Source of the DNA: an uncultured Pelagibacteraceae bacterium
Lineage (GTDB): Bacteria; Pseudomonadota; Alphaproteobacteria; Pelagibacterales; Pelagibacteraceae
Length of the DNA stretch: 64,000 nt
Direction: 5' to 3'
Assembly (NCBI GenBank): GCA_902599805.1
Contig: CACKGP010000003.1
Coordinates: forward strand, 27,451-91,450
Part shown: in pieces, positions 1-64,000 of the stretch
How the letters are laid out: every line of letters starts with the position of its first letter
Numbering within the stretch: the stretch's first letter is position 1
Program-made: the position numbers and the translations under genes
The notes under the pieces: model-generated
Database searches by the model: none
What the model was told of the DNA's origin: nothing
Seen by the model: only the letters and a program-made list of their open reading frames with translations

Positions 1-952
1 TGCCATATTTTAACATAGCAAGTCTATCTATACCCATGCCAAATGCAAAACCTTGGAACTTGTTAGGATCAACTTTTGCATTTTTTAAAACATTAGGATG
101 AACCATTCCACAGCCCAAAATTTCTAACCACTTATCTCCCTCACCCACAATTATTCTTCCATTTTCTAATTTGTAACCAATATCTACTTCAGCTGATGGT
201 TCGGTAAAAGGAAAGTGACTTGGTCTAAATCTCATTTTGATTTTTTTAACCTCAAAAAATTCTTTTACAAAATAATCTAAACAACCTTTCAAATGTCCCA
301 TGGTTATATCTTTATCTATATGTAAACCCTCCAGCTGATGGAACATCGGTGCATGGGTTTGGTCACTATCACAACGATAAGTTCTTCCAGGAACAATAAT
401 TTTAAAGGGGGGTTTGCCATTTAACATTGTCCTTACTTGAACTGGGGAAGTATGAGTTCTCAATAAAATTTTTTTGTTATTATCTAGATAAAAGGTATCG
501 TGCATGTCTCTTGCAGGATGATCCTCTGGAGTATTCAATGCAGTGAAATTATTATATTCAGTCTCAACATCAGGACCTTCTGCAACAGAAAAACCGATCT
601 CAGAAAAAATTGATGAGATTTCATCTATCACTTGGGAGACTGGGTGTATTTTTCCATTTGGTCTCTCTCTCGCTGGTAGTGTAACATCAACTTTATCTTT
701 TTGTAATTTTTTGCTGATTTCTAATTTTTCTAATTCCTTAAACCTATTATTAATAGCTTCAGTAATTTTTTGTTTTTCATTGTTTAATGATGAAGCTTTA
801 ATTTTTTTTTCGTCTTCGGACAAAGAACCAAGTTTTTTAAATTCTTGATTGATTTGACTATTTTTACCTAAAAACTGTGATTTAATATTTTGTAACTCCA
901 GTTTGTCTTTAACTTGTGAGATCTTTTGAATTAATTCTCGTAAATCTATCAT
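1..952 (-). CDS. pheS: Phenylalanyl-tRNA synthetase alpha subunit (partial, runs off the left edge)
   Basis: Manual minus-strand translation from ATG at 952: [24 protein letters not shown]...; contains [37 protein letters not shown] and [10 protein letters not shown], class II PheS motifs. Missing from the ORF track because its stop lies outside the window. Confidence 0.95.
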
Positions 953-993
953 TAGTTAGTTTTTACTCTAACTTTATAGAAGAAAAAACAATT

Positions 994-1350
994 TTATTTT
1001 ATTGATATCTGAACTTTTTTAACAAGTGATTTGAAAGCTTCTGGATTATTGTAGGCTAAATCAGCCAAAACTTTTCTATCTAATTTAATTTTTGATTTGT
1101 TTAATCCGTTAATAAATCTAGAGTAAGTTAATCCCTCTGCTCTTACTCCTGCGTTGATTCTTTGTATCCACAAAGATCTAAATTCTCTTTTTTTTGCTCT
1201 TCTATCCCTGTAGGCATATTGTAGTGCTTTTTCCATTGCTTGACGTGCAATACGTATTGTGTTTTTTCTTCTGCCCCACTGTCCCTTTACAGCTTTGAAA
1301 ACTTTTTTGTGTTTTGCTCTACTTGTGACTCCTCGTTTTGTTCTAGACAT
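994..1350 (-). CDS. rplT: 50S ribosomal protein L20
   Basis: [33 protein letters not shown]...; classic L20; in infC-rpmI-rplT order. Confidence 0.97.
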
Positions 1351-1353
1351 TCT

Positions 1354-1560
1354 TTATCCCCTTAAGCTGTAAGGCATATAAGATTTTACAATTTTCGAGT
1401 CTTGTTTTGACATAATTGTTGTGCCCCGTTGTTTTCTTATTTGTGAGTTTGTTCTCTTAATCATTCCATGCCTTTTACCAGCTTGTGGCATTTTCACTTT
1501 TCCAGATCTAGTTAGTCTAAATCTTTTTTTGGCTGAACTTTTTGTTTTAAGTTTTGGCAT
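1354..1560 (-). CDS. rpmI: 50S ribosomal protein L35
   Basis: [23 protein letters not shown]...; L35. Confidence 0.96.
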
Positions 1561-1601
1561 GGTAACGGATTTATATATATTTTGTTTTGACTTTACAATG
1601 A

Positions 1602-2141
1602 TTAATTAGGGTGAATAATCATTATCATTTGTCGTCCTTCAAATTTAGGATTTACCTCTACTCTCCCTATTTCCTTAGTGTCCTCTATAATTCTATTCAT
1701 TAAATCTTTGCCTAGTTGAACATGTTGCATTTCTCTACCTTTAAAGCGTACAGTAAATTTTACTTTATCACCTTTTTGAAGAAATTTTTTTGCATTTTTA
1801 ATTTTAAAATTATAATCATGTATCTCTGTGCCAGGTCTTAATTTTAATTCTTTAAGTGCTGCAATTTTTTGATTTTTTTTTGCCTTGTTTGCTTTTTTTT
1901 GCATATCGTACTTGTATTTACCCATATCCATAATTTTACAAACTGGTGGCTTTGCGTTTGGTGATATTTCGATTAAGTCTAAGCCTTCTTGTTTCGCGGT
2001 ATCAATTGCTTTTTTAAGTGGTAGAATACCTAGGTTTTCTCCGCTACTGTTAATAACCTGAACATCAATACTTTTAATTCTGTGATTAGTTCTAGGACCT
2101 TGAAATTTAGTTCTTCTTTGAAAATAATTTGGTTTATACAC
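1602..2141 (-). CDS. infC: Translation initiation factor IF-3
   Basis: [15 protein letters not shown] motif, [12 protein letters not shown] start abuts the thrS stop. Confidence 0.96.
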
Positions 2142-4061
2142 TTAATTTATTGGCAGGTTATTTAATTGTTTAAATTCTTTAATGGCATTGTTTAGTTTTT
2201 TTGTCTCTTGTTTTTCGGATCCTAATTTACGTATTGTTACGCTTTTATCTTTTATCTCTTTACTTCCGCATATTAATAGAAACGGAACTTTTGAAAGAGA
2301 ATGATCTCTAATTTTATAATTAATTTTTTGATTTCTTAAATCCACTTCACATTTTATACCCTCTTTAAACATATCTTTAAATATTTTTTTTGCATAATCA
2401 TTGTGCTCTTCAGCTATGGGTAACACAACAATTTGTGATGGTGATAGCCAAAAGGGAAGTTTACCTGCGTAGTTTTCTATAATTATACCAATAAATCTCT
2501 CTAAAGATCCAAAAAGGGCTCTATGTAACATAACAGGTATTTTTTTTGCTCCATCCTTATCTACAAAAGTCGCTCCAAGTCTTCCTGGTAAATTTAAGTC
2601 TACTTGTAAAGTTCCACATTGCCAGTCTCTTCCTATAGCGTCTCTCAAAACAAATTCAATTTTAGGACCATAAAAAGCACCCTCACCCTTATTTATAGTG
2701 TATTCTAATTTTGTTTTTTTAATCGCTTCAAGCAGAGCTTTTTCTGACTTATCCCAGACTTTATCATCCCCGACTCTTTTCTCCGGCCTGTCAGAATATT
2801 TAAGAAATACCTTTTCAAACCCCAGATCTTTATAAATATCTAATATTAATTTAGTTACACTAATACATTCATCTGTTATCTGCTCTTCAGTACAAAATAT
2901 GTGTGCATCATCCTGAGTAAAAGCTCTTACTCTTAAAAGTCCATGTAGTGCACCAGATGGTTCGTATCTATGAACTTTTCCAAATTCAGATAGCTTTAAG
3001 GGTAAATCTCTATAACTTTTAAGACCTTGATTAAACACTTGAACACATCCAGGACAATTCATTGGTTTCACAGCAAAAACTTTTTCATCTGGTGTCTCTG
3101 ATGTAAACATGTGATGACCAAATTTCTCCCAGTGTCCTGATTTTTCCCAAAGACTTTTATCTAAAAGTTCTGGTGTGCTTATCTCTTTATATCCTGCGTT
3201 TCTTTGCTTTAATCTCATGTACTCTACAAGTCGTTGAAATAAATTCCAACCCTTTTCATGCCAAAAAACAGATCCGGGACTTTCCTCCCTGAAATGGAAA
3301 AGATCCATCTCTTTACCTAGTTTTCTATGATCTCTTTTTTCTGCTTCCTCTAATCTGTGTAAATATTCATCTAATTCTTTTTTAGAACTCCAACAGGTTC
3401 CGTAAATTCTTTGTAGCATTTCATTATTTGAGTCCCCTCTCCAATAAGCACCAGAAACTTTTGTTAATTTAAAAGCTTTACCTATTTTTCCTGATGAAAC
3501 TAAATGTGGGCCTCGACATAGATCGTGCCAAGTATCTCCATGGTGGTAAATTGATAATTCTTCATTTTTGGGAATGCTCTCTATAATCTCGGCTTTATAC
3601 TTTTCGCCAATTTTTTTAAAATGTGCTATGGCTTTAACTCTGTCCCATACTTCACGTTTTGTTTTGACATCTCTGTCGATTATCTCAGACATTTTCTTTT
3701 CAATTTTTTTTAGGTCATCTTTTGTAAATGGTTCCTTTCTCGCAAAATCATAGAAAAAACCATTCTCAATAACGGGACCTATAGTAACTTGTGTTCCTGG
3801 AAATAATTCTTGAACAGCCATTGCCATAATGTGCGCTGCATCGTGTCTGATTACATCTAAACCCTCTTTATCTTTGCTAGTTATGATTTTAACAGAGGAA
3901 TCTTTTTGAATCGAGAAGCTTAAGTCTTTTAACTCTCCATCTACACTTACAATAAGAGCCTGTTTTGAAAGTGATTTACTGATTTTTTCAGCTACCTCAT
4001 AACCAGTCACAGCACTTTTAAAACTTAATTTTTTTCCGTCTGGTAAAGTAATATTTGGCAT
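2142..4061 (-). CDS. thrS: Threonyl-tRNA synthetase
   Basis: TGS domain, HDAAHIMAMAVQELFPGTQVTIGPVIENGFFYDF, class II aaRS motifs. Confidence 0.97.
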   Translation of the reverse strand: MPNITLPDGKKLSFKSAVTGYEVAEKISKSLSKQALIVSVDGELKDLSFSIQKDSSVKIITSKDKEGLDVIRHDAAHIMAMAVQELFPGTQVTIGPVIENGFFYDFARKEPFTKDDLKKIEKKMSEIIDRDVKTKREVWDRVKAIAHFKKIGEKYKAEIIESIPKNEELSIYHHGDTWHDLCRGPHLVSSGKIGKAFKLTKVSGAYWRGDSNNEMLQRIYGTCWSSKKELDEYLHRLEEAEKRDHRKLGKEMDLFHFREESPGSVFWHEKGWNLFQRLVEYMRLKQRNAGYKEISTPELLDKSLWEKSGHWEKFGHHMFTSETPDEKVFAVKPMNCPGCVQVFNQGLKSYRDLPLKLSEFGKVHRYEPSGALHGLLRVRAFTQDDAHIFCTEEQITDECISVTKLILDIYKDLGFEKVFLKYSDRPEKRVGDDKVWDKSEKALLEAIKKTKLEYTINKGEGAFYGPKIEFVLRDAIGRDWQCGTLQVDLNLPGRLGATFVDKDGAKKIPVMLHRALFGSLERFIGIIIENYAGKLPFWLSPSQIVVLPIAEEHNDYAKKIFKDMFKEGIKCEVDLRNQKINYKIRDHSLSKVPFLLICGSKEIKDKSVTIRKLGSEKQETKKLNNAIKEFKQLNNLPIN

Positions 4062-4070
4062 TTAATATTT

Positions 4071-5225
4071 TTATTTTAACAATTTCTTATACTCTGTAAA
4101 TGTTGATTGGCACATTTTTTCTACATCAAATTTTATCAATATATTTTTCCTACCCTCATTTCCAATCGATTGCAACTTGTCTTTATCCATTTCAATAATA
4201 TAGTTCAAATTTTGTGCGAGAGAATTTGGATCTCCATTTTTAAATAAAAATCCTGATTTGCCATTAATTATAGTCTCTTTTGATCCACCTAAATCACTTG
4301 CTATAATTGGTTTTTCCATTGCTTGTGCCTCTACTGCAACTCTACCAAAAGCTTCTGGCTCTATTGATGAAGAGACAATTACGTCTGAGCTTTTATAAGC
4401 AACTGGCATTTCTTCACAAAGGCTTAAAAAAACTACATTATCTTTCAACTGGTATTGATCAACCATTGAAATGAGTTTTTTAAAAAAAACTTTACGGCCT
4501 TGATGTGAGCCCAATATTACAGCCTTAAAATTTGTTTTGTAATATTTTGTTTTCAATAATTTTAAAGCCTCTAAAAACATTTCTTGACCTTTCCACTTGG
4601 TCAATCGTCCAGGTAAAAGTATTTTAAAAGTGTGAATGTCTAATTTTAATGTGGAATTAAATCTATCAACTTTTTCTTCAGTGACATTTGATTTGTTAAA
4701 GTAATCAATATTTATACCTCTAAATATAACTAACAATTTTTTGTTTTTACCTAAAAGATCACTATAATTTCTGTGTATATGGTCAAAAATAAAATTGGAT
4801 CCAGCAATAGTTAGCTCAGATCTAAGCATAATTGAGTTGTAAAATTTTTTAATTTTATTTTTAAAATTGTATGTGCCATGAAAAGTAGTAACAAACTTTC
4901 TTCTTGTTAAAAGATTTGCTAACCAACATGACCAAGCGGGCGCTCTACTTCGGGCATGAATAATATCAATGTTTAAAGTAAATATTACAACTAATAGAAT
5001 TATTGCATTAATTATCATTAGCAGAGGGTTCTTTGAATGAACTGGTAGCCTAATAACCTTCACTTTATTTTTTTTGATAAATTTTAATAATGGTCCTCCA
5101 CTTGTGACTATGTAAGATTTACAATCTTTCTCAGCTAAATAATGAGCAAGATCATAACAGCCTGTCTCTGCGCCTCCATAACCAAGTCTTGGAATTACTT
5201 GTAAAACTTTTATTTTAGATGACAT
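4071..5225 (-). CDS. Glycosyltransferase family 1/4-like
   Basis: GYGGAETGCYDLAHYL, HARSRAPAW, LPGRLTKWKGQEMFLEAL, EAFGRVAVEAQAMEKPIIASDLGGSKETI. Confidence 0.85.
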   Translation of the reverse strand: MSSKIKVLQVIPRLGYGGAETGCYDLAHYLAEKDCKSYIVTSGGPLLKFIKKNKVKVIRLPVHSKNPLLMIINAIILLVVIFTLNIDIIHARSRAPAWSCWLANLLTRRKFVTTFHGTYNFKNKIKKFYNSIMLRSELTIAGSNFIFDHIHRNYSDLLGKNKKLLVIFRGINIDYFNKSNVTEEKVDRFNSTLKLDIHTFKILLPGRLTKWKGQEMFLEALKLLKTKYYKTNFKAVILGSHQGRKVFFKKLISMVDQYQLKDNVVFLSLCEEMPVAYKSSDVIVSSSIEPEAFGRVAVEAQAMEKPIIASDLGGSKETIINGKSGFLFKNGDPNSLAQNLNYIIEMDKDKLQSIGNEGRKNILIKFDVEKMCQSTFTEYKKLLK

Positions 5226-5269
5226 ATAATCAAAGATGTATAATAACAGATTAATAAGAAAAATTTTAT

Positions 5270-6025
5270 ATGAAAAAGTACAACTACATTAGATTGTCAA
5301 AAACAAAAAAACTGAGATATATGGGCAATTTTTTCGAAAAAAAACTGTATATAATTTTTTTGCCCGGTTTTATGTCAAATATTGAAGGTGAAAAACCTAA
5401 AGCTTTTAAGAGATATGCGGTGAGAAAAAAATTAGGTTTTTTAACCTTAGATTACTCAGGTCACGGAAAATCCTCAGGAAAATTTACTAAAGGAAATATA
5501 AGTCAATGGTCAAATGATACAAAAATTTTAATAAGAAGATTTATTAAAAAAAATAATTTTATTATAATTGGTTCAAGTATGGGATCTTGGATTGCATTAA
5601 ATCAATTTAAGTATTTTAAAAATCAGATTAAAGGTTTTATTGGAATCGGCTCAGCTCCAGAATTTTTAGAAAGATTAATGTGGAGAAAATTTCCAAAAAA
5701 AGTAAAAAAAGAGATTAAATTTAAGGGGATAAGTCATATTAAAAATGGTGATTATGAATATCCAATAACCTATCAAATAATTAAAGACGGTAGGAAAAAC
5801 AAGGTTTTTTCAAAAAAGATTAATTCTAAAATTATTGTAACTATGTTTCATGGACAAAAAGATGAAGCTGTACCTGTTTCTTTTTCAAGAAAAGTATTGT
5901 CTGTTTTTACAAAGGCAAAAAAAAGAATGGTAGTTATTAAAAATGGAGATCATAGTTTATCAAATAAACTGAGTATAAATAAAATTTTAAAAGAATTAGA
6001 CCGCTTTAGAAATACTATCCTTTAA
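5270..6025 (+). CDS. Alpha/beta hydrolase
   Basis: LDYSGHGKSSG, IIGSSMGSWIAL nucleophile elbow, HGQKDEAVPVSFS, GDHSLS. Confidence 0.8.
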   Translation: MKKYNYIRLSKTKKLRYMGNFFEKKLYIIFLPGFMSNIEGEKPKAFKRYAVRKKLGFLTLDYSGHGKSSGKFTKGNISQWSNDTKILIRRFIKKNNFIIIGSSMGSWIALNQFKYFKNQIKGFIGIGSAPEFLERLMWRKFPKKVKKEIKFKGISHIKNGDYEYPITYQIIKDGRKNKVFSKKINSKIIVTMFHGQKDEAVPVSFSRKVLSVFTKAKKRMVVIKNGDHSLSNKLSINKILKELDRFRNTIL

Positions 6026-9000
6026 TGTAATTGGATTCTCAAGTTTATCTAACATTTCTAGAGGACAAACTTGTTTAAAATAATTTATTTCTTTTTCGAA
6101 ATCATTTAGAATTTCCTTAGCAATAACAGACTCTGTCTCTTTTAGGTGATCTTGAATTAAAGACTTTAATTTTTCTTTCCAATATTTAGTCTCTGGTTTT
6201 TGCCAAGTAACTGAAGCGGGATTTACAAAGTTCTCAAAAGTATTTTCTGGATCATATACAAAAGCCATTCCCCCAGTCATACCTGCTCCAAAATTATCTC
6301 CGATGCTTCCAAGTATTACTATATTTCCACCGGTCATATATTCACATCCATTTGAGTCACATCCTTCTACTATCGCAGTTCCTCCAGAATTACGAACAGC
6401 AAACCTTTCTCCTGCTTTACCAGCTGCAAATAATTTGCCCGATGTAGCTCCATATAAAACTGTATTTCCTATAATTGTGTTTTCTTTTGTCTTTAACCTA
6501 TTAATTTTAGATGGAACAACAACAATTTTGCCGCCAGATAATCCTTTGGCAACATAGTCGTTTGCGTCTCCAAATATTTTTAATGAAATAGATTTTGATA
6601 AAAAAGCTCCTAATGATTGACCTGCAGAACCATTTAGATTTATTTGGATTAAATCACTATTAAGTTTGTTTTTAAATTTTTCAAAAATATAGTGTGAAAG
6701 CTTTGTTCCTACTGCTCTATCCGTATTTTTTATATTTCCTTCATATGAAATTTTTTCTTTATTGTTAATTTTATCTTTTATTTTTGACCAAACATTTTCA
6801 TCAATATTGTTATCAGGTACTTTGTTTATCAACTTATTGTCTGAGAACCTGTTGTGATTTCCTGGATCTGTTTGGACTAATAGTGGATTTAAATCTAGAT
6901 CATCTAGGTTTGGAGAACCTCTGCTTACCTGAGCCAGAAGATCCGTTCTACCAATTATATCTTTTAAATTTTTAAATCCAAGTGAAGCAAGAATTTCTCT
7001 AACTTCCATTGCAACGAAATTAAAAAAGTTAACAACTTTTTCAGGTGTTCCAGTAAATTTTTTTCTAAGTTCTTCATCTTGAGTACAAACACCAACAGGG
7101 CAAGTATTTGAATGACACTGTCTTACCATTATACAACCCATGGCTATTAATGAAGAAGTTCCCATTCCAAACTCTTCAGCACCCATCATTGCTGCCATTA
7201 CGACGTCCCTTCCAGTTTTTAATCCTCCGTCAGTACGAAGTGTAACTTGCTGTCTTAATTTATTTAAAGTTAAAATTTGATTTGCTTCTGTCAAACCCAT
7301 TTCCCATGGTATTCCGGCATACTTTACACTTGTTTGTGGGCTCGCTCCTGTTCCACCTGAATGACCCGATATTAAAATCACATCAGCTTTTGCTTTTGCA
7401 ACTCCTGCTGCAATAGTTCCTATTCCAGTTGAAGCAACAAGTTTAACACCTACTCTCGCTTTGGGATTGATTTGTTTTAAATCGTAAATGAGTTGAGCTA
7501 AATCCTCTATAGAATAAATATCATGATGAGGTGGAGGAGAAATTAATGTTACACCTTTTGTAGAGTGTCTTAATCTTGCAATATCTTTTGTGACTTTAAA
7601 TCCTGGAAGCTGTCCACCTTCTCCTGGCTTAGCACCTTGTGCAATTTTAATTTCAATTTCACTACAATTATTTAAGTATTCTATCGTCACCCCAAATCTT
7701 GCAGAGGCAACTTGTTTAACTTTAGAATTTGCTGAATCGCCGTTTTCAAGCACTTTAAATCTTCTAGAATCCTCACCACCTTCACCACTGCAGGAAGCTC
7801 CTTTAATTCTGTTCATTCCAATTGCTAAAGTTTCATGTGCTTCTTCTGATAATGCGCCATGAGACATACTTCCGCTACCAAACCTTTTCATTATTTCCTC
7901 TACTGGTTCAACCTCGTCAATATTTATTGGATCATTTTTCTTTTTAAATTCTAGTAAATCTCTTAAATTTATTGGTGTTAAATTATGAATGCCTGCTGAA
8001 TATTTTTTATACTGTTCATATGATTTTACACCAACAGAATGTTGTAAAAGATGTATAAGGCTTCCTTGTAATTGATGATCTTCACCAGATTTTCTATATT
8101 TATATAAACCGCCAATTGGTAGAACCGTAACATTTTTTTGATAAGCTTTTTTGTGAAGTTCTTTTATTTTATTTTCTATGCCCGATACCCCAATACCTGA
8201 AATTCTAGAGAACATTCCTGGAAAATAATCTGCAACAATAGCTCTACTTAAGCCTACGGCTTCAAAATTACATCCACCTCTGTAGGAGCTTAATACAGAA
8301 ATTCCCATTTTTGACATGATTTTTAACAAACCATTATTAATAGATTTTTTAAATCTATCTACACAAGTATTAAAGTCTAACTTTCCAAATAATTTCTTTG
8401 TATATCTTTGGTAAATACTATCTATAGCAAGGTAAGGATTTATAGTTGTTGCTCCTACTCCAAGCAGAACAGCAAATGAATGGGTATCCATAGCTTCTGC
8501 AGTTTGAACATTTATTGATGAATAACCTCTTAATCCATGTTTGACTAAATTTGAATGGACGGCTCCTACCGCTAAAACCATTGGTACAATAGCTTTTTTT
8601 TCGGATATTTTTTGATCTGAAAGTATAAGATGATTTATACCCTCTCTAACTGAAATTTCAGCTTCTGATCTTATTTCTTCCAGCCTATCTTTTAGAGATT
8701 TACTTACATCAAATGTGCAATCAATAATTTTTATTTTAGTGGAAAAATGGCTTTTAAATTTTTTAAATTCTGAGTTTGTTAAAATAGGACTGTCTAAAAC
8801 GTAAATATTTTCTTTTGTAAAATTGTCAAAGTCTAAAATGTTACCTAAATTTCCAAATCTTGTTTTAAGGCTCATAACTTTATTTTCTCTTAAGGAGTCT
8901 ATTGGTGGGTTAGTAACTTGGCTGAAGTTCTGTCTAAAATAATGAGTAATCGGTCTATAATGATTTGATAATACAGCAACAGGCGTATCATCTCCCATTG

Positions 9001-10492
9001 AACCAGTAGCTTCTTTTGCTTCTTCTGCCATTGGGTGAAGAATAAGCTCTAAATCCTCTATGCTGTATCCAGAAATAAATTGTCTTTGTCTTAGTTCCTC
9101 GTTTTGAAAATTTGGGAACTCATTTTTTGTACCAAGTTTTTTATCAAAATGCACAACTTGCTTATGAAACTTTGTAAAATCTTTAGCTAAATAATCTTTT
9201 ATATCTTTATCCTTAAAAATTTTACCTGATTTTAAATCAACAGCAATTAGTTGACCAGGTCCTAGCCTTCCTTTTTCTGTGATATTCTCTTCTGGAATAG
9301 AAACCATTCCTGTTTCAGAACCTGCAAATAATAAATTGTCCGACGTAATAGAATATCTTAAAGGTCTTAATCCGTTTCTGTCTGTTGCTGCTATTGCCCA
9401 TTTACTGTCAGTTGCACAAATTGCAGCTGGTCCATCCCATGGTTCGATGGTGCTATTTAAAACATCAAAAAGTTGTTGATGTGCTTTTGGTAAAATTTTA
9501 CTTCTCTTAGACCATGCATCTGGCATCATCATTAATTTGATTAGTGGGACTGATTTTCCAGAGTGAATAAGTAGTTCAAAAACATTGTCTAAAGCTGCAG
9601 AGTCTGAATTGCCGGGAGTTATAACGGGTTTTAAATCATCTACATTTTTAAATAGTTCACTCGACATATCCTGTTCATGAATTTTCATCCAATTTATATT
9701 TCCTTTTAAGGTATTAATTTCTCCATTGTGAGCCAATGATCTGAAAGGTTGAGCTAATTTCCAACTTGGGAATGTATTTGTTGAAAATCTTTGGTGGAAA
9801 ATTGAAAATCTAGAAATAAATCTTTTGTCCTTTAAATCTGGATAAAAATCCGACAGGGCTTCAGCCAAAAACATGCCTTTATAAACAATCGATCTAGAAC
9901 TCAAGGAGCATATATAAAAATCGTTAATTTGCTCATTTCTAGTCTGTTTAAGAATTTTTTTTCTAACTACATAAAGTGATCTTTCTAATTCGTTTCTTTC
10001 TTTTTTCTTATTTGACTTAAAAATAATTTGTGTAATTTCTGGACGGTTTGAATCAGCTGTTTTTCCCAGAACATCTGGATTTACCGGAACTTGTCTCCAG
10101 CCATATATATAAAAATCGTTTTCTAATAAATTTCTTTCTACTAATGCTTTGCTACGTTCTTGAGATGAATAGTCCGTTCTTGGTAAGAAAATCATTCCAA
10201 CACAAATATCACCTTCGGTATGTTTATGACCTGTATCTTCTATTTTTTCTTGAAAAAAATCTTTAGGAATTTCAAAGCTAATACCGGCACCATCTCCTGA
10301 TTTCCCATCAGCATCAACTGCTCCCCGGTGCCATACTGCTTTCAAAGCCTCAATACCATACTCAACAACTTTCCGACTTTTTTTACCATCAAGAGAAGCT
10401 ATTAAACCAACTCCGCATGCATCATGCTCCATGTTTGTAGAGTAAGAAAAGTTTTTTTGTAATATTTCTTTATTCTTTTTATATAACTTCAT
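5996..10492 (-). CDS. gltB: Glutamate synthase (NADPH) large subunit
   Basis: N-terminal nucleophile EHDACGVGLIASLDGK, GMGTSSLIAMGCIMVRQCHSNTCPVGVCTQ, C-terminal GXGXG beta-helix repeats. Confidence 0.97.
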   Translation of the reverse strand: MKLYKKNKEILQKNFSYSTNMEHDACGVGLIASLDGKKSRKVVEYGIEALKAVWHRGAVDADGKSGDGAGISFEIPKDFFQEKIEDTGHKHTEGDICVGMIFLPRTDYSSQERSKALVERNLLENDFYIYGWRQVPVNPDVLGKTADSNRPEITQIIFKSNKKKERNELERSLYVVRKKILKQTRNEQINDFYICSLSSRSIVYKGMFLAEALSDFYPDLKDKRFISRFSIFHQRFSTNTFPSWKLAQPFRSLAHNGEINTLKGNINWMKIHEQDMSSELFKNVDDLKPVITPGNSDSAALDNVFELLIHSGKSVPLIKLMMMPDAWSKRSKILPKAHQQLFDVLNSTIEPWDGPAAICATDSKWAIAATDRNGLRPLRYSITSDNLLFAGSETGMVSIPEENITEKGRLGPGQLIAVDLKSGKIFKDKDIKDYLAKDFTKFHKQVVHFDKKLGTKNEFPNFQNEELRQRQFISGYSIEDLELILHPMAEEAKEATGSMGDDTPVAVLSNHYRPITHYFRQNFSQVTNPPIDSLRENKVMSLKTRFGNLGNILDFDNFTKENIYVLDSPILTNSEFKKFKSHFSTKIKIIDCTFDVSKSLKDRLEEIRSEAEISVREGINHLILSDQKISEKKAIVPMVLAVGAVHSNLVKHGLRGYSSINVQTAEAMDTHSFAVLLGVGATTINPYLAIDSIYQRYTKKLFGKLDFNTCVDRFKKSINNGLLKIMSKMGISVLSSYRGGCNFEAVGLSRAIVADYFPGMFSRISGIGVSGIENKIKELHKKAYQKNVTVLPIGGLYKYRKSGEDHQLQGSLIHLLQHSVGVKSYEQYKKYSAGIHNLTPINLRDLLEFKKKNDPINIDEVEPVEEIMKRFGSGSMSHGALSEEAHETLAIGMNRIKGASCSGEGGEDSRRFKVLENGDSANSKVKQVASARFGVTIEYLNNCSEIEIKIAQGAKPGEGGQLPGFKVTKDIARLRHSTKGVTLISPPPHHDIYSIEDLAQLIYDLKQINPKARVGVKLVASTGIGTIAAGVAKAKADVILISGHSGGTGASPQTSVKYAGIPWEMGLTEANQILTLNKLRQQVTLRTDGGLKTGRDVVMAAMMGAEEFGMGTSSLIAMGCIMVRQCHSNTCPVGVCTQDEELRKKFTGTPEKVVNFFNFVAMEVREILASLGFKNLKDIIGRTDLLAQVSRGSPNLDDLDLNPLLVQTDPGNHNRFSDNKLINKVPDNNIDENVWSKIKDKINNKEKISYEGNIKNTDRAVGTKLSHYIFEKFKNKLNSDLIQINLNGSAGQSLGAFLSKSISLKIFGDANDYVAKGLSGGKIVVVPSKINRLKTKENTIIGNTVLYGATSGKLFAAGKAGERFAVRNSGGTAIVEGCDSNGCEYMTGGNIVILGSIGDNFGAGMTGGMAFVYDPENTFENFVNPASVTWQKPETKYWKEKLKSLIQDHLKETESVIAKEILNDFEKEINYFKQVCPLEMLDKLENPITLKDSISKAV

Positions 10493-11928
10493 GCTGCTTC
10501 CGTTTTTTTTGCTACTTGTGAATTTAGATATTTTTCAATTTCTGTAGCTGCATCTCTGCCATCTCTAATTGCCCAAACGACTAGCGAAGCCCCTCTTACT
10601 ATATCTCCAGCTGCAAAGACTCCTGGTAAATTGGTCTGCATAGTTTTAAGGTCGATTTTTATAGTTCCCCATTTAGAAACAGATAAATCTTCAGAGCCAA
10701 AAAGCTTTGGTACATCTTCGGGATCGAAACCAAGTGCTTTAATTACAATGTCAGCATCAACTTTATATTCAGAATTTTTTATTGGAACAGGTTTTCTTCT
10801 ACCTGAGGAGTCTGCTTCACCTAATTCCATTTTTGTCACCTCAACAGCTTCTACATTATCTTTACCGATAAATCTGTTTGGGTTAGATAGCCAAAGAAAA
10901 TCAATTCCCTCTTCAATGGCATTGCTCACTTCTCTTGCTGAACCAGGCATATTCTCCCTGTCTCTTCTATATAAACATTTTACTGATTTTGCTTTTTGTC
11001 TTACAGCCGTTCGCACACAATCCATTGCAGTATCACCACCACCTATAACAACAATATTTTTATTTTCTGCATTTAAAGTACCATCGTCAAATAATTTAAC
11101 TTTATCTCCTAAACCTTTTCGATTTGAAGCGGTAAGAAAATCCATCGCTGGAAAAATATTTTTCAGATTTTTTCCCTCTATATCAACATCTCTCGCTTTA
11201 TATACGCCGGTAGCAATTAGTATTGCATCATGTTTTGATTTTAATTCTTCTAAAGTCGCGTCTCTTCCAACCTCAAAGTTATGTTTAAATTTTATCCCCG
11301 AGTCTTTTAAAAGTTTTGTTCTTCGTTCAACTACAAATTTTTCAAGTTTAAAGTTTGGAATTCCATATATTAGTAATCCACCAGGTCTGTCATATCGATC
11401 GTAAATTGTGATTTTGAACCCAGATTTTCTAAGCTGTTCAGCACATGCTAATCCTGCTGGACCAGCTCCAATAATTCCTATCGATTGATTTTTCTCTTTT
11501 TTTAATTTAATTGGTTTGACCCATCCTTTTTCCCAAGCTGTTTCTGTAATGTATTTTTCAACCGATCCTATAGTTACTGTTCCATGTCCAGACTGTTCTA
11601 TTACGCAATTTCCTTCGCATAATCTATCTTGAGGGCAAATTCTTCCACAAACCTCAGGCATATTATTTGTGCTTTGAGATAATTCATAAGCATCTTCTAA
11701 TCTTCCCTCTGCGGTTAGCTTTAACCAATCTGGTATGTTGTTTTGAAGGGGACAATGAACTTGGCAAAATGGAACACCACATTGCGAGCATCTACTTGAT
11801 TGTTCTTTAGCCTTATTACTAATAAATTCATCGTAGACTTCTTTAAAGTCATTCTTCCTGTTATCAGCAGATCTTTTAGGTGGTGATTGCTGACCTATTT
11901 TTACAAACTTTAACATTTTTTCTGACAT
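10489..11928 (-). CDS. gltD: Glutamate synthase (NADPH) small subunit
   Basis: CSQCGVPFCQVHCPLQNNIPDWL, GAGPAGLACAEQLRKSG; overlaps gltB by 4 nt. Confidence 0.97.
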   Translation of the reverse strand: MSEKMLKFVKIGQQSPPKRSADNRKNDFKEVYDEFISNKAKEQSSRCSQCGVPFCQVHCPLQNNIPDWLKLTAEGRLEDAYELSQSTNNMPEVCGRICPQDRLCEGNCVIEQSGHGTVTIGSVEKYITETAWEKGWVKPIKLKKEKNQSIGIIGAGPAGLACAEQLRKSGFKITIYDRYDRPGGLLIYGIPNFKLEKFVVERRTKLLKDSGIKFKHNFEVGRDATLEELKSKHDAILIATGVYKARDVDIEGKNLKNIFPAMDFLTASNRKGLGDKVKLFDDGTLNAENKNIVVIGGGDTAMDCVRTAVRQKAKSVKCLYRRDRENMPGSAREVSNAIEEGIDFLWLSNPNRFIGKDNVEAVEVTKMELGEADSSGRRKPVPIKNSEYKVDADIVIKALGFDPEDVPKLFGSEDLSVSKWGTIKIDLKTMQTNLPGVFAAGDIVRGASLVVWAIRDGRDAATEIEKYLNSQVAKKTEAA

Positions 11929-12097
11929 GACGGTTTTTTAGAATAAAAATTTAAGAAATTAAAGACTATTTAGGTAAGTTATATTGACCTTTAATTCAAA
12001 AAACCCATATTTTACTCGTTTTTTATATATGCATATCAGCTATGCGTAATTTTAATGAACTCTATAGTTGAATTAAATATAAGGAAATACACATTAA

Positions 12098-12862
12098 ATG
12101 GAAAATTTTATTCAAATTTTAATCCTATCTATAACACAGGGTATTGCTGAATTTCTTCCAGTTAGCTCTTCTGCTCACCTAAATTTAATATCAAAATATT
12201 TTGGTATTCAAAATGAATTATTAATAAATGTTTATGCGCACATGGGTTCTTTACTTGCAGTAATATTTTTCTTTAAGGAAGATATTTTTAATTTTGGAAG
12301 GAATAAAAAATTATTTTATAAAATAATTTTGGCATCAATTCCATTGTTTGGGTTTGGATTTTTTATTTTAAATTATAACTTGATAGATACATTTAGGTCT
12401 TTAGAGCTTATAGGTTGGATGACTATAATTTTTGGTATTGTGCTTTTTATTTCAGATAAATTAAGCCTTGAAAATAGCATTGAAGATAAATTTACGTTTA
12501 AAAAGGCTATTTTAATTGGTTTTTTTCAAGTATTAGCTCTTATACCTGGTGTAAGCAGATCTGGAATAATAATGACTGGAGCTAGATTTTTAAAATTTAA
12601 TAGAGAAGATGCTGCTAAGATTTCATTTTTACTTTCAATTCCAGCACTTGCAGGTAGCTCGATATACGGTGTTTATAAAATGTTTAATGAAGGAGACTTA
12701 ATTGTAAATATCAACTCAATTATGACGATAGGTTTATCATTCATTTTCTCTTATCTAACAATTAAATACTTGTTGATCTACTTAAAGAATTTTAGCTTTA
12801 ATATCATTGTTGGATATAGATTAATACTTGGATCAATTATTCTAGCTACTGTTTATCTATAA
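12098..12862 (+). CDS. uppP: Undecaprenyl-diphosphatase
   Basis: ITQGIAEFLPVSSSAHL and PGVSRSGIIMTGARF, UppP/BacA signatures. Confidence 0.92.
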   Translation: MENFIQILILSITQGIAEFLPVSSSAHLNLISKYFGIQNELLINVYAHMGSLLAVIFFFKEDIFNFGRNKKLFYKIILASIPLFGFGFFILNYNLIDTFRSLELIGWMTIIFGIVLFISDKLSLENSIEDKFTFKKAILIGFFQVLALIPGVSRSGIIMTGARFLKFNREDAAKISFLLSIPALAGSSIYGVYKMFNEGDLIVNINSIMTIGLSFIFSYLTIKYLLIYLKNFSFNIIVGYRLILGSIILATVYL

Positions 12863-12934
12863 AATCAAGGACAGTACAAATAGAACAACTAAAACTACAA
12901 TAAAAAAAACGAATACTGAATTTTGTAGTGACAT
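12857..12934 (-). CDS. Small hydrophobic (single-TM) peptide, 25 aa
   Basis: Manual translation MSLQNSVFVFFIVVLVVLFVLSLIL*; upstream minus-strand TTAGGAGATTTTTT-ATG (strong SD, spacing about 6-7 nt); 17 nt downstream of tRNA-Arg. Confidence 0.6.
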   Translation of the reverse strand: MSLQNSVFVFFIVVLVVLFVLSLIL

Positions 12935-12951
12935 AAAAAATCTCCTAATTT

Positions 12952-13029
12952 TGGAGGTCCCAGAAGGACTTGAACCCTCAACCTTCTCGTCCGTAGCGAG
13001 ACGCTCTAATCCAATTGAGCTATGGGACC
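12952..13029 (-). tRNA. tRNA-Arg(ACG)
   Basis: Minus strand GGTCCCATAGCTCAATTGGATTAGAGCGTCTCGCTACGGACGAGAAGGTTGAGGGTTCAAGTCCTTCTGGGACCTCCA; full cloverleaf, anticodon loop CTACGGA, encoded CCA. Confidence 0.95.
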
Positions 13030-13119
13030 ACATAGTAAAAATATCAAAGAAAACAGCTATAATAAAGCGATTTTATGGTTATTGCTATTCTTTGAATAAG
13101 AATATAATTGTAGAAAATT

Positions 13120-14304
13120 ATGTCTAAAGAAAATGGAGTTGTCATAACATCTGCTGTTAGAACAGCGATTGGAGATTTGGGTGGGTCTTTAAAAAATGTT
13201 TCTGCTCATAAACTGGGCTCGACAGCTATTTCAAACGCTATTAAAAAATCAAATATTAAAGCTTCAGATATAAACGAAATTATAATGGGCCAAGTTTTAA
13301 CAGGTGGTGCGGGGCAAAACCCTGCAAGACAAGCCGCTATGGATGCAGGTATTCCAAAAGAAACACCGTCATATGTTGTTAATCAAGTTTGTGGTTCAGG
13401 TCTAAGATCTATTGCATCTGGATATCATTCAATTCTCTCTGGAAGTTCAAATATTGTTTTAGCGGGAGGTCAAGAAAGTATGTCTCAATCGCCTCACGTA
13501 GTTCATTTAAGAAACGGAAAAAAACTTGGGGACACTAGCTTAGTAGACTCTATGATAAAAGATGGATTATGGGATGCGTTTAACGGATATCATATGGGTA
13601 TAACAGCAGAAAATGTTGCACAAAAATTTCAAGTTACAAGAAAAGATCAAGATAAATTTGCTTTCGACTCTCAAACAAAAGCTTTAAAAGCACAAAAAGA
13701 AAATAAGTTTGACGATGAAATTGTTCCTTACACAATTCAACTTAAAAAAGGTACTGCGGTGTTTAAAAAAGATGAGCATCCGAGAGATGGGATTTCAATG
13801 GAAGCATTACAAAGACTTAAAACTGCTTTTCAAAAAGAAGGAACAGTTACTGCGGGAAATGCCTCGGGTATTAATGATGGCGCTGCTGCAGTAGTTTTAA
13901 TGTCAAAAAAAGAAGCTGAGAAAAAAGGTATCAAACCTTTAGCAGAAATTAAATCTTGGGCTTCTTGTGGTGTTGATCCCTCAGTAATGGGAACAGGTCC
14001 TATACCATCATCAAAAAAGGCACTAGAGATTGCTGGATGGCAATCAAAGGATTTAGATTTGATAGAGGCAAACGAAGCATTTGCTGCGCAAAGTTGCGCA
14101 GTAGTTAAGGAGCTCGCTTTGCCAATGGAAAAAGTAAATGTTAACGGTGGAGCAATTGCGCTAGGACATCCCATTGGTGCTTCTGGGACAAGAATTTTCG
14201 TGACACTTATTCATGAAATGCTAAAAAGGGATTCGAAGAAAGGATTGGCTACGCTTTGTATTGGAGGAGGTATGGGCGTTGCTATGTGTATTGAGAGAAA
14301 ATGA
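13120..14304 (+). CDS. Acetyl-CoA acetyltransferase (thiolase)
   Basis: NQVCGSGLRSI active-site Cys, NVNGGAIALGHPIGASGTRI, CIGGGMGVAMCIE. Confidence 0.93.
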   Translation: MSKENGVVITSAVRTAIGDLGGSLKNVSAHKLGSTAISNAIKKSNIKASDINEIIMGQVLTGGAGQNPARQAAMDAGIPKETPSYVVNQVCGSGLRSIASGYHSILSGSSNIVLAGGQESMSQSPHVVHLRNGKKLGDTSLVDSMIKDGLWDAFNGYHMGITAENVAQKFQVTRKDQDKFAFDSQTKALKAQKENKFDDEIVPYTIQLKKGTAVFKKDEHPRDGISMEALQRLKTAFQKEGTVTAGNASGINDGAAAVVLMSKKEAEKKGIKPLAEIKSWASCGVDPSVMGTGPIPSSKKALEIAGWQSKDLDLIEANEAFAAQSCAVVKELALPMEKVNVNGGAIALGHPIGASGTRIFVTLIHEMLKRDSKKGLATLCIGGGMGVAMCIERK

Positions 14305-14441
14305 AACTGTCTAAACCTAGAAAAAAAATTAAAAATAGAGCCTTAAATAAAATTCCGTTTACTGTGAGAGGCTATCAGTATTATTACGGTGCTATAATTC
14401 TGGTAGTATTGCTAATTGGTTTTAGCCAGGTATTTTCTTAA
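14301..14441 (+). CDS. Small basic single-TM protein, 46 aa
   Basis: Manual translation MKLSKPRKKIKNRALNKIPFTVRGYQYYYGAIILVVLLIGFSQVFS*; ATGA overlap with the thiolase stop codon. Confidence 0.6.
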   Translation: MKLSKPRKKIKNRALNKIPFTVRGYQYYYGAIILVVLLIGFSQVFS

Positions 14442-14464
14442 TAAAATTTTTTGAATTAATACCT

Positions 14465-14492
14465 GAGAATTTACGTCTGTTCTCTTTTTTTT
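14465..14492 (+). terminator. Candidate weak Rho-independent terminator
   Basis: GAGAA-TTTACGTCTG-TTCTC followed by T8. Confidence 0.4.
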
Positions 14493-14586
14493 AAATATAA
14501 GTCTTAAAAGTTGCATAAATTATATTGCAAATTCGAAGTGTCAAAAAAGCGGATAAATTGTGTCAAAAATTGTGTATAATAATTAA

Positions 14587-17500
14587 ATGTCCAAAAACAT
14601 TTCTGTGCCAGATATTGGTGATTTTAAGGATGTTGAAATTATAGAGGTTTTAGTAAAACCTGGAGATCAAATTAAAAAAAATGATCCAATTGTTACTTTA
14701 GAAAGTGACAAGTCAAGTGTTGAAGTTCCATCGCCTTACGAGGGAAAAATATCTCAACTTAAAGTTAAAATAGGAGACAAAGTTTCGGAAGGAAGTATTC
14801 TCGCTACTTTGGATGGAGGGAATGAGAAAAAAGAAGAAGTTGCCGAACCAACAAAAGAAATAATCGAAGTTGAAGAACAACCAATTCCAAAAATGGAAAA
14901 AACAAACGGTCTAAGAAATGGAAAGGAGACGATTTATGCTCAACCCATTTCTAAGGATGATATAGATCCTGCAGAAACACAAGAATGGTTAGACTCCTTA
15001 CGAGCAGTTGTAAAAGCAGATGGTTCATCTAGAGCAGGTTACTTACTTAAAAAAGTAATTGATGAAGCATACACACAAGGATTAACCTTACCTGACACTA
15101 GAACTACTCCTTACATAAATACAATACCTGCAAGTGCAGATATCAGATCGCCTGGAGATCAAAATTTAGAAAGAAAAATTAGAGCTTACATAAGATGGAA
15201 TGCAGCTGCCATGGTTGTAAAGGCTAATAAAAAAAATCCAGAACTAGGAGGTCACATAGGTACTTTTGCTTCTGCAGCAACATTGTATGACGTCGGTATG
15301 AATCATTTTTGGAGAGCAAAAAATAATAAGTTTGGTGGTGATTTAGTATATTTTCAAGGTCATAGCGCACCAGGAATGTATGCAAGAGCATTTTTAGAAG
15401 GAAGAATTACAGAAAAACAATTAGATAAATTTAGACAAGAAGTTGAAAAAGGCGGATTATCTTCTTACCCACATCCTTGGTTAATGCCTAAATTTTGGCA
15501 GTTCCCAACTGTATCCATGGGACTTGGTCCTATGATGGCAATCTATCAAGCTAGGTTTACTAAGTATTTAATAAATAGAGGTCTTTTAAAAGATCAAGAT
15601 AGAAAAATTTGGTGTCATCTAGGTGATGGTGAAATGGATGAACCTGAAAGTTTCGGGGCTGTAGGGCTAGCAGCAAGAGAGAAATTAGATAATTTGATTT
15701 TTGTAATTAATTGTAATCTTCAAAGATTAGATGGACCTGTAAGAGGAAATGGAAAAATTATTCAAGAACTTGAAGGAAGATTTAGAGGGTCAGGCTGGAA
15801 TGTAATTAAAGTAATTTGGGGATCTTACTGGGATCAGCTTTTGTCTAAAGATAAAACTGGTTTACTAGTAAAAAGAATGACTGAAGCAGTCGATGGTGAA
15901 TATCAGGCATTCAAAGCAAAAGGTGGGTCTTACGTAAGAGAGAAATTTTTTGGTAAATATCCTGAATTAAAAGACTTAGTAGCAAATATGACTGATGCGG
16001 ATATTTGGAAATTAAATAGAGGTGGACACGATCCTCATAAAGTTTACTCAGCTTATCATGCTGCTGTTCGATGCAAAGGTAAGCCGACTGTCATAATAGC
16101 TAAAACAATTAAAGGTTATGGAATGGGTAAATCTGGTGAGAGTATAAATACAACGCACCAACAAAAGAAATTAGACGAGGAAGATTTATTATTTTACAGA
16201 GATAGATTTAACGTGCCACTTACTGATAAACAGGTTAAAAATATTGAATATTACAAACCAGCAGAAAATTCACCAGAAATAAAGTATTTAAAAGATTGCA
16301 GAGTTAAGCTTGGTGGTCACATTCCAGAGAGAACTACTTTTGCAAAACCAGTTAAAACACCTCCTCAAGATATTTTTGAAAGTTTTATGAAGTCCACTGG
16401 TGATAAAGAAATGTCTACTACCATGGCTCTTGTAAGAATGCTTGCAAATTTACTTAGAGACAAAAATGTAGCACCAAGATTAGTACCTATAATTGCTGAT
16501 GAAGCTAGAACTTTTGGTATGGAGGGTTTTTTTCAAAAGATTGGAATTTATGCACACGAAGGCCAAAAATACGAACCAGTCGACTCTGAGCAATTAAGTT
16601 CTTATAGAGAAGATAAGAGTGGACAAGTTTTACAAGAAGGTATTACAGAAGCAGGAGCAATGTCATCATGGATTGCTGCTGGAACCTCTTACACTAATCA
16701 TGATTTAGAAATGATTCCTATTTATTTGTTTTACTCTATGTTTGGTTTTCAAAGAATTGGAGACTTGGCATGGGCGGCAGCAGACTCTCAGACAAGAGGT
16801 TTTTTAATTGGAGCAACATCTGGAAAAACAACTTTAGCTGGTGAGGGATTACAACACCAGGATGGACATAGTCTTCTCCTTGCATCTGCGATACCTAACT
16901 GCATAAGTTACGATCCAACATTTTCATATGAGATGGCAGTCATTTTTAGAGATGGATTAAAAAGGATGCATGAGAAAAAAGAAGATATTTACTACTATAT
17001 AACTGCAATGAACGAAAATTATACTCATCCAGAAAAACCTGCTGGTTCAGATCAGGGAATTTTAAAAGGTATGTATTTGTTTAAAAACTACAAAGGAAAA
17101 GGCAAAGCCAAAGTTCAAATGCTTGGTTCAGGATCAATTTTAAGAGAAGTTATTAAAGCTGCTGAAACTTTATCAAAAGATTACGGAGTAGATTGTAATG
17201 TTTGGAGTGCTACTAGTTTCAATGAATTAAAGAAAGATGGTATGGAAGTTGAAAGAAGAAATTTATTAAATCCAAAAGAGAAGCCTAAGAAAAGTTACGT
17301 ACAAAAATGTTTAGACTCTCAAGAGGGAATTATATTTGCAGCATCAGATTATATTAGATCACATACAGACCAGATAAGACCATATCTTAATAAACCATTC
17401 TATACATTAGGAACTGATGGTTTTGGAAGAAGTGATACAAGAAAAGAATTAAGAAAATTTTTTGAAGTTGATAAAAAGCATATTGTTACATACACTTTAA

Positions 17501-17601
17501 GCGCATTAGCAAAAGAACAATTGATGGCTTCAGAACATGCAGAAAAAGCAATTAAAAAATACAATATTGATCAAACAAAAGTTTTTCCAACAAAATTATA
17601 G
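14587..17601 (+). CDS. aceE: Pyruvate dehydrogenase E1 (homodimeric, AceE type) with N-terminal lipoyl domain
   Basis: Residues about 1-75 form a biotinyl/lipoyl domain (TLESDKSSVEVPSP); the rest is homodimeric E1p (DGEMDEPESFGAVGLAAREKLDNLIFVINCNLQRLDGPVRGNGKI). Confidence 0.93.
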   Translation: MSKNISVPDIGDFKDVEIIEVLVKPGDQIKKNDPIVTLESDKSSVEVPSPYEGKISQLKVKIGDKVSEGSILATLDGGNEKKEEVAEPTKEIIEVEEQPIPKMEKTNGLRNGKETIYAQPISKDDIDPAETQEWLDSLRAVVKADGSSRAGYLLKKVIDEAYTQGLTLPDTRTTPYINTIPASADIRSPGDQNLERKIRAYIRWNAAAMVVKANKKNPELGGHIGTFASAATLYDVGMNHFWRAKNNKFGGDLVYFQGHSAPGMYARAFLEGRITEKQLDKFRQEVEKGGLSSYPHPWLMPKFWQFPTVSMGLGPMMAIYQARFTKYLINRGLLKDQDRKIWCHLGDGEMDEPESFGAVGLAAREKLDNLIFVINCNLQRLDGPVRGNGKIIQELEGRFRGSGWNVIKVIWGSYWDQLLSKDKTGLLVKRMTEAVDGEYQAFKAKGGSYVREKFFGKYPELKDLVANMTDADIWKLNRGGHDPHKVYSAYHAAVRCKGKPTVIIAKTIKGYGMGKSGESINTTHQQKKLDEEDLLFYRDRFNVPLTDKQVKNIEYYKPAENSPEIKYLKDCRVKLGGHIPERTTFAKPVKTPPQDIFESFMKSTGDKEMSTTMALVRMLANLLRDKNVAPRLVPIIADEARTFGMEGFFQKIGIYAHEGQKYEPVDSEQLSSYREDKSGQVLQEGITEAGAMSSWIAAGTSYTNHDLEMIPIYLFYSMFGFQRIGDLAWAAADSQTRGFLIGATSGKTTLAGEGLQHQDGHSLLLASAIPNCISYDPTFSYEMAVIFRDGLKRMHEKKEDIYYYITAMNENYTHPEKPAGSDQGILKGMYLFKNYKGKGKAKVQMLGSGSILREVIKAAETLSKDYGVDCNVWSATSFNELKKDGMEVERRNLLNPKEKPKKSYVQKCLDSQEGIIFAASDYIRSHTDQIRPYLNKPFYTLGTDGFGRSDTRKELRKFFEVDKKHIVTYTLSALAKEQLMASEHAEKAIKKYNIDQTKVFPTKL

Positions 17602-17607
17602 TGTTTA

Positions 17608-18861
17608 ATGGCTGAAAAAAAATTATTAGTTCCAAATATCGGAGATTTTAAAAATGTTGAAGTGATTGAGGTATTAGTGAAGTCAGGACAACAGATCAAA
17701 AAAAATGATCCTTTAATTACTTTGGAAAGTGATAAATCAAGTGTGGAAGTTCCTGCAACTGATGAAGGAAAAATCAATAAGATTATTGTTAAAGTTGGTG
17801 ACAAAGTTTCAGAAGGAAGTGAAATATTATCCTTAGACACTGTTAGTAAAAAGGAAGAAAGTAAAAAAACAGTTGAGGTAAAAGAAAATATTCCTGAAAA
17901 GAAAATAGTAACTGAAACTCCAAAAGAAATAGCTCCTGTAGTGAAAAAATTAAGTAAAGACGGTGTATCATCTGCAAGTCCGAAGGTAAGAAAATTTGCT
18001 AGAGAACTAGGTGCTGATATCGTTCAGATACCTGGATCGCAAAGAGCTGGTAGAGTAACTGAAGATGATGTGAAAAAATTTGTAAGATCCCAGGTATCAG
18101 TTAATGAAGGAAAGGTTGAAAAGAAGGTTTACAAAGATGAATATCCTCATGAAGCATTTGGAGAAATAGAAAAAAAAGATCTTCCTAGGGTGAAAAAGTT
18201 ATCTGGTCCTCAACTTGTTAGATCTTGGACTAAGATTCCTCACGTTACTCAACATGATGAGATAGATATAACTGAAATGGAACAGTTTAGAACAACTTTA
18301 ATCGATAATTATTCTGGTGATAGAATAAGGATAAGTCCATTAGCATTTATAACTAGAGCTGTGGTAAACGCACTTAAAGAGTATCCAAATTTTAATTCCT
18401 CTATAGATCCTGAGAACAACAAATTAATTTTTAAAAAGTATTACCACGTTGGTTTTGCGGTTGATACTCCGCACGGTTTGATGGTTCCAAAAATTAGAAA
18501 TGTTGACCAATTAGGATTAAAAGAAATTTATGAAGAATTAAAAAGAGTAAGTAAACAATGTAAAGAACTTAAAATAGATAAGAAGGAATTTTTTGGAGGT
18601 TCAATGACAATTTCAAGCTTAGGAGGTATTGGAGGAAATTTTTTTACACCAATTATCAATCCTCCAGAAGTAGCTATTTTAGGTGTTGGTAAAACTTTTG
18701 ATAAAATTAAAAAAGTTAATGGCCAATTTATTGAAAGAAAAATGCTTCCAATATCTCTTTCTTATGATCACAGAGTAATTGATGGAGCTGAAGGCGCAAG
18801 ATTTTGTGTTCATTTATCTAAAAGTCTAGGTAAGGATTTTGCATTCAAGCTTGCAGTTTAA
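17608..18861 (+). CDS. aceF: Pyruvate dehydrogenase E2 (dihydrolipoamide acetyltransferase)
   Basis: One lipoyl domain, peripheral subunit-binding domain (SASPKVRKFARELG), catalytic LSYDHRVIDGAEGARF. Confidence 0.93.
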   Translation: MAEKKLLVPNIGDFKNVEVIEVLVKSGQQIKKNDPLITLESDKSSVEVPATDEGKINKIIVKVGDKVSEGSEILSLDTVSKKEESKKTVEVKENIPEKKIVTETPKEIAPVVKKLSKDGVSSASPKVRKFARELGADIVQIPGSQRAGRVTEDDVKKFVRSQVSVNEGKVEKKVYKDEYPHEAFGEIEKKDLPRVKKLSGPQLVRSWTKIPHVTQHDEIDITEMEQFRTTLIDNYSGDRIRISPLAFITRAVVNALKEYPNFNSSIDPENNKLIFKKYYHVGFAVDTPHGLMVPKIRNVDQLGLKEIYEELKRVSKQCKELKIDKKEFFGGSMTISSLGGIGGNFFTPIINPPEVAILGVGKTFDKIKKVNGQFIERKMLPISLSYDHRVIDGAEGARFCVHLSKSLGKDFAFKLAV

Positions 18862-19764
18862 ATGGATAAAAAAATATTTTCATTAATTTGTGCGGTTGGA
18901 TGCTCTTTTCTTTGGGGTACAGCTTTTGTAGCTCAAGATATGGGAATGGATTATATTGGACCTTGGACATTCTCCGCTGCTCGTTTAATTTTAGGCTTCT
19001 TAGCACTACTACCATTTTTTTTTATTTTTGAGTTTAAAAAAATGAAAGAGACAAAATTAAATTATAAATTTGTTGTGGGTTATATATTTTTTTTAGGTTT
19101 TTTATTAGCTGGTGGAAATATTTTGCAGCAGATTTCACTAATTTATACCGATGTAGCAAACTCAGCGGTCTTTACAGTTTTGTATGTAGTTATAGTTCCA
19201 ATAATTGCTTTTTTTCTTTTTTCAAAAAAAATTCATAAATCCGTTTGGCCATCAGTAATGATGTGTTTAATAGGTGGTTTTCTTCTTAGTGAATTAGGAA
19301 ATCTTAGAGTGAGGTTTGGTGACACTCTTGTAGTAATTGGGGCTTTTTTCTGGGCCTTTCATATTGTTTATATTTCTAAATTTTTAAAAGTTTTCAATTT
19401 TCCAATAACTATAGCTTCATTTCAATGTCTTACTGCTGCAATATTTTCTTCTGTTCCAATGTTTGCTTACGAATATGTTTCATTAAAAGTTTTATCATTG
19501 GAAGCAGCTGAATTACTTTATGCAGGAGTTTTATCAAGTGGGATTGCCTTTATGCTTCAAATTCTAGCTTTACAAAATATATCTCCTGCCCCAGCAGCAA
19601 TTATTTTTTCTTTGGAAGGTGTATTTGGATCAATAGCTGCATGGATAATATTAGACCAGTTTCTTAATGAATATAAAATCATGGGAATTATAATTATTTT
19701 ATCAGCTGTTATTTTTTCACAACTGGCTCCTTTGTATGATAAAAGAAGATATGGACGAAACTAA
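18862..19764 (+). CDS. EamA/DMT-family transporter
   Basis: About 10 TM segments, FLWGTAFVAQDMGMDYIGPWTFSAARLILGF. Confidence 0.85.
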   Translation: MDKKIFSLICAVGCSFLWGTAFVAQDMGMDYIGPWTFSAARLILGFLALLPFFFIFEFKKMKETKLNYKFVVGYIFFLGFLLAGGNILQQISLIYTDVANSAVFTVLYVVIVPIIAFFLFSKKIHKSVWPSVMMCLIGGFLLSELGNLRVRFGDTLVVIGAFFWAFHIVYISKFLKVFNFPITIASFQCLTAAIFSSVPMFAYEYVSLKVLSLEAAELLYAGVLSSGIAFMLQILALQNISPAPAAIIFSLEGVFGSIAAWIILDQFLNEYKIMGIIIILSAVIFSQLAPLYDKRRYGRN

Positions 19765-20137
19765 TTCAGGCTACGCAAAACAAGTAGGCGGGCTTAAAGG
19801 TAAAAAAATAGATAGCAGTACTTTTGAGTACGAAACTGAAGTTAAAGATATACATCTCAATACTGCCGGGATGGCACACGGAGGATTTCTTACTTTTATT
19901 GCAGATACTGGAATGGGAAATGCAGCACATCAATCAGCTGATAATAAAAGATGTGTAACAATATCTTTAGAAATGAAGTTTATATCTGCGGCTAAACTTG
20001 GAGATAAATTAGTAGCAAAAGTTAAGGTTCAAAAAAAAACTAAGACACTAGTTTTTCTAACATGCGAAATTATTAATGCTGAAGGTATAGTGGCAGTTAC
20101 ATCTGGTGTTTGGAAGATTTTAAAAATCAATAAATAG
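19736..20137 (+). CDS. PaaI-like hotdog-fold thioesterase
   Basis: TAGMAHGGFLTFIADTGMGNAA; true start may be the ATG at 19751 (MDETNSGYAK). Confidence 0.8.
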   Translation: MIKEDMDETNSGYAKQVGGLKGKKIDSSTFEYETEVKDIHLNTAGMAHGGFLTFIADTGMGNAAHQSADNKRCVTISLEMKFISAAKLGDKLVAKVKVQKKTKTLVFLTCEIINAEGIVAVTSGVWKILKINK

Positions 20138-20139
20138 AT

Positions 20140-22467
20140 CTAAATATTTTTCCTTCTATAATTAAAGTACCCGAATATTAATAAGGCCAGAAATGCAAAA
20201 GGATAAACTATTGCTTTATTTGGTCTTTCTGGGTTTTCAATTTTGAAATTGCTTATTATATCCCCCATCTGAATTCCAGATTTTTTTGCTTCCCCCTTCC
20301 AATTTAATTTATCTACAATAAGTTGATCATTTTGGTCTATCAAATTAACACCGTACTCCTCTAAATTATATTCTTTTTCAAATTTTCCTTTATCAATAAC
20401 AAATAACTTATATCTTTCACCGTACTCGGAAACCCTAGTTACTTTAATGTGAACTTCTTTTGAAGGATCAAAAGAGAGATTTTGAACAGTTTCTGCTGAA
20501 AGTTTTTGCTCATTAAATTTTGGATAAAATTTGCTTAAAACATAATCAGGAGCCAAAAATGATAAAGAAATTATTAAAAACGCTATAGTTTCATACCACT
20601 TTAATTTATTTATAAACCATTGTTGGGTAGCAGCAGTAAAAATTAATATTCCTGTTAAAGAAGTCGCTATTACAATTAAGGCTTGCCAAAAACTATCAAC
20701 GCCTATTAACAAAAGTTCATGATTGAATAAAAATACGATAGGTAAAATTCCCGTTCTTAGACTATACCAAATTGCTTGCAGTCCAGTTCTTAATGGGTCA
20801 CCGCCTGAAATTGCTGCAGCTGCGTAAGAAGCTAATCCAACTGGTGGCGTTACATCAGCCATCAAACCAAAATAAAATACGAATAAATGGACTGCTATTA
20901 GTGGAAAGATGAAACCAGAAGCATTCCCAACATCAACGAGAACTGTGGCCATAAGCGATGCTACAACAACATAATTTGCAGTTGTTGGAAGACCCATCCC
21001 TAAAAGCAAACAAAGTATAATAGTAAGTAATATTAATATAATTACATTGTCTCTAGCTATTGTCTCTATAACTATAATTAAATTAGTACTGAGACCTGTA
21101 GAGCCAACCGCTCCTACTATTATGCCAGCAGTAGCAATCGCAATTCCAACAGCTACCATATTGATTGCACCTTTTTGAAGACCAATAATTGTTTGATTAT
21201 ACCAATCAATCAAACCAGTTTTAAAATCTGGATTTTTAATAATACGGTTTACTAAATTTACTAAGACTAAAGAAAGAGTAGCATAAAAAATTGAAAACCC
21301 AGCGGTATATCTCATATAAACAAGTAGAAAAATTAAAACAAAAATTGGTATTAAAAAATGTAATCCTGATAAAAAGGTTTTCTTAAGATGTGGAACATCA
21401 GCATCGTCCATGCCTTTAAGACCTAATTTAAGAGCCTCTAAATGAGATATGTAAAATAAAGCAATATAAGAAATAATAGCTGGTAAAAAAGCATGCTTAA
21501 CAACTTCAAAATAAGTTACTCCAATGAAACTAGCCATTACAAAAGCAGCAGCTCCCATTACTGGTGGCATTATTTGTCCATTAACTGAAGAGGAAACCTC
21601 GATTGCTCCTGCTTTTTCCTGGGAGAACCCAGTTTTTTTCATAATTGGAATTGTGAAAGTTCCAGTCGTTACAGTATTTGCTATTGATGAACCTGAAATC
21701 ATACCTGTCATTCCAGATCCTAATATTGCAGCCTTAGCTGGACCTCCACGCATTTTACCAACCATGGCAAAAGCTAAATCTAAAAAATATTTTCCCCCAC
21801 CAGCAGTTTCTAATAGAGCACCAAATAAAACAAATAAAAATATGAAGTCTACCGATACTCCTATTGGTATTCCGAAAATTGCCTCTTGATCAAACCACTG
21901 AAAACCAACCAATCTTTTTACAGAAAGACCACCGTGAGAGATTATATCTGGAGCATATTTGCCAAAATAAGAGAATAGTAGAAAACAAACTGCGATAATA
22001 ACTAAAGGTAAACCAATTGCCCGTCTTGTAGCCTCTAAAAGAATTACTATACCAATTGCCCCTATAATAAGTTCCACTGGAACTTTGAAACCGAATATTT
22101 CTTTGACTAAAAGTATTCCTCCTCTATTTACTAAATCGTCATAAAAAAAATAAATGTATAAACAACAAAACGCGGCAACTATACTTATCAGGATGTCGAT
22201 TACTGAAATTTTTTTTCCTCTTACTGCTGGAAAAATCAAAAAAGCTAGTGTCAAAGCAAAGCCCAAGTGAATAGCTCTGGCTGGTAAACCTTTGAACATT
22301 CCAAAATTAAACCAAAAAGGGAAAGGAGAAGCATACCAAAGCTGGAAGAATGTCCAGAGAATGGCGATACCAAAAACTATTTTTAAATGAATTCCTGTTA
22401 AATTACGAGTTGGAGAAATATCTTCTTGAATTTTGTCTTTAATCTTATTCTGAACGTTTTGATTCAT
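20140..22467 (-). CDS. TRAP transporter fused permease (4TM/12TM), TAXI-associated
   Basis: GSGMTGMISGSSIANTVTTGTFTIPIMKKTGF, GLPTTANYVVVASLMA; adjacent TAXI solute-binding protein. Confidence 0.92.
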   Translation of the reverse strand: MNQNVQNKIKDKIQEDISPTRNLTGIHLKIVFGIAILWTFFQLWYASPFPFWFNFGMFKGLPARAIHLGFALTLAFLIFPAVRGKKISVIDILISIVAAFCCLYIYFFYDDLVNRGGILLVKEIFGFKVPVELIIGAIGIVILLEATRRAIGLPLVIIAVCFLLFSYFGKYAPDIISHGGLSVKRLVGFQWFDQEAIFGIPIGVSVDFIFLFVLFGALLETAGGGKYFLDLAFAMVGKMRGGPAKAAILGSGMTGMISGSSIANTVTTGTFTIPIMKKTGFSQEKAGAIEVSSSVNGQIMPPVMGAAAFVMASFIGVTYFEVVKHAFLPAIISYIALFYISHLEALKLGLKGMDDADVPHLKKTFLSGLHFLIPIFVLIFLLVYMRYTAGFSIFYATLSLVLVNLVNRIIKNPDFKTGLIDWYNQTIIGLQKGAINMVAVGIAIATAGIIVGAVGSTGLSTNLIIVIETIARDNVIILILLTIILCLLLGMGLPTTANYVVVASLMATVLVDVGNASGFIFPLIAVHLFVFYFGLMADVTPPVGLASYAAAAISGGDPLRTGLQAIWYSLRTGILPIVFLFNHELLLIGVDSFWQALIVIATSLTGILIFTAATQQWFINKLKWYETIAFLIISLSFLAPDYVLSKFYPKFNEQKLSAETVQNLSFDPSKEVHIKVTRVSEYGERYKLFVIDKGKFEKEYNLEEYGVNLIDQNDQLIVDKLNWKGEAKKSGIQMGDIISNFKIENPERPNKAIVYPFAFLALLIFGYFNYRRKNI

Positions 22468-22493
22468 TTTATTTAAGATACATTATTCTAAAA

Positions 22494-22523
22494 AAAAAGG
22501 CCCAAAAAAATTTGGGCCTTTTT
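22494..22523 (-). terminator. Symmetrical terminator hairpin between TAXI gene and permease
   Basis: AAAAAGGCCCAAA-AAAA-TTTGGGCCTTTTT, 13-bp perfect stem; U tract (9) when read on the minus strand. Confidence 0.85.
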
Positions 22524-22543
22524 AATTTAATTATGTATTAAGA

Positions 22544-23548
22544 TTACATTAATCCAGCTTCTTTATAATACTTAATAGCACCAGGATGTAATGGAGCTGA
22601 TAAGCCATCAGCTATCATATTTTTCTTTTCTAGTGGTCCAAAAGCTGGGTGTTGAGCTCTGAAATCATCAAAGTTTTCCATAACAGCTTTTGTTACTAAG
22701 TATACAAGCTCTTCAGAAACATTAGCACTTGTTACAACAGTAGCTTTTACACCGAATGTTGTAGCGTCTTTTTTCTGATTTGAGTAAGTACCTGCTGGTA
22801 TTACTGCTTTAGCATAATAGTCAGCTCCGTCAATTAAACCTTGAACTGGTGCTCCAGTCAAATTAATCGGGCTTGCTTTTGCTTTACAAGTTGCTGCTTG
22901 CTCCATAGCACCATTAGGAAATCCTACTGAATATCCGAATGCATCTATTTTTCCATCGCAAAGAGCTTTTACTTGTTCAGATGAAGTAAGTTCTGTTGTT
23001 GCTTTGAACATACTCATATCTGCTCCCATAGCCTTCATTAATTCTTCCATAGTTCCTCTTTGACCAGAACCTGGGTTACCAATGTTAACTGTTTTTCCTT
23101 TTAAGCCTTTAAAATCTTTAATTTTAGATTTTTTACTAGCCCAAATTTGGAAAGGTTCGTTGTGAACAGAAAATACAGCTCTTAAGTCGCTGAACTGTTT
23201 TCCTTCCCATTTGCTTGAACCGTTATATGCATGGAACTGCCAGTCAGACTGAGCAACACCAAATTGAAACTCACCATCTTTGATTTGTCCAATATTATAG
23301 TTAGAACCACCTGTTGAAGGTGCGGTACATCTATAAGCTTTAGCTGTACCTTTTTTTCTTCCGTGCTCAGCACTTATCGCTTGTTTGTGTAACATTTTAC
23401 AAATGGCGTTACCGGTTTGGAAATAAACTCCAGTTGGTCCACCTGTTCCAATTGTAAAAAACTCAGCAGCTTTTGCTACTGACATCATCGGTAAAGATAA
23501 TGCAAACAACATTGCTATAGCTGAGATAGTAGAGATTATTCTCTTCAT
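22544..23548 (-). CDS. TAXI-family TRAP transporter solute-binding protein
   Basis: Signal peptide MKRIISTISAIAMLFALSLPMMSVAKAAEFFTIGTGGPTGVYFQTGNAICK; SD AGGGGG before ATG at 23548, so the track start at 23638 is too long by 30 aa. Confidence 0.92.
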   Translation of the reverse strand: MKRIISTISAIAMLFALSLPMMSVAKAAEFFTIGTGGPTGVYFQTGNAICKMLHKQAISAEHGRKKGTAKAYRCTAPSTGGSNYNIGQIKDGEFQFGVAQSDWQFHAYNGSSKWEGKQFSDLRAVFSVHNEPFQIWASKKSKIKDFKGLKGKTVNIGNPGSGQRGTMEELMKAMGADMSMFKATTELTSSEQVKALCDGKIDAFGYSVGFPNGAMEQAATCKAKASPINLTGAPVQGLIDGADYYAKAVIPAGTYSNQKKDATTFGVKATVVTSANVSEELVYLVTKAVMENFDDFRAQHPAFGPLEKKNMIADGLSAPLHPGAIKYYKEAGLM

Positions 23549-23561
23549 TTTTCCCCCTTGT

Positions 23562-23579
23562 CTTAATTGTACAATTAAG
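23562..23579. promoter_or_regulatory. 18-bp perfect palindrome, candidate GntR-type operator in TAXI promoter
   Basis: CTTAATTGTACAATTAAG. Confidence 0.55.
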
Positions 23580-23652
23580 TAAATCGTATCAATACGTAAA
23601 GGGCATTGTAAAACTAAATAACTTAATTTGGACGTCAATTTTTATAATGAAA

Positions 23653-24888
23653 CTAGAGTGTTTTAGACCACTCTACTAATTTGTTGGTTCCTTCAACAAC
23701 ATTTGGAGCATATTTTTTAACAAGATCATCATCTAGTTTTTTACCACTATTAATATTTTTAAGAAAAATATCCCCATCAAAATCAGTGTAACTGAGCCTT
23801 GCTAACATTTTTTTTGATTTAAAACCAAAGTCCGAACCAGGCAAAAGTGCTACACCAGTTTTGTTGATTATATCGTCACACATTTCTGCAGAGCTCGAAA
23901 ATTTAGAATTTAAAAACTCAGGCATTAAATAAAATGCCCCTTTAGGTGGATTAATTAAAACTTTATTAGATTTTAAATTATTAAAAACATAATTTCCTAC
24001 AAGTTTTAAAATAGATCTAGTTTTATTTAAATAATCACTATAATCACCTTTATAAGCTTCCACAGCTGCAAATTGTAAAGGGCTATTTACCGTTGAGTAT
24101 GACTCACTGGCTAAAGTTTTTAATGCATTTAAAAAATCTTTTTGACCATTAGGTACTGCAAAAAAACCTAATCGCCAACCCCCTGCACCACACCATTTGC
24201 TTAAACCACCACTTATGAAAGTATTTTCAGGACAAAATTTTGAAATAGATTCATAATTTTTATCAAAAGTTAAGTCTGTATATATTTCATCAGATAGAAT
24301 TTTAATATTATTCTGTTTTGCGACATTAGCGATTTGATTTAAATTATTACAAACTGAACCAGATGGATTATTCGGAGAGTTAAGTATTAGTATAATATTT
24401 TTTTTTCCAATAGATTTTATTTTATCCTCAAGTTGTTTTGCTGTTGGAAACCAATTATTATCTAATGTTGTTTCAATCCAATGAACTTTATTTTTAGCTA
24501 TTTCTGCTTGAGGTTCATATGAAACCCAACTTGGGGCAGGTAAAATTATTTCTCCATTAAATACTACATGCATTAACAACATTGCTTCTTTTGAACCAGG
24601 AGTTATAATTATATTTTCTTTTTTATAATCAACACCTGTTCTTTTTAATAAATATTTTGAAATTGCTTCCCTTAATTCAGGAAGTCCCTGCATAGGTAAA
24701 TAATCTTTTTTATGGGCATTATCTCTTAAAACTGAAACTATTTTTTCTGGGATTGGAAAGGGAGATTGGCCAAAACCAAAGTTAAATACTTTCTTTCCAT
24801 CTTTTAACAATTGTTTTATTTTTTCATTTATTGCTAAAGTAGCTGAAGGTTTTAAATTACTGATATTTTTTTTTATATAATCGACCAC
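23653..24888 (-). CDS. Class I/II PLP-dependent aminotransferase
   Basis: NSPNNPSGSVCN, SDEIYTDLTF, GGLSKWCGAGGWRLGF. Confidence 0.9.
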   Translation of the reverse strand: MVDYIKKNISNLKPSATLAINEKIKQLLKDGKKVFNFGFGQSPFPIPEKIVSVLRDNAHKKDYLPMQGLPELREAISKYLLKRTGVDYKKENIIITPGSKEAMLLMHVVFNGEIILPAPSWVSYEPQAEIAKNKVHWIETTLDNNWFPTAKQLEDKIKSIGKKNIILILNSPNNPSGSVCNNLNQIANVAKQNNIKILSDEIYTDLTFDKNYESISKFCPENTFISGGLSKWCGAGGWRLGFFAVPNGQKDFLNALKTLASESYSTVNSPLQFAAVEAYKGDYSDYLNKTRSILKLVGNYVFNNLKSNKVLINPPKGAFYLMPEFLNSKFSSSAEMCDDIINKTGVALLPGSDFGFKSKKMLARLSYTDFDGDIFLKNINSGKKLDDDLVKKYAPNVVEGTNKLVEWSKTL

Positions 24889-25023
24889 AGTTTTTTAATA
24901 GTACTACAGAAATTATTTATTAAAATAGAACGTTTGACAAAGTGATTCGGTCATGATTTAATCATCTTTTGTTCTCTAACCTAGTCTATATGTAGTGTTT
25001 AAAAAAAATTACAGCACAAATTA

Positions 25024-27501
25024 ATGAATAACAGCGAAAATAAAATTATAGCTATTTTGGGTCCAACAAACACTGGTAAAACATACATGGCTATTGAGAA
25101 AATGTTGGAATTTAATTCTGGTATTTTTGGCTTACCTTTAAGACTTTTGGCTAGAGAAGTTTACGATAAATGTGTCCTAAAGCTTGGAACTGAAAAAGTT
25201 GCTTTAATTACAGGTGAAGAAAAAATTATACCTTCTGATGCCAAATATTATATTTGTACTGTGGAGTCTATGCCTAAGGACAAAATAGTAGATTTTGTTG
25301 CTGTTGATGAAATTCAAATGTGTGGTGATACCGAAAGAGGGCACATATTTACAGATAGATTACTAAATTTTAGAGGTGAAGCTCTTACTATGTTTTTGGG
25401 ATCCCAGATAATGAAAAATATCATTTCACAACTTTTAAAAAATGTAGAATTTATTAATCAAGAGAGATTTTCAAAACTATCCTATAATGGGTCTAAAAAA
25501 ATTTCACGATTAAATAGAAAAAGTGCAATTATTGCTTTCTCAATTGAGGAAGTTTATGCTTTAGCAGAATTAGTGAGGCGCCAAAAAGGAGGTTCCGCAG
25601 TAATAATGGGATCTTTAAGTCCAAAAACAAGAAATTCGCAGGTAGAGCTTTACCAGTCAGGAGATGTGGACTACCTAGTTGCAACAGATGCTATAGGAAT
25701 GGGTATTAATATGGACATTGAACAAATTAACTTTTCGAGTCTAAGAAAATTTGATGGAAAAAAGAGACGAAGACTAAGGATGACTGAGATTTCCCAAATT
25801 GCTGGTAGAGCAGGTAGATTTAAAAACGACGGATATTTTGGAGTAACTGGAGATTGTGAAAATCTTGAAGCTGATGAAATCGAAAGAATAGAAAAACACA
25901 ATTTGGATGATATGAGATTTTTATATTGGAGAAATTCAAAATTAGATTTTTCCAATTCTGAAAGCTTGATTAATTCTCTTGAAAAAAAGTCAGGAAATAG
26001 GAATCTTCACAAAATCTCTGAGTCAATAGATGAAAACATATTAAAATATTTGATCAGAGACAAGAAAATCAAAGTTTCATCAAATAATCTGGAGCTACTT
26101 TGGGAGTGTTGTCAAATACCTGATTTTCAAAAAAAGGCTTTTAATCATATTGAAGTTGTGACAAAAGTTTTTGACTTTCTAACTTCAAATAAAAATTGCA
26201 TACCAAATGATTACATGAAAAATCAATTGAAAGGTTTAGATAAGTATCATGGAAACATTGATGTAATCTCAAATAAAATTTCAAATGTACGTACCTGGTC
26301 CTATGTAGCAAACAAAAAAAATTGGGTTGAAAATTCAGATTATTGGATTGAAGCGAGTAAAAATATTGAGGATTTTTTATCTGAAAGACTTCACCAAGAA
26401 CTTACTAAAAGTTTTATAGACAAAAGAATCAGCGCTTTATCTAGAGATCTTAAACAAGATCTTAAATTGGATACGACAATTAAAGAAAATAACGATGTGA
26501 TAATTAACAAACAATTGATAGGAAACCTAAAGGGGCTAAAGCTAAATTTAGAATTTACAAAAGGTACGCTTGATACAGATATAAAATCTTTAAAGAAAGC
26601 AGCTAGGCAAGGAATTGCGAATGAGCTTATAAATAGAGCAAAAGAAATTAGTGAAAAAAAAGAGCTTGAGTTTAAAGATGACTTTAAAATCTATTGGAAA
26701 GACAATCCTGTAGCGAAAATAAAAAAAGGATCAAACTACTTATCTCCAGAAATTGACATTATAGCAGATGAAGCTTTGGATATAAATTTTAGAAAAGACT
26801 TGATTATTTCACTGAATTCTTGGATTAAAAATTTAATTTCTGAGGAATTAAAAGATTTGGTAAATTTAATTAAGTTTAAAAATAATAATAAATATCTAAG
26901 GGCTCTTTCTTTTCAACTTTATGAAAATAACGGTGTGTTAAAAAGAGAAAATATTAAGGATATTGTAGACTCAATATCAAAGGAAGATAGAAAACAACTA
27001 AGACAGCTAGGCATTAAAATTGGAAGATATCATATATTTCTTCCAAGGATGTTAAAACCGAAAGCCGTTAATTTAAGAATATTGCTTTGGAAGTTCTATA
27101 ATAATATTTCAAATAATAATGAAATTCCAAAATCTGGTTTAAATTTTTTAGTTAATAAAGATAATAAATTAAATGCAAAATTTTTACTTCTTTGTGGATT
27201 TGAAAAATTTAAAAATTTTTATGTAAGGGTGGATATTCTAGAAAAATTATTTTTAAAAATTATTGAAAATACAAAAAAAAATGACTTTCAGGTTAATTCG
27301 GAGATGATGAATTTATTAGGTTCATCAAAAGAAAATTTTTATGAATTGTTAAATTTAATGAATTATAGAAAGAAAGATAAAGAAAAAGATACATTTTTTT
27401 ACATCGGAAGTAAAAAAAATAAAAGAAAAAATCAATTTATGAACAAAATTAACAATAAAGATAATCCTTTTCAAAAGTTACAGGCACTTAATGTAAAATG
27501 A
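25024..27501 (+). CDS. Suv3-like ATP-dependent RNA helicase
   Basis: GPTNTGKTYMAIEKML, VDEIQMCGDTERGHIFTDRLL, DAIGMGINMDIEQINFSSLRKFDG, QIAGRAGR. Confidence 0.88.
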   Translation: MNNSENKIIAILGPTNTGKTYMAIEKMLEFNSGIFGLPLRLLAREVYDKCVLKLGTEKVALITGEEKIIPSDAKYYICTVESMPKDKIVDFVAVDEIQMCGDTERGHIFTDRLLNFRGEALTMFLGSQIMKNIISQLLKNVEFINQERFSKLSYNGSKKISRLNRKSAIIAFSIEEVYALAELVRRQKGGSAVIMGSLSPKTRNSQVELYQSGDVDYLVATDAIGMGINMDIEQINFSSLRKFDGKKRRRLRMTEISQIAGRAGRFKNDGYFGVTGDCENLEADEIERIEKHNLDDMRFLYWRNSKLDFSNSESLINSLEKKSGNRNLHKISESIDENILKYLIRDKKIKVSSNNLELLWECCQIPDFQKKAFNHIEVVTKVFDFLTSNKNCIPNDYMKNQLKGLDKYHGNIDVISNKISNVRTWSYVANKKNWVENSDYWIEASKNIEDFLSERLHQELTKSFIDKRISALSRDLKQDLKLDTTIKENNDVIINKQLIGNLKGLKLNLEFTKGTLDTDIKSLKKAARQGIANELINRAKEISEKKELEFKDDFKIYWKDNPVAKIKKGSNYLSPEIDIIADEALDINFRKDLIISLNSWIKNLISEELKDLVNLIKFKNNNKYLRALSFQLYENNGVLKRENIKDIVDSISKEDRKQLRQLGIKIGRYHIFLPRMLKPKAVNLRILLWKFYNNISNNNEIPKSGLNFLVNKDNKLNAKFLLLCGFEKFKNFYVRVDILEKLFLKIIENTKKNDFQVNSEMMNLLGSSKENFYELLNLMNYRKKDKEKDTFFYIGSKKNKRKNQFMNKINNKDNPFQKLQALNVK

Positions 27502-27953
27502 TTTTTAATTTAATAAAAAATAAAAAAAGTGAAAAAGCTCAAAGTGAAAATGAGGATTTAATAAAAATTTTAGCTTTATTAATTCATGCTGCAAAGATAG
27601 ATGAAAATTATTCTGAAAAAGAGAAAAAATTGATTATGAGTTTTGCCGAAATGAGTTCAAATAAAAAATTAGATAATGAACAAATTATTAGTCTTATTGA
27701 TCAAGCCGAACAGTACGAGAAAAATTCTAATCAAATTTTAGAGTTTACCCAAGAGGTTAAAAAAATGGATTTTAATACAAAAAGAAGAGTTTTAGAATTT
27801 TTGTGGAAAATAATTTTATCAGATAATAAATCGGATGTTTATGAAAGCAATTTGATGAGACGAATTTGTGGCTTGCTATATTTGCCAGATAAATTAAGTG
27901 GAGAAATTAAATTAAATATTATAAGAAAGAATAAAAATGACGTACATAGTTAA
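27498..27953 (+). CDS. TerB-like domain protein
   Basis: [22 protein letters not shown]...FAEMS, TerB/DjlA-N-like pattern; 4-nt overlap with helicase. Confidence 0.65.
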
Positions 27954-28278
27954 AGATGAATGTATAAAATGTAAGTTAATGGACTGTGTTGATGTTTGCC
28001 CAGTTGATTGTTTTTATGAAGGCGAAAACATGCTCGTTATAAATCCAGAAGAGTGTATTGATTGTGGAGTTTGCGAACCTGAGTGCCCTGTAGATGCTAT
28101 AGTTTCTGACGTTAATTATAATGAAAACGATAAACAAAAATGGCTTGAGATAAATGAAAAATATTCTAAATTATGGCCAAATATTTCTGAAAAAAAGGAT
28201 CCGCCAAAAGACGCTGATGAATTTAGGAAAGTTAAAAATAAACTAGATAAGTATTTTTCAGAAAAACCAGGAGGATAA
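27937..28278 (+). CDS. fdxA: 7Fe ferredoxin
   Basis: [47 protein letters not shown]. Confidence 0.95.
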
Positions 28279-28280
28279 CT

Positions 28281-28925
28281 TTGCCAAGGAAAAAGAAAAA
28301 AAAATCTAAGTTAAAACCAGTAAAATCTAAAAATGTAAAAAAAACACCTTTACCAAAAAAAGTAAATTTAGCTGATCAAAAAATTGAAATAAAAAAAATT
28401 AAGAAACAGGCTACAGAAAAGAAAGAGTATAATATTAATGACTTTGTTGTGTACCCAAAACATGGTGTAGGTAAAATTATATCTGTCGAAAAAGCTACAA
28501 TAGGTGATATCGGAATAAATTTTTACAAGATTTTAATTGAAAGAGATAAACTTACTTTGACAATACCCATTAATCAACAAAGCCACTTAAGACCAATATC
28601 TTCGATTAATCAAATTAATAAGTGTGTTTCTATTTTGAAAAGTAAACCAAAAATCAAAAGAACCATGTGGAGTAGAAGAGCGCAGGAATATGAGCAGAAA
28701 ATTAATTCAGGTAAAATTTATGAACTCGCAGAAGTAGTAAAAGATCTAAACAAAACATCAAACACTTTAGCTGACCAATCTTACAGTGAAAGACAGCTTT
28801 TTGAACAAGCTTACGATAGATTACAAAGTGAATTTGAGGTCGTGCTTAAAATTTCTGCTGAAGATACGAAAAAGAAAATGGATAAAGCCCTAGGAAGAGT
28901 TCAAAATTTAGAATTAGAGCAATAA
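28281..28925 (+). CDS. carD: CarD-family transcriptional regulator
   Basis: NDFVVYPKHGVGKIISVEKATIGDIGINFYKILIERDKLTLTIP; TTG start. Confidence 0.92.
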   Translation: MPRKKKKKSKLKPVKSKNVKKTPLPKKVNLADQKIEIKKIKKQATEKKEYNINDFVVYPKHGVGKIISVEKATIGDIGINFYKILIERDKLTLTIPINQQSHLRPISSINQINKCVSILKSKPKIKRTMWSRRAQEYEQKINSGKIYELAEVVKDLNKTSNTLADQSYSERQLFEQAYDRLQSEFEVVLKISAEDTKKKMDKALGRVQNLELEQ

Positions 28926-28927
28926 AA

Positions 28928-28964
28928 AAAACGCCCCTTCCGTGAGATTTGGAAAGGGCGTTTT
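28928..28964. terminator. Bidirectional terminator
   Basis: AAAACGCCC(C)TTCC-GTGAGATTT-GGAA(A)GGGCGTTTT. Confidence 0.85.
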
Positions 28965-28977
28965 AATAGAAAACTAT

Positions 28978-29049
28978 TTATCTTCTTCTTCTTCTTCTTT
29001 TTTTAGCCTTCTTTTTTTTCTTTTTAGCTTTTTTACGTCTTTTAGCCAT
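28978..29049 (-). CDS. Polycationic microprotein, 23 aa
   Basis: Manual translation MAKRRKKAKKKKKKAKKRRRRRR*; SD GGGAGATATA-ATG; followed after 13 nt by the terminator at 28928-28964. Confidence 0.65.
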   Translation of the reverse strand: MAKRRKKAKKKKKKAKKRRRRRR

Positions 29050-29068
29050 TATATCTCCCTTTTTTTTT

Positions 29069-29092
29069 AAACGAATCTAAGTGATTCGCTTT
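29069..29092 (-). promoter_or_regulatory. Leader hairpin upstream of the polycationic microprotein
   Basis: Minus strand AAGCGAATC-ACTTA-GATTCGTTT, about 9-bp stem with one G-U pair; minus-strand TTGACA at 29128-29123 further upstream. Confidence 0.5.
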
Positions 29093-29250
29093 ATAATTAA
29101 ACTTTATTTCTTTCTTTATTGATGTCAAACACTAATTAATTCTTAAAATTTTAAAATAAATTTATTTTTTAATTAAATCCTTTAATTTTAAAATTATTTT
29201 AAAAAAGTAAGTAATATCAACACTTTTTTAAATAAAGAATTAATTTATTT

Positions 29251-30930
29251 TTAATAAAGTTTTTCTAATTCCTGTTGATACTTTTCAATTATTTTTTTTC
29301 TTTTTAACTTTAAAGTTGGTGTCATTAAACCATTTTCAATTGTAAATTCTTCAGAAATTAAAATAAATTTTTTTATTTTTTCAATTATAGTTAAATCTTT
29401 ATTTAAATTTTCAACTATACTTCTTATAGTTGCATTATCTTTATCTTTTTGATCTACAACTATTAATGCAACAAGATAATTTTTTTTATCTCCATAAACT
29501 AAACATTGTTTTATTTTTTCATTATTACAAAAATGATTTTCAACTTTACTTGGGGAAATATTATCACCTCCAAGATTTACAATTATATCTTTTTTTCTAT
29601 CAGTGATTTTTAAATAACCATTATTTTTGAATTCACCAATATCACCAGTATGTAACCAACCATTTTTAATTATTTCTTTTGTTTCTTTTTCTTTATTCCA
29701 ATACCCAAGCATTACATTTTCACCCTTAACAAGGATTTCGCCGTCTTCCGCTATTTTGACTTGATTTGTTTTAAAAGGTGGACCTACTGTATCTACTTTT
29801 ATATCTCCTGGTAAATTACAACTGACCACTGGGGACGTCTCGGTAAGCCCATAGCCTTGCAGTGTGGGTAGACCAACTGCATTTAAAAACTCTCCTATAT
29901 TTTTATCTAATGCACCCCCACCAGAGACAAAAGTCTGGAGATTACCACCAAATTGTTTTCGAATTTTTTTTCTTACTAAAACCTCACACAAAAAATTAAT
30001 AAATTTCTCATGAATCTTAAGGTTTATTTTATTCAAAGATTTTATACCTAAATCTATTGTCTTATTTATTAAGAGTTTTTTTATGCCTGTTTGTTTTTTA
30101 AAATTACTATTAATTTTATTGTATAAATTTTGATAAAATCTTGGAACTGCAGTCATTATTGTTGGTTTGGCAATAGACATGTTTGATATTAATTTTTCCA
30201 AACTTTCAGCGTAAAAAACTTTTGCGCCGGTTATTATTTGAATAAATTGAACAGCATGCTCATAGGAATGCGAAAGTGGAAGCCAGGTAAGAAATATTGG
30301 ATCTTTTTTTTTAATCAAAGGCTCAAGTAAATCCATTGCACCCTCGCAGTTTGCCAAAATACCCCCATGGCTTAGTACCACTCCTTTAGGATTACCAGAT
30401 GTTCCCGATGTGTAAATTATACATGCGGGCATATTTCTTTTTAAATTCTTATTTATAATTTTAGTATCAGTTTCTTCTTTTAAAATTTTTTCTATAAGTA
30501 AACTTTTATGATCTATATCCTCGAAAGAAATAATTTCTTTAATTTCTGAATTTAAAAAATTTTTAATTTTTTTAAATTGGTCATTATTTGATACTATTAT
30601 AATGGTTGGTTTACAGTCATTAAGTATATATTTGTAATCATTCGAAGAGTAAGTAGTAAAGATTGGCACCGATATTCCTCCTGCATTCATTATTGCAATG
30701 TCAGACATGAGCCAGTAAGGTCGATTCTCCGAGAGTATTAAACATCTATCACCTTCTTTTATTATTGATTTAATTTTATTTGTTAATTTAAAAATTTTTT
30801 CAGAAACTTGATGCCAAGTATAGGTTGACTTATTTGGTTTTAACCATTTTAAGAAAGGTTTATCTTTATCAATTTTATTTAGTTTTTCAAAAAACAATTC
30901 TACTAAACTATTAAGTTTATTGACTTCCAT
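29251..30930 (-). CDS. AMP-dependent synthetase/long-chain acyl-CoA ligase
   Basis: CIIYTSGTSGNPKGVVLSHGG, LQGYGLTETSPVVSCN, GWLHTGDIG. Confidence 0.92.
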   Translation of the reverse strand: MEVNKLNSLVELFFEKLNKIDKDKPFLKWLKPNKSTYTWHQVSEKIFKLTNKIKSIIKEGDRCLILSENRPYWLMSDIAIMNAGGISVPIFTTYSSNDYKYILNDCKPTIIIVSNNDQFKKIKNFLNSEIKEIISFEDIDHKSLLIEKILKEETDTKIINKNLKRNMPACIIYTSGTSGNPKGVVLSHGGILANCEGAMDLLEPLIKKKDPIFLTWLPLSHSYEHAVQFIQIITGAKVFYAESLEKLISNMSIAKPTIMTAVPRFYQNLYNKINSNFKKQTGIKKLLINKTIDLGIKSLNKINLKIHEKFINFLCEVLVRKKIRKQFGGNLQTFVSGGGALDKNIGEFLNAVGLPTLQGYGLTETSPVVSCNLPGDIKVDTVGPPFKTNQVKIAEDGEILVKGENVMLGYWNKEKETKEIIKNGWLHTGDIGEFKNNGYLKITDRKKDIIVNLGGDNISPSKVENHFCNNEKIKQCLVYGDKKNYLVALIVVDQKDKDNATIRSIVENLNKDLTIIEKIKKFILISEEFTIENGLMTPTLKLKRKKIIEKYQQELEKLY

Positions 30931-30934
30931 AAAT

Positions 30935-31021
30935 TGGTGGGCGAAGAGAGACTCGAACTCTCAAGGTATTGCTACCATTGGATTTTGAGTCCAACGCGTC
31001 TACCAGTTCCACCATTCGCCC
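30935..31021 (-). tRNA. tRNA-Leu(CAA)
   Basis: Minus strand GGGCGAATGGTGGAACTGGTAGACGCGTTGGACTCAAAATCCAATGGTAGCAATACCTTGAGAGTTCGAGTCTCTCTTCGCCCACCA; long variable arm, anticodon CAA. Confidence 0.95.
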
Positions 31022-31090
31022 ATTTCTCCACATAAATTTTTATTTGTACAATCATTATGTTTTGAATTAATTTAAGACGCAACTAAAAAA

Positions 31091-31690
31091 ATGATAAAAA
31101 AATTATACGATAAGTGTGTTTATTGGGCAGGAAAAAAATATGCTAAACAATTTTTAGCTTTCGAGTCCTTTATAGAAAGTTCTTTTTTTCCTATTCCGCC
31201 AGACGTAATGATTATTCCAATGGTTATCGCAAAAAAAAATGAGTTTATAAAAATAGCTGCTATTGCAACAATTTTTTCTGTTTTAGGAGCTCTTTTTGGA
31301 TATATGATTGGATACATTTTTTTTAATGAAATTGGTATTAAAATTTTTGAATTATACGGTTATCAGGATCCTAATTTTTTAAAAGAAAAATTTTCAACAA
31401 CTGGGGGTTTTTTTTCTTGGCTTGGAATTTTAGTGACCGCTGGATTTACACCCCTTCCTTTTAAGCTATTAACAATATCGAGTGGTTTTATTCATTTTAA
31501 TTTAGTTTTTTTTATAGTTATTTGTGTTTTGACTAGAGGTTCAAGATTTTTTTTGGTGGCTTTCTTAACTTATAAATTTGGTGAAAAATTTGGTCCATTT
31601 TTAGATAAGCATGGGACTAAATGGTCTCTGATAATAACTACATTTATACTTATAGTTATAGGGTTGGTTTATTTTTACCTAATGAAATGA
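31091..31690 (+). CDS. DedA/YqaA-family membrane protein
   Basis: FESFIESSFFPIPPDVMIIPMV, TAGFTPLPFKLLTISSG. Confidence 0.88.
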   Translation: MIKKLYDKCVYWAGKKYAKQFLAFESFIESSFFPIPPDVMIIPMVIAKKNEFIKIAAIATIFSVLGALFGYMIGYIFFNEIGIKIFELYGYQDPNFLKEKFSTTGGFFSWLGILVTAGFTPLPFKLLTISSGFIHFNLVFFIVICVLTRGSRFFLVAFLTYKFGEKFGPFLDKHGTKWSLIITTFILIVIGLVYFYLMK

Positions 31691-32172
31691 TAGAAAAAAA
31701 AAATAATTTCTTTTTAATAATAATATTCATCTTACTAGTTTCATCCTTAATTTCAGCTTTCGTTATTGAGTATGGTCTAGGACATAAACCTTGTAAACTC
31801 TGTTTATATCAGAGGTATCCTTATTATATTTCAATTTTGTTATTAATGAGTATTTTTGTTTTAAAAAAAAATATTAGAATTCACTTTTTTATTTTGAGTA
31901 TAGTATTTTTTTTTGGTGCAATAGTTGCATTTTACCATTTTGGGATTGAGCAAGGTTTTTTTGAAGAGTCTACTGTTTGCACAGCAAATAATCTTGATCA
32001 ACTCCTATCAAAAGAAGATCTTTTAAAGCAATTAAAGCAAAATACGGTAAGTTGTAAAGATGTTACTTTTAGATTTTTAGGTTTATCCCTTGCTTCAATT
32101 AATACCATTTTCTCATTAATATTATCGTATATATTCTTTATGATGTTCAAAAATTATGAAAACAACAAATAA
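31687..32172 (+). CDS. dsbB: Disulfide bond formation protein DsbB
   Basis: GHKPCKLCLYQRYPYY and later paired Cys; ATGA overlap with the preceding gene, so the track start at 31621 is too early. Confidence 0.88.
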   Translation: MIEKKNNFFLIIIFILLVSSLISAFVIEYGLGHKPCKLCLYQRYPYYISILLLMSIFVLKKNIRIHFFILSIVFFFGAIVAFYHFGIEQGFFEESTVCTANNLDQLLSKEDLLKQLKQNTVSCKDVTFRFLGLSLASINTIFSLILSYIFFMMFKNYENNK

Positions 32173-32689
32173 AAAAACTTTAGAAGAGATTATAAGAGTT
32201 GATCATGCTGGGGAGCGTGGTGCAATTAAAATCTATGAAGGTCAACTTTTAGCTCTTAATACTTTTAAAAAGAATGAAAAATTAAAAAAATTAATTGAAG
32301 AAATGAAAGAACATGAAAAAGAGCATTTTGAATATTTTGATAAGGCTATAAAGGAGAGAAATATCAAACCAACAGTTTTCCTACCTATTTGGGATCTTCT
32401 TGGTGTAACACTTGGTTTTGGGACTACTATGTTGGGAGAGAAAGCAGCAATGCTTTGTACTGCTTCTGTTGAAGAGGTTATAGATGGACATTACAAAAGC
32501 CAACTTGACAAACTCGGTGATGATGAAGAGTCATTAAAAAAATCTATTACTAAATTTAGACAAGATGAAATTGATCATAAAAACTTAGCTTATAACGAAG
32601 GCGCAACCAAAAAAGGATTATATTTTGTATTAGATAAAATTATACAAACCACATCTAAAGCTGCTATTAAAGTATCGGAAAAAATATAA
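32156..32689 (+). CDS. coq7: Demethoxyubiquinone hydroxylase (Coq7)
   Basis: RVDHAGERGAIKIYEGQL, EHEKEHFEYF, CTASVEEVIDGHY, diiron motifs. Confidence 0.93.
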   Translation: MKTTNKKTLEEIIRVDHAGERGAIKIYEGQLLALNTFKKNEKLKKLIEEMKEHEKEHFEYFDKAIKERNIKPTVFLPIWDLLGVTLGFGTTMLGEKAAMLCTASVEEVIDGHYKSQLDKLGDDEESLKKSITKFRQDEIDHKNLAYNEGATKKGLYFVLDKIIQTTSKAAIKVSEKI

Positions 32690-33259
32690 TTAAGGTTCCA
32701 GTTCAATATCCCAGTAAAGATAATCCATCCAACTTTCATGTAAAAAATTTGGAGGAAAGTGTCTTCCATTTTTGTGTAGGTCATCAACGGTTGGGATAAA
32801 AGGTAATTTTTTTAATTTTAAATCACAATTATTATAAAGTTTACCACCTTTTTTAACATTACATGTTGAGCAAGCTGTTACTACGTTTTCCCAGTCTGTA
32901 AGTCCACCTTTAGACTTTGGTAGTAAGTGGTCAAATGTTAAATCTTTTTTGTCTCCGCAGTATTGGCAAGTAAATTTATCCCTTAAAAAAACGTTAAACC
33001 TTGTAAAATTTGGGTGAGTTGATGGTTTTACAAAACTTTTTAATGCAATAACACTTGGTAAACTCATTTCAAAAGAGGGACTTCTAACTTTTCTCTCGTA
33101 TGACGAAACAATACTTACTCTATTTAAAAAAACTGATTTTATAGCATCCTGCCAGCACCATAAAGATAAAGGGTAATAGCTTAAAGGTCTAAAGTCAGCA
33201 TTTAATACAAGTGCTGGACATTTTTCTAAAGGAACTCTTTCACTAGAAGCTATGATCAT
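32690..33259 (-). CDS. HNH endonuclease
   Basis: CQYCGDKKDLTFDHLLPKSKGGLTDWENVVTACSTCNVKKGG. Confidence 0.92.
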   Translation of the reverse strand: MIIASSERVPLEKCPALVLNADFRPLSYYPLSLWCWQDAIKSVFLNRVSIVSSYERKVRSPSFEMSLPSVIALKSFVKPSTHPNFTRFNVFLRDKFTCQYCGDKKDLTFDHLLPKSKGGLTDWENVVTACSTCNVKKGGKLYNNCDLKLKKLPFIPTVDDLHKNGRHFPPNFLHESWMDYLYWDIELEP

Positions 33260-33320
33260 AATTAATGCTAACTTAAAGAAAAATATTTATCAAGTTATAA
33301 TTTTGTTACACTTAAACGTT

Positions 33321-33977
33321 TTATTTATATAGATTTTTTTTTAGAAATTCTAAACCAAGACTGGATCCTTCTGTAGGAATTCTATGTTCACAATTTTTAA
33401 AGATTTTTGTTTGAATTGTATAATTGTTTTTATTGAAAAATTCTTTAGCTTCTAGCAAAAAGTTTATTGGTACAACTGCATCTCTATCTCCATGCATTAA
33501 AAAAATTTCAGGTTTAGAGTTTATATTTTGATTTAAATGTTTTATATTTAAAATTTTACCAGAATAACCAATTAAACATTTAATTTTATCTCTTTTTTTT
33601 AATGCTGTTTGTAATGATATCATGCATCCTTGACTGAAACCAACAAGAGCTATGTCATTTAAACTAAGTTTGTTTTGGCTAGTGACTTCATTTATAAAGT
33701 TGTCTAATTTCTTTTCTGCAATTAAAGATTTGGATAGAGTTTCATCATCAGTTTGATCCATGAGGTCGAACCACTGGAAACCTGAAGGGTTAACTTTGCA
33801 AATTTCTGGAGCATCGGGACATACGAACATTGTGTCAGGTAAAAAGTTTTTCCAATAATTTGCAAGTATAGATATATCATTCCCATCACCGCCATATCCA
33901 TGACAGAGTATAACAGCATTTTTTGGAGAGGATTTTGAACTCGGATTTATTATTACAGAATTTAAACTATAACTCAT
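33321..33977 (-). CDS. Phospholipase/carboxylesterase family hydrolase
   Basis: ILCHGYGGDGNDI, LVGFSQGCMISLQTAL, MHGDRDAVVP. Confidence 0.9.
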   Translation of the reverse strand: MSYSLNSVIINPSSKSSPKNAVILCHGYGGDGNDISILANYWKNFLPDTMFVCPDAPEICKVNPSGFQWFDLMDQTDDETLSKSLIAEKKLDNFINEVTSQNKLSLNDIALVGFSQGCMISLQTALKKRDKIKCLIGYSGKILNIKHLNQNINSKPEIFLMHGDRDAVVPINFLLEAKEFFNKNNYTIQTKIFKNCEHRIPTEGSSLGLEFLKKNLYK

Positions 33978-33982
33978 AAGTA

Positions 33983-34510
33983 TTATTTGTAGTTATTTAA
34001 CCATTTAATAAAATTTTTGTCATTAAAATCTATATCGCCTAATACCCTGGCGAACTCTTGTCCTTTTTTGTTTATAAAAACTGTAGTCGGTACTCCTCTT
34101 AACTTGAATTGTTTTGCCAATATAAATTCGGGATCAAAAAAAATCTTAAGATTTTTAATATTTAAATCCTCATAAAATTTCAAAGTTTTCTCTTTGTTGA
34201 TTTTTTCTAGATTGATTGGAAAAACCAAAAAATCTTGATTATTTAAACTGAATTTATCAAGTGATGGCATTTCTTTTTTGCAAGGAGCACACCATGTTGC
34301 CCAAAAGTTTAGTATCTTAATCTTGCCATCATTTTTATTCAGTACAATATCTTTTGAGTCAAAATCCTTAAATTTTACTTGAGAAACTTGTAATGGATTT
34401 TTGTGAAGAACTATATTATTGAATGGTAAAGGTTCGGCCGCGGTTAAAAAATTGAACTTTATAAAAGTAAAAAAAAATAATTGGAATAAAAAAAACCTTG
34501 AAATATTCAT
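33983..34510 (-). CDS. TlpA-like thioredoxin-fold protein
   Basis: ILNFWATWCAPCKKEMPSLDKF, RGVPTTVFINKKG; signal sequence. Confidence 0.9.
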   Translation of the reverse strand: MNISRFFLFQLFFFTFIKFNFLTAAEPLPFNNIVLHKNPLQVSQVKFKDFDSKDIVLNKNDGKIKILNFWATWCAPCKKEMPSLDKFSLNNQDFLVFPINLEKINKEKTLKFYEDLNIKNLKIFFDPEFILAKQFKLRGVPTTVFINKKGQEFARVLGDIDFNDKNFIKWLNNYK

Positions 34511-34534
34511 ATATAAAAAGGTTTAACATATAAA

Positions 34535-35923
34535 ATGAAAAATAAAAATAAGACGGTTTGGTCTAATAGATTTAGTAAAGGAAATTCTAGAAATTTTCAA
34601 AGAATTGGATCATCAATAAATGTAGATAAAAGACTTTATAAAGAGGATATTTTTGCGTCAATTATTCACGCTCAAATGCTAGTTAAGCAAAAAATTATTC
34701 CAAAAAAAGATGGATCTAAAATAATAGAAGGTCTAAAAAAAATAGAAAAAGAAATTGAAAAAAATAGATTTAAATTTAAAGAAAAATTTGAAGATATTCA
34801 TCTTAATATTGAAAAAAGACTGTTTGAAATTATTGGTCAATCTGCAGGATATCTCCATACTGCAAGATCAAGGAATGACCAAGTAGTAACCGATTTTAAA
34901 ATTTGGGTTAAAAAAGCATCATTTGATATTAATGATACTTTAAATTTATTAATTAAATCTATTTTAAAAAAAGCAGAAAAAAATATTGATACTGTTATGC
35001 CTGGTTTTACTCATCTAAAAAATGCACAACCTATTTCTTTTGCACACTATTTATTAGCCTATGTAGAAATGCTTAACAGAGATAAAAAAAGATTTTTAAA
35101 TAATATTGAATTAATTGATGAGTCCCCTTTAGGGTCTGCAGCATTAGCGGGAACATCTTACAAAATAGACAGACAATTTACCGCAAAGAAACTTGGTTTT
35201 AAAAAACCTACTGGTAACTCTATTGATGCTGTTTGTGATAGAGATTTTGCAATAGATTTTTTATCAGCGGCAGCTACATGTGCAATGCATATGTCAAGAT
35301 TAGCTGAGGATTTTATTATATTTAATTCTGAAGCTTTTAATTTTTTAAAATTTAGCGATAGAGTGCTTACTGGCTCGTCCATAATGCCTCAAAAGAAAAA
35401 TCCTGATCCAGCTGAATTAATAAGAGGTAAAACAGCTATTAATTACGGAAAATTAAATTCGATGCTAACGATTATGAAAGGGTTACCAATTTCTTATTAT
35501 AAAGATTTACAAGATGATAAAGCTCTTGTGTTTGATAGTTATGATACTTTGAAAGATACGTTGCTTATGGCGAATGAACTTATTTTAAATCTTAATGCAA
35601 ATAAAATAAATATGAAGCAAATGGCCCAAAAAGGTTACACTACAGCGACTGATTTTGCAGATTATTTGGTAAAGAAAAATAATTTTCCTTTTAGAGAAGC
35701 ATATGTAGCTTCATCAAAACTTGTGAATTATGCAGAGAAAAGAAAAGTAAGGTTAGATGAACTTTCTTTAAAGGAAATAAATAAATTTTTAAAAGGAGTT
35801 AAAGTTGATAATATCAAAATATTTGATGTATTAAGTTCAATGAACTCCAAAACATCTTATGGGGGAACAGCAACCAAAAATATTAAAAATATGATAAGAA
35901 AATATAGAAAAGAACTAAAATGA
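34535..35923 (+). CDS. argH: Argininosuccinate lyase
   Basis: HTARSRNDQVVTDFKIW, GSSIMPQKKNPDPAELIRGK. Confidence 0.97.
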   Translation: MKNKNKTVWSNRFSKGNSRNFQRIGSSINVDKRLYKEDIFASIIHAQMLVKQKIIPKKDGSKIIEGLKKIEKEIEKNRFKFKEKFEDIHLNIEKRLFEIIGQSAGYLHTARSRNDQVVTDFKIWVKKASFDINDTLNLLIKSILKKAEKNIDTVMPGFTHLKNAQPISFAHYLLAYVEMLNRDKKRFLNNIELIDESPLGSAALAGTSYKIDRQFTAKKLGFKKPTGNSIDAVCDRDFAIDFLSAAATCAMHMSRLAEDFIIFNSEAFNFLKFSDRVLTGSSIMPQKKNPDPAELIRGKTAINYGKLNSMLTIMKGLPISYYKDLQDDKALVFDSYDTLKDTLLMANELILNLNANKINMKQMAQKGYTTATDFADYLVKKNNFPFREAYVASSKLVNYAEKRKVRLDELSLKEINKFLKGVKVDNIKIFDVLSSMNSKTSYGGTATKNIKNMIRKYRKELK

Positions 35924-36036
35924 ACAAAATTATATTTGTAATTATTATTGCTATTTTTTGTTCCAGTTGTGGAAAAAAATCCACACCTGTATATAAAACT
36001 GAAAATCAAAAAGAAAATATTATTATAGTTTCGTAA
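35920..36036 (+). CDS. Small lipoprotein, LptM (YifL)-like, 38 aa
   Basis: Manual translation MNKIIFVIIIAIFCSSCGKKSTPVYKTENQKENIIIVS*; lipobox-like FCSSC followed by CGKKSTPVY; ATGA overlap with argH; immediately before lysA. Confidence 0.7.
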   Translation: MNKIIFVIIIAIFCSSCGKKSTPVYKTENQKENIIIVS

Positions 36037-36040
36037 ACTT

Positions 36041-37261
36041 ATGAGTTTAAATTACAAGGGACAAAACCTATTTATTGACAATATATCTATTAAAGGTATT
36101 GCGAATAAAAATATTACACCTTTTTATTTATATTCTTACAAAAAAATTAAAGATAATTTTGAAAATTTTTATAGTTACTTTAAAAAAGTAAATCCCCTAG
36201 TCTGTTTTTCTGTTAAGTCTAACTCGAATGTTTCTATTCTGACGGAGTTAGGAAAATTGGGATCTGGAGCTGACGTAGTATCTGAAGGTGAATTATTAAA
36301 AGCTTTAAAAGCTAAGATTAATCCCAAAAAAATTGTTTTTTCTGGAGTTGGAAAAACAAGCAGTGAATTACGTTTAGCTATTAAAAAAAGGGTTTTACTT
36401 ATTAATGTTGAGTCTGAAAGTGAGGCATTGTTAATAAATAAAATATCAAGAAAAATGAATAGGGTAACTTCCATTGGTATTAGATTAAATCCAAATGTTG
36501 ATGCAAATACTCTTTCTAAAATTTCAACAGGTAAACTTGATAGTAAATTTGGTCTATTAAGTAAAAATTTTTTAGAATTTTGTAAAAGTTCAAAAAACTT
36601 AAAAAATATTAAAATTAATGCAATTAGTGTTCATATTGGAAGTCAAATTACCTCTATAGCGCCATATAAAAGGACCTTAAATGCTTTAAGAAAAATTATT
36701 AAATTAAGCAATATTAATTTTGATTATATCGATCTTGGCGGTGGATTTGGTATTCAATATAAAAATAATGATAAAAAAATCGATATTAAAAAATACTCTA
36801 ATTTAGTTCAAAAATTTCAAAAAGAGACTAATTGTAAAATTATCTTTGAACCAGGAAGATATATTGTTGGAAATACAGGCTCATTAATTTCGAGAATTGT
36901 ATTTGTAAAAAAAAATGGTAATAAATATTTTATAATTTTAGATGCAGGTATGAATGACTTTATGAGACCAGCTTTGTACAATGCAAAACATGAAATTATT
37001 TCTGTATCAAAATCTCAAAAAAGATTTAGTGGGAATATTGAATTTGTAGGGCCAATTTGTGAAAGTACAGATACATTTCTAAAATATAAAAATTTTCCTT
37101 TTATGAAAGAGGGGGAATATGTTGCCATAACAAATGTTGGTGCATATGGCTCAACTCTTTCATCAAATTATAATACTAGACCATTAGCCTCTGAGATTAT
37201 TATTAAAAAGGGTAAAATAAAAATAATCAGAAAAAGACAAAAAATTTCTGAAATCATTTAG
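36041..37261 (+). CDS. lysA: Diaminopimelate decarboxylase
   Basis: FSVKSNSNVSIL, GGGFGIQY, EPGRYIVGNTG. Confidence 0.95.
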   Translation: MSLNYKGQNLFIDNISIKGIANKNITPFYLYSYKKIKDNFENFYSYFKKVNPLVCFSVKSNSNVSILTELGKLGSGADVVSEGELLKALKAKINPKKIVFSGVGKTSSELRLAIKKRVLLINVESESEALLINKISRKMNRVTSIGIRLNPNVDANTLSKISTGKLDSKFGLLSKNFLEFCKSSKNLKNIKINAISVHIGSQITSIAPYKRTLNALRKIIKLSNINFDYIDLGGGFGIQYKNNDKKIDIKKYSNLVQKFQKETNCKIIFEPGRYIVGNTGSLISRIVFVKKNGNKYFIILDAGMNDFMRPALYNAKHEIISVSKSQKRFSGNIEFVGPICESTDTFLKYKNFPFMKEGEYVAITNVGAYGSTLSSNYNTRPLASEIIIKKGKIKIIRKRQKISEII

Positions 37262-37264
37262 TAA

Positions 37265-37972
37265 ATGATATTCTTAAGATCATTATTTTTCAATATTTTT
37301 TTATTTGGAGGTATTGCTGTTGCTTGTATAGTTGCACTTCCTCTTCTGTTTATCAAAGACAAACACATGATTTGTGCTGGAAAAATTCTTTCAAAATATA
37401 TTGGGTTTTTATTGAAGATATTTATTGACGTAAAAATTAATTTTAAAGGTTTAGAAAATCTTAAGAAATTTGACAGATATTTTGTCGCTTCAGCTCACCA
37501 ATCTATGTTCGAAACTTTTGCGCTTCAAACAGTTATATCAGGTCCAGTTTTCATTTTAAAAAAAGGATTGATGAAAATACCTATTTTCGGTTGGTGTTTA
37601 AAAAAAATTGGAGCAATTGCTATTGTTAGAGATACAGCTACAAAAGAAAACCTAAATTTTTTTGATCAAATTCTCGAACAAACAAAAAAAAACAAAAGAC
37701 CTTTGCTAATTTTTCCTCAAGGAACGAGGGTACCTTATAAAGAGAAGCCAGATTTTAAAAAAGGAGTCGCAAGAATTTATGAATCTTTAAAATTGCCGTG
37801 TGTACCCGTAGCCCTTAATACTGGAAAAGTATGGCCTAAAAATAGTTTTAGTAAATATCCTGGTACCATAACAATATCTTTTTTAAATCCTATTGAAGCT
37901 GGTTTAAGTAAAGAAGATTTTTTAAAAAAATTACAAAATATTATTTATAAAGAAATTGATTTTTTAGACTGA
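37265..37972 (+). CDS. plsC: 1-acyl-sn-glycerol-3-phosphate acyltransferase
   Basis: SAHQSMFETF (HX4D-like), FPQGTR. Confidence 0.88.
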   Translation: MIFLRSLFFNIFLFGGIAVACIVALPLLFIKDKHMICAGKILSKYIGFLLKIFIDVKINFKGLENLKKFDRYFVASAHQSMFETFALQTVISGPVFILKKGLMKIPIFGWCLKKIGAIAIVRDTATKENLNFFDQILEQTKKNKRPLLIFPQGTRVPYKEKPDFKKGVARIYESLKLPCVPVALNTGKVWPKNSFSKYPGTITISFLNPIEAGLSKEDFLKKLQNIIYKEIDFLD

Positions 37973-38872
37973 TTATTTTCTTCCAAAGTCAGGTTTATCA
38001 GTATCCTGACCTGCTTTAATAACTGATTTTCTGAAATCTTTTGATTTCTCAAAAATTTCTACAAGTTTTTTACCATCTTTCTCAGAAATTGCTTTTTTAA
38101 ATTCATCTAAATTTTTAATAAATTTTTCGATAGCCTGAATAATTAAAGCACTATTGTCGATAAAAATATCTCTCCACATAACAGGATCTGATGCAGCAAT
38201 TCTGGTGAAATCTCTTAATCCTCCAGCACTGTATTTTATAATATCGTCTTTCACTGACGCATCGTTAGACATAGATGTTTTTACAATATTATAAGCAATT
38301 ACGTGAGGCAAATGACTAGTAAAAGTTAATATTTTGTCATGATCTTCATCAGTCATTATTTTGACTTTACTTCCCATAGACTCCCAAAAACTAGAAAGTT
38401 TTTTAATTGCCTGACCATCTATTTTTTTATTGGGTGTAAGTATGGTCCATCTATTTTTAAACAGATCAGCAAAACCAGCTTCTGGTCCACTATTTTCTAT
38501 TCCAGCAACAGGGTGACCAGGAATACAAACAGAGTTTTTTAAATTCATTTTTTCAAATATTTTACTAACTCCTATTTTTACTGAGCAGGTATCTGTCAAA
38601 ATCGATCCAGCTTTCAAATTGTCTTTAATAGAATTTAAAACTTTTTCAAAACTACTTATAGGTGTTGCTATGATTACTAAATCAGAATTTTTTACTGCAT
38701 CGCTAACATTATTAAATATTTCATCGGAGAGATTGTTTTTCTCAATTACTTCATTTACTGATTTATCATTATCATAAGTTATAATTTTTTTAACAGACCC
38801 GGCTTTTTTTAATGATTTAAAAATTGAAGATCCGATTAACCCACATCCTATTATTGAAATTTGATCAAACAT
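37973..38872 (-). CDS. tyrA: Prephenate/arogenate dehydrogenase
   Basis: IIGCGLIGSSIFKSLKKAG, GHPVAGIENSGPEAGFADLFKNRWTILTP. Confidence 0.92.
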   Translation of the reverse strand: MFDQISIIGCGLIGSSIFKSLKKAGSVKKIITYDNDKSVNEVIEKNNLSDEIFNNVSDAVKNSDLVIIATPISSFEKVLNSIKDNLKAGSILTDTCSVKIGVSKIFEKMNLKNSVCIPGHPVAGIENSGPEAGFADLFKNRWTILTPNKKIDGQAIKKLSSFWESMGSKVKIMTDEDHDKILTFTSHLPHVIAYNIVKTSMSNDASVKDDIIKYSAGGLRDFTRIAASDPVMWRDIFIDNSALIIQAIEKFIKNLDEFKKAISEKDGKKLVEIFEKSKDFRKSVIKAGQDTDKPDFGRK

Positions 38873-39947
38873 TGAAAATCTTTCTTAAAACTGAAATAAA
38901 TTTTTTATTCTCTTTGCTATTTCCTATTGTGACTCTGAGCGAATTTTTTATACCATAAACATCCATTTGTCTTACTAGGATTCCTGAATTTGCTAATTTA
39001 TTAAATACTTGAGAGGCAGATTTATTTACAAAATCAAAGTTTAGTAGAAAAAAGTTTACGTTAGTTCTATTTGTAGAAATTCCAATTTCTTCAATTACAC
39101 TAAATATTTTTTCAGCCCAAAAAGTATTATGTTGAATAGCTTTATTTAGCCATTTTGTGTCAAGTACGGCTTGCGTAGCAGCAAATAAAGCTGGCCTACT
39201 CACGTTAAAGGGTGGTTTAATTTCGTAGAGTTTTTTTATTAATTTTTTTGGACCATATCCCCAACCAATCCTTAATCCGGCCAAACCGTAAATTTTTGAA
39301 AATGTTCTTGTAATGATTACGTTTTCTGATTTTGAAAATAAATCAATTCCTGAAGCATAATCTGGATCTTTTATGTATTCAAAATATGCATCGTCTATTA
39401 CAAGTAAAATATCGCTTCTAAGTTTTTTTCTTAACTTTAAAACTTCGTATTTATTTAAATAAGTACCAGTCGGGTTATTAGGATTAGCTAGAAAAACAAT
39501 TTTTGTTTTTTTGCTGACACAATCCATAATTGAGTCAACAGATACAGCGAAATTATTTTCTTTAGCGTACTTTACCTTAGCACCAAACATTCGGCTATAA
39601 ATTCTGTAAATTATAAAACTATATTCAGGTACTACAACTTCATCTCCTTTATTTAAGAAAAGTTTACAAACTAATTCAAAAATTTGATCGGAACCTGATC
39701 CTAGAATAATTCTATCCCGTTTTAATTTAAACTTTTTTGCCAATACTTTTCTAAAATACGTACCATCTGAATCGGGGTACCTAACAAAACCTTTACCAAC
39801 CGAACTATAAGATCTAACAGCCTTTGGGCTTGGGCCTAAAGCAGATTCATTTGCAGAGAGTTTAATTGGACTTCTTCTGCTCTTAAAAAGACTTAGACCA
39901 GCTACATATTTTTCAGCAATAATTTTTCTTGGTTGAGGTAATTTCAT
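38865..39947 (-). CDS. hisC: Histidinol-phosphate aminotransferase
   Basis: LSANESALGPSPKAV, NPNNPTGTYL, TRTFSKIYGLAGLRIGWGYG. Confidence 0.93.
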   Translation of the reverse strand: MKLPQPRKIIAEKYVAGLSLFKSRRSPIKLSANESALGPSPKAVRSYSSVGKGFVRYPDSDGTYFRKVLAKKFKLKRDRIILGSGSDQIFELVCKLFLNKGDEVVVPEYSFIIYRIYSRMFGAKVKYAKENNFAVSVDSIMDCVSKKTKIVFLANPNNPTGTYLNKYEVLKLRKKLRSDILLVIDDAYFEYIKDPDYASGIDLFSKSENVIITRTFSKIYGLAGLRIGWGYGPKKLIKKLYEIKPPFNVSRPALFAATQAVLDTKWLNKAIQHNTFWAEKIFSVIEEIGISTNRTNVNFFLLNFDFVNKSASQVFNKLANSGILVRQMDVYGIKNSLRVTIGNSKENKKFISVLRKIFNV

Positions 39948-40014
39948 AATATTTTAAAGAGTTATATTATAAGTAAATCTTTTTATATAATGTAAAATAA
40001 ATTATTCGAATAAT

Positions 40015-40043
40015 TTGACATGTTTATGACGATTTAGTATACA
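40015..40043 (+). promoter_or_regulatory. Sigma70-type promoter for metX leader
   Basis: TTGACA (40015-40020), 17-nt spacer, TATACA (40038-40043). Confidence 0.75.
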
Positions 40044-40049
40044 TTCGCA

Positions 40050-40101
40050 TTGCGCTGATTTAACCAAATTGCGAGCGCAGAGTAAATGCAGCTAAACAGG
40101 G
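40050..40101 (+). ncRNA. SAM-II riboswitch aptamer
   Basis: TTGCGCTGATTTAACCAAATTGCGAGCGCAGAGTAAATGCAGCTAAACAGGG matches the SAM-II (metA motif) consensus CGCUGAUUUAACC...GUAUUGCAAGCG...UAAAUG.AGCUAAA.AGGG. Confidence 0.93.
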
Positions 40102-40106
40102 TTTTT

Positions 40107-40132
40107 GCCCAGTATAGCTGGGCTTTTTTTTT
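40107..40132 (+). terminator. Intrinsic terminator of the SAM-II leader
   Basis: GCCCAG-TATAG-CTGGGC followed by T9, ending 2 nt before the ATG. Confidence 0.85.
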
Positions 40133-40134
40133 AT

Positions 40135-41262
40135 ATGAGTGAAAAAATTAAAAAATTAAACGTTTCAAAACCTCTTGTTCTAGACTGTAAAAAAACAGTC
40201 AAAGATTTTCCCTTGGCATATGAGACTTATGGAAATCTAAATAAAAACAAAGATAACGCTATTCTTATCTTTCATGCATTAACTGGTGATCAGTTTGTTA
40301 GTGGAACAAATCCAATTACCAAAAAAGATGGTTGGTGGGTCACAGCTGTTGGACCAGGTAAAGCAATTGATACAAATAAATACTTTGTAATATGTGCAAA
40401 TGTTATCGGTGGATGTATGGGTTCATGGGGTCCTAAAGAAATAGATAAAAATACAAATCAAGCATATGGTTTAAATTTTCCAGTGATAACAATTAAAGAT
40501 ATGGTTAAATCTCAAGAAACATTGTTAGATCATTTAGGTATAGATAAACTTCTTTGTGCTGCAGGAGGTTCTATGGGTGGAATGCAACTTCTTCAATTTT
40601 GTGCAACGTTTCCAAATAAAACTTTTTCTGCAGTCCCAATAGCGTGCAGTACGAATCATAGTGCTCAAAATATTGCACTAAATGAATTAGCTAGACAAGC
40701 AATTATGGCTGATCCTGTATGGGATAATGGAAAATATTTAAAAAAAAATATTCAACCAAAGAATGGATTAGCAGTAGCCAGAATGGTTGGACATATAAGT
40801 TATCTATCTGAGAAAGGTATGCAAGAAAAGTTTGGTAGAAAACTTCAGGAAAAAGCAGACTACGAATTTAGTTTTGATGCTGACTTTCAAGTTGAAAGCT
40901 ATCTTAGACATCAAGGATTTGCTTTTGTTGAAAGATTCGATGCAAATTCAATTTTATATATTACCAGAGCTATGGATTATTTTGATCTTTCAAGACAATT
41001 TAAAGGTGGACTAGTAGAGGCATTTAAAAATCAAAAAACAAAATTTCTGATTATATCTTTTTCATCTGATTGGCTTTATACAACAAAAGAAAATAAAGAT
41101 ACTGTAATTGCTCTAAACTCAGCTGGAGCTGATGTTTCTTTTGCTGAAATTAAAACAGATAAAGGGCACGACTCCTTTTTGGTAAATGAACCTGAATTTC
41201 TTAAAACTTTAAAGGGTTTTATAGACTCAATGCATATTAAATTTAAAAATGAAAAAAAATGA
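40135..41262 (+). CDS. metX: Homoserine O-acyltransferase
   Basis: AAGGSMGGMQLLQF, GHISYLSEKGMQEKFGR; start set at ATG 40135 (MSEKIKKLNV), since the track start (TTG 40105) lies in the terminator stem. Confidence 0.93.
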   Translation: MSEKIKKLNVSKPLVLDCKKTVKDFPLAYETYGNLNKNKDNAILIFHALTGDQFVSGTNPITKKDGWWVTAVGPGKAIDTNKYFVICANVIGGCMGSWGPKEIDKNTNQAYGLNFPVITIKDMVKSQETLLDHLGIDKLLCAAGGSMGGMQLLQFCATFPNKTFSAVPIACSTNHSAQNIALNELARQAIMADPVWDNGKYLKKNIQPKNGLAVARMVGHISYLSEKGMQEKFGRKLQEKADYEFSFDADFQVESYLRHQGFAFVERFDANSILYITRAMDYFDLSRQFKGGLVEAFKNQKTKFLIISFSSDWLYTTKENKDTVIALNSAGADVSFAEIKTDKGHDSFLVNEPEFLKTLKGFIDSMHIKFKNEKK

Positions 41263-41852
41263 AAAAAGAATTTAGGGTAATAGCAGATTTACTGCCAAGA
41301 AATATTAGAGTTCTTGACGTTGGTTGTGGAGATGGGTCTTTGATGAGTCACCTTATTAAAGAAAAAAATATCGAGGTAAGAGGTTTAGAGATTGTGGAAG
41401 AAAATGTAAAAAAATGTATCTATAAAGGACTATCTGTTATCGAAGGTAATGCAGAAACTGAGTTGCACCAATTTCCAACTAAATCATTTGACTTCGTTAT
41501 ACTAAGTCAAACATTACAGGCCTTTTATAATCCTGAAAAAGTTCTTAAAGACTTATTAAGAATTGGAAAATCTGTAATTATATCAATTCCAAACTTTGGG
41601 TATTGGAAAGTAAGAACTAGTTTACTTTTTTTTGGCAAGATGCCAGTAACAAAGACTTTACCAAATTCATGGTATAACACTCCTAATTTACATATGTGTA
41701 CAATTAAAGATTTTTTCGATTTTTGTATCGAGAAAAAAATTAATATCAATAAAGTTGTAGGTGTGAATGAGGAAACTACTTCAGAAATAAAAAAAAGTAA
41801 TCTTGAAATTAAAAACCTATTTTCAAAGGTTGGAATTTTTTTATTAAAATAA
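41259..41852 (+). CDS. metW: Methionine biosynthesis protein MetW
   Basis: RVLDVGCGDGSLMSHL, FDFVILSQTLQAFYNPEKVL, SIPNFGYWKVR. Confidence 0.93.
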   Translation: MKKEFRVIADLLPRNIRVLDVGCGDGSLMSHLIKEKNIEVRGLEIVEENVKKCIYKGLSVIEGNAETELHQFPTKSFDFVILSQTLQAFYNPEKVLKDLLRIGKSVIISIPNFGYWKVRTSLLFFGKMPVTKTLPNSWYNTPNLHMCTIKDFFDFCIEKKININKVVGVNEETTSEIKKSNLEIKNLFSKVGIFLLK

Positions 41853-42617
41853 ATGCTTAGTATATCAATTATAAAATGTTTAACTGATAATTACAGTTAT
41901 TTATTAAAAGATGAAATCACAAATACAGTTGGTATTGTTGATCCATCAGAATTTAAAACTGTAGACAAAGAGATCGAAAGAAAATATAAAAAATTAGATT
42001 TTATTATAAATACACATCACCATGATGATCATATTGGTGGTAATTTAGAATTAAAAGAAAAGTACAACTCAAAAATTGTATGTTCTTTTCATGACAAAGG
42101 GATCATCAAAAATACAGACATAAACTTAAGGGATGGGGATAAATTTTCTTTTGGTAAAACTGATTTCCAAGTAATACATATACCAGGCCACACACTTGGT
42201 CATGTAGCTTTTTATTCAAAAAGTGCCAAAGTTATATTCTCTGGTGATACCCTTTTTTCACTAGGATGTGGAAGAATTTTCGAGGGATCATTTGAACAAA
42301 TGTTTAGCTCAATTGAAAAAATTAAAAATTTACCGACTGATACGTTGATTTACTGTGGGCATGAATACACAGAAAAAAATGGAGAATTTGCAATTAGTAT
42401 TGATGACCAGAATAAAATTTTAAAAGAAAGAATTAAAAATGTAGCTAGTAAAATTAAACAAGGTCTTCCCTCTATACCTGTGAGTTTAAAAGACGAATTA
42501 GATACTAATATTTTTTTGAGATGTGAAAATCAAAAAATTAAAAGTAAACTACAAATGCATAATGCCACTAAATTAGAAGTTTTTACAAAATTAAGGAATT
42601 TAAAAGATCAATTCTAG
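41853..42617 (+). CDS. gloB: Hydroxyacylglutathione hydrolase
   Basis: NTHHHDDHIGG, HIPGHTLGHVAFY, CGHEYT. Confidence 0.94.
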   Translation: MLSISIIKCLTDNYSYLLKDEITNTVGIVDPSEFKTVDKEIERKYKKLDFIINTHHHDDHIGGNLELKEKYNSKIVCSFHDKGIIKNTDINLRDGDKFSFGKTDFQVIHIPGHTLGHVAFYSKSAKVIFSGDTLFSLGCGRIFEGSFEQMFSSIEKIKNLPTDTLIYCGHEYTEKNGEFAISIDDQNKILKERIKNVASKIKQGLPSIPVSLKDELDTNIFLRCENQKIKSKLQMHNATKLEVFTKLRNLKDQF

Positions 42618-42628
42618 CACCATATATC

Positions 42629-42656
42629 TTGACTTGTTTAGTTACAGGGTTATATT
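42629..42656 (+). promoter_or_regulatory. Candidate sigma70 promoter for rplU
   Basis: TTGACT, 16-nt spacer, TATATT. Confidence 0.55.
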
Positions 42657-42683
42657 GCCATAAATTTTAACAAAGTTTATTTT

Positions 42684-43130
42684 ATGTCTTTTGCAATTAT
42701 AGAAACAGGTGGAAAACAGTACAAAGTCTCTGCGAGTAATATTCTTAAAGTTGAAAAACTTGATATCAAAAAAGGCAATAAAGTTGAGTTTAAGAAAGTT
42801 CTACTAGTTAACGATGACAAGACAGTTGAAATTGGTGATCCAACAGTAAGCGGTGCCATTGTTGAGGGTATGTTGTTGGATAATCTTAAGGATAAGAAAG
42901 TAATAGTTTTTAAAAAAAGACGTAGACAGAATTCTAGAAAACGTTACGGACATAGGCAGCCTTTATCCAAGGTTCAGATTACTAAGATAATGTCTAAAAA
43001 TGGTAAAGTTGTTGCTGAAATTAAAGAAAATCAAATTAAATTATCTTCTGGAAAAGAAGTAGAAAAGAAATTATCTTCTAAAAAAGTTAAGAATGTTAAA
43101 AAAATAGTAAAGAATAAAGAGAAAAAATAA
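42684..43130 (+). CDS. rplU: 50S ribosomal protein L21
   Basis: MSFAIIETGGKQYKVSASNILKVEKL; C-terminal Lys-rich extension. Confidence 0.96.
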   Translation: MSFAIIETGGKQYKVSASNILKVEKLDIKKGNKVEFKKVLLVNDDKTVEIGDPTVSGAIVEGMLLDNLKDKKVIVFKKRRRQNSRKRYGHRQPLSKVQITKIMSKNGKVVAEIKENQIKLSSGKEVEKKLSSKKVKNVKKIVKNKEKK

Positions 43131-43136
43131 AATACT

Positions 43137-43391
43137 ATGGCAACAAAAAAAGCAGGTGGATCATCCAAAAACGGCCGAGATAGTGCAGGTCGTCGGTTAG
43201 GTGTAAAAAGATATGGCGATCAGATGGTACAACCTGGAAACATAATAGTTCGTCAAAGAGGTACTAGAATACACCCAGGATCAAATGTGGGTATGGGAAA
43301 AGATCATTCAATTTTTTCATTAATTAGTGGGAAAGTAAAATTTAAAAAGTCTAAATCTAACAGAACTCTTGTATCTGTATTCCCTAAATAA
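43137..43391 (+). CDS. rpmA: 50S ribosomal protein L27
   Basis: [29 protein letters not shown]. Confidence 0.97.
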
Positions 43392-43402
43392 ATTAAATTT
43401 AA

Positions 43403-45488
<2,086 letters not shown>

Positions 45489-45489
<1 letters not shown>

Positions 45490-46736
45490 TGAAAAATTAT
45501 TTAAATAATATTGGAAAAAAATCTAAAAATGCTTTTAAAAATTTAGGTAATGTAAGTCTAAAGAAAAGGAATAAAGTACTAGAGACTTATATAAAATCTT
45601 TAAAAAATAATAAAAATAAGATTATTAAAGAAAATTTAAAAGACATAAAACTTTGTAAGCGACAAGAATTAATAGATAGACTAATCCTTGATAGTAAGAA
45701 AATTGAAAGTATAAGAAGTTCAATTTATGAAATCATAAGATTTAAAGATCCTTTAGGAAAAGTAATTGAAAAGTGGAAGAGACCAAATAACTTAATAATA
45801 AAGAAAGTTTCTGTTCCAATTGGTGTAATAGGAATTATTTATGAAAGTAGACCAAACGTAACTAGTGACGTATCTTCTTTGTGTTTAAAATCAGGTAATG
45901 TTGCTATTTTGAGAGGTGGTTCTGAGTCATTGAATTCAAATAAAATTCTAGCAAATCTTTTTAGAAACTCTCTTTCAAATAATTATGTTGATAAAAACTG
46001 TATACAATTTATAGATAAAAAAAATAGAAAAATTGTAGATTTTCTTTTATCGCAAATGTCAGATTATATTGATGTTATAGTTCCAAGAGGAGGTAAGAGC
46101 TTGGTTAAAAAAGTACAAAAAATCTCGAATGTAAACGTAATTGGACATTTGGAAGGAAATTGTCATGTATATGTTGATAAAGATGCTGATCTAAATATGG
46201 CAAAAAAAGTAGTTTTAAATTCAAAAATGCGAAGAACATCAATTTGTGGTGCAGCAGAGACTTTGTTGATTCATGATAAATGTTTGAGGTCTCATTCACT
46301 TCCAATTATTAGAGAGTTAATCCTAAAAGGATGTGAAGTATTTGTAGATAAAAAAATAAACAAATATTTTAATAATAAACTTAAGTTAGCTAACGAAAGT
46401 GATTGGAGAACTGAGTATTTATCACCTAAAATATCTATAAAGAGCGTAAATGGAGTAAATGAAGCTATTAAACATATATTAAAATATGGAACAATGCATA
46501 CCGATGCTATCATTACTCGAAATACAAAAACGGCAAATATATTTTTAAACGGAATAAATAGTTCAATAGCTGTCCATAATGCATCAACGCAATTCGCAGA
46601 TGGAGGTGAATTTGGATTTGGCGGAGAAATTGGTATTTCAACAAATAAGTTGCCGCCTAGAGGTCCAGTAGGCATTAATCAACTTACTTCTTATAAATAT
46701 ATGGTCTTAGGAAAAGGTACTATAAGATCGATATAA
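45489..46736 (+). CDS. proA: Gamma-glutamyl phosphate reductase
   Basis: VPIGVIGIIYESRPNVTSD, IVPRGGKSLV, RRTSICGAAETLL. Confidence 0.95.
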
Positions 46737-46738
46737 TA

Positions 46739-47278
46739 ATGAAGAAAAAAAAAGTTGGAAAAAAAATTGGTATATTTGGAGGAAGCTTTGACCCGCCTCA
46801 TAGGGGACATGTTCAAATAGCAAAACTTTCTTTAAAAAAACTAAACCTGAGCCAACTTTTTTGGGCAATTACAAAAAGAAATCCACTTAAAAAGAGGCCC
46901 TTACTAACTCTTAATGATCGAATTTTACTTTCAAAAAAATTAGTAAGAAAAAACAAAAGAATTAAAATTAAGAGTTTTGATAAATATTTAAGGACTAGTA
47001 AAACAATTGAGTTGCTTAAGTTTATAAGAAATAAACATAAAAATTCACAAATATATTTTATTATGGGCTCTGATAATATTATAAAATTACATAGATGGCA
47101 TAATTGGAAAAATTTTCAAAAATATTGCACTATTGTTGTATTTCCACGAAGAGGGTACTTAAATAATATGATGATTTCCAAGGCTTATAGCTACATAAAA
47201 AAAGAAAAAATAATATTTTTAAAGTCAAAAATAGTAGATATTTCATCTTCCAATATTAGAAAAAATTATTTATTATAG
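46739..47278 (+). CDS. nadD: Nicotinate-nucleotide adenylyltransferase
   Basis: IGIFGGSFDPPHRGHVQIA, IMGSDNI. Confidence 0.93.
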   Translation: MKKKKVGKKIGIFGGSFDPPHRGHVQIAKLSLKKLNLSQLFWAITKRNPLKKRPLLTLNDRILLSKKLVRKNKRIKIKSFDKYLRTSKTIELLKFIRNKHKNSQIYFIMGSDNIIKLHRWHNWKNFQKYCTIVVFPRRGYLNNMMISKAYSYIKKEKIIFLKSKIVDISSSNIRKNYLL

Positions 47279-47283
47279 TCATA

Positions 47284-47631
47284 GTGCAGATCCCTGAAAT
47301 TAAAAAAATTGTAGAAAAAACTTTAAATCAAAATAAGGCTGTTAATATAGTTTCAATTAACTTAAAAGGTAAGACTTCCATAGCAGATTATATGGTAATT
47401 GCCTCGGGTACTTCATCCAGACATATTCAATCACTTTCAGAGATATTATTAAAAGAGTTACAAAAAAATGGAGTTACTAAATGTAAAATGGAAGGTAGAA
47501 CAAGCCATGATTGGAAACTAATTGATGCAATAGATGTTATAATTCATATTTTTCATCCAGAAAAAAGAAAGTTTTATGACTTAGAAAAAATGTGGTCAGA
47601 ACCAATAGCCAAGGACAGATTAAGTATATGA
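47284..47631 (+). CDS. rsfS: Ribosomal silencing factor RsfS
   Basis: ADYMVIASGTSSRHIQSLSE, DWKLIDAIDVIIHIFHPEKRKFYDLEKMW; GTG start. Confidence 0.93.
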   Translation: MQIPEIKKIVEKTLNQNKAVNIVSINLKGKTSIADYMVIASGTSSRHIQSLSEILLKELQKNGVTKCKMEGRTSHDWKLIDAIDVIIHIFHPEKRKFYDLEKMWSEPIAKDRLSI

Positions 47632-48764
47632 AAAAAATATTATATAGTCTTATAATTACTTTATTTTTTACCTCAAATCTTTCAGCTAATACTAATAATG
47701 AGGAGCTTTACAAAAAAATAGATTTATTTGCCGAAGTACTAGATAAAATAAAAAAAGAGTATGTTGATAAGGTAGACCAATCTGAACTTATTGATGATGC
47801 TATTAATGGAGCACTTCAATCTCTAGATCCGTATTCAGCTTATATGAACCCAGAATTTTTTGATAGTATGCAGACAGATACGAGGGGAGAATTTGGTGGT
47901 TTAGGTATTGAGGTTGGTATGGAAGCAGGGGTAGTAAAAGTAATATCTCCAATTGATGGAACACCGGCATCTAAAGCAGGTATCAAAGCTGGCGATTACA
48001 TTATAAAAATTGATGGAACACAAGTTCAAGGTAAGTCATTAATGGAAGCTGTAAAATTAATGAGAGGTCCAGTTGGATCGGAGATAAATTTAACTATAAG
48101 ACGAAAAGGTAAAAAAAAGGCATTTATCAAAACTATTAAAAGAGAGATTATTGAGATTAAATCTGTTGAAGCAAAAATCATAAAAAATAAAATTGGTTAT
48201 CTTAGATTAAAGGCGTTTAATGAGAACAGTAGCAAACAACTTATTAAAAAAATCTCAGGTTTTGAAAAAAGTGAAAAGCCAGTTGGATACATTCTTGATT
48301 TAAGAAATAATCCTGGGGGTCTATTAACTCAAGCAATTCAGGTTACTGATTTTTTTCTTGATGAAGGGGAGATTTTATCTACACGTGGTAGAAAGGTAAC
48401 AGAAAATAGAAGATTTTTTGCAAAAAAAGGAGATAAAGTAAATGGGAAGCCACTAATAGTTTTAATTAACAACGGGTCTGCTTCTGCATCAGAAATAGTT
48501 GCTGGAGCACTTAAGGATCACAAAAGAGCAATTATCTTAGGCAGTTCAACTTATGGTAAAGGTTCTGTTCAATCAATAATTCCTTTAAATAATGGTGGAG
48601 GGATAAGAATTACGATTTCAAAATATTACTTACCTTCTGGAAAATCTATCTCGGAGGTAGGAGTAAAACCAGATATTTTTATTGATGATGAGGCAGATGA
48701 TTTTCAGATAGATACTAAATCTGATAGTCAACTAAATTACGCGTTAAAACTTTTAACTACTTAA
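47628..48764 (+). CDS. ctpA: S41-family carboxy-terminal processing peptidase
   Basis: Signal peptide from ATG 47628, PDZ domain, GSASASEIVAGALKDHKRAIILG. Confidence 0.93.
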   Translation: MKKILYSLIITLFFTSNLSANTNNEELYKKIDLFAEVLDKIKKEYVDKVDQSELIDDAINGALQSLDPYSAYMNPEFFDSMQTDTRGEFGGLGIEVGMEAGVVKVISPIDGTPASKAGIKAGDYIIKIDGTQVQGKSLMEAVKLMRGPVGSEINLTIRRKGKKKAFIKTIKREIIEIKSVEAKIIKNKIGYLRLKAFNENSSKQLIKKISGFEKSEKPVGYILDLRNNPGGLLTQAIQVTDFFLDEGEILSTRGRKVTENRRFFAKKGDKVNGKPLIVLINNGSASASEIVAGALKDHKRAIILGSSTYGKGSVQSIIPLNNGGGIRITISKYYLPSGKSISEVGVKPDIFIDDEADDFQIDTKSDSQLNYALKLLTT

Positions 48765-48765
48765 A

Positions 48766-49236
48766 ATGATCGAAAAAATATTGCCGATGAGAAATGGTGT
48801 TGGAGCAGTTGTATTAAATAAAAATAATAAAGTTTTTGTTGGTAAAAGAATAGATAACCCAGGTAAATTTTGGCAAATGCCCCAAGGTGGTGTTGATGAA
48901 GGTGAAAAATATTTTGATGCGATGAAAAGGGAGCTTTTTGAGGAGACTGGTATTAAAGATTTTGAGGTAATTAAAGAAATTGAAGGTATGACAGAATATG
49001 AGTTGCCAGATTATCTATTAGGAAAAATTTGGAAAGGTAAATATAGAGGTCAGAGGCAAAAATGGTTTGTTATAAGATTTTTAGGGCATGATCAAGATAT
49101 TAACTTAAACACTAGTAAACCAGAGTTTATTGAGTGGAAATGGACAAATATTGATGATCTTCCAAGTATAATAGTAGATTTTAAAAAAAAACTTTATATG
49201 AATTTGGTTCCAAAAATTAAGTTAATTATTGGTTAA
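48766..49236 (+). CDS. rppH: RNA pyrophosphohydrolase (Nudix)
   Basis: WQMPQGGVDEGEKYFDAMKRELFEETG. Confidence 0.94.
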   Translation: MIEKILPMRNGVGAVVLNKNNKVFVGKRIDNPGKFWQMPQGGVDEGEKYFDAMKRELFEETGIKDFEVIKEIEGMTEYELPDYLLGKIWKGKYRGQRQKWFVIRFLGHDQDINLNTSKPEFIEWKWTNIDDLPSIIVDFKKKLYMNLVPKIKLIIG

Positions 49237-49615
49237 TTTTCAAAAACGTATCAACTTTATGTGACAGAATATATTTTGCTTTGTCACTCAAATTATCTTG
49301 GGTTAGCTGACTTTTACTTTCTTCAATTATTTTGGATATATTTTGGTTTTTAATATTTTCTATAGATGTAATCGTTGATGAAAGTATTATAAGAGTATTA
49401 TTTGAAAATTCTACCGTTCCCTCTTCAGCAAAAAATTGACTTTGCTTGCTTCCTTCAACTTTTATTATACCTGGCCTTAAAAAAGTTATCAGTGGTATAT
49501 GATCCACGAGAATGGTCATCTCACCTTCAAAAGACGGTATTGTTACTGAATTAACTTTTTCAGAAATTAGAATGCTTTCTGGAGAAATTATATCGAGATT
49601 GAAATTTTTTTCCAT
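49226..49615 (-). CDS. atpC: ATP synthase epsilon subunit
   Basis: NLDIISPESILISEKVNSVTIPSFEGEMTILVDHIPLITFLRPG. Confidence 0.94.
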   Translation of the reverse strand: MEKNFNLDIISPESILISEKVNSVTIPSFEGEMTILVDHIPLITFLRPGIIKVEGSKQSQFFAEEGTVEFSNNTLIILSSTITSIENIKNQNISKIIEESKSQLTQDNLSDKAKYILSHKVDTFLKINQ

Positions 49616-51916
<2,301 letters not shown>

Positions 51917-51917
<1 letters not shown>

Positions 51918-53458
51918 TATTTTTTTTCAAAATTAGATTTTTTATAGTTCGTTATAACTTCTGTTAAAAGCTTTTCAGTATTCTCTTCGATCTTACCAGT
52001 ATTTTGAATTGATTCTAATATTTCAGGTTTTTCATTCTTAATTAAGTCTAATAGACCTTTTTCAAATGATCTGATTTGATTATTTTCAATAGTATCCAAA
52101 TAACCTTTTACTCCGCAATAAACTGTTACAACCTGTTCTGCTACTGTCATTGGGCTGTATTGATCCTGCTTTAATAACTCAGTAAGCTTTGAACCTCTGT
52201 TTAACAATTTTTGGGTTGATGCATCTAAGTCAGACCCAAACTGAGCGAAAGCTGCCATCTCTCTGTATTGTGCTAACTCCAATTTTATTGAACCTGCAAC
52301 TTTTTTCATTGCTTTGGTTTGAGCTGCAGAACCTACTCTAGAAACAGACAAACCTACATTTACTGCAGGTCGTATACCTTGATTGAAAAGTTCAGTTTCT
52401 AAAAAGATCTGGCCATCAGTAATTGAAATAACATTTGTAGGAATATAAGCAGATACATCACCTGCCTGAGTTTCAATAATTGGTAAAGCAGTGAGTGAAC
52501 CACCGCCATTATCATCATTTAGCTTTGCTGCACGTTCAAGTAATCTACTATGCAAATAAAATACGTCACCAGGGTATGCCTCTCTACCTGGCGGTCGTCT
52601 TAATAAAAGTGACATTTGTCTGTAAGCAACAGCTTGTTTGGATAAATCATCATAAATTATTAAAGCATGCATTCCGTTATCTCGGAAAAATTCACCAAAT
52701 GTGCATCCTGTGTATGGTGCTAAAAATTGTAATGGGGCAGGATCAGATGCTGTTGCTGAAACAACAATTGTGTAATCCATTGCACCAGCATCTTGTAAAG
52801 TTTTGACTATTTGAGCAACTGTTGATCTTTTTTGACCAATTGCAACATAAATACAATAAAGTTTCTTTTTTTCATCATCTGACTCATTTATTTTTTTTTG
52901 GTTAATGATCGTATCTACTGCAACTGCAGTTTTTCCGGTTTGTCTATCTCCAATTATTAATTCTCTTTGTCCTCTTCCTACCGGAATTAAACTATCAATA
53001 GCTTTTAAACCTGTTTGCATAGGTTCACCGACAGACTTTCTTGGTATAATTCCTGGAGCCTTAACTTCAACCCTTTTTCTTTTAATATTTTTGTCTAAAT
53101 TTTCTTTACCATCAATTGGATTTCCTAATGCATCAACTACTCTTCCAAGCAACTCTTTACCAACAGGTACATCAACAATTGCTCCGGTTCTTTTAACTGT
53201 ATCACCTTCTTTAATTGATTTATCATCTCCAAAAATAACAATACCTACATTGTCGTTTTCTAGATTTAGGGCCATACCTTTTGAATTGTCCTGAAACACA
53301 ACCATCTCACCAGCTTGAACATTATCTAAGCCGTAAACCCTAGCAATTCCATCTCCTACGGAAAGAACTTTTCCAATTTCTGAAACTTCTGCTTTATCTC
53401 CTAAATTCTTTATTTGCTCTTTTAAAATTTTAGTAATTTCTGATGGATTTATGTCCAT
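51917..53458 (-). CDS. atpA: ATP synthase alpha subunit
   Basis: [45 protein letters not shown]. Confidence 0.98.
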
Positions 53459-54016
53459 TTAACTCTCCAATAATACTTTTTTGTAATTTACCAATTTATT
53501 TTTGATGGAAGTATCAATCATAAGACTACCAATTTGTAAAACAACTCCCCCAATTAAACTTTCGTCTATCTCTGATTTAAGCTTAATAGTACCTTTTACA
53601 TTTTCAGAAATCTCTTTTTCAATTTCAGAAATAGTTTTTTCATCTATCTGTCTTGATGAAAATAAATTTGCACTTATTTCACCTTTTTTATGTGAAACTA
53701 GTTTTAAAAATTCTTCAATAATTTCGCTTACAAAAAATATTCTTTTTTTATTTATCAAAATAAAGAAAAAGTTTTTTATGATTTTATCAGCGTTCATTGC
53801 ATTTAATATTTTCTCAAATACTTGTTTTTGACTTTGGTTTGTGTTGGTTGGGTTTTTTATATAGTTTTTTAAATTATTGTCTGAGTAATAAATTTTTAAG
53901 AAATTGCTTAGACTTAAAACATACTCATCAGTTTTATTTGCTTCACTGGAAAGTTCTAGTAATGCAAGAGCATATCTTTGTGTTATTCCGCCAGAAAATG
54001 ATTTATTGTTGCTCAA
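53459..54016 (-). CDS. atpH: ATP synthase delta subunit
   Basis: QRYALALLELSSE, DESLIGGVVLQIGSLMIDTSIKNKL; TTG start. Confidence 0.93.
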   Translation of the reverse strand: MSNNKSFSGGITQRYALALLELSSEANKTDEYVLSLSNFLKIYYSDNNLKNYIKNPTNTNQSQKQVFEKILNAMNADKIIKNFFFILINKKRIFFVSEIIEEFLKLVSHKKGEISANLFSSRQIDEKTISEIEKEISENVKGTIKLKSEIDESLIGGVVLQIGSLMIDTSIKNKLVNYKKVLLES

Positions 54017-54100
54017 AGTAGTTCCTATATGATTGTGTTAGAATTAATGAGATTTCGTATCACAGGAAATTGCTCTGTTCAAGTGTGATTGAAACGCATA

Positions 54101-56053
54101 TTAGCTAAAATTTAGAGGGTCTACATCAACTGTAAGTTTAATTTTTTTAGATAAATTAATTTTTTTAAGTATTTTAGCTATATCTTTTTGTACAAAAAGA
54201 TTGTTTCTGGATCTTAAAAGTAATCTAGTTCTATAATTATTTTTAATTTTAAATATTGGAGAACTTACTGGTCCCATTACTTCTGTATATTTTAGAATAG
54301 ATAAATTTTTTTTAATTTTTTTAGCCTCTAAAATTCCATCTTTTTCATTTTTTGATGATATTATAAGAGCTATAAGTCTTGAAAATGGTGGAAGATTTTT
54401 TTCTTTTCTCAAATTTATCTCATCTTCTAAAAACTGAGCAGAATCATTTTCTAATATATTCTTAAGAGTCTCATCCGAAGGATTAAAAGTTTGATATATA
54501 ACAAGGGAGTCTTTGCTAAATCTACCTGCCCTTCCACTTAATTGATTGTATAATTGAATATTTTTTTCAGTCGATCTTAGGTCAAAACCCATTCCTGAAA
54601 AATCAGCATCTACAACTACAATACAGTTAAGGTTAGGAAAGTTGAAGCCTTTTGAAATTAGTTGGGTTCCAACAAGAATATCAATTTTATTGTTTTCTAT
54701 ATCTGAAAGTAAGTTTTTAGTTTCCTTTTTTTTATTAAGAAAATCACTAGATAATATTTTAATTTTTTTTTCAGGGAAGATTTGTTTCAGTTCAGCATAA
54801 ATTTTTTCGATACCTGGACCGTACATTTGATAATCACAATTGTTTTCTGTTTTTTTACAATTCGAGTTTAGACTGGATTTATATCCACAATGATGACACA
54901 TAGCTTTATTTATATGTTTGTGAAAAGTTAAATAAATTGAGCAATTGGGACAATCAAGTTTTGAGCCACAAGTCTTACAAATTATAAATGGTGCATAACC
55001 TCTTCTATTCAGAAAAAAAAGAACTTGGTCTTTTTTTTCAAGATATTTTTTTACGAAATTAATTGTTTTTGGATCCAACCAAATATTTTTTTTTTTTCGA
55101 TCTAATTTAAGATCAACTACCTCAGCATTAGGAAGAGAAAAGTTTTTATATCTTTTTTCAAGCTTAGTGAAATTGTATTTTTTATTTTTAACATTATTGA
55201 ATGTCTCTAATGAAGGAATAGAGGTAGAAAGTAAAACTGGAATATTCTCTATTGATGCTCTTGAGATTGCCATATCTCTCGCATTATATCTTATACCTTC
55301 GTCTTGTTTATAAGAAGAGTCATGTTCTTCATCAACAACTATTAATCCTAGATTTTTAAATGGTAAAAACAATGACGATCTTGCTCCAACTACTAATTTA
55401 ATTTCACCATTAATAATATTTTTCCAAATAATTCTTTTGTTTTTTTTTGTTATTTTTGAGTGCCAAATTGCTGGTTTAAAACCAAAATATTCTTCAAATC
55501 TTTGATTAAATTGATTTGTCAAAAAGATTTCGGGTAGTAAAACTAAAGATTGTTTTCCTCTTAAAATATTTTGTTTTATTTTTTCAAAATAAACAATTGT
55601 TTTACCTGATCCGGTAACACCTTGTAATAGGGTTGTGTTAAATTTATCACCCAAATTGTTAATATCTCTCAGACATTTTTTTTGCTCTTCATTTAAGATA
55701 AATTTTTTTTTAACTTTTGGACTATTGTTGAAAGTTTCCTTTTTTTTTGAAAAAAAAGACTCGTCGCCTAAACACATCTTTAGCACCATTCCCTTTGGAG
55801 CCAAATTATATAAAGAAAACCAATTAATGAATTTTACTAAATTATCACTTAAAGATACTGATTTTTTTTCTTTGATATCTTTTAATTTGAAATTCTTATT
55901 TGTATTTTCTTCTTTATCCCACACAACCCCAATTTCATCTTCTTTTCCAAAAGGAACTGAAACAATAGACCCAGTTTTTAATTTTCCGAATTTTTTAGAA
56001 AAATAGGTATGCGGATGATCAAAAATTCTTGGTATAAGAACTGGTACTTTCAT
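54101..56053 (-). CDS. priA: Primosomal replication helicase PriA
   Basis: LLQGVTGSGKTIVYFEKI, VDEEHDSSYKQDEGIRYNARD, zinc-finger region, GTQLISKGFNFPNL. Confidence 0.95.
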   Translation of the reverse strand: MKVPVLIPRIFDHPHTYFSKKFGKLKTGSIVSVPFGKEDEIGVVWDKEENTNKNFKLKDIKEKKSVSLSDNLVKFINWFSLYNLAPKGMVLKMCLGDESFFSKKKETFNNSPKVKKKFILNEEQKKCLRDINNLGDKFNTTLLQGVTGSGKTIVYFEKIKQNILRGKQSLVLLPEIFLTNQFNQRFEEYFGFKPAIWHSKITKKNKRIIWKNIINGEIKLVVGARSSLFLPFKNLGLIVVDEEHDSSYKQDEGIRYNARDMAISRASIENIPVLLSTSIPSLETFNNVKNKKYNFTKLEKRYKNFSLPNAEVVDLKLDRKKKNIWLDPKTINFVKKYLEKKDQVLFFLNRRGYAPFIICKTCGSKLDCPNCSIYLTFHKHINKAMCHHCGYKSSLNSNCKKTENNCDYQMYGPGIEKIYAELKQIFPEKKIKILSSDFLNKKKETKNLLSDIENNKIDILVGTQLISKGFNFPNLNCIVVVDADFSGMGFDLRSTEKNIQLYNQLSGRAGRFSKDSLVIYQTFNPSDETLKNILENDSAQFLEDEINLRKEKNLPPFSRLIALIISSKNEKDGILEAKKIKKNLSILKYTEVMGPVSSPIFKIKNNYRTRLLLRSRNNLFVQKDIAKILKKINLSKKIKLTVDVDPLNFS

Positions 56054-56075
56054 TATTTAAAAAAAATAAATTTAC

Positions 56076-57479
56076 TTAAAAATGAATAGGTCTTTTCTCA
56101 ACTGCTAAAGCAGCTTCTTTAATTGCTTCAGTGTGAGTTGGATGAGCGTGGCATGTTCTTGCGATATCTTCAGAGCTCGCCCCAAATTCCATTGCAATTG
56201 CCATTTCAGCAATCATATCTCCACTATGCGGACCTATTATGTGCACACCCAAAACCTTATCAGTTTTTGAGTCAGCTAATATTTTCACAAATCCTTCCGT
56301 TTCATTGTTAACTTTAGCTCTAGAATTTGCCATAAAAGGAAATTTTCCAATTTTATAATTAATGTTCAGCTTTTTTAATTCTTCTTCAGTTTTTCCAACA
56401 GCAGCAACTTCTGGTGTAGTATAAATTACTCCTGGAATTACATCATAATTTACGTGCCCAGATTGACCTGCAAGAATTTCTGCGACAGCTATTCCCTCTT
56501 CTTCTGCTTTGTGAGCTAACATCGGTCCTTTGATTACATCTCCAATCGCAAAAATATTTTTAATTGAAGTCCTAAATTCTTTATCAACATCGATCCTACC
56601 TTTTTTATCCTTATTTATACCAATCTTTGACAAATTTAGACCGTCTGTGTAAGGCTTTCTACCAACAGAGACTAAAACTTTTTCGCATTCGATTTTATTT
56701 TTAGTTTTGGTATTCTTATCTTCAAATTCAACAATGACTTTATTGTTTTCATCCTTTACATTTGTAACTTTGTTATTTAATAAAAATTTTATACCTTGTT
56801 TAGTTAAAATCTTTTGAAACTCTTTTGAAACTTCTCTATCCATACCTGGTGTAATATGGTCCAAATATTCAATTACTGTAACATCACAGCCTAGTCTAGA
56901 CCATACAGAACCCATCTCAAGACCGATGTAACCACCTCCGATAACGACCATACTTTTTGGAACTTTCTCTAAAGATATAGCACCTGTCGAAGAAATTATA
57001 TTTTTTTCATTAATTTCAATACCTGGAACAGAACTTGATGATGAGCCAGTAGCAATAACAATGTTTTTCGATTTATAAGAGGTTTTTTTTCCATTTTCAT
57101 ATACAACTACATCATTTTTTGAAAATAAAACTCCTTTGCCCTTTATGTAAGTAACTTTATTTTTTTTAAATAAAAACTCAACACCTTTTGTTAGTACTTG
57201 AACTGACTTACTTTTATTCATCATTATTTTTTTCAAATTTAATTTCACTTCCCCAACTTCAATACCTAGATTATTATAATCCTTTTGTGCTTTTTTATAC
57301 ATATCTGATAGGTTCAATAGACTTTTAGATGGAATACATCCAACATTTAAACATGTGCCTCCAAGAGTTCCTCTTGACTCAATACAACCTGTTTTGAGAC
57401 CAAGTTGTGCTGCCCGGATTGCACAAACATAACCTCCGGGTCCACCGCCAATAACTAATAAATCAAATTGCTCACTCAT
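56076..57479 (-). CDS. lpdA: Dihydrolipoamide dehydrogenase
   Basis: GGGPGGYVCAIRAAQLGLK, GGTCLNVGCIPSKSLL, CHAHPTHTEAIKEAAL. Confidence 0.97.
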   Translation of the reverse strand: MSEQFDLLVIGGGPGGYVCAIRAAQLGLKTGCIESRGTLGGTCLNVGCIPSKSLLNLSDMYKKAQKDYNNLGIEVGEVKLNLKKIMMNKSKSVQVLTKGVEFLFKKNKVTYIKGKGVLFSKNDVVVYENGKKTSYKSKNIVIATGSSSSSVPGIEINEKNIISSTGAISLEKVPKSMVVIGGGYIGLEMGSVWSRLGCDVTVIEYLDHITPGMDREVSKEFQKILTKQGIKFLLNNKVTNVKDENNKVIVEFEDKNTKTKNKIECEKVLVSVGRKPYTDGLNLSKIGINKDKKGRIDVDKEFRTSIKNIFAIGDVIKGPMLAHKAEEEGIAVAEILAGQSGHVNYDVIPGVIYTTPEVAAVGKTEEELKKLNINYKIGKFPFMANSRAKVNNETEGFVKILADSKTDKVLGVHIIGPHSGDMIAEMAIAMEFGASSEDIARTCHAHPTHTEAIKEAALAVEKRPIHF

Positions 57480-57488
57480 ATTTATTGT

Positions 57489-58778
57489 TTATACATTTAA
57501 GAAAAGCCTTTGTGGCTCTTCTAATAAATCCTTTATATTTTTTAAAAACGAAACTGCCTCTTTACCATCAACAATTCTATGATCATAAGATAAAGCTAAA
57601 TACATCATAGGCCTAATTATTATTTCCCCATCTTTAACAACTGCTCTTTCAATAATATTATGCATACCTAAAACTCCAGACTGTGGAGGATTTAATATTG
57701 GGGTTGAAAGCATAGAACCATAAATTCCTCCATTTGTAATAGTAAAAGTTCCTCCTTGTAAGTCTTCAATAGTTATTTTTCCGTTTCTAGCCTTTTCACC
57801 CAAAGATAAAATATTTTTTTCAATTTCTGCAAAAGACATTTCATCTGGATTTCTTAGAACAGGTACAACTAAACCCCTATCTGTTCCAACTGCAAAACTT
57901 ATATTATAGTAATTTTTATAAACTATTGTGTCTCCCTGGATTTCAGCATTTATAGCTGGAAAATTTTTTAATGCTGCAACGCAAGATTTTACAAAAAAAG
58001 ACATAAAACCAAGTTTTGTTGAAAATTTTTTGATAAACTCATTTTTATAATCATTTTTCATTTGTATTACTTTTGACATATCTACTTCATTAAAAGTTGT
58101 AAGCATCGCTGCATTATTTTGTGCCTCTTTTAATCTTTTTGCTATCGTCATTCTTAATCTTGTCATTTTAATTTTTTCTTCTGGACCATGAGTAATTTTT
58201 CTTTTATTAGGAGCAGGTTTAGATCCCATTAGATTTAATAAATCTTCTTTGAGTATTACTCCATTTTTTCCTGTCCCTGCGATTTTACTTAAATCAATAT
58301 TCTTTTCGTTTGCAATTTTTCTTGCTGAAGGAGAAACTATTTTTTCTTGAGCATAATTAGCACTTTTGACCTCGTCTGACAAAATAAGTGGAAGTTCTTC
58401 ATTAGTTTCCTCTAGAATTAATTTTTTTTCTACTTTTTTAGGTTTTTGTTTTTTAGGTTTTTCAAAAATTTGAGGTGTAACTTCTTCTTTTTTTGGTGGG
58501 GGAGTATATTTTTTTTCCTCTTTCTCAACTTTTTGTATTTTTTTTGCACCTATACTTCCAAGTAAAGCTCCTACTTCTACTGTATCACCTGCTTTAACAG
58601 AAATATTTTCCAAAACACCGTCTGATGGTGAAGGAACCTCTACATTTACTTTATCTGTTTCAAGCTCAACAATTGGTTCATCAGAGTCAACTTTTTCTCC
58701 AACACTTTTAAGCCATTTAGAAACTGTTGCCTCTGTTACTGATTCTCCTAATGCTGGTACAACTATTTTTTCTGACAT
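57489..58778 (-). CDS. sucB: 2-oxoglutarate dehydrogenase E2 (dihydrolipoamide succinyltransferase)
   Basis: [49 protein letters not shown]. Confidence 0.96.
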
Positions 58779-58782
58779 TTGA

Positions 58783-61686
58783 TTAATTAAACCTACCTAC
58801 AACCTTTTCTAATATTTCTTTTTGTTCTGCAAGATGTTTGTTCAAGTTTCCTGTGGCTGGTGATGCCGCAGCATTTCTTCCAACATATTTTACTTTTTCA
58901 CCTTTGATTTTAACTATTTCCAGTGTTCTCTCTATATAGTATTTAACAGTATTCCATGCTCCCATGTTCATCGGTTCTTCTTGGCACCAAATAAATTCTG
59001 AATTTTTGTACTTTTGAAGCTCCCTTCCTAAATGTTTTACAGGAAAAGGGTATAGCTGCTCTACTCTTATAAGAACTATTTCGTCATTTTTACTTTTTTC
59101 TCTAGCCTCTAATAGATCAAAATATATTTTACCTGAACACATAATGACTTTTTTTATTTTATTATTTGTTTTAAGTTTTATAAGTTTACTATTTTCTTGG
59201 TAAGCATGATCTTCTAAAATTCTGTGAAATCTTGTTTTTTTTGTGAAGTCTTCGAGATAAGAAATACATCTTTTATGTCTCAATAAAGATTTGGGAGTCA
59301 TAACTATTAAAGGTTTTCTAAAATCTCTTCTCATTTGTCTTCTAAGTACATGGAAATAATTAGCTGGAGTTGTGCAATTAACAACTTGCAAATTTTCTTG
59401 TGCACACAATTGTAAAAATCTCTCTAATCTTGCTGAAGAGTGTTCTGGTCCTTGTCCTTCGTAACCATGAGGAAGAAGCATGACTAGGCCACTTGCTCGT
59501 GACCACTTAGATTCACCAGACGAGATAAATTGATCTATAACTACTTGCGCGCCATTTGAAAAGTCTCCAAATTGTGCTTCCCAAAGAACTAAGGTTTCCG
59601 GCTCGGAAAGAGAATATCCAAACTCAAAACCTAGAACACCAAGCTCCGACAATAAACTGTCAATGACCTCAAAACTTTTTTGTTTCTTAGATATATTATG
59701 TAAAGGCACATACCTATCGTGATTATTTTGATTTCTTAATACTGCATGTCTTTGACTAAAGGTCCCTCTACCTGAGTCTTGTCCAGAAAGCCTTACTGAA
59801 AAACCTTCATTTAATAAAGTGCCAAATGCTAAAAGCTCAGCTGTTGCCCAATCTATAGGTTTTTCTTCGGTAAACATTTTTCTTTTATTTTCTAAAATTT
59901 TTAAAAGTGTTCTATGAATATTAAAATTATTTGGCACCTCTGTAATTTTTTTACCTACATTAATTAGGTCTTTTTTCTCTACACCAGTTTTTCCTCTTTT
60001 ATCTTTTCCAATTTCTGGCTTAAATCTAGACCAAACTCCATCAAACCATGTCATTTTCTGTTTATAACTTTTTGCATTTTTAAATTCAGAGTTTAAAAAA
60101 TCTTTAAGCTTATTTTTCTCTTCATCAAAATCCTTTTGTGAAATTAAACCTTGGCTAATTAATTTTTTACCATAAATTTCTAGCGTAGTAGGATGGCTTC
60201 GTATTTTTTTGTACATAAGAGGCTGTGTAAAAGATGGTTCGTCACCCTCGTTATGTCCAAAACGCCTATAGCAAACCATATCAATAACAACATCGCTTTT
60301 AAATTTTTGTCTAAATTCTGTAGCAATCTTTGCACAATGAACTACTGCTTCAGGATCGTCACCGTTAACATGAAGTATCGGAGCTTCTACCATTTTTGCA
60401 AGGTCTGAGGGATACGGTGAAGATCTAGCAAACCTTGGAGCTGTGGTAAAACCAATTTGATTGTTGACAATTATATGAATTGTGCCACCTGTATTATGAC
60501 CGGGTAATCCCGACATTGCAAAACACTCTGCTACAACGCCTTGGCCAGCAAATGCAGCATCCCCATGTATAAGAACAGGAATAACTTTTCTTCTCTCTTT
60601 ATCTTTATGAAAGTATTGTTTTGCTCTTACCTGCCCCAAAACTATTGGATTTACTGCCTCTAGGTGTGAAGGATTATCTGTAAGACTGATGTGAACTAAG
60701 TTTCCGTCAAATTCTCTATTTGCAGATGCTCCTAAATGATATTTTACATCTCCCTCAAAATCTTTTTTAGAGTCAATTTTTTCTCCAAAAAATTCTTTAA
60801 ATATAAGTTTAAAAGGTTTTTGCATCATATTTGCAAGGACATTGAGCCTTCCTCTGTGAGGCATTCCAATTTTAACTTCTTTTACGCCTAAATGGCCTCC
60901 TCTCTTTATAATTTGTTCTAATGCAGGTATAAGAGACTCCGCTCCATCAAGACCAAACCTTTTTGTACCAACAAACTTTACATGTAGAAATTTTTCAAAA
61001 CCTTCTGCCTCTATAAGTTTGTTAAGTATTGCTTTTTTTCCATTTTCAGTAAATTTAATCCCTTTTTCTTTACCTTCAATTCTCTCTCTAATCCATGACC
61101 GCTCCACTGGATCAGACATATGCATGTACTCATAACCGATATTTCCACAATAAATATCTCTAGCCCTATTTATAAGAGTATCTATATCTGCAGACTCTAG
61201 TCCCAATGTACCGTCGAGAAATATTTTTCTTTTTTTACTTTGGTCATTAAATCCATATGTTGTTGGTTTAAGTTCAGGATGTTCTTTACGAACTTGTAAA
61301 CCCAGTGGGTCTAGGCTTGCAAGTAAATGTCCTCTTATTCTGTAAGCACGCATTAAAGTGCTAGCCCTTATTGAGTCCCTTGAATTTAGTTTAAAAGTTG
61401 ATCCGTCAATATTCGCTTCTTTAATCTCTTTACCGTTTGTTTCCGGCCCATCTCCGTTTTTATAATTAACTCTTTTGTTTTTTTTTCTAGACCAACTTGG
61501 TCCATTTACAGTATTGATGATTTCTGATTTGTTATCTTTTAGTCCATCAAAAAATTCCTTCCATTCACTTGAGATACTTTTGGGATTATGGACGTATTGA
61601 GCATATAGTTCTTCGATAAATTCAGAACTGTTTCCACCTAAAAATGAGGTTTTTTCGAATATGTTGTTATTTTTAACTGTAGACAT
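58783..61686 (-). CDS. sucA: 2-oxoglutarate dehydrogenase E1
   Basis: [47 protein letters not shown]. Confidence 0.97.
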
Positions 61687-61723
61687 TATTTTTTGATCTC
61701 ATATTAACATAATAAATTAAAAT

Positions 61724-62599
61724 TTAACTATTTAGTTTGCTAAATAATGTTTTTCCTATATCTCCGGGTGAGTCTGAAATAGTAATACCTGCTGACTTCA
61801 TTAGCTCAATTTTATTTTCTGCTCCACCTTGTCCTCCAGAAATTATCGCTCCTGCATGACCCATTCGTCTTCCAGGAGGTGCGGTAAGTCCAGCAATAAA
61901 ACCAACGATAGGTTTATTAATCTTAGATTTTTTGATAAAATCTGAAGCTTCTTCTTCAGCAGAACCCCCTATTTCACCAATCATGATTATTGACTCAGTC
62001 TCAGGGTCTTTTAAAAATAACTCAAGACAATCAATAAAGTTTGTTCCATTAATAGGGTCGCCACCAATACCTATACATGTCGACTGTCCCATGCCGTTTA
62101 CGGTTGTTTGTGCAACAGCCTCATACGTTAAAGTTCCTGATCTTGAAACAATACCAACTTTCCCCTTTTTATGTATATCTCCAGGCATAATTCCAATTTT
62201 ACATTCACCAGGAGTAATTATTCCAGGACAATTAGGTCCAATCAATCTACTTTTACTTTTTTTAAGAAGGTTTTTTACTTTCACCATGTCCAGAACTGGA
62301 ACGCCCTCAGTGATACAAACTATAAGATCTATTTCTGCTTCCATTGCTTCAATAATTGCAGATGCAGCGAATTTTGCAGGCACATATATCATTGTTGCTG
62401 TTGCTCCAGTTTTATTAACTGCATCTTTTACTGTATCAAATACTGGAAGATTTAAATGTTTCTGCCCCCCTTTTTTAGGAGTGACACCACCAACTAACTG
62501 TGTTCCATATTTTATTGCTTGTTCTGAATGAAATGTTCCATGCTTTCCTGTAAAACCTTGGCAAATAACTTTTGTGTTTTTATCAATTAGAATAGACAT
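61724..62599 (-). CDS. sucD: Succinyl-CoA synthetase alpha subunit
   Basis: [59 protein letters not shown]. Confidence 0.97.
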
Positions 62600-62603
62600 T
62601 TGT

Positions 62604-63761
62604 TTATTTTATAGCCTTAACTATTTTTTTTGCTGCATCATTAAGATTATCTGCTGATACTATTTTTAAACCTGATGCATCAAGAATTTGTTTTCCTTCT
62701 TTAAATTTAGTGCCAGCTAAACGTACAACTAAAGGAACTTTTAACTTTACATTTTTTGCTGCTTCAACAACACCTTGAGCAAGAACATCACACTGCATAA
62801 TTCCACCAAATATATTTATCAATACTCCTTTTACCTTTTTGTCTGAGAGTAAAATTTTAAAAGCAGCTGTAACTTTTTCTTTACTTGCTCCACCACCAAC
62901 ATCTAAAAAATTTGCAGGTTCCTCCCCATAAAGTTTTATTATATCCATAGTAGCCATTGCTAAGCCTGCACCGTTAACCATACACCCTATAGATCCATCT
63001 AATTTAATATAAGCTAAATCATGTTTGCTGGCCTCAATCTCTGTAGGATCTTCCTCATTTAAATCTCTTAACTTATATATTTCTGGGTGTTTAAAAATTG
63101 CATTATCATCAAAATTCATTTTTGCATCTAGACAAAGTATTTCGTTATTTTTTGTAATTACCAAAGGGTTTATCTCTATTAATGAGGCATCTTTAGAAAT
63201 TAAAGCTTCGTACATAGCATTAACGAGTTTCGTTGCAGTAATCATTTGGTTTTTATCGAACTTAAAGATTTTTAAAATATTATTTATATCTTCAGAACTT
63301 AAATTTTTTTTTAGATCGACTTTAGTCGTATTAATTTTTTCTGGATTTTTTTTTGCTACTGCTTCTATATCTACTCCACCTTCAATACTACTTATAAAAG
63401 CTATTTTTGAACTTTTTCTATCAACAAGACATGAAAGATAAAATTCTTTTGATATATCATAAGCTTTTTGTACATAGATTCTTTTTACTTCTCTTCCTTC
63501 AGGTCCAGTCTGAGGTGTTACAAGAATTTTTCCAAAAAGATTTTTAGCTACATTTGTTATATCCTCATTTTTTACAAGCTTTACGCCTCCTGCTTTGCCT
63601 CTACCACCAGCGTGAATTTGAGCTTTAAGTACGAATTGATTTGAATTTAGAACTTTGATTTTTTCCAAAAGATTATCAGTATTAAATATTACTAGCCCCT
63701 CAGTTATTGGTGCACCAAATTGTTTTAAAATTTCTTTTGCTTGATGTTCATGGATATTCAT
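62604..63761 (-). CDS. sucC: Succinyl-CoA synthetase beta subunit
   Basis: [55 protein letters not shown]. Confidence 0.97.
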
Positions 63762-63849
63762 TAATAGTTTACCTCATTCAATATTAACATTTTTTAATCT
63801 AGTAATTTGCTACTTTAATTTATTATCAATTTCTGGTCTATAATAAAAT

Positions 63850-64000
63850 TTAATTAAATTTTTTTATTAAAACATAAAAGTTTTTAGGTAATCTAATTTT
63901 TTTTCCAACAAATCTAAAATGTTTTTTTTTAGTATAAAAGTTCAATGCCCGTAAATTTGGTGCTTCACAAGTTATATATTTAAATTTATAGAAATTTTTA
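63850..64000 (-). CDS. C-terminal fragment of a GNAT-like acetyltransferase (partial, runs off the right edge)
   Basis: Manual minus-strand translation KNFYKFKYITCEAPNLRALNFYTKKKHFRFVGKKIRLPKNFYVLIKKFN*; GNAT-like A.N..A..FY.K..F..VG pattern. Confidence 0.55.
   Translation of the reverse strand, partial: KNFYKFKYITCEAPNLRALNFYTKKKHFRFVGKKIRLPKNFYVLIKKFN

Follow-up and report, generated by a model that had tools for sequence, protein, structure and literature searches.

Within the window, that is, the whole stretch of 64,000 nucleotides that was analysed, a very short open reading frame (ORF) lies on the minus strand between a carD-like gene and an acyl-CoA ligase gene. The features of this locus, in order of their coordinates, are as follows.

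28281..28925, plus strand: carD-like gene, the convergent neighbour of the ORF, with a lysine-rich N-terminal tail
28923..28964, minus strand: intrinsic terminator, formed by a G+C-rich hairpin and a T-run, between the two convergent genes and possibly serving both
28978..29049, minus strand: 23-aa ORF, MAKRRKKAKKKKKKAKKRRRRRR plus stop codon, conserved and single-copy, pN/pS 0.136
29055..29059, minus strand: Shine-Dalgarno sequence GGGAG, 5 nt upstream of the ATG
29071..29089, minus strand: 5' leader hairpin (G)CGAATC-ACTTA-GATTCG(T), 96% of cells paired, left arm invariant
29082..29088, minus strand: invariant CGAATCA (reverse complement TGATTCG), an extended GANTC site of the GcrA/CcrM type
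29101..29106, minus strand: -10-like TAAAGT, separated by a 16-nt spacer from the -35 box; inferred, with a weak consensus
29123..29128, minus strand: -35 box TTGACA, found as TTGACA in 170 of 185 loci and as TTGACT in 7
29251..30930, minus strand: acyl-CoA ligase (AMP-binding), upstream of the ORF on the same strand

An earlier note had described a minus-strand ORF of Met, Ala, Lys and Arg only, preceded by a GGGAG Shine-Dalgarno sequence and a TTGACA box and followed by a terminator hairpin. We found each of these elements in place: the frame is open from the ATG at 29049 to the TAA at 28980-28978, the 23-aa peptide contains no residues other than these four, GGGAG occupies 29059-29055, TTGACA (29128-29123) is followed 16 nt on by the -10-like box, and the hairpin begins about 14 nt past the stop codon. 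A simple terminator scan missed this hairpin, which was instead read directly in the sequence; a hairpin with a T-run follows the ORF in 182 of the 185 homologous loci. The note had also placed the ORF opposite carD. This is correct as to strand, the two genes being convergent, but not as to overlap, as 52 nt separate their stop codons. The acyl-CoA ligase is the neighbour of the ORF in the SAR11 family and is replaced in the sister family. Order-2 and order-5 Markov models were used to simulate 120 windows, in which the longest ORF of the form M[AKR]+stop arising by chance was 6 aa, compared with 23 aa in the real sequence. An Rfam search returned only sub-threshold matches at the terminator region (e.g., atoC, with 33.9 bits where 50 are required), which we dismissed as chance.

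Searching for the 23-mer as a protein in its own genome gave no match, and we therefore turned to DNA patterns, to synteny with carD and to a covariance model. A strict pattern (a degenerate DNA pattern for MA-K-x-x-KKAKKK) matched once per genome in 55 of 197 genomes of the family, and the reversed control pattern gave 0 matches. Of the 297 genomes of the order, 207 had a match to the covariance model (R1), which was built from the leader and the ORF, and nearly all of these had a single one; among the 150 good-quality genomes, 118 had a match. The ORF was convergent with carD in all 21 genomes of the window's genus that have a carD match, and it adjoined carD in 68 of 73 carD loci read in detail; the five exceptions were three contig ends and the draft genome G006, with two overlapping loci, whose ORF carries a one-base frameshift in an A-run. 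When 25 of the genomes without the ORF were searched for carD, 21 lacked it as well, and in the other four, which do have carD, the sequence ends inside the ORF (L249, L250) or inside carD (L253, L254). Since absence of the ORF coincides with absence of carD or with a contig end, most absences look like assembly gaps. The synteny with carD that the earlier note had proposed to check thus holds throughout the order wherever the assembly covers the site, and the ATG, the Shine-Dalgarno sequence and the frame, whose loss in close relatives would have counted against a gene, are all kept.

In a scan of named genomes, SAR11 records alone appeared among the at least 80 matches listed, and viral contigs had no match to the strict DNA pattern. 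A class-wide search with the model yielded only two weak matches outside SAR11, one of which (L276) falls in a 124-aa H1-like ORF, and no K/R-rich ORF of this kind was found beside carD in 28 other alphaproteobacterial loci.

The 131 distinct loci encode 43 different peptides of 19-25 aa, made up of K, R, A, M, T, G and S only, and in every one of these loci GGGAG sits 5-8 nt ahead of the ATG. Synonymous changes dominated the comparison of close relatives that the earlier note had proposed, with a pN/pS of 0.136 over 243 close pairs, and no amino acid replacement in these pairs involves a residue other than K, R, A, T and G. Among random point changes, by comparison, 38% would fall outside the K/R/A/T/G/S set and 9% would create stops. 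Lysine is encoded by AAA and AAG only. The same note had named frameshifting length variation, as in a microsatellite, as a possible refutation: indels preserve the frame and change the length in codon steps, with G006, frameshifted in its A-run, as the single exception. As inferred from these substitutions, selection is maintaining charge rather than residue order. The ORF is a real, selected, single-copy and unannotated protein gene of the SAR11 order.

Longer orthologues occupy the same place elsewhere in the order. Those of the basal genera g5, g7 and g9 measure 31-38 aa (among them a 31-aa form with RRKPAKK, a 32-aa form and forms of 36-38 aa), and those of the basal genus g12 are of the KPAAKK type and measure 34-58 aa (e.g., MAKKRKKAAKKKVAKKPAKRKVAKKKPAAKKRKPAAKKKAPAKKRKPAKKKTAKKRKR). 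Histone-H1-like proteins of 40-91 aa (MEELKVIFAKARKKAKKKAAPKKK..., MEELKVIFAKARKKAKKKAAPKKKRKAAKRKPAKKK...) are found in a sister family within the order; they too are convergent with carD and have a leader of similar type (AACGAATCA). The longer orthologues carry KPAAKK/AAPKKK repeats, internal proline is restricted to them, and net charge rises with length from +15 to +49. In a carD tree (midpoint root, some deep branches weakly supported), the sister family formed a separate clade and the long forms lay at the base, with seven of the eight forms of 30-58 aa in one basal group and the forms of 19-30 aa nested in the remainder.

The family meets two features of H1-like proteins, namely Lys/Ala(/Pro)-rich low complexity with high net charge, and size variation by in-frame repeat number (19 to 91 aa, except in G006). 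A third feature, recognition by a curated family profile, is lacking, as neither Pfam nor NCBIfam gave a match, although low-complexity correction makes this a weak test; a PDB search gave nothing for the 23-mer (a poor query owing to its low complexity) and noise for an 85-mer. The lack of such matches is expected for low-complexity sequence, and the H1 link consequently rests on composition, repeat type and graded orthology. Similarly, as low-complexity sequence cannot prove homology, that between the 23-aa and 85-aa forms rests on position, leader and gradation. The longer H1-like versions lie at the same place and have a similar leader, and the forms of 19-30 aa are therefore most likely H1-like proteins that were trimmed from about 85 to about 20 residues. 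The trimming would have been stepwise, with loss of internal proline and of an N-terminal MEELKVIF segment until a bare polycation was left; net charge falls from about +49 to about +18. The longer relatives and their repeats agree with the guess of a histone H1-like tail in the earlier note; nucleic-acid binding remains an inference.

Known bacterial H1-like proteins include Hc1 and Hc2 of Chlamydia, BpH1 of Bordetella and the C-terminal domain of AlgP of Pseudomonas. Like the SAR11 family, they are K/R/A(P)-rich and disordered, and their size differs by in-frame repeat units, which has been described for Hc2 (PMC2848022); the KPAAKK/AAPKKK repeats are common to them and the longer SAR11 orthologues. 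In contrast, the derived SAR11 forms are only 19-30 aa long, have nearly lost proline and have no N-terminal domain. The SAR11 peptide further differs in being order-wide and single-copy in free-living bacteria, in its fixed place beside carD, and in having no demonstrable sequence homology to these proteins.

Our preferred reading, to which we assign a probability of about 0.72, is that the peptide is a minimal disordered polycation, the streamlined descendant of an H1-like protein, with its own promoter and terminator and with charge-based binding and condensation of DNA or RNA, both expression and binding being inferred. The peptide would be produced in quantity from its own promoter and terminator (there are no transcript or protein data), would bind DNA and/or RNA through charge alone, and would help to condense or neutralise nucleic acid next to normal HU/IHF proteins. 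HU/IHF-type proteins are encoded, and the peptide is thus not their replacement. Without binding data, non-specific neutralisation or condensation of DNA and/or RNA is the most likely role that can be inferred.

Several other explanations have to be weighed against this one. The small basic ribosomal proteins bL37, bS22 and bTHX are tiny and basic and have a MAK-type start. The SAR11 peptide shares these traits and could be a tiny ribosome-associated protein of the same sort, its MAKRRKK start docking on rRNA, which would suit its MAKR/K start, its own strong Shine-Dalgarno sequence and its widespread single-copy occurrence. However, true small ribosomal proteins have a fixed length and conserved residues, whereas here the length varies from 19 to 91 aa, swaps among K, R and A are tolerated and charge alone is kept. 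The missing PDB match also speaks against a ribosomal protein, with the reservation that the low-complexity 23-mer is a poor query. We regard this explanation as unlikely, though not to be set aside. That polyphosphate rather than nucleic acid is bound is suggested by AlgP, an H1-like KPAA protein found at polyphosphate granules (PMC9239181), but there is no direct evidence from SAR11, and AlgP is long and has an N-terminal domain absent from the SAR11 peptide; this appears very unlikely to us. The conserved 5' hairpin, the terminator and the short transcript would also suit a regulatory RNA in which the ORF is secondary, a highly improbable account given the codon-level selection, the retained Shine-Dalgarno sequence and frame, and the longer peptide in relatives.

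An antimicrobial role, with the peptide secreted or released against competitors, is raised by one family member, the 22-mer of L097, which is identical to MR-22 (MAKRRKKAKKKAKKAKKRRRRR-NH2), a peptide picked from UniProt by machine learning, synthesised and tested as an antibiotic; it is reported to kill E. coli at 8-16 µg/mL (PMC10847306). At least one family member is thus in UniProt. The same source reports that its activity is reduced to 256 µg/mL with physiological NaCl, and seawater is saltier; moreover, no signal peptide, exporter or immunity gene was seen beside the ORF, whose carD neighbourhood is conserved, and we find this role barely credible. MR-22 was studied as a drug, and its source organism, conservation and native role are not given in the available part of the paper. 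Finally, the A-rich, CTT/TTTC-like tract could be taken for a functionless low-complexity microsatellite, which is refuted by the conservation across the order, the coding selection and the chance simulation, and to which we attach practically no weight.

The leader of the gene is conserved as well. An A comes after CGAATC in 116 of 117 distinct leaders, and in 160 of the 177 loci measured, 40-41 nt separate it from the start of TTGACA. The left arm of the hairpin was paired in 94% of folds (mean z of -3.1 versus simple shuffles), 96% of the counted pairs were standard, and two pairs had compensatory changes. Some basal genera have a different right arm (TTAAGTGAT in place of GATTCG) and still retain a hairpin, and sister-family leaders have no clear TTGACA. 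We rejected a palindromic operator for many genes: the hairpin palindrome has a single copy in its own genome, which argues against a regulon operator, and its spacer varies.

TGATTCG is the extended methylated motif reported for activation by GcrA (PMC7987155), and GcrA is encoded in the window's own genome and in 15 of 20 relatives. Across the whole window, GANTC occurs only about half as often as expected (93 sites versus 180), as it should if CcrM methylates it. Two features of a GcrA/CcrM target are thus met, an extended GANTC motif conserved in the promoter region and GcrA in the genome; with the depletion, they make GcrA control of the peptide gene a good hypothesis, which is not shown, as it relies on motif match and conservation without binding or methylation data. 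The gene shares with GcrA/CcrM promoters of Alphaproteobacteria a TGATTCG at a fixed distance from the -35 box and the presence of a GcrA gene. Unlike in those promoters, the SAR11 site lies at about +5 to +11 of an inferred start site, inside the transcribed hairpin; Caulobacter GcrA sites may be placed differently relative to the start site. More tentatively, GcrA would act on the CcrM-type GAATC site and so couple the promoter to the cell cycle, and the leader hairpin would shield the 5' end of the mRNA. A bolder proposal makes the peptide an order-wide "mini-histone", coupled to replication and timed by GcrA/CcrM. It would be the smallest H1-like chromatin peptide known, streamlined to charge alone, and would partner a CarD transcription factor that acquired a lysine-rich tail in the same lineage. 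This is possible, yet we consider it doubtful.

We found no description of this gene family, its conservation or its origin in the literature searched, where the MR-22 study was the only paper to contain such a sequence, although large small-ORF catalogues were outside our search and may hold it unremarked; the ORF locus is not described in the available part of a 2009 Pelagibacter RNA screen. SAR11 bacteria rank among the ocean's most abundant cells, with genomes that are among the smallest of free-living cells, and here a gene conserved across their order is too short to pass the length threshold that standard gene callers apply. The Lys/Arg composition of the peptide would also conceal it from trypsin-based proteomics. 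The low complexity of the ORF moreover breaks assemblies: draft SAR11 contigs (L249, L250, L274) end within it, and it is consequently undercounted. Should the H1 origin be correct, the family would offer a natural experiment on how little histone-like protein suffices, and would allow the cell-cycle control of chromatin proteins to be tested directly in streamlined bacteria. MR-22, a peptide already under antibiotic testing, also acquires a biological source through this family.

Three further observations were made along the way. SAR11 CarD proteins have a lysine-rich N-terminal tail (28281-28445 in the window; L031-L274), which measured 55-119 aa with 33-44% K/R in 15 of 16 sampled, the 16th (L273) being cut at a contig edge. 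Of the CarD proteins checked from other Alphaproteobacteria, most have 12-20 residues N-terminally, and a long basic tail was also present in 2 of 28. In leaders of the sister family and of the basal genera g7, g9 and g12 (L225, L227, L230, L251 and L267-L273), an upstream CUCC/CCUC can pair with the Shine-Dalgarno sequence; this pairing is lost in the short forms and suggests possible translational control or autoregulation in the longer ones. A second TGATTCG, at 24943-24949, has a TTGACA on one side and a -10-like box on the other and lies a short way upstream of an 825-aa helicase-like ORF (25024); together these elements form a putative, classical-looking GcrA-type promoter.
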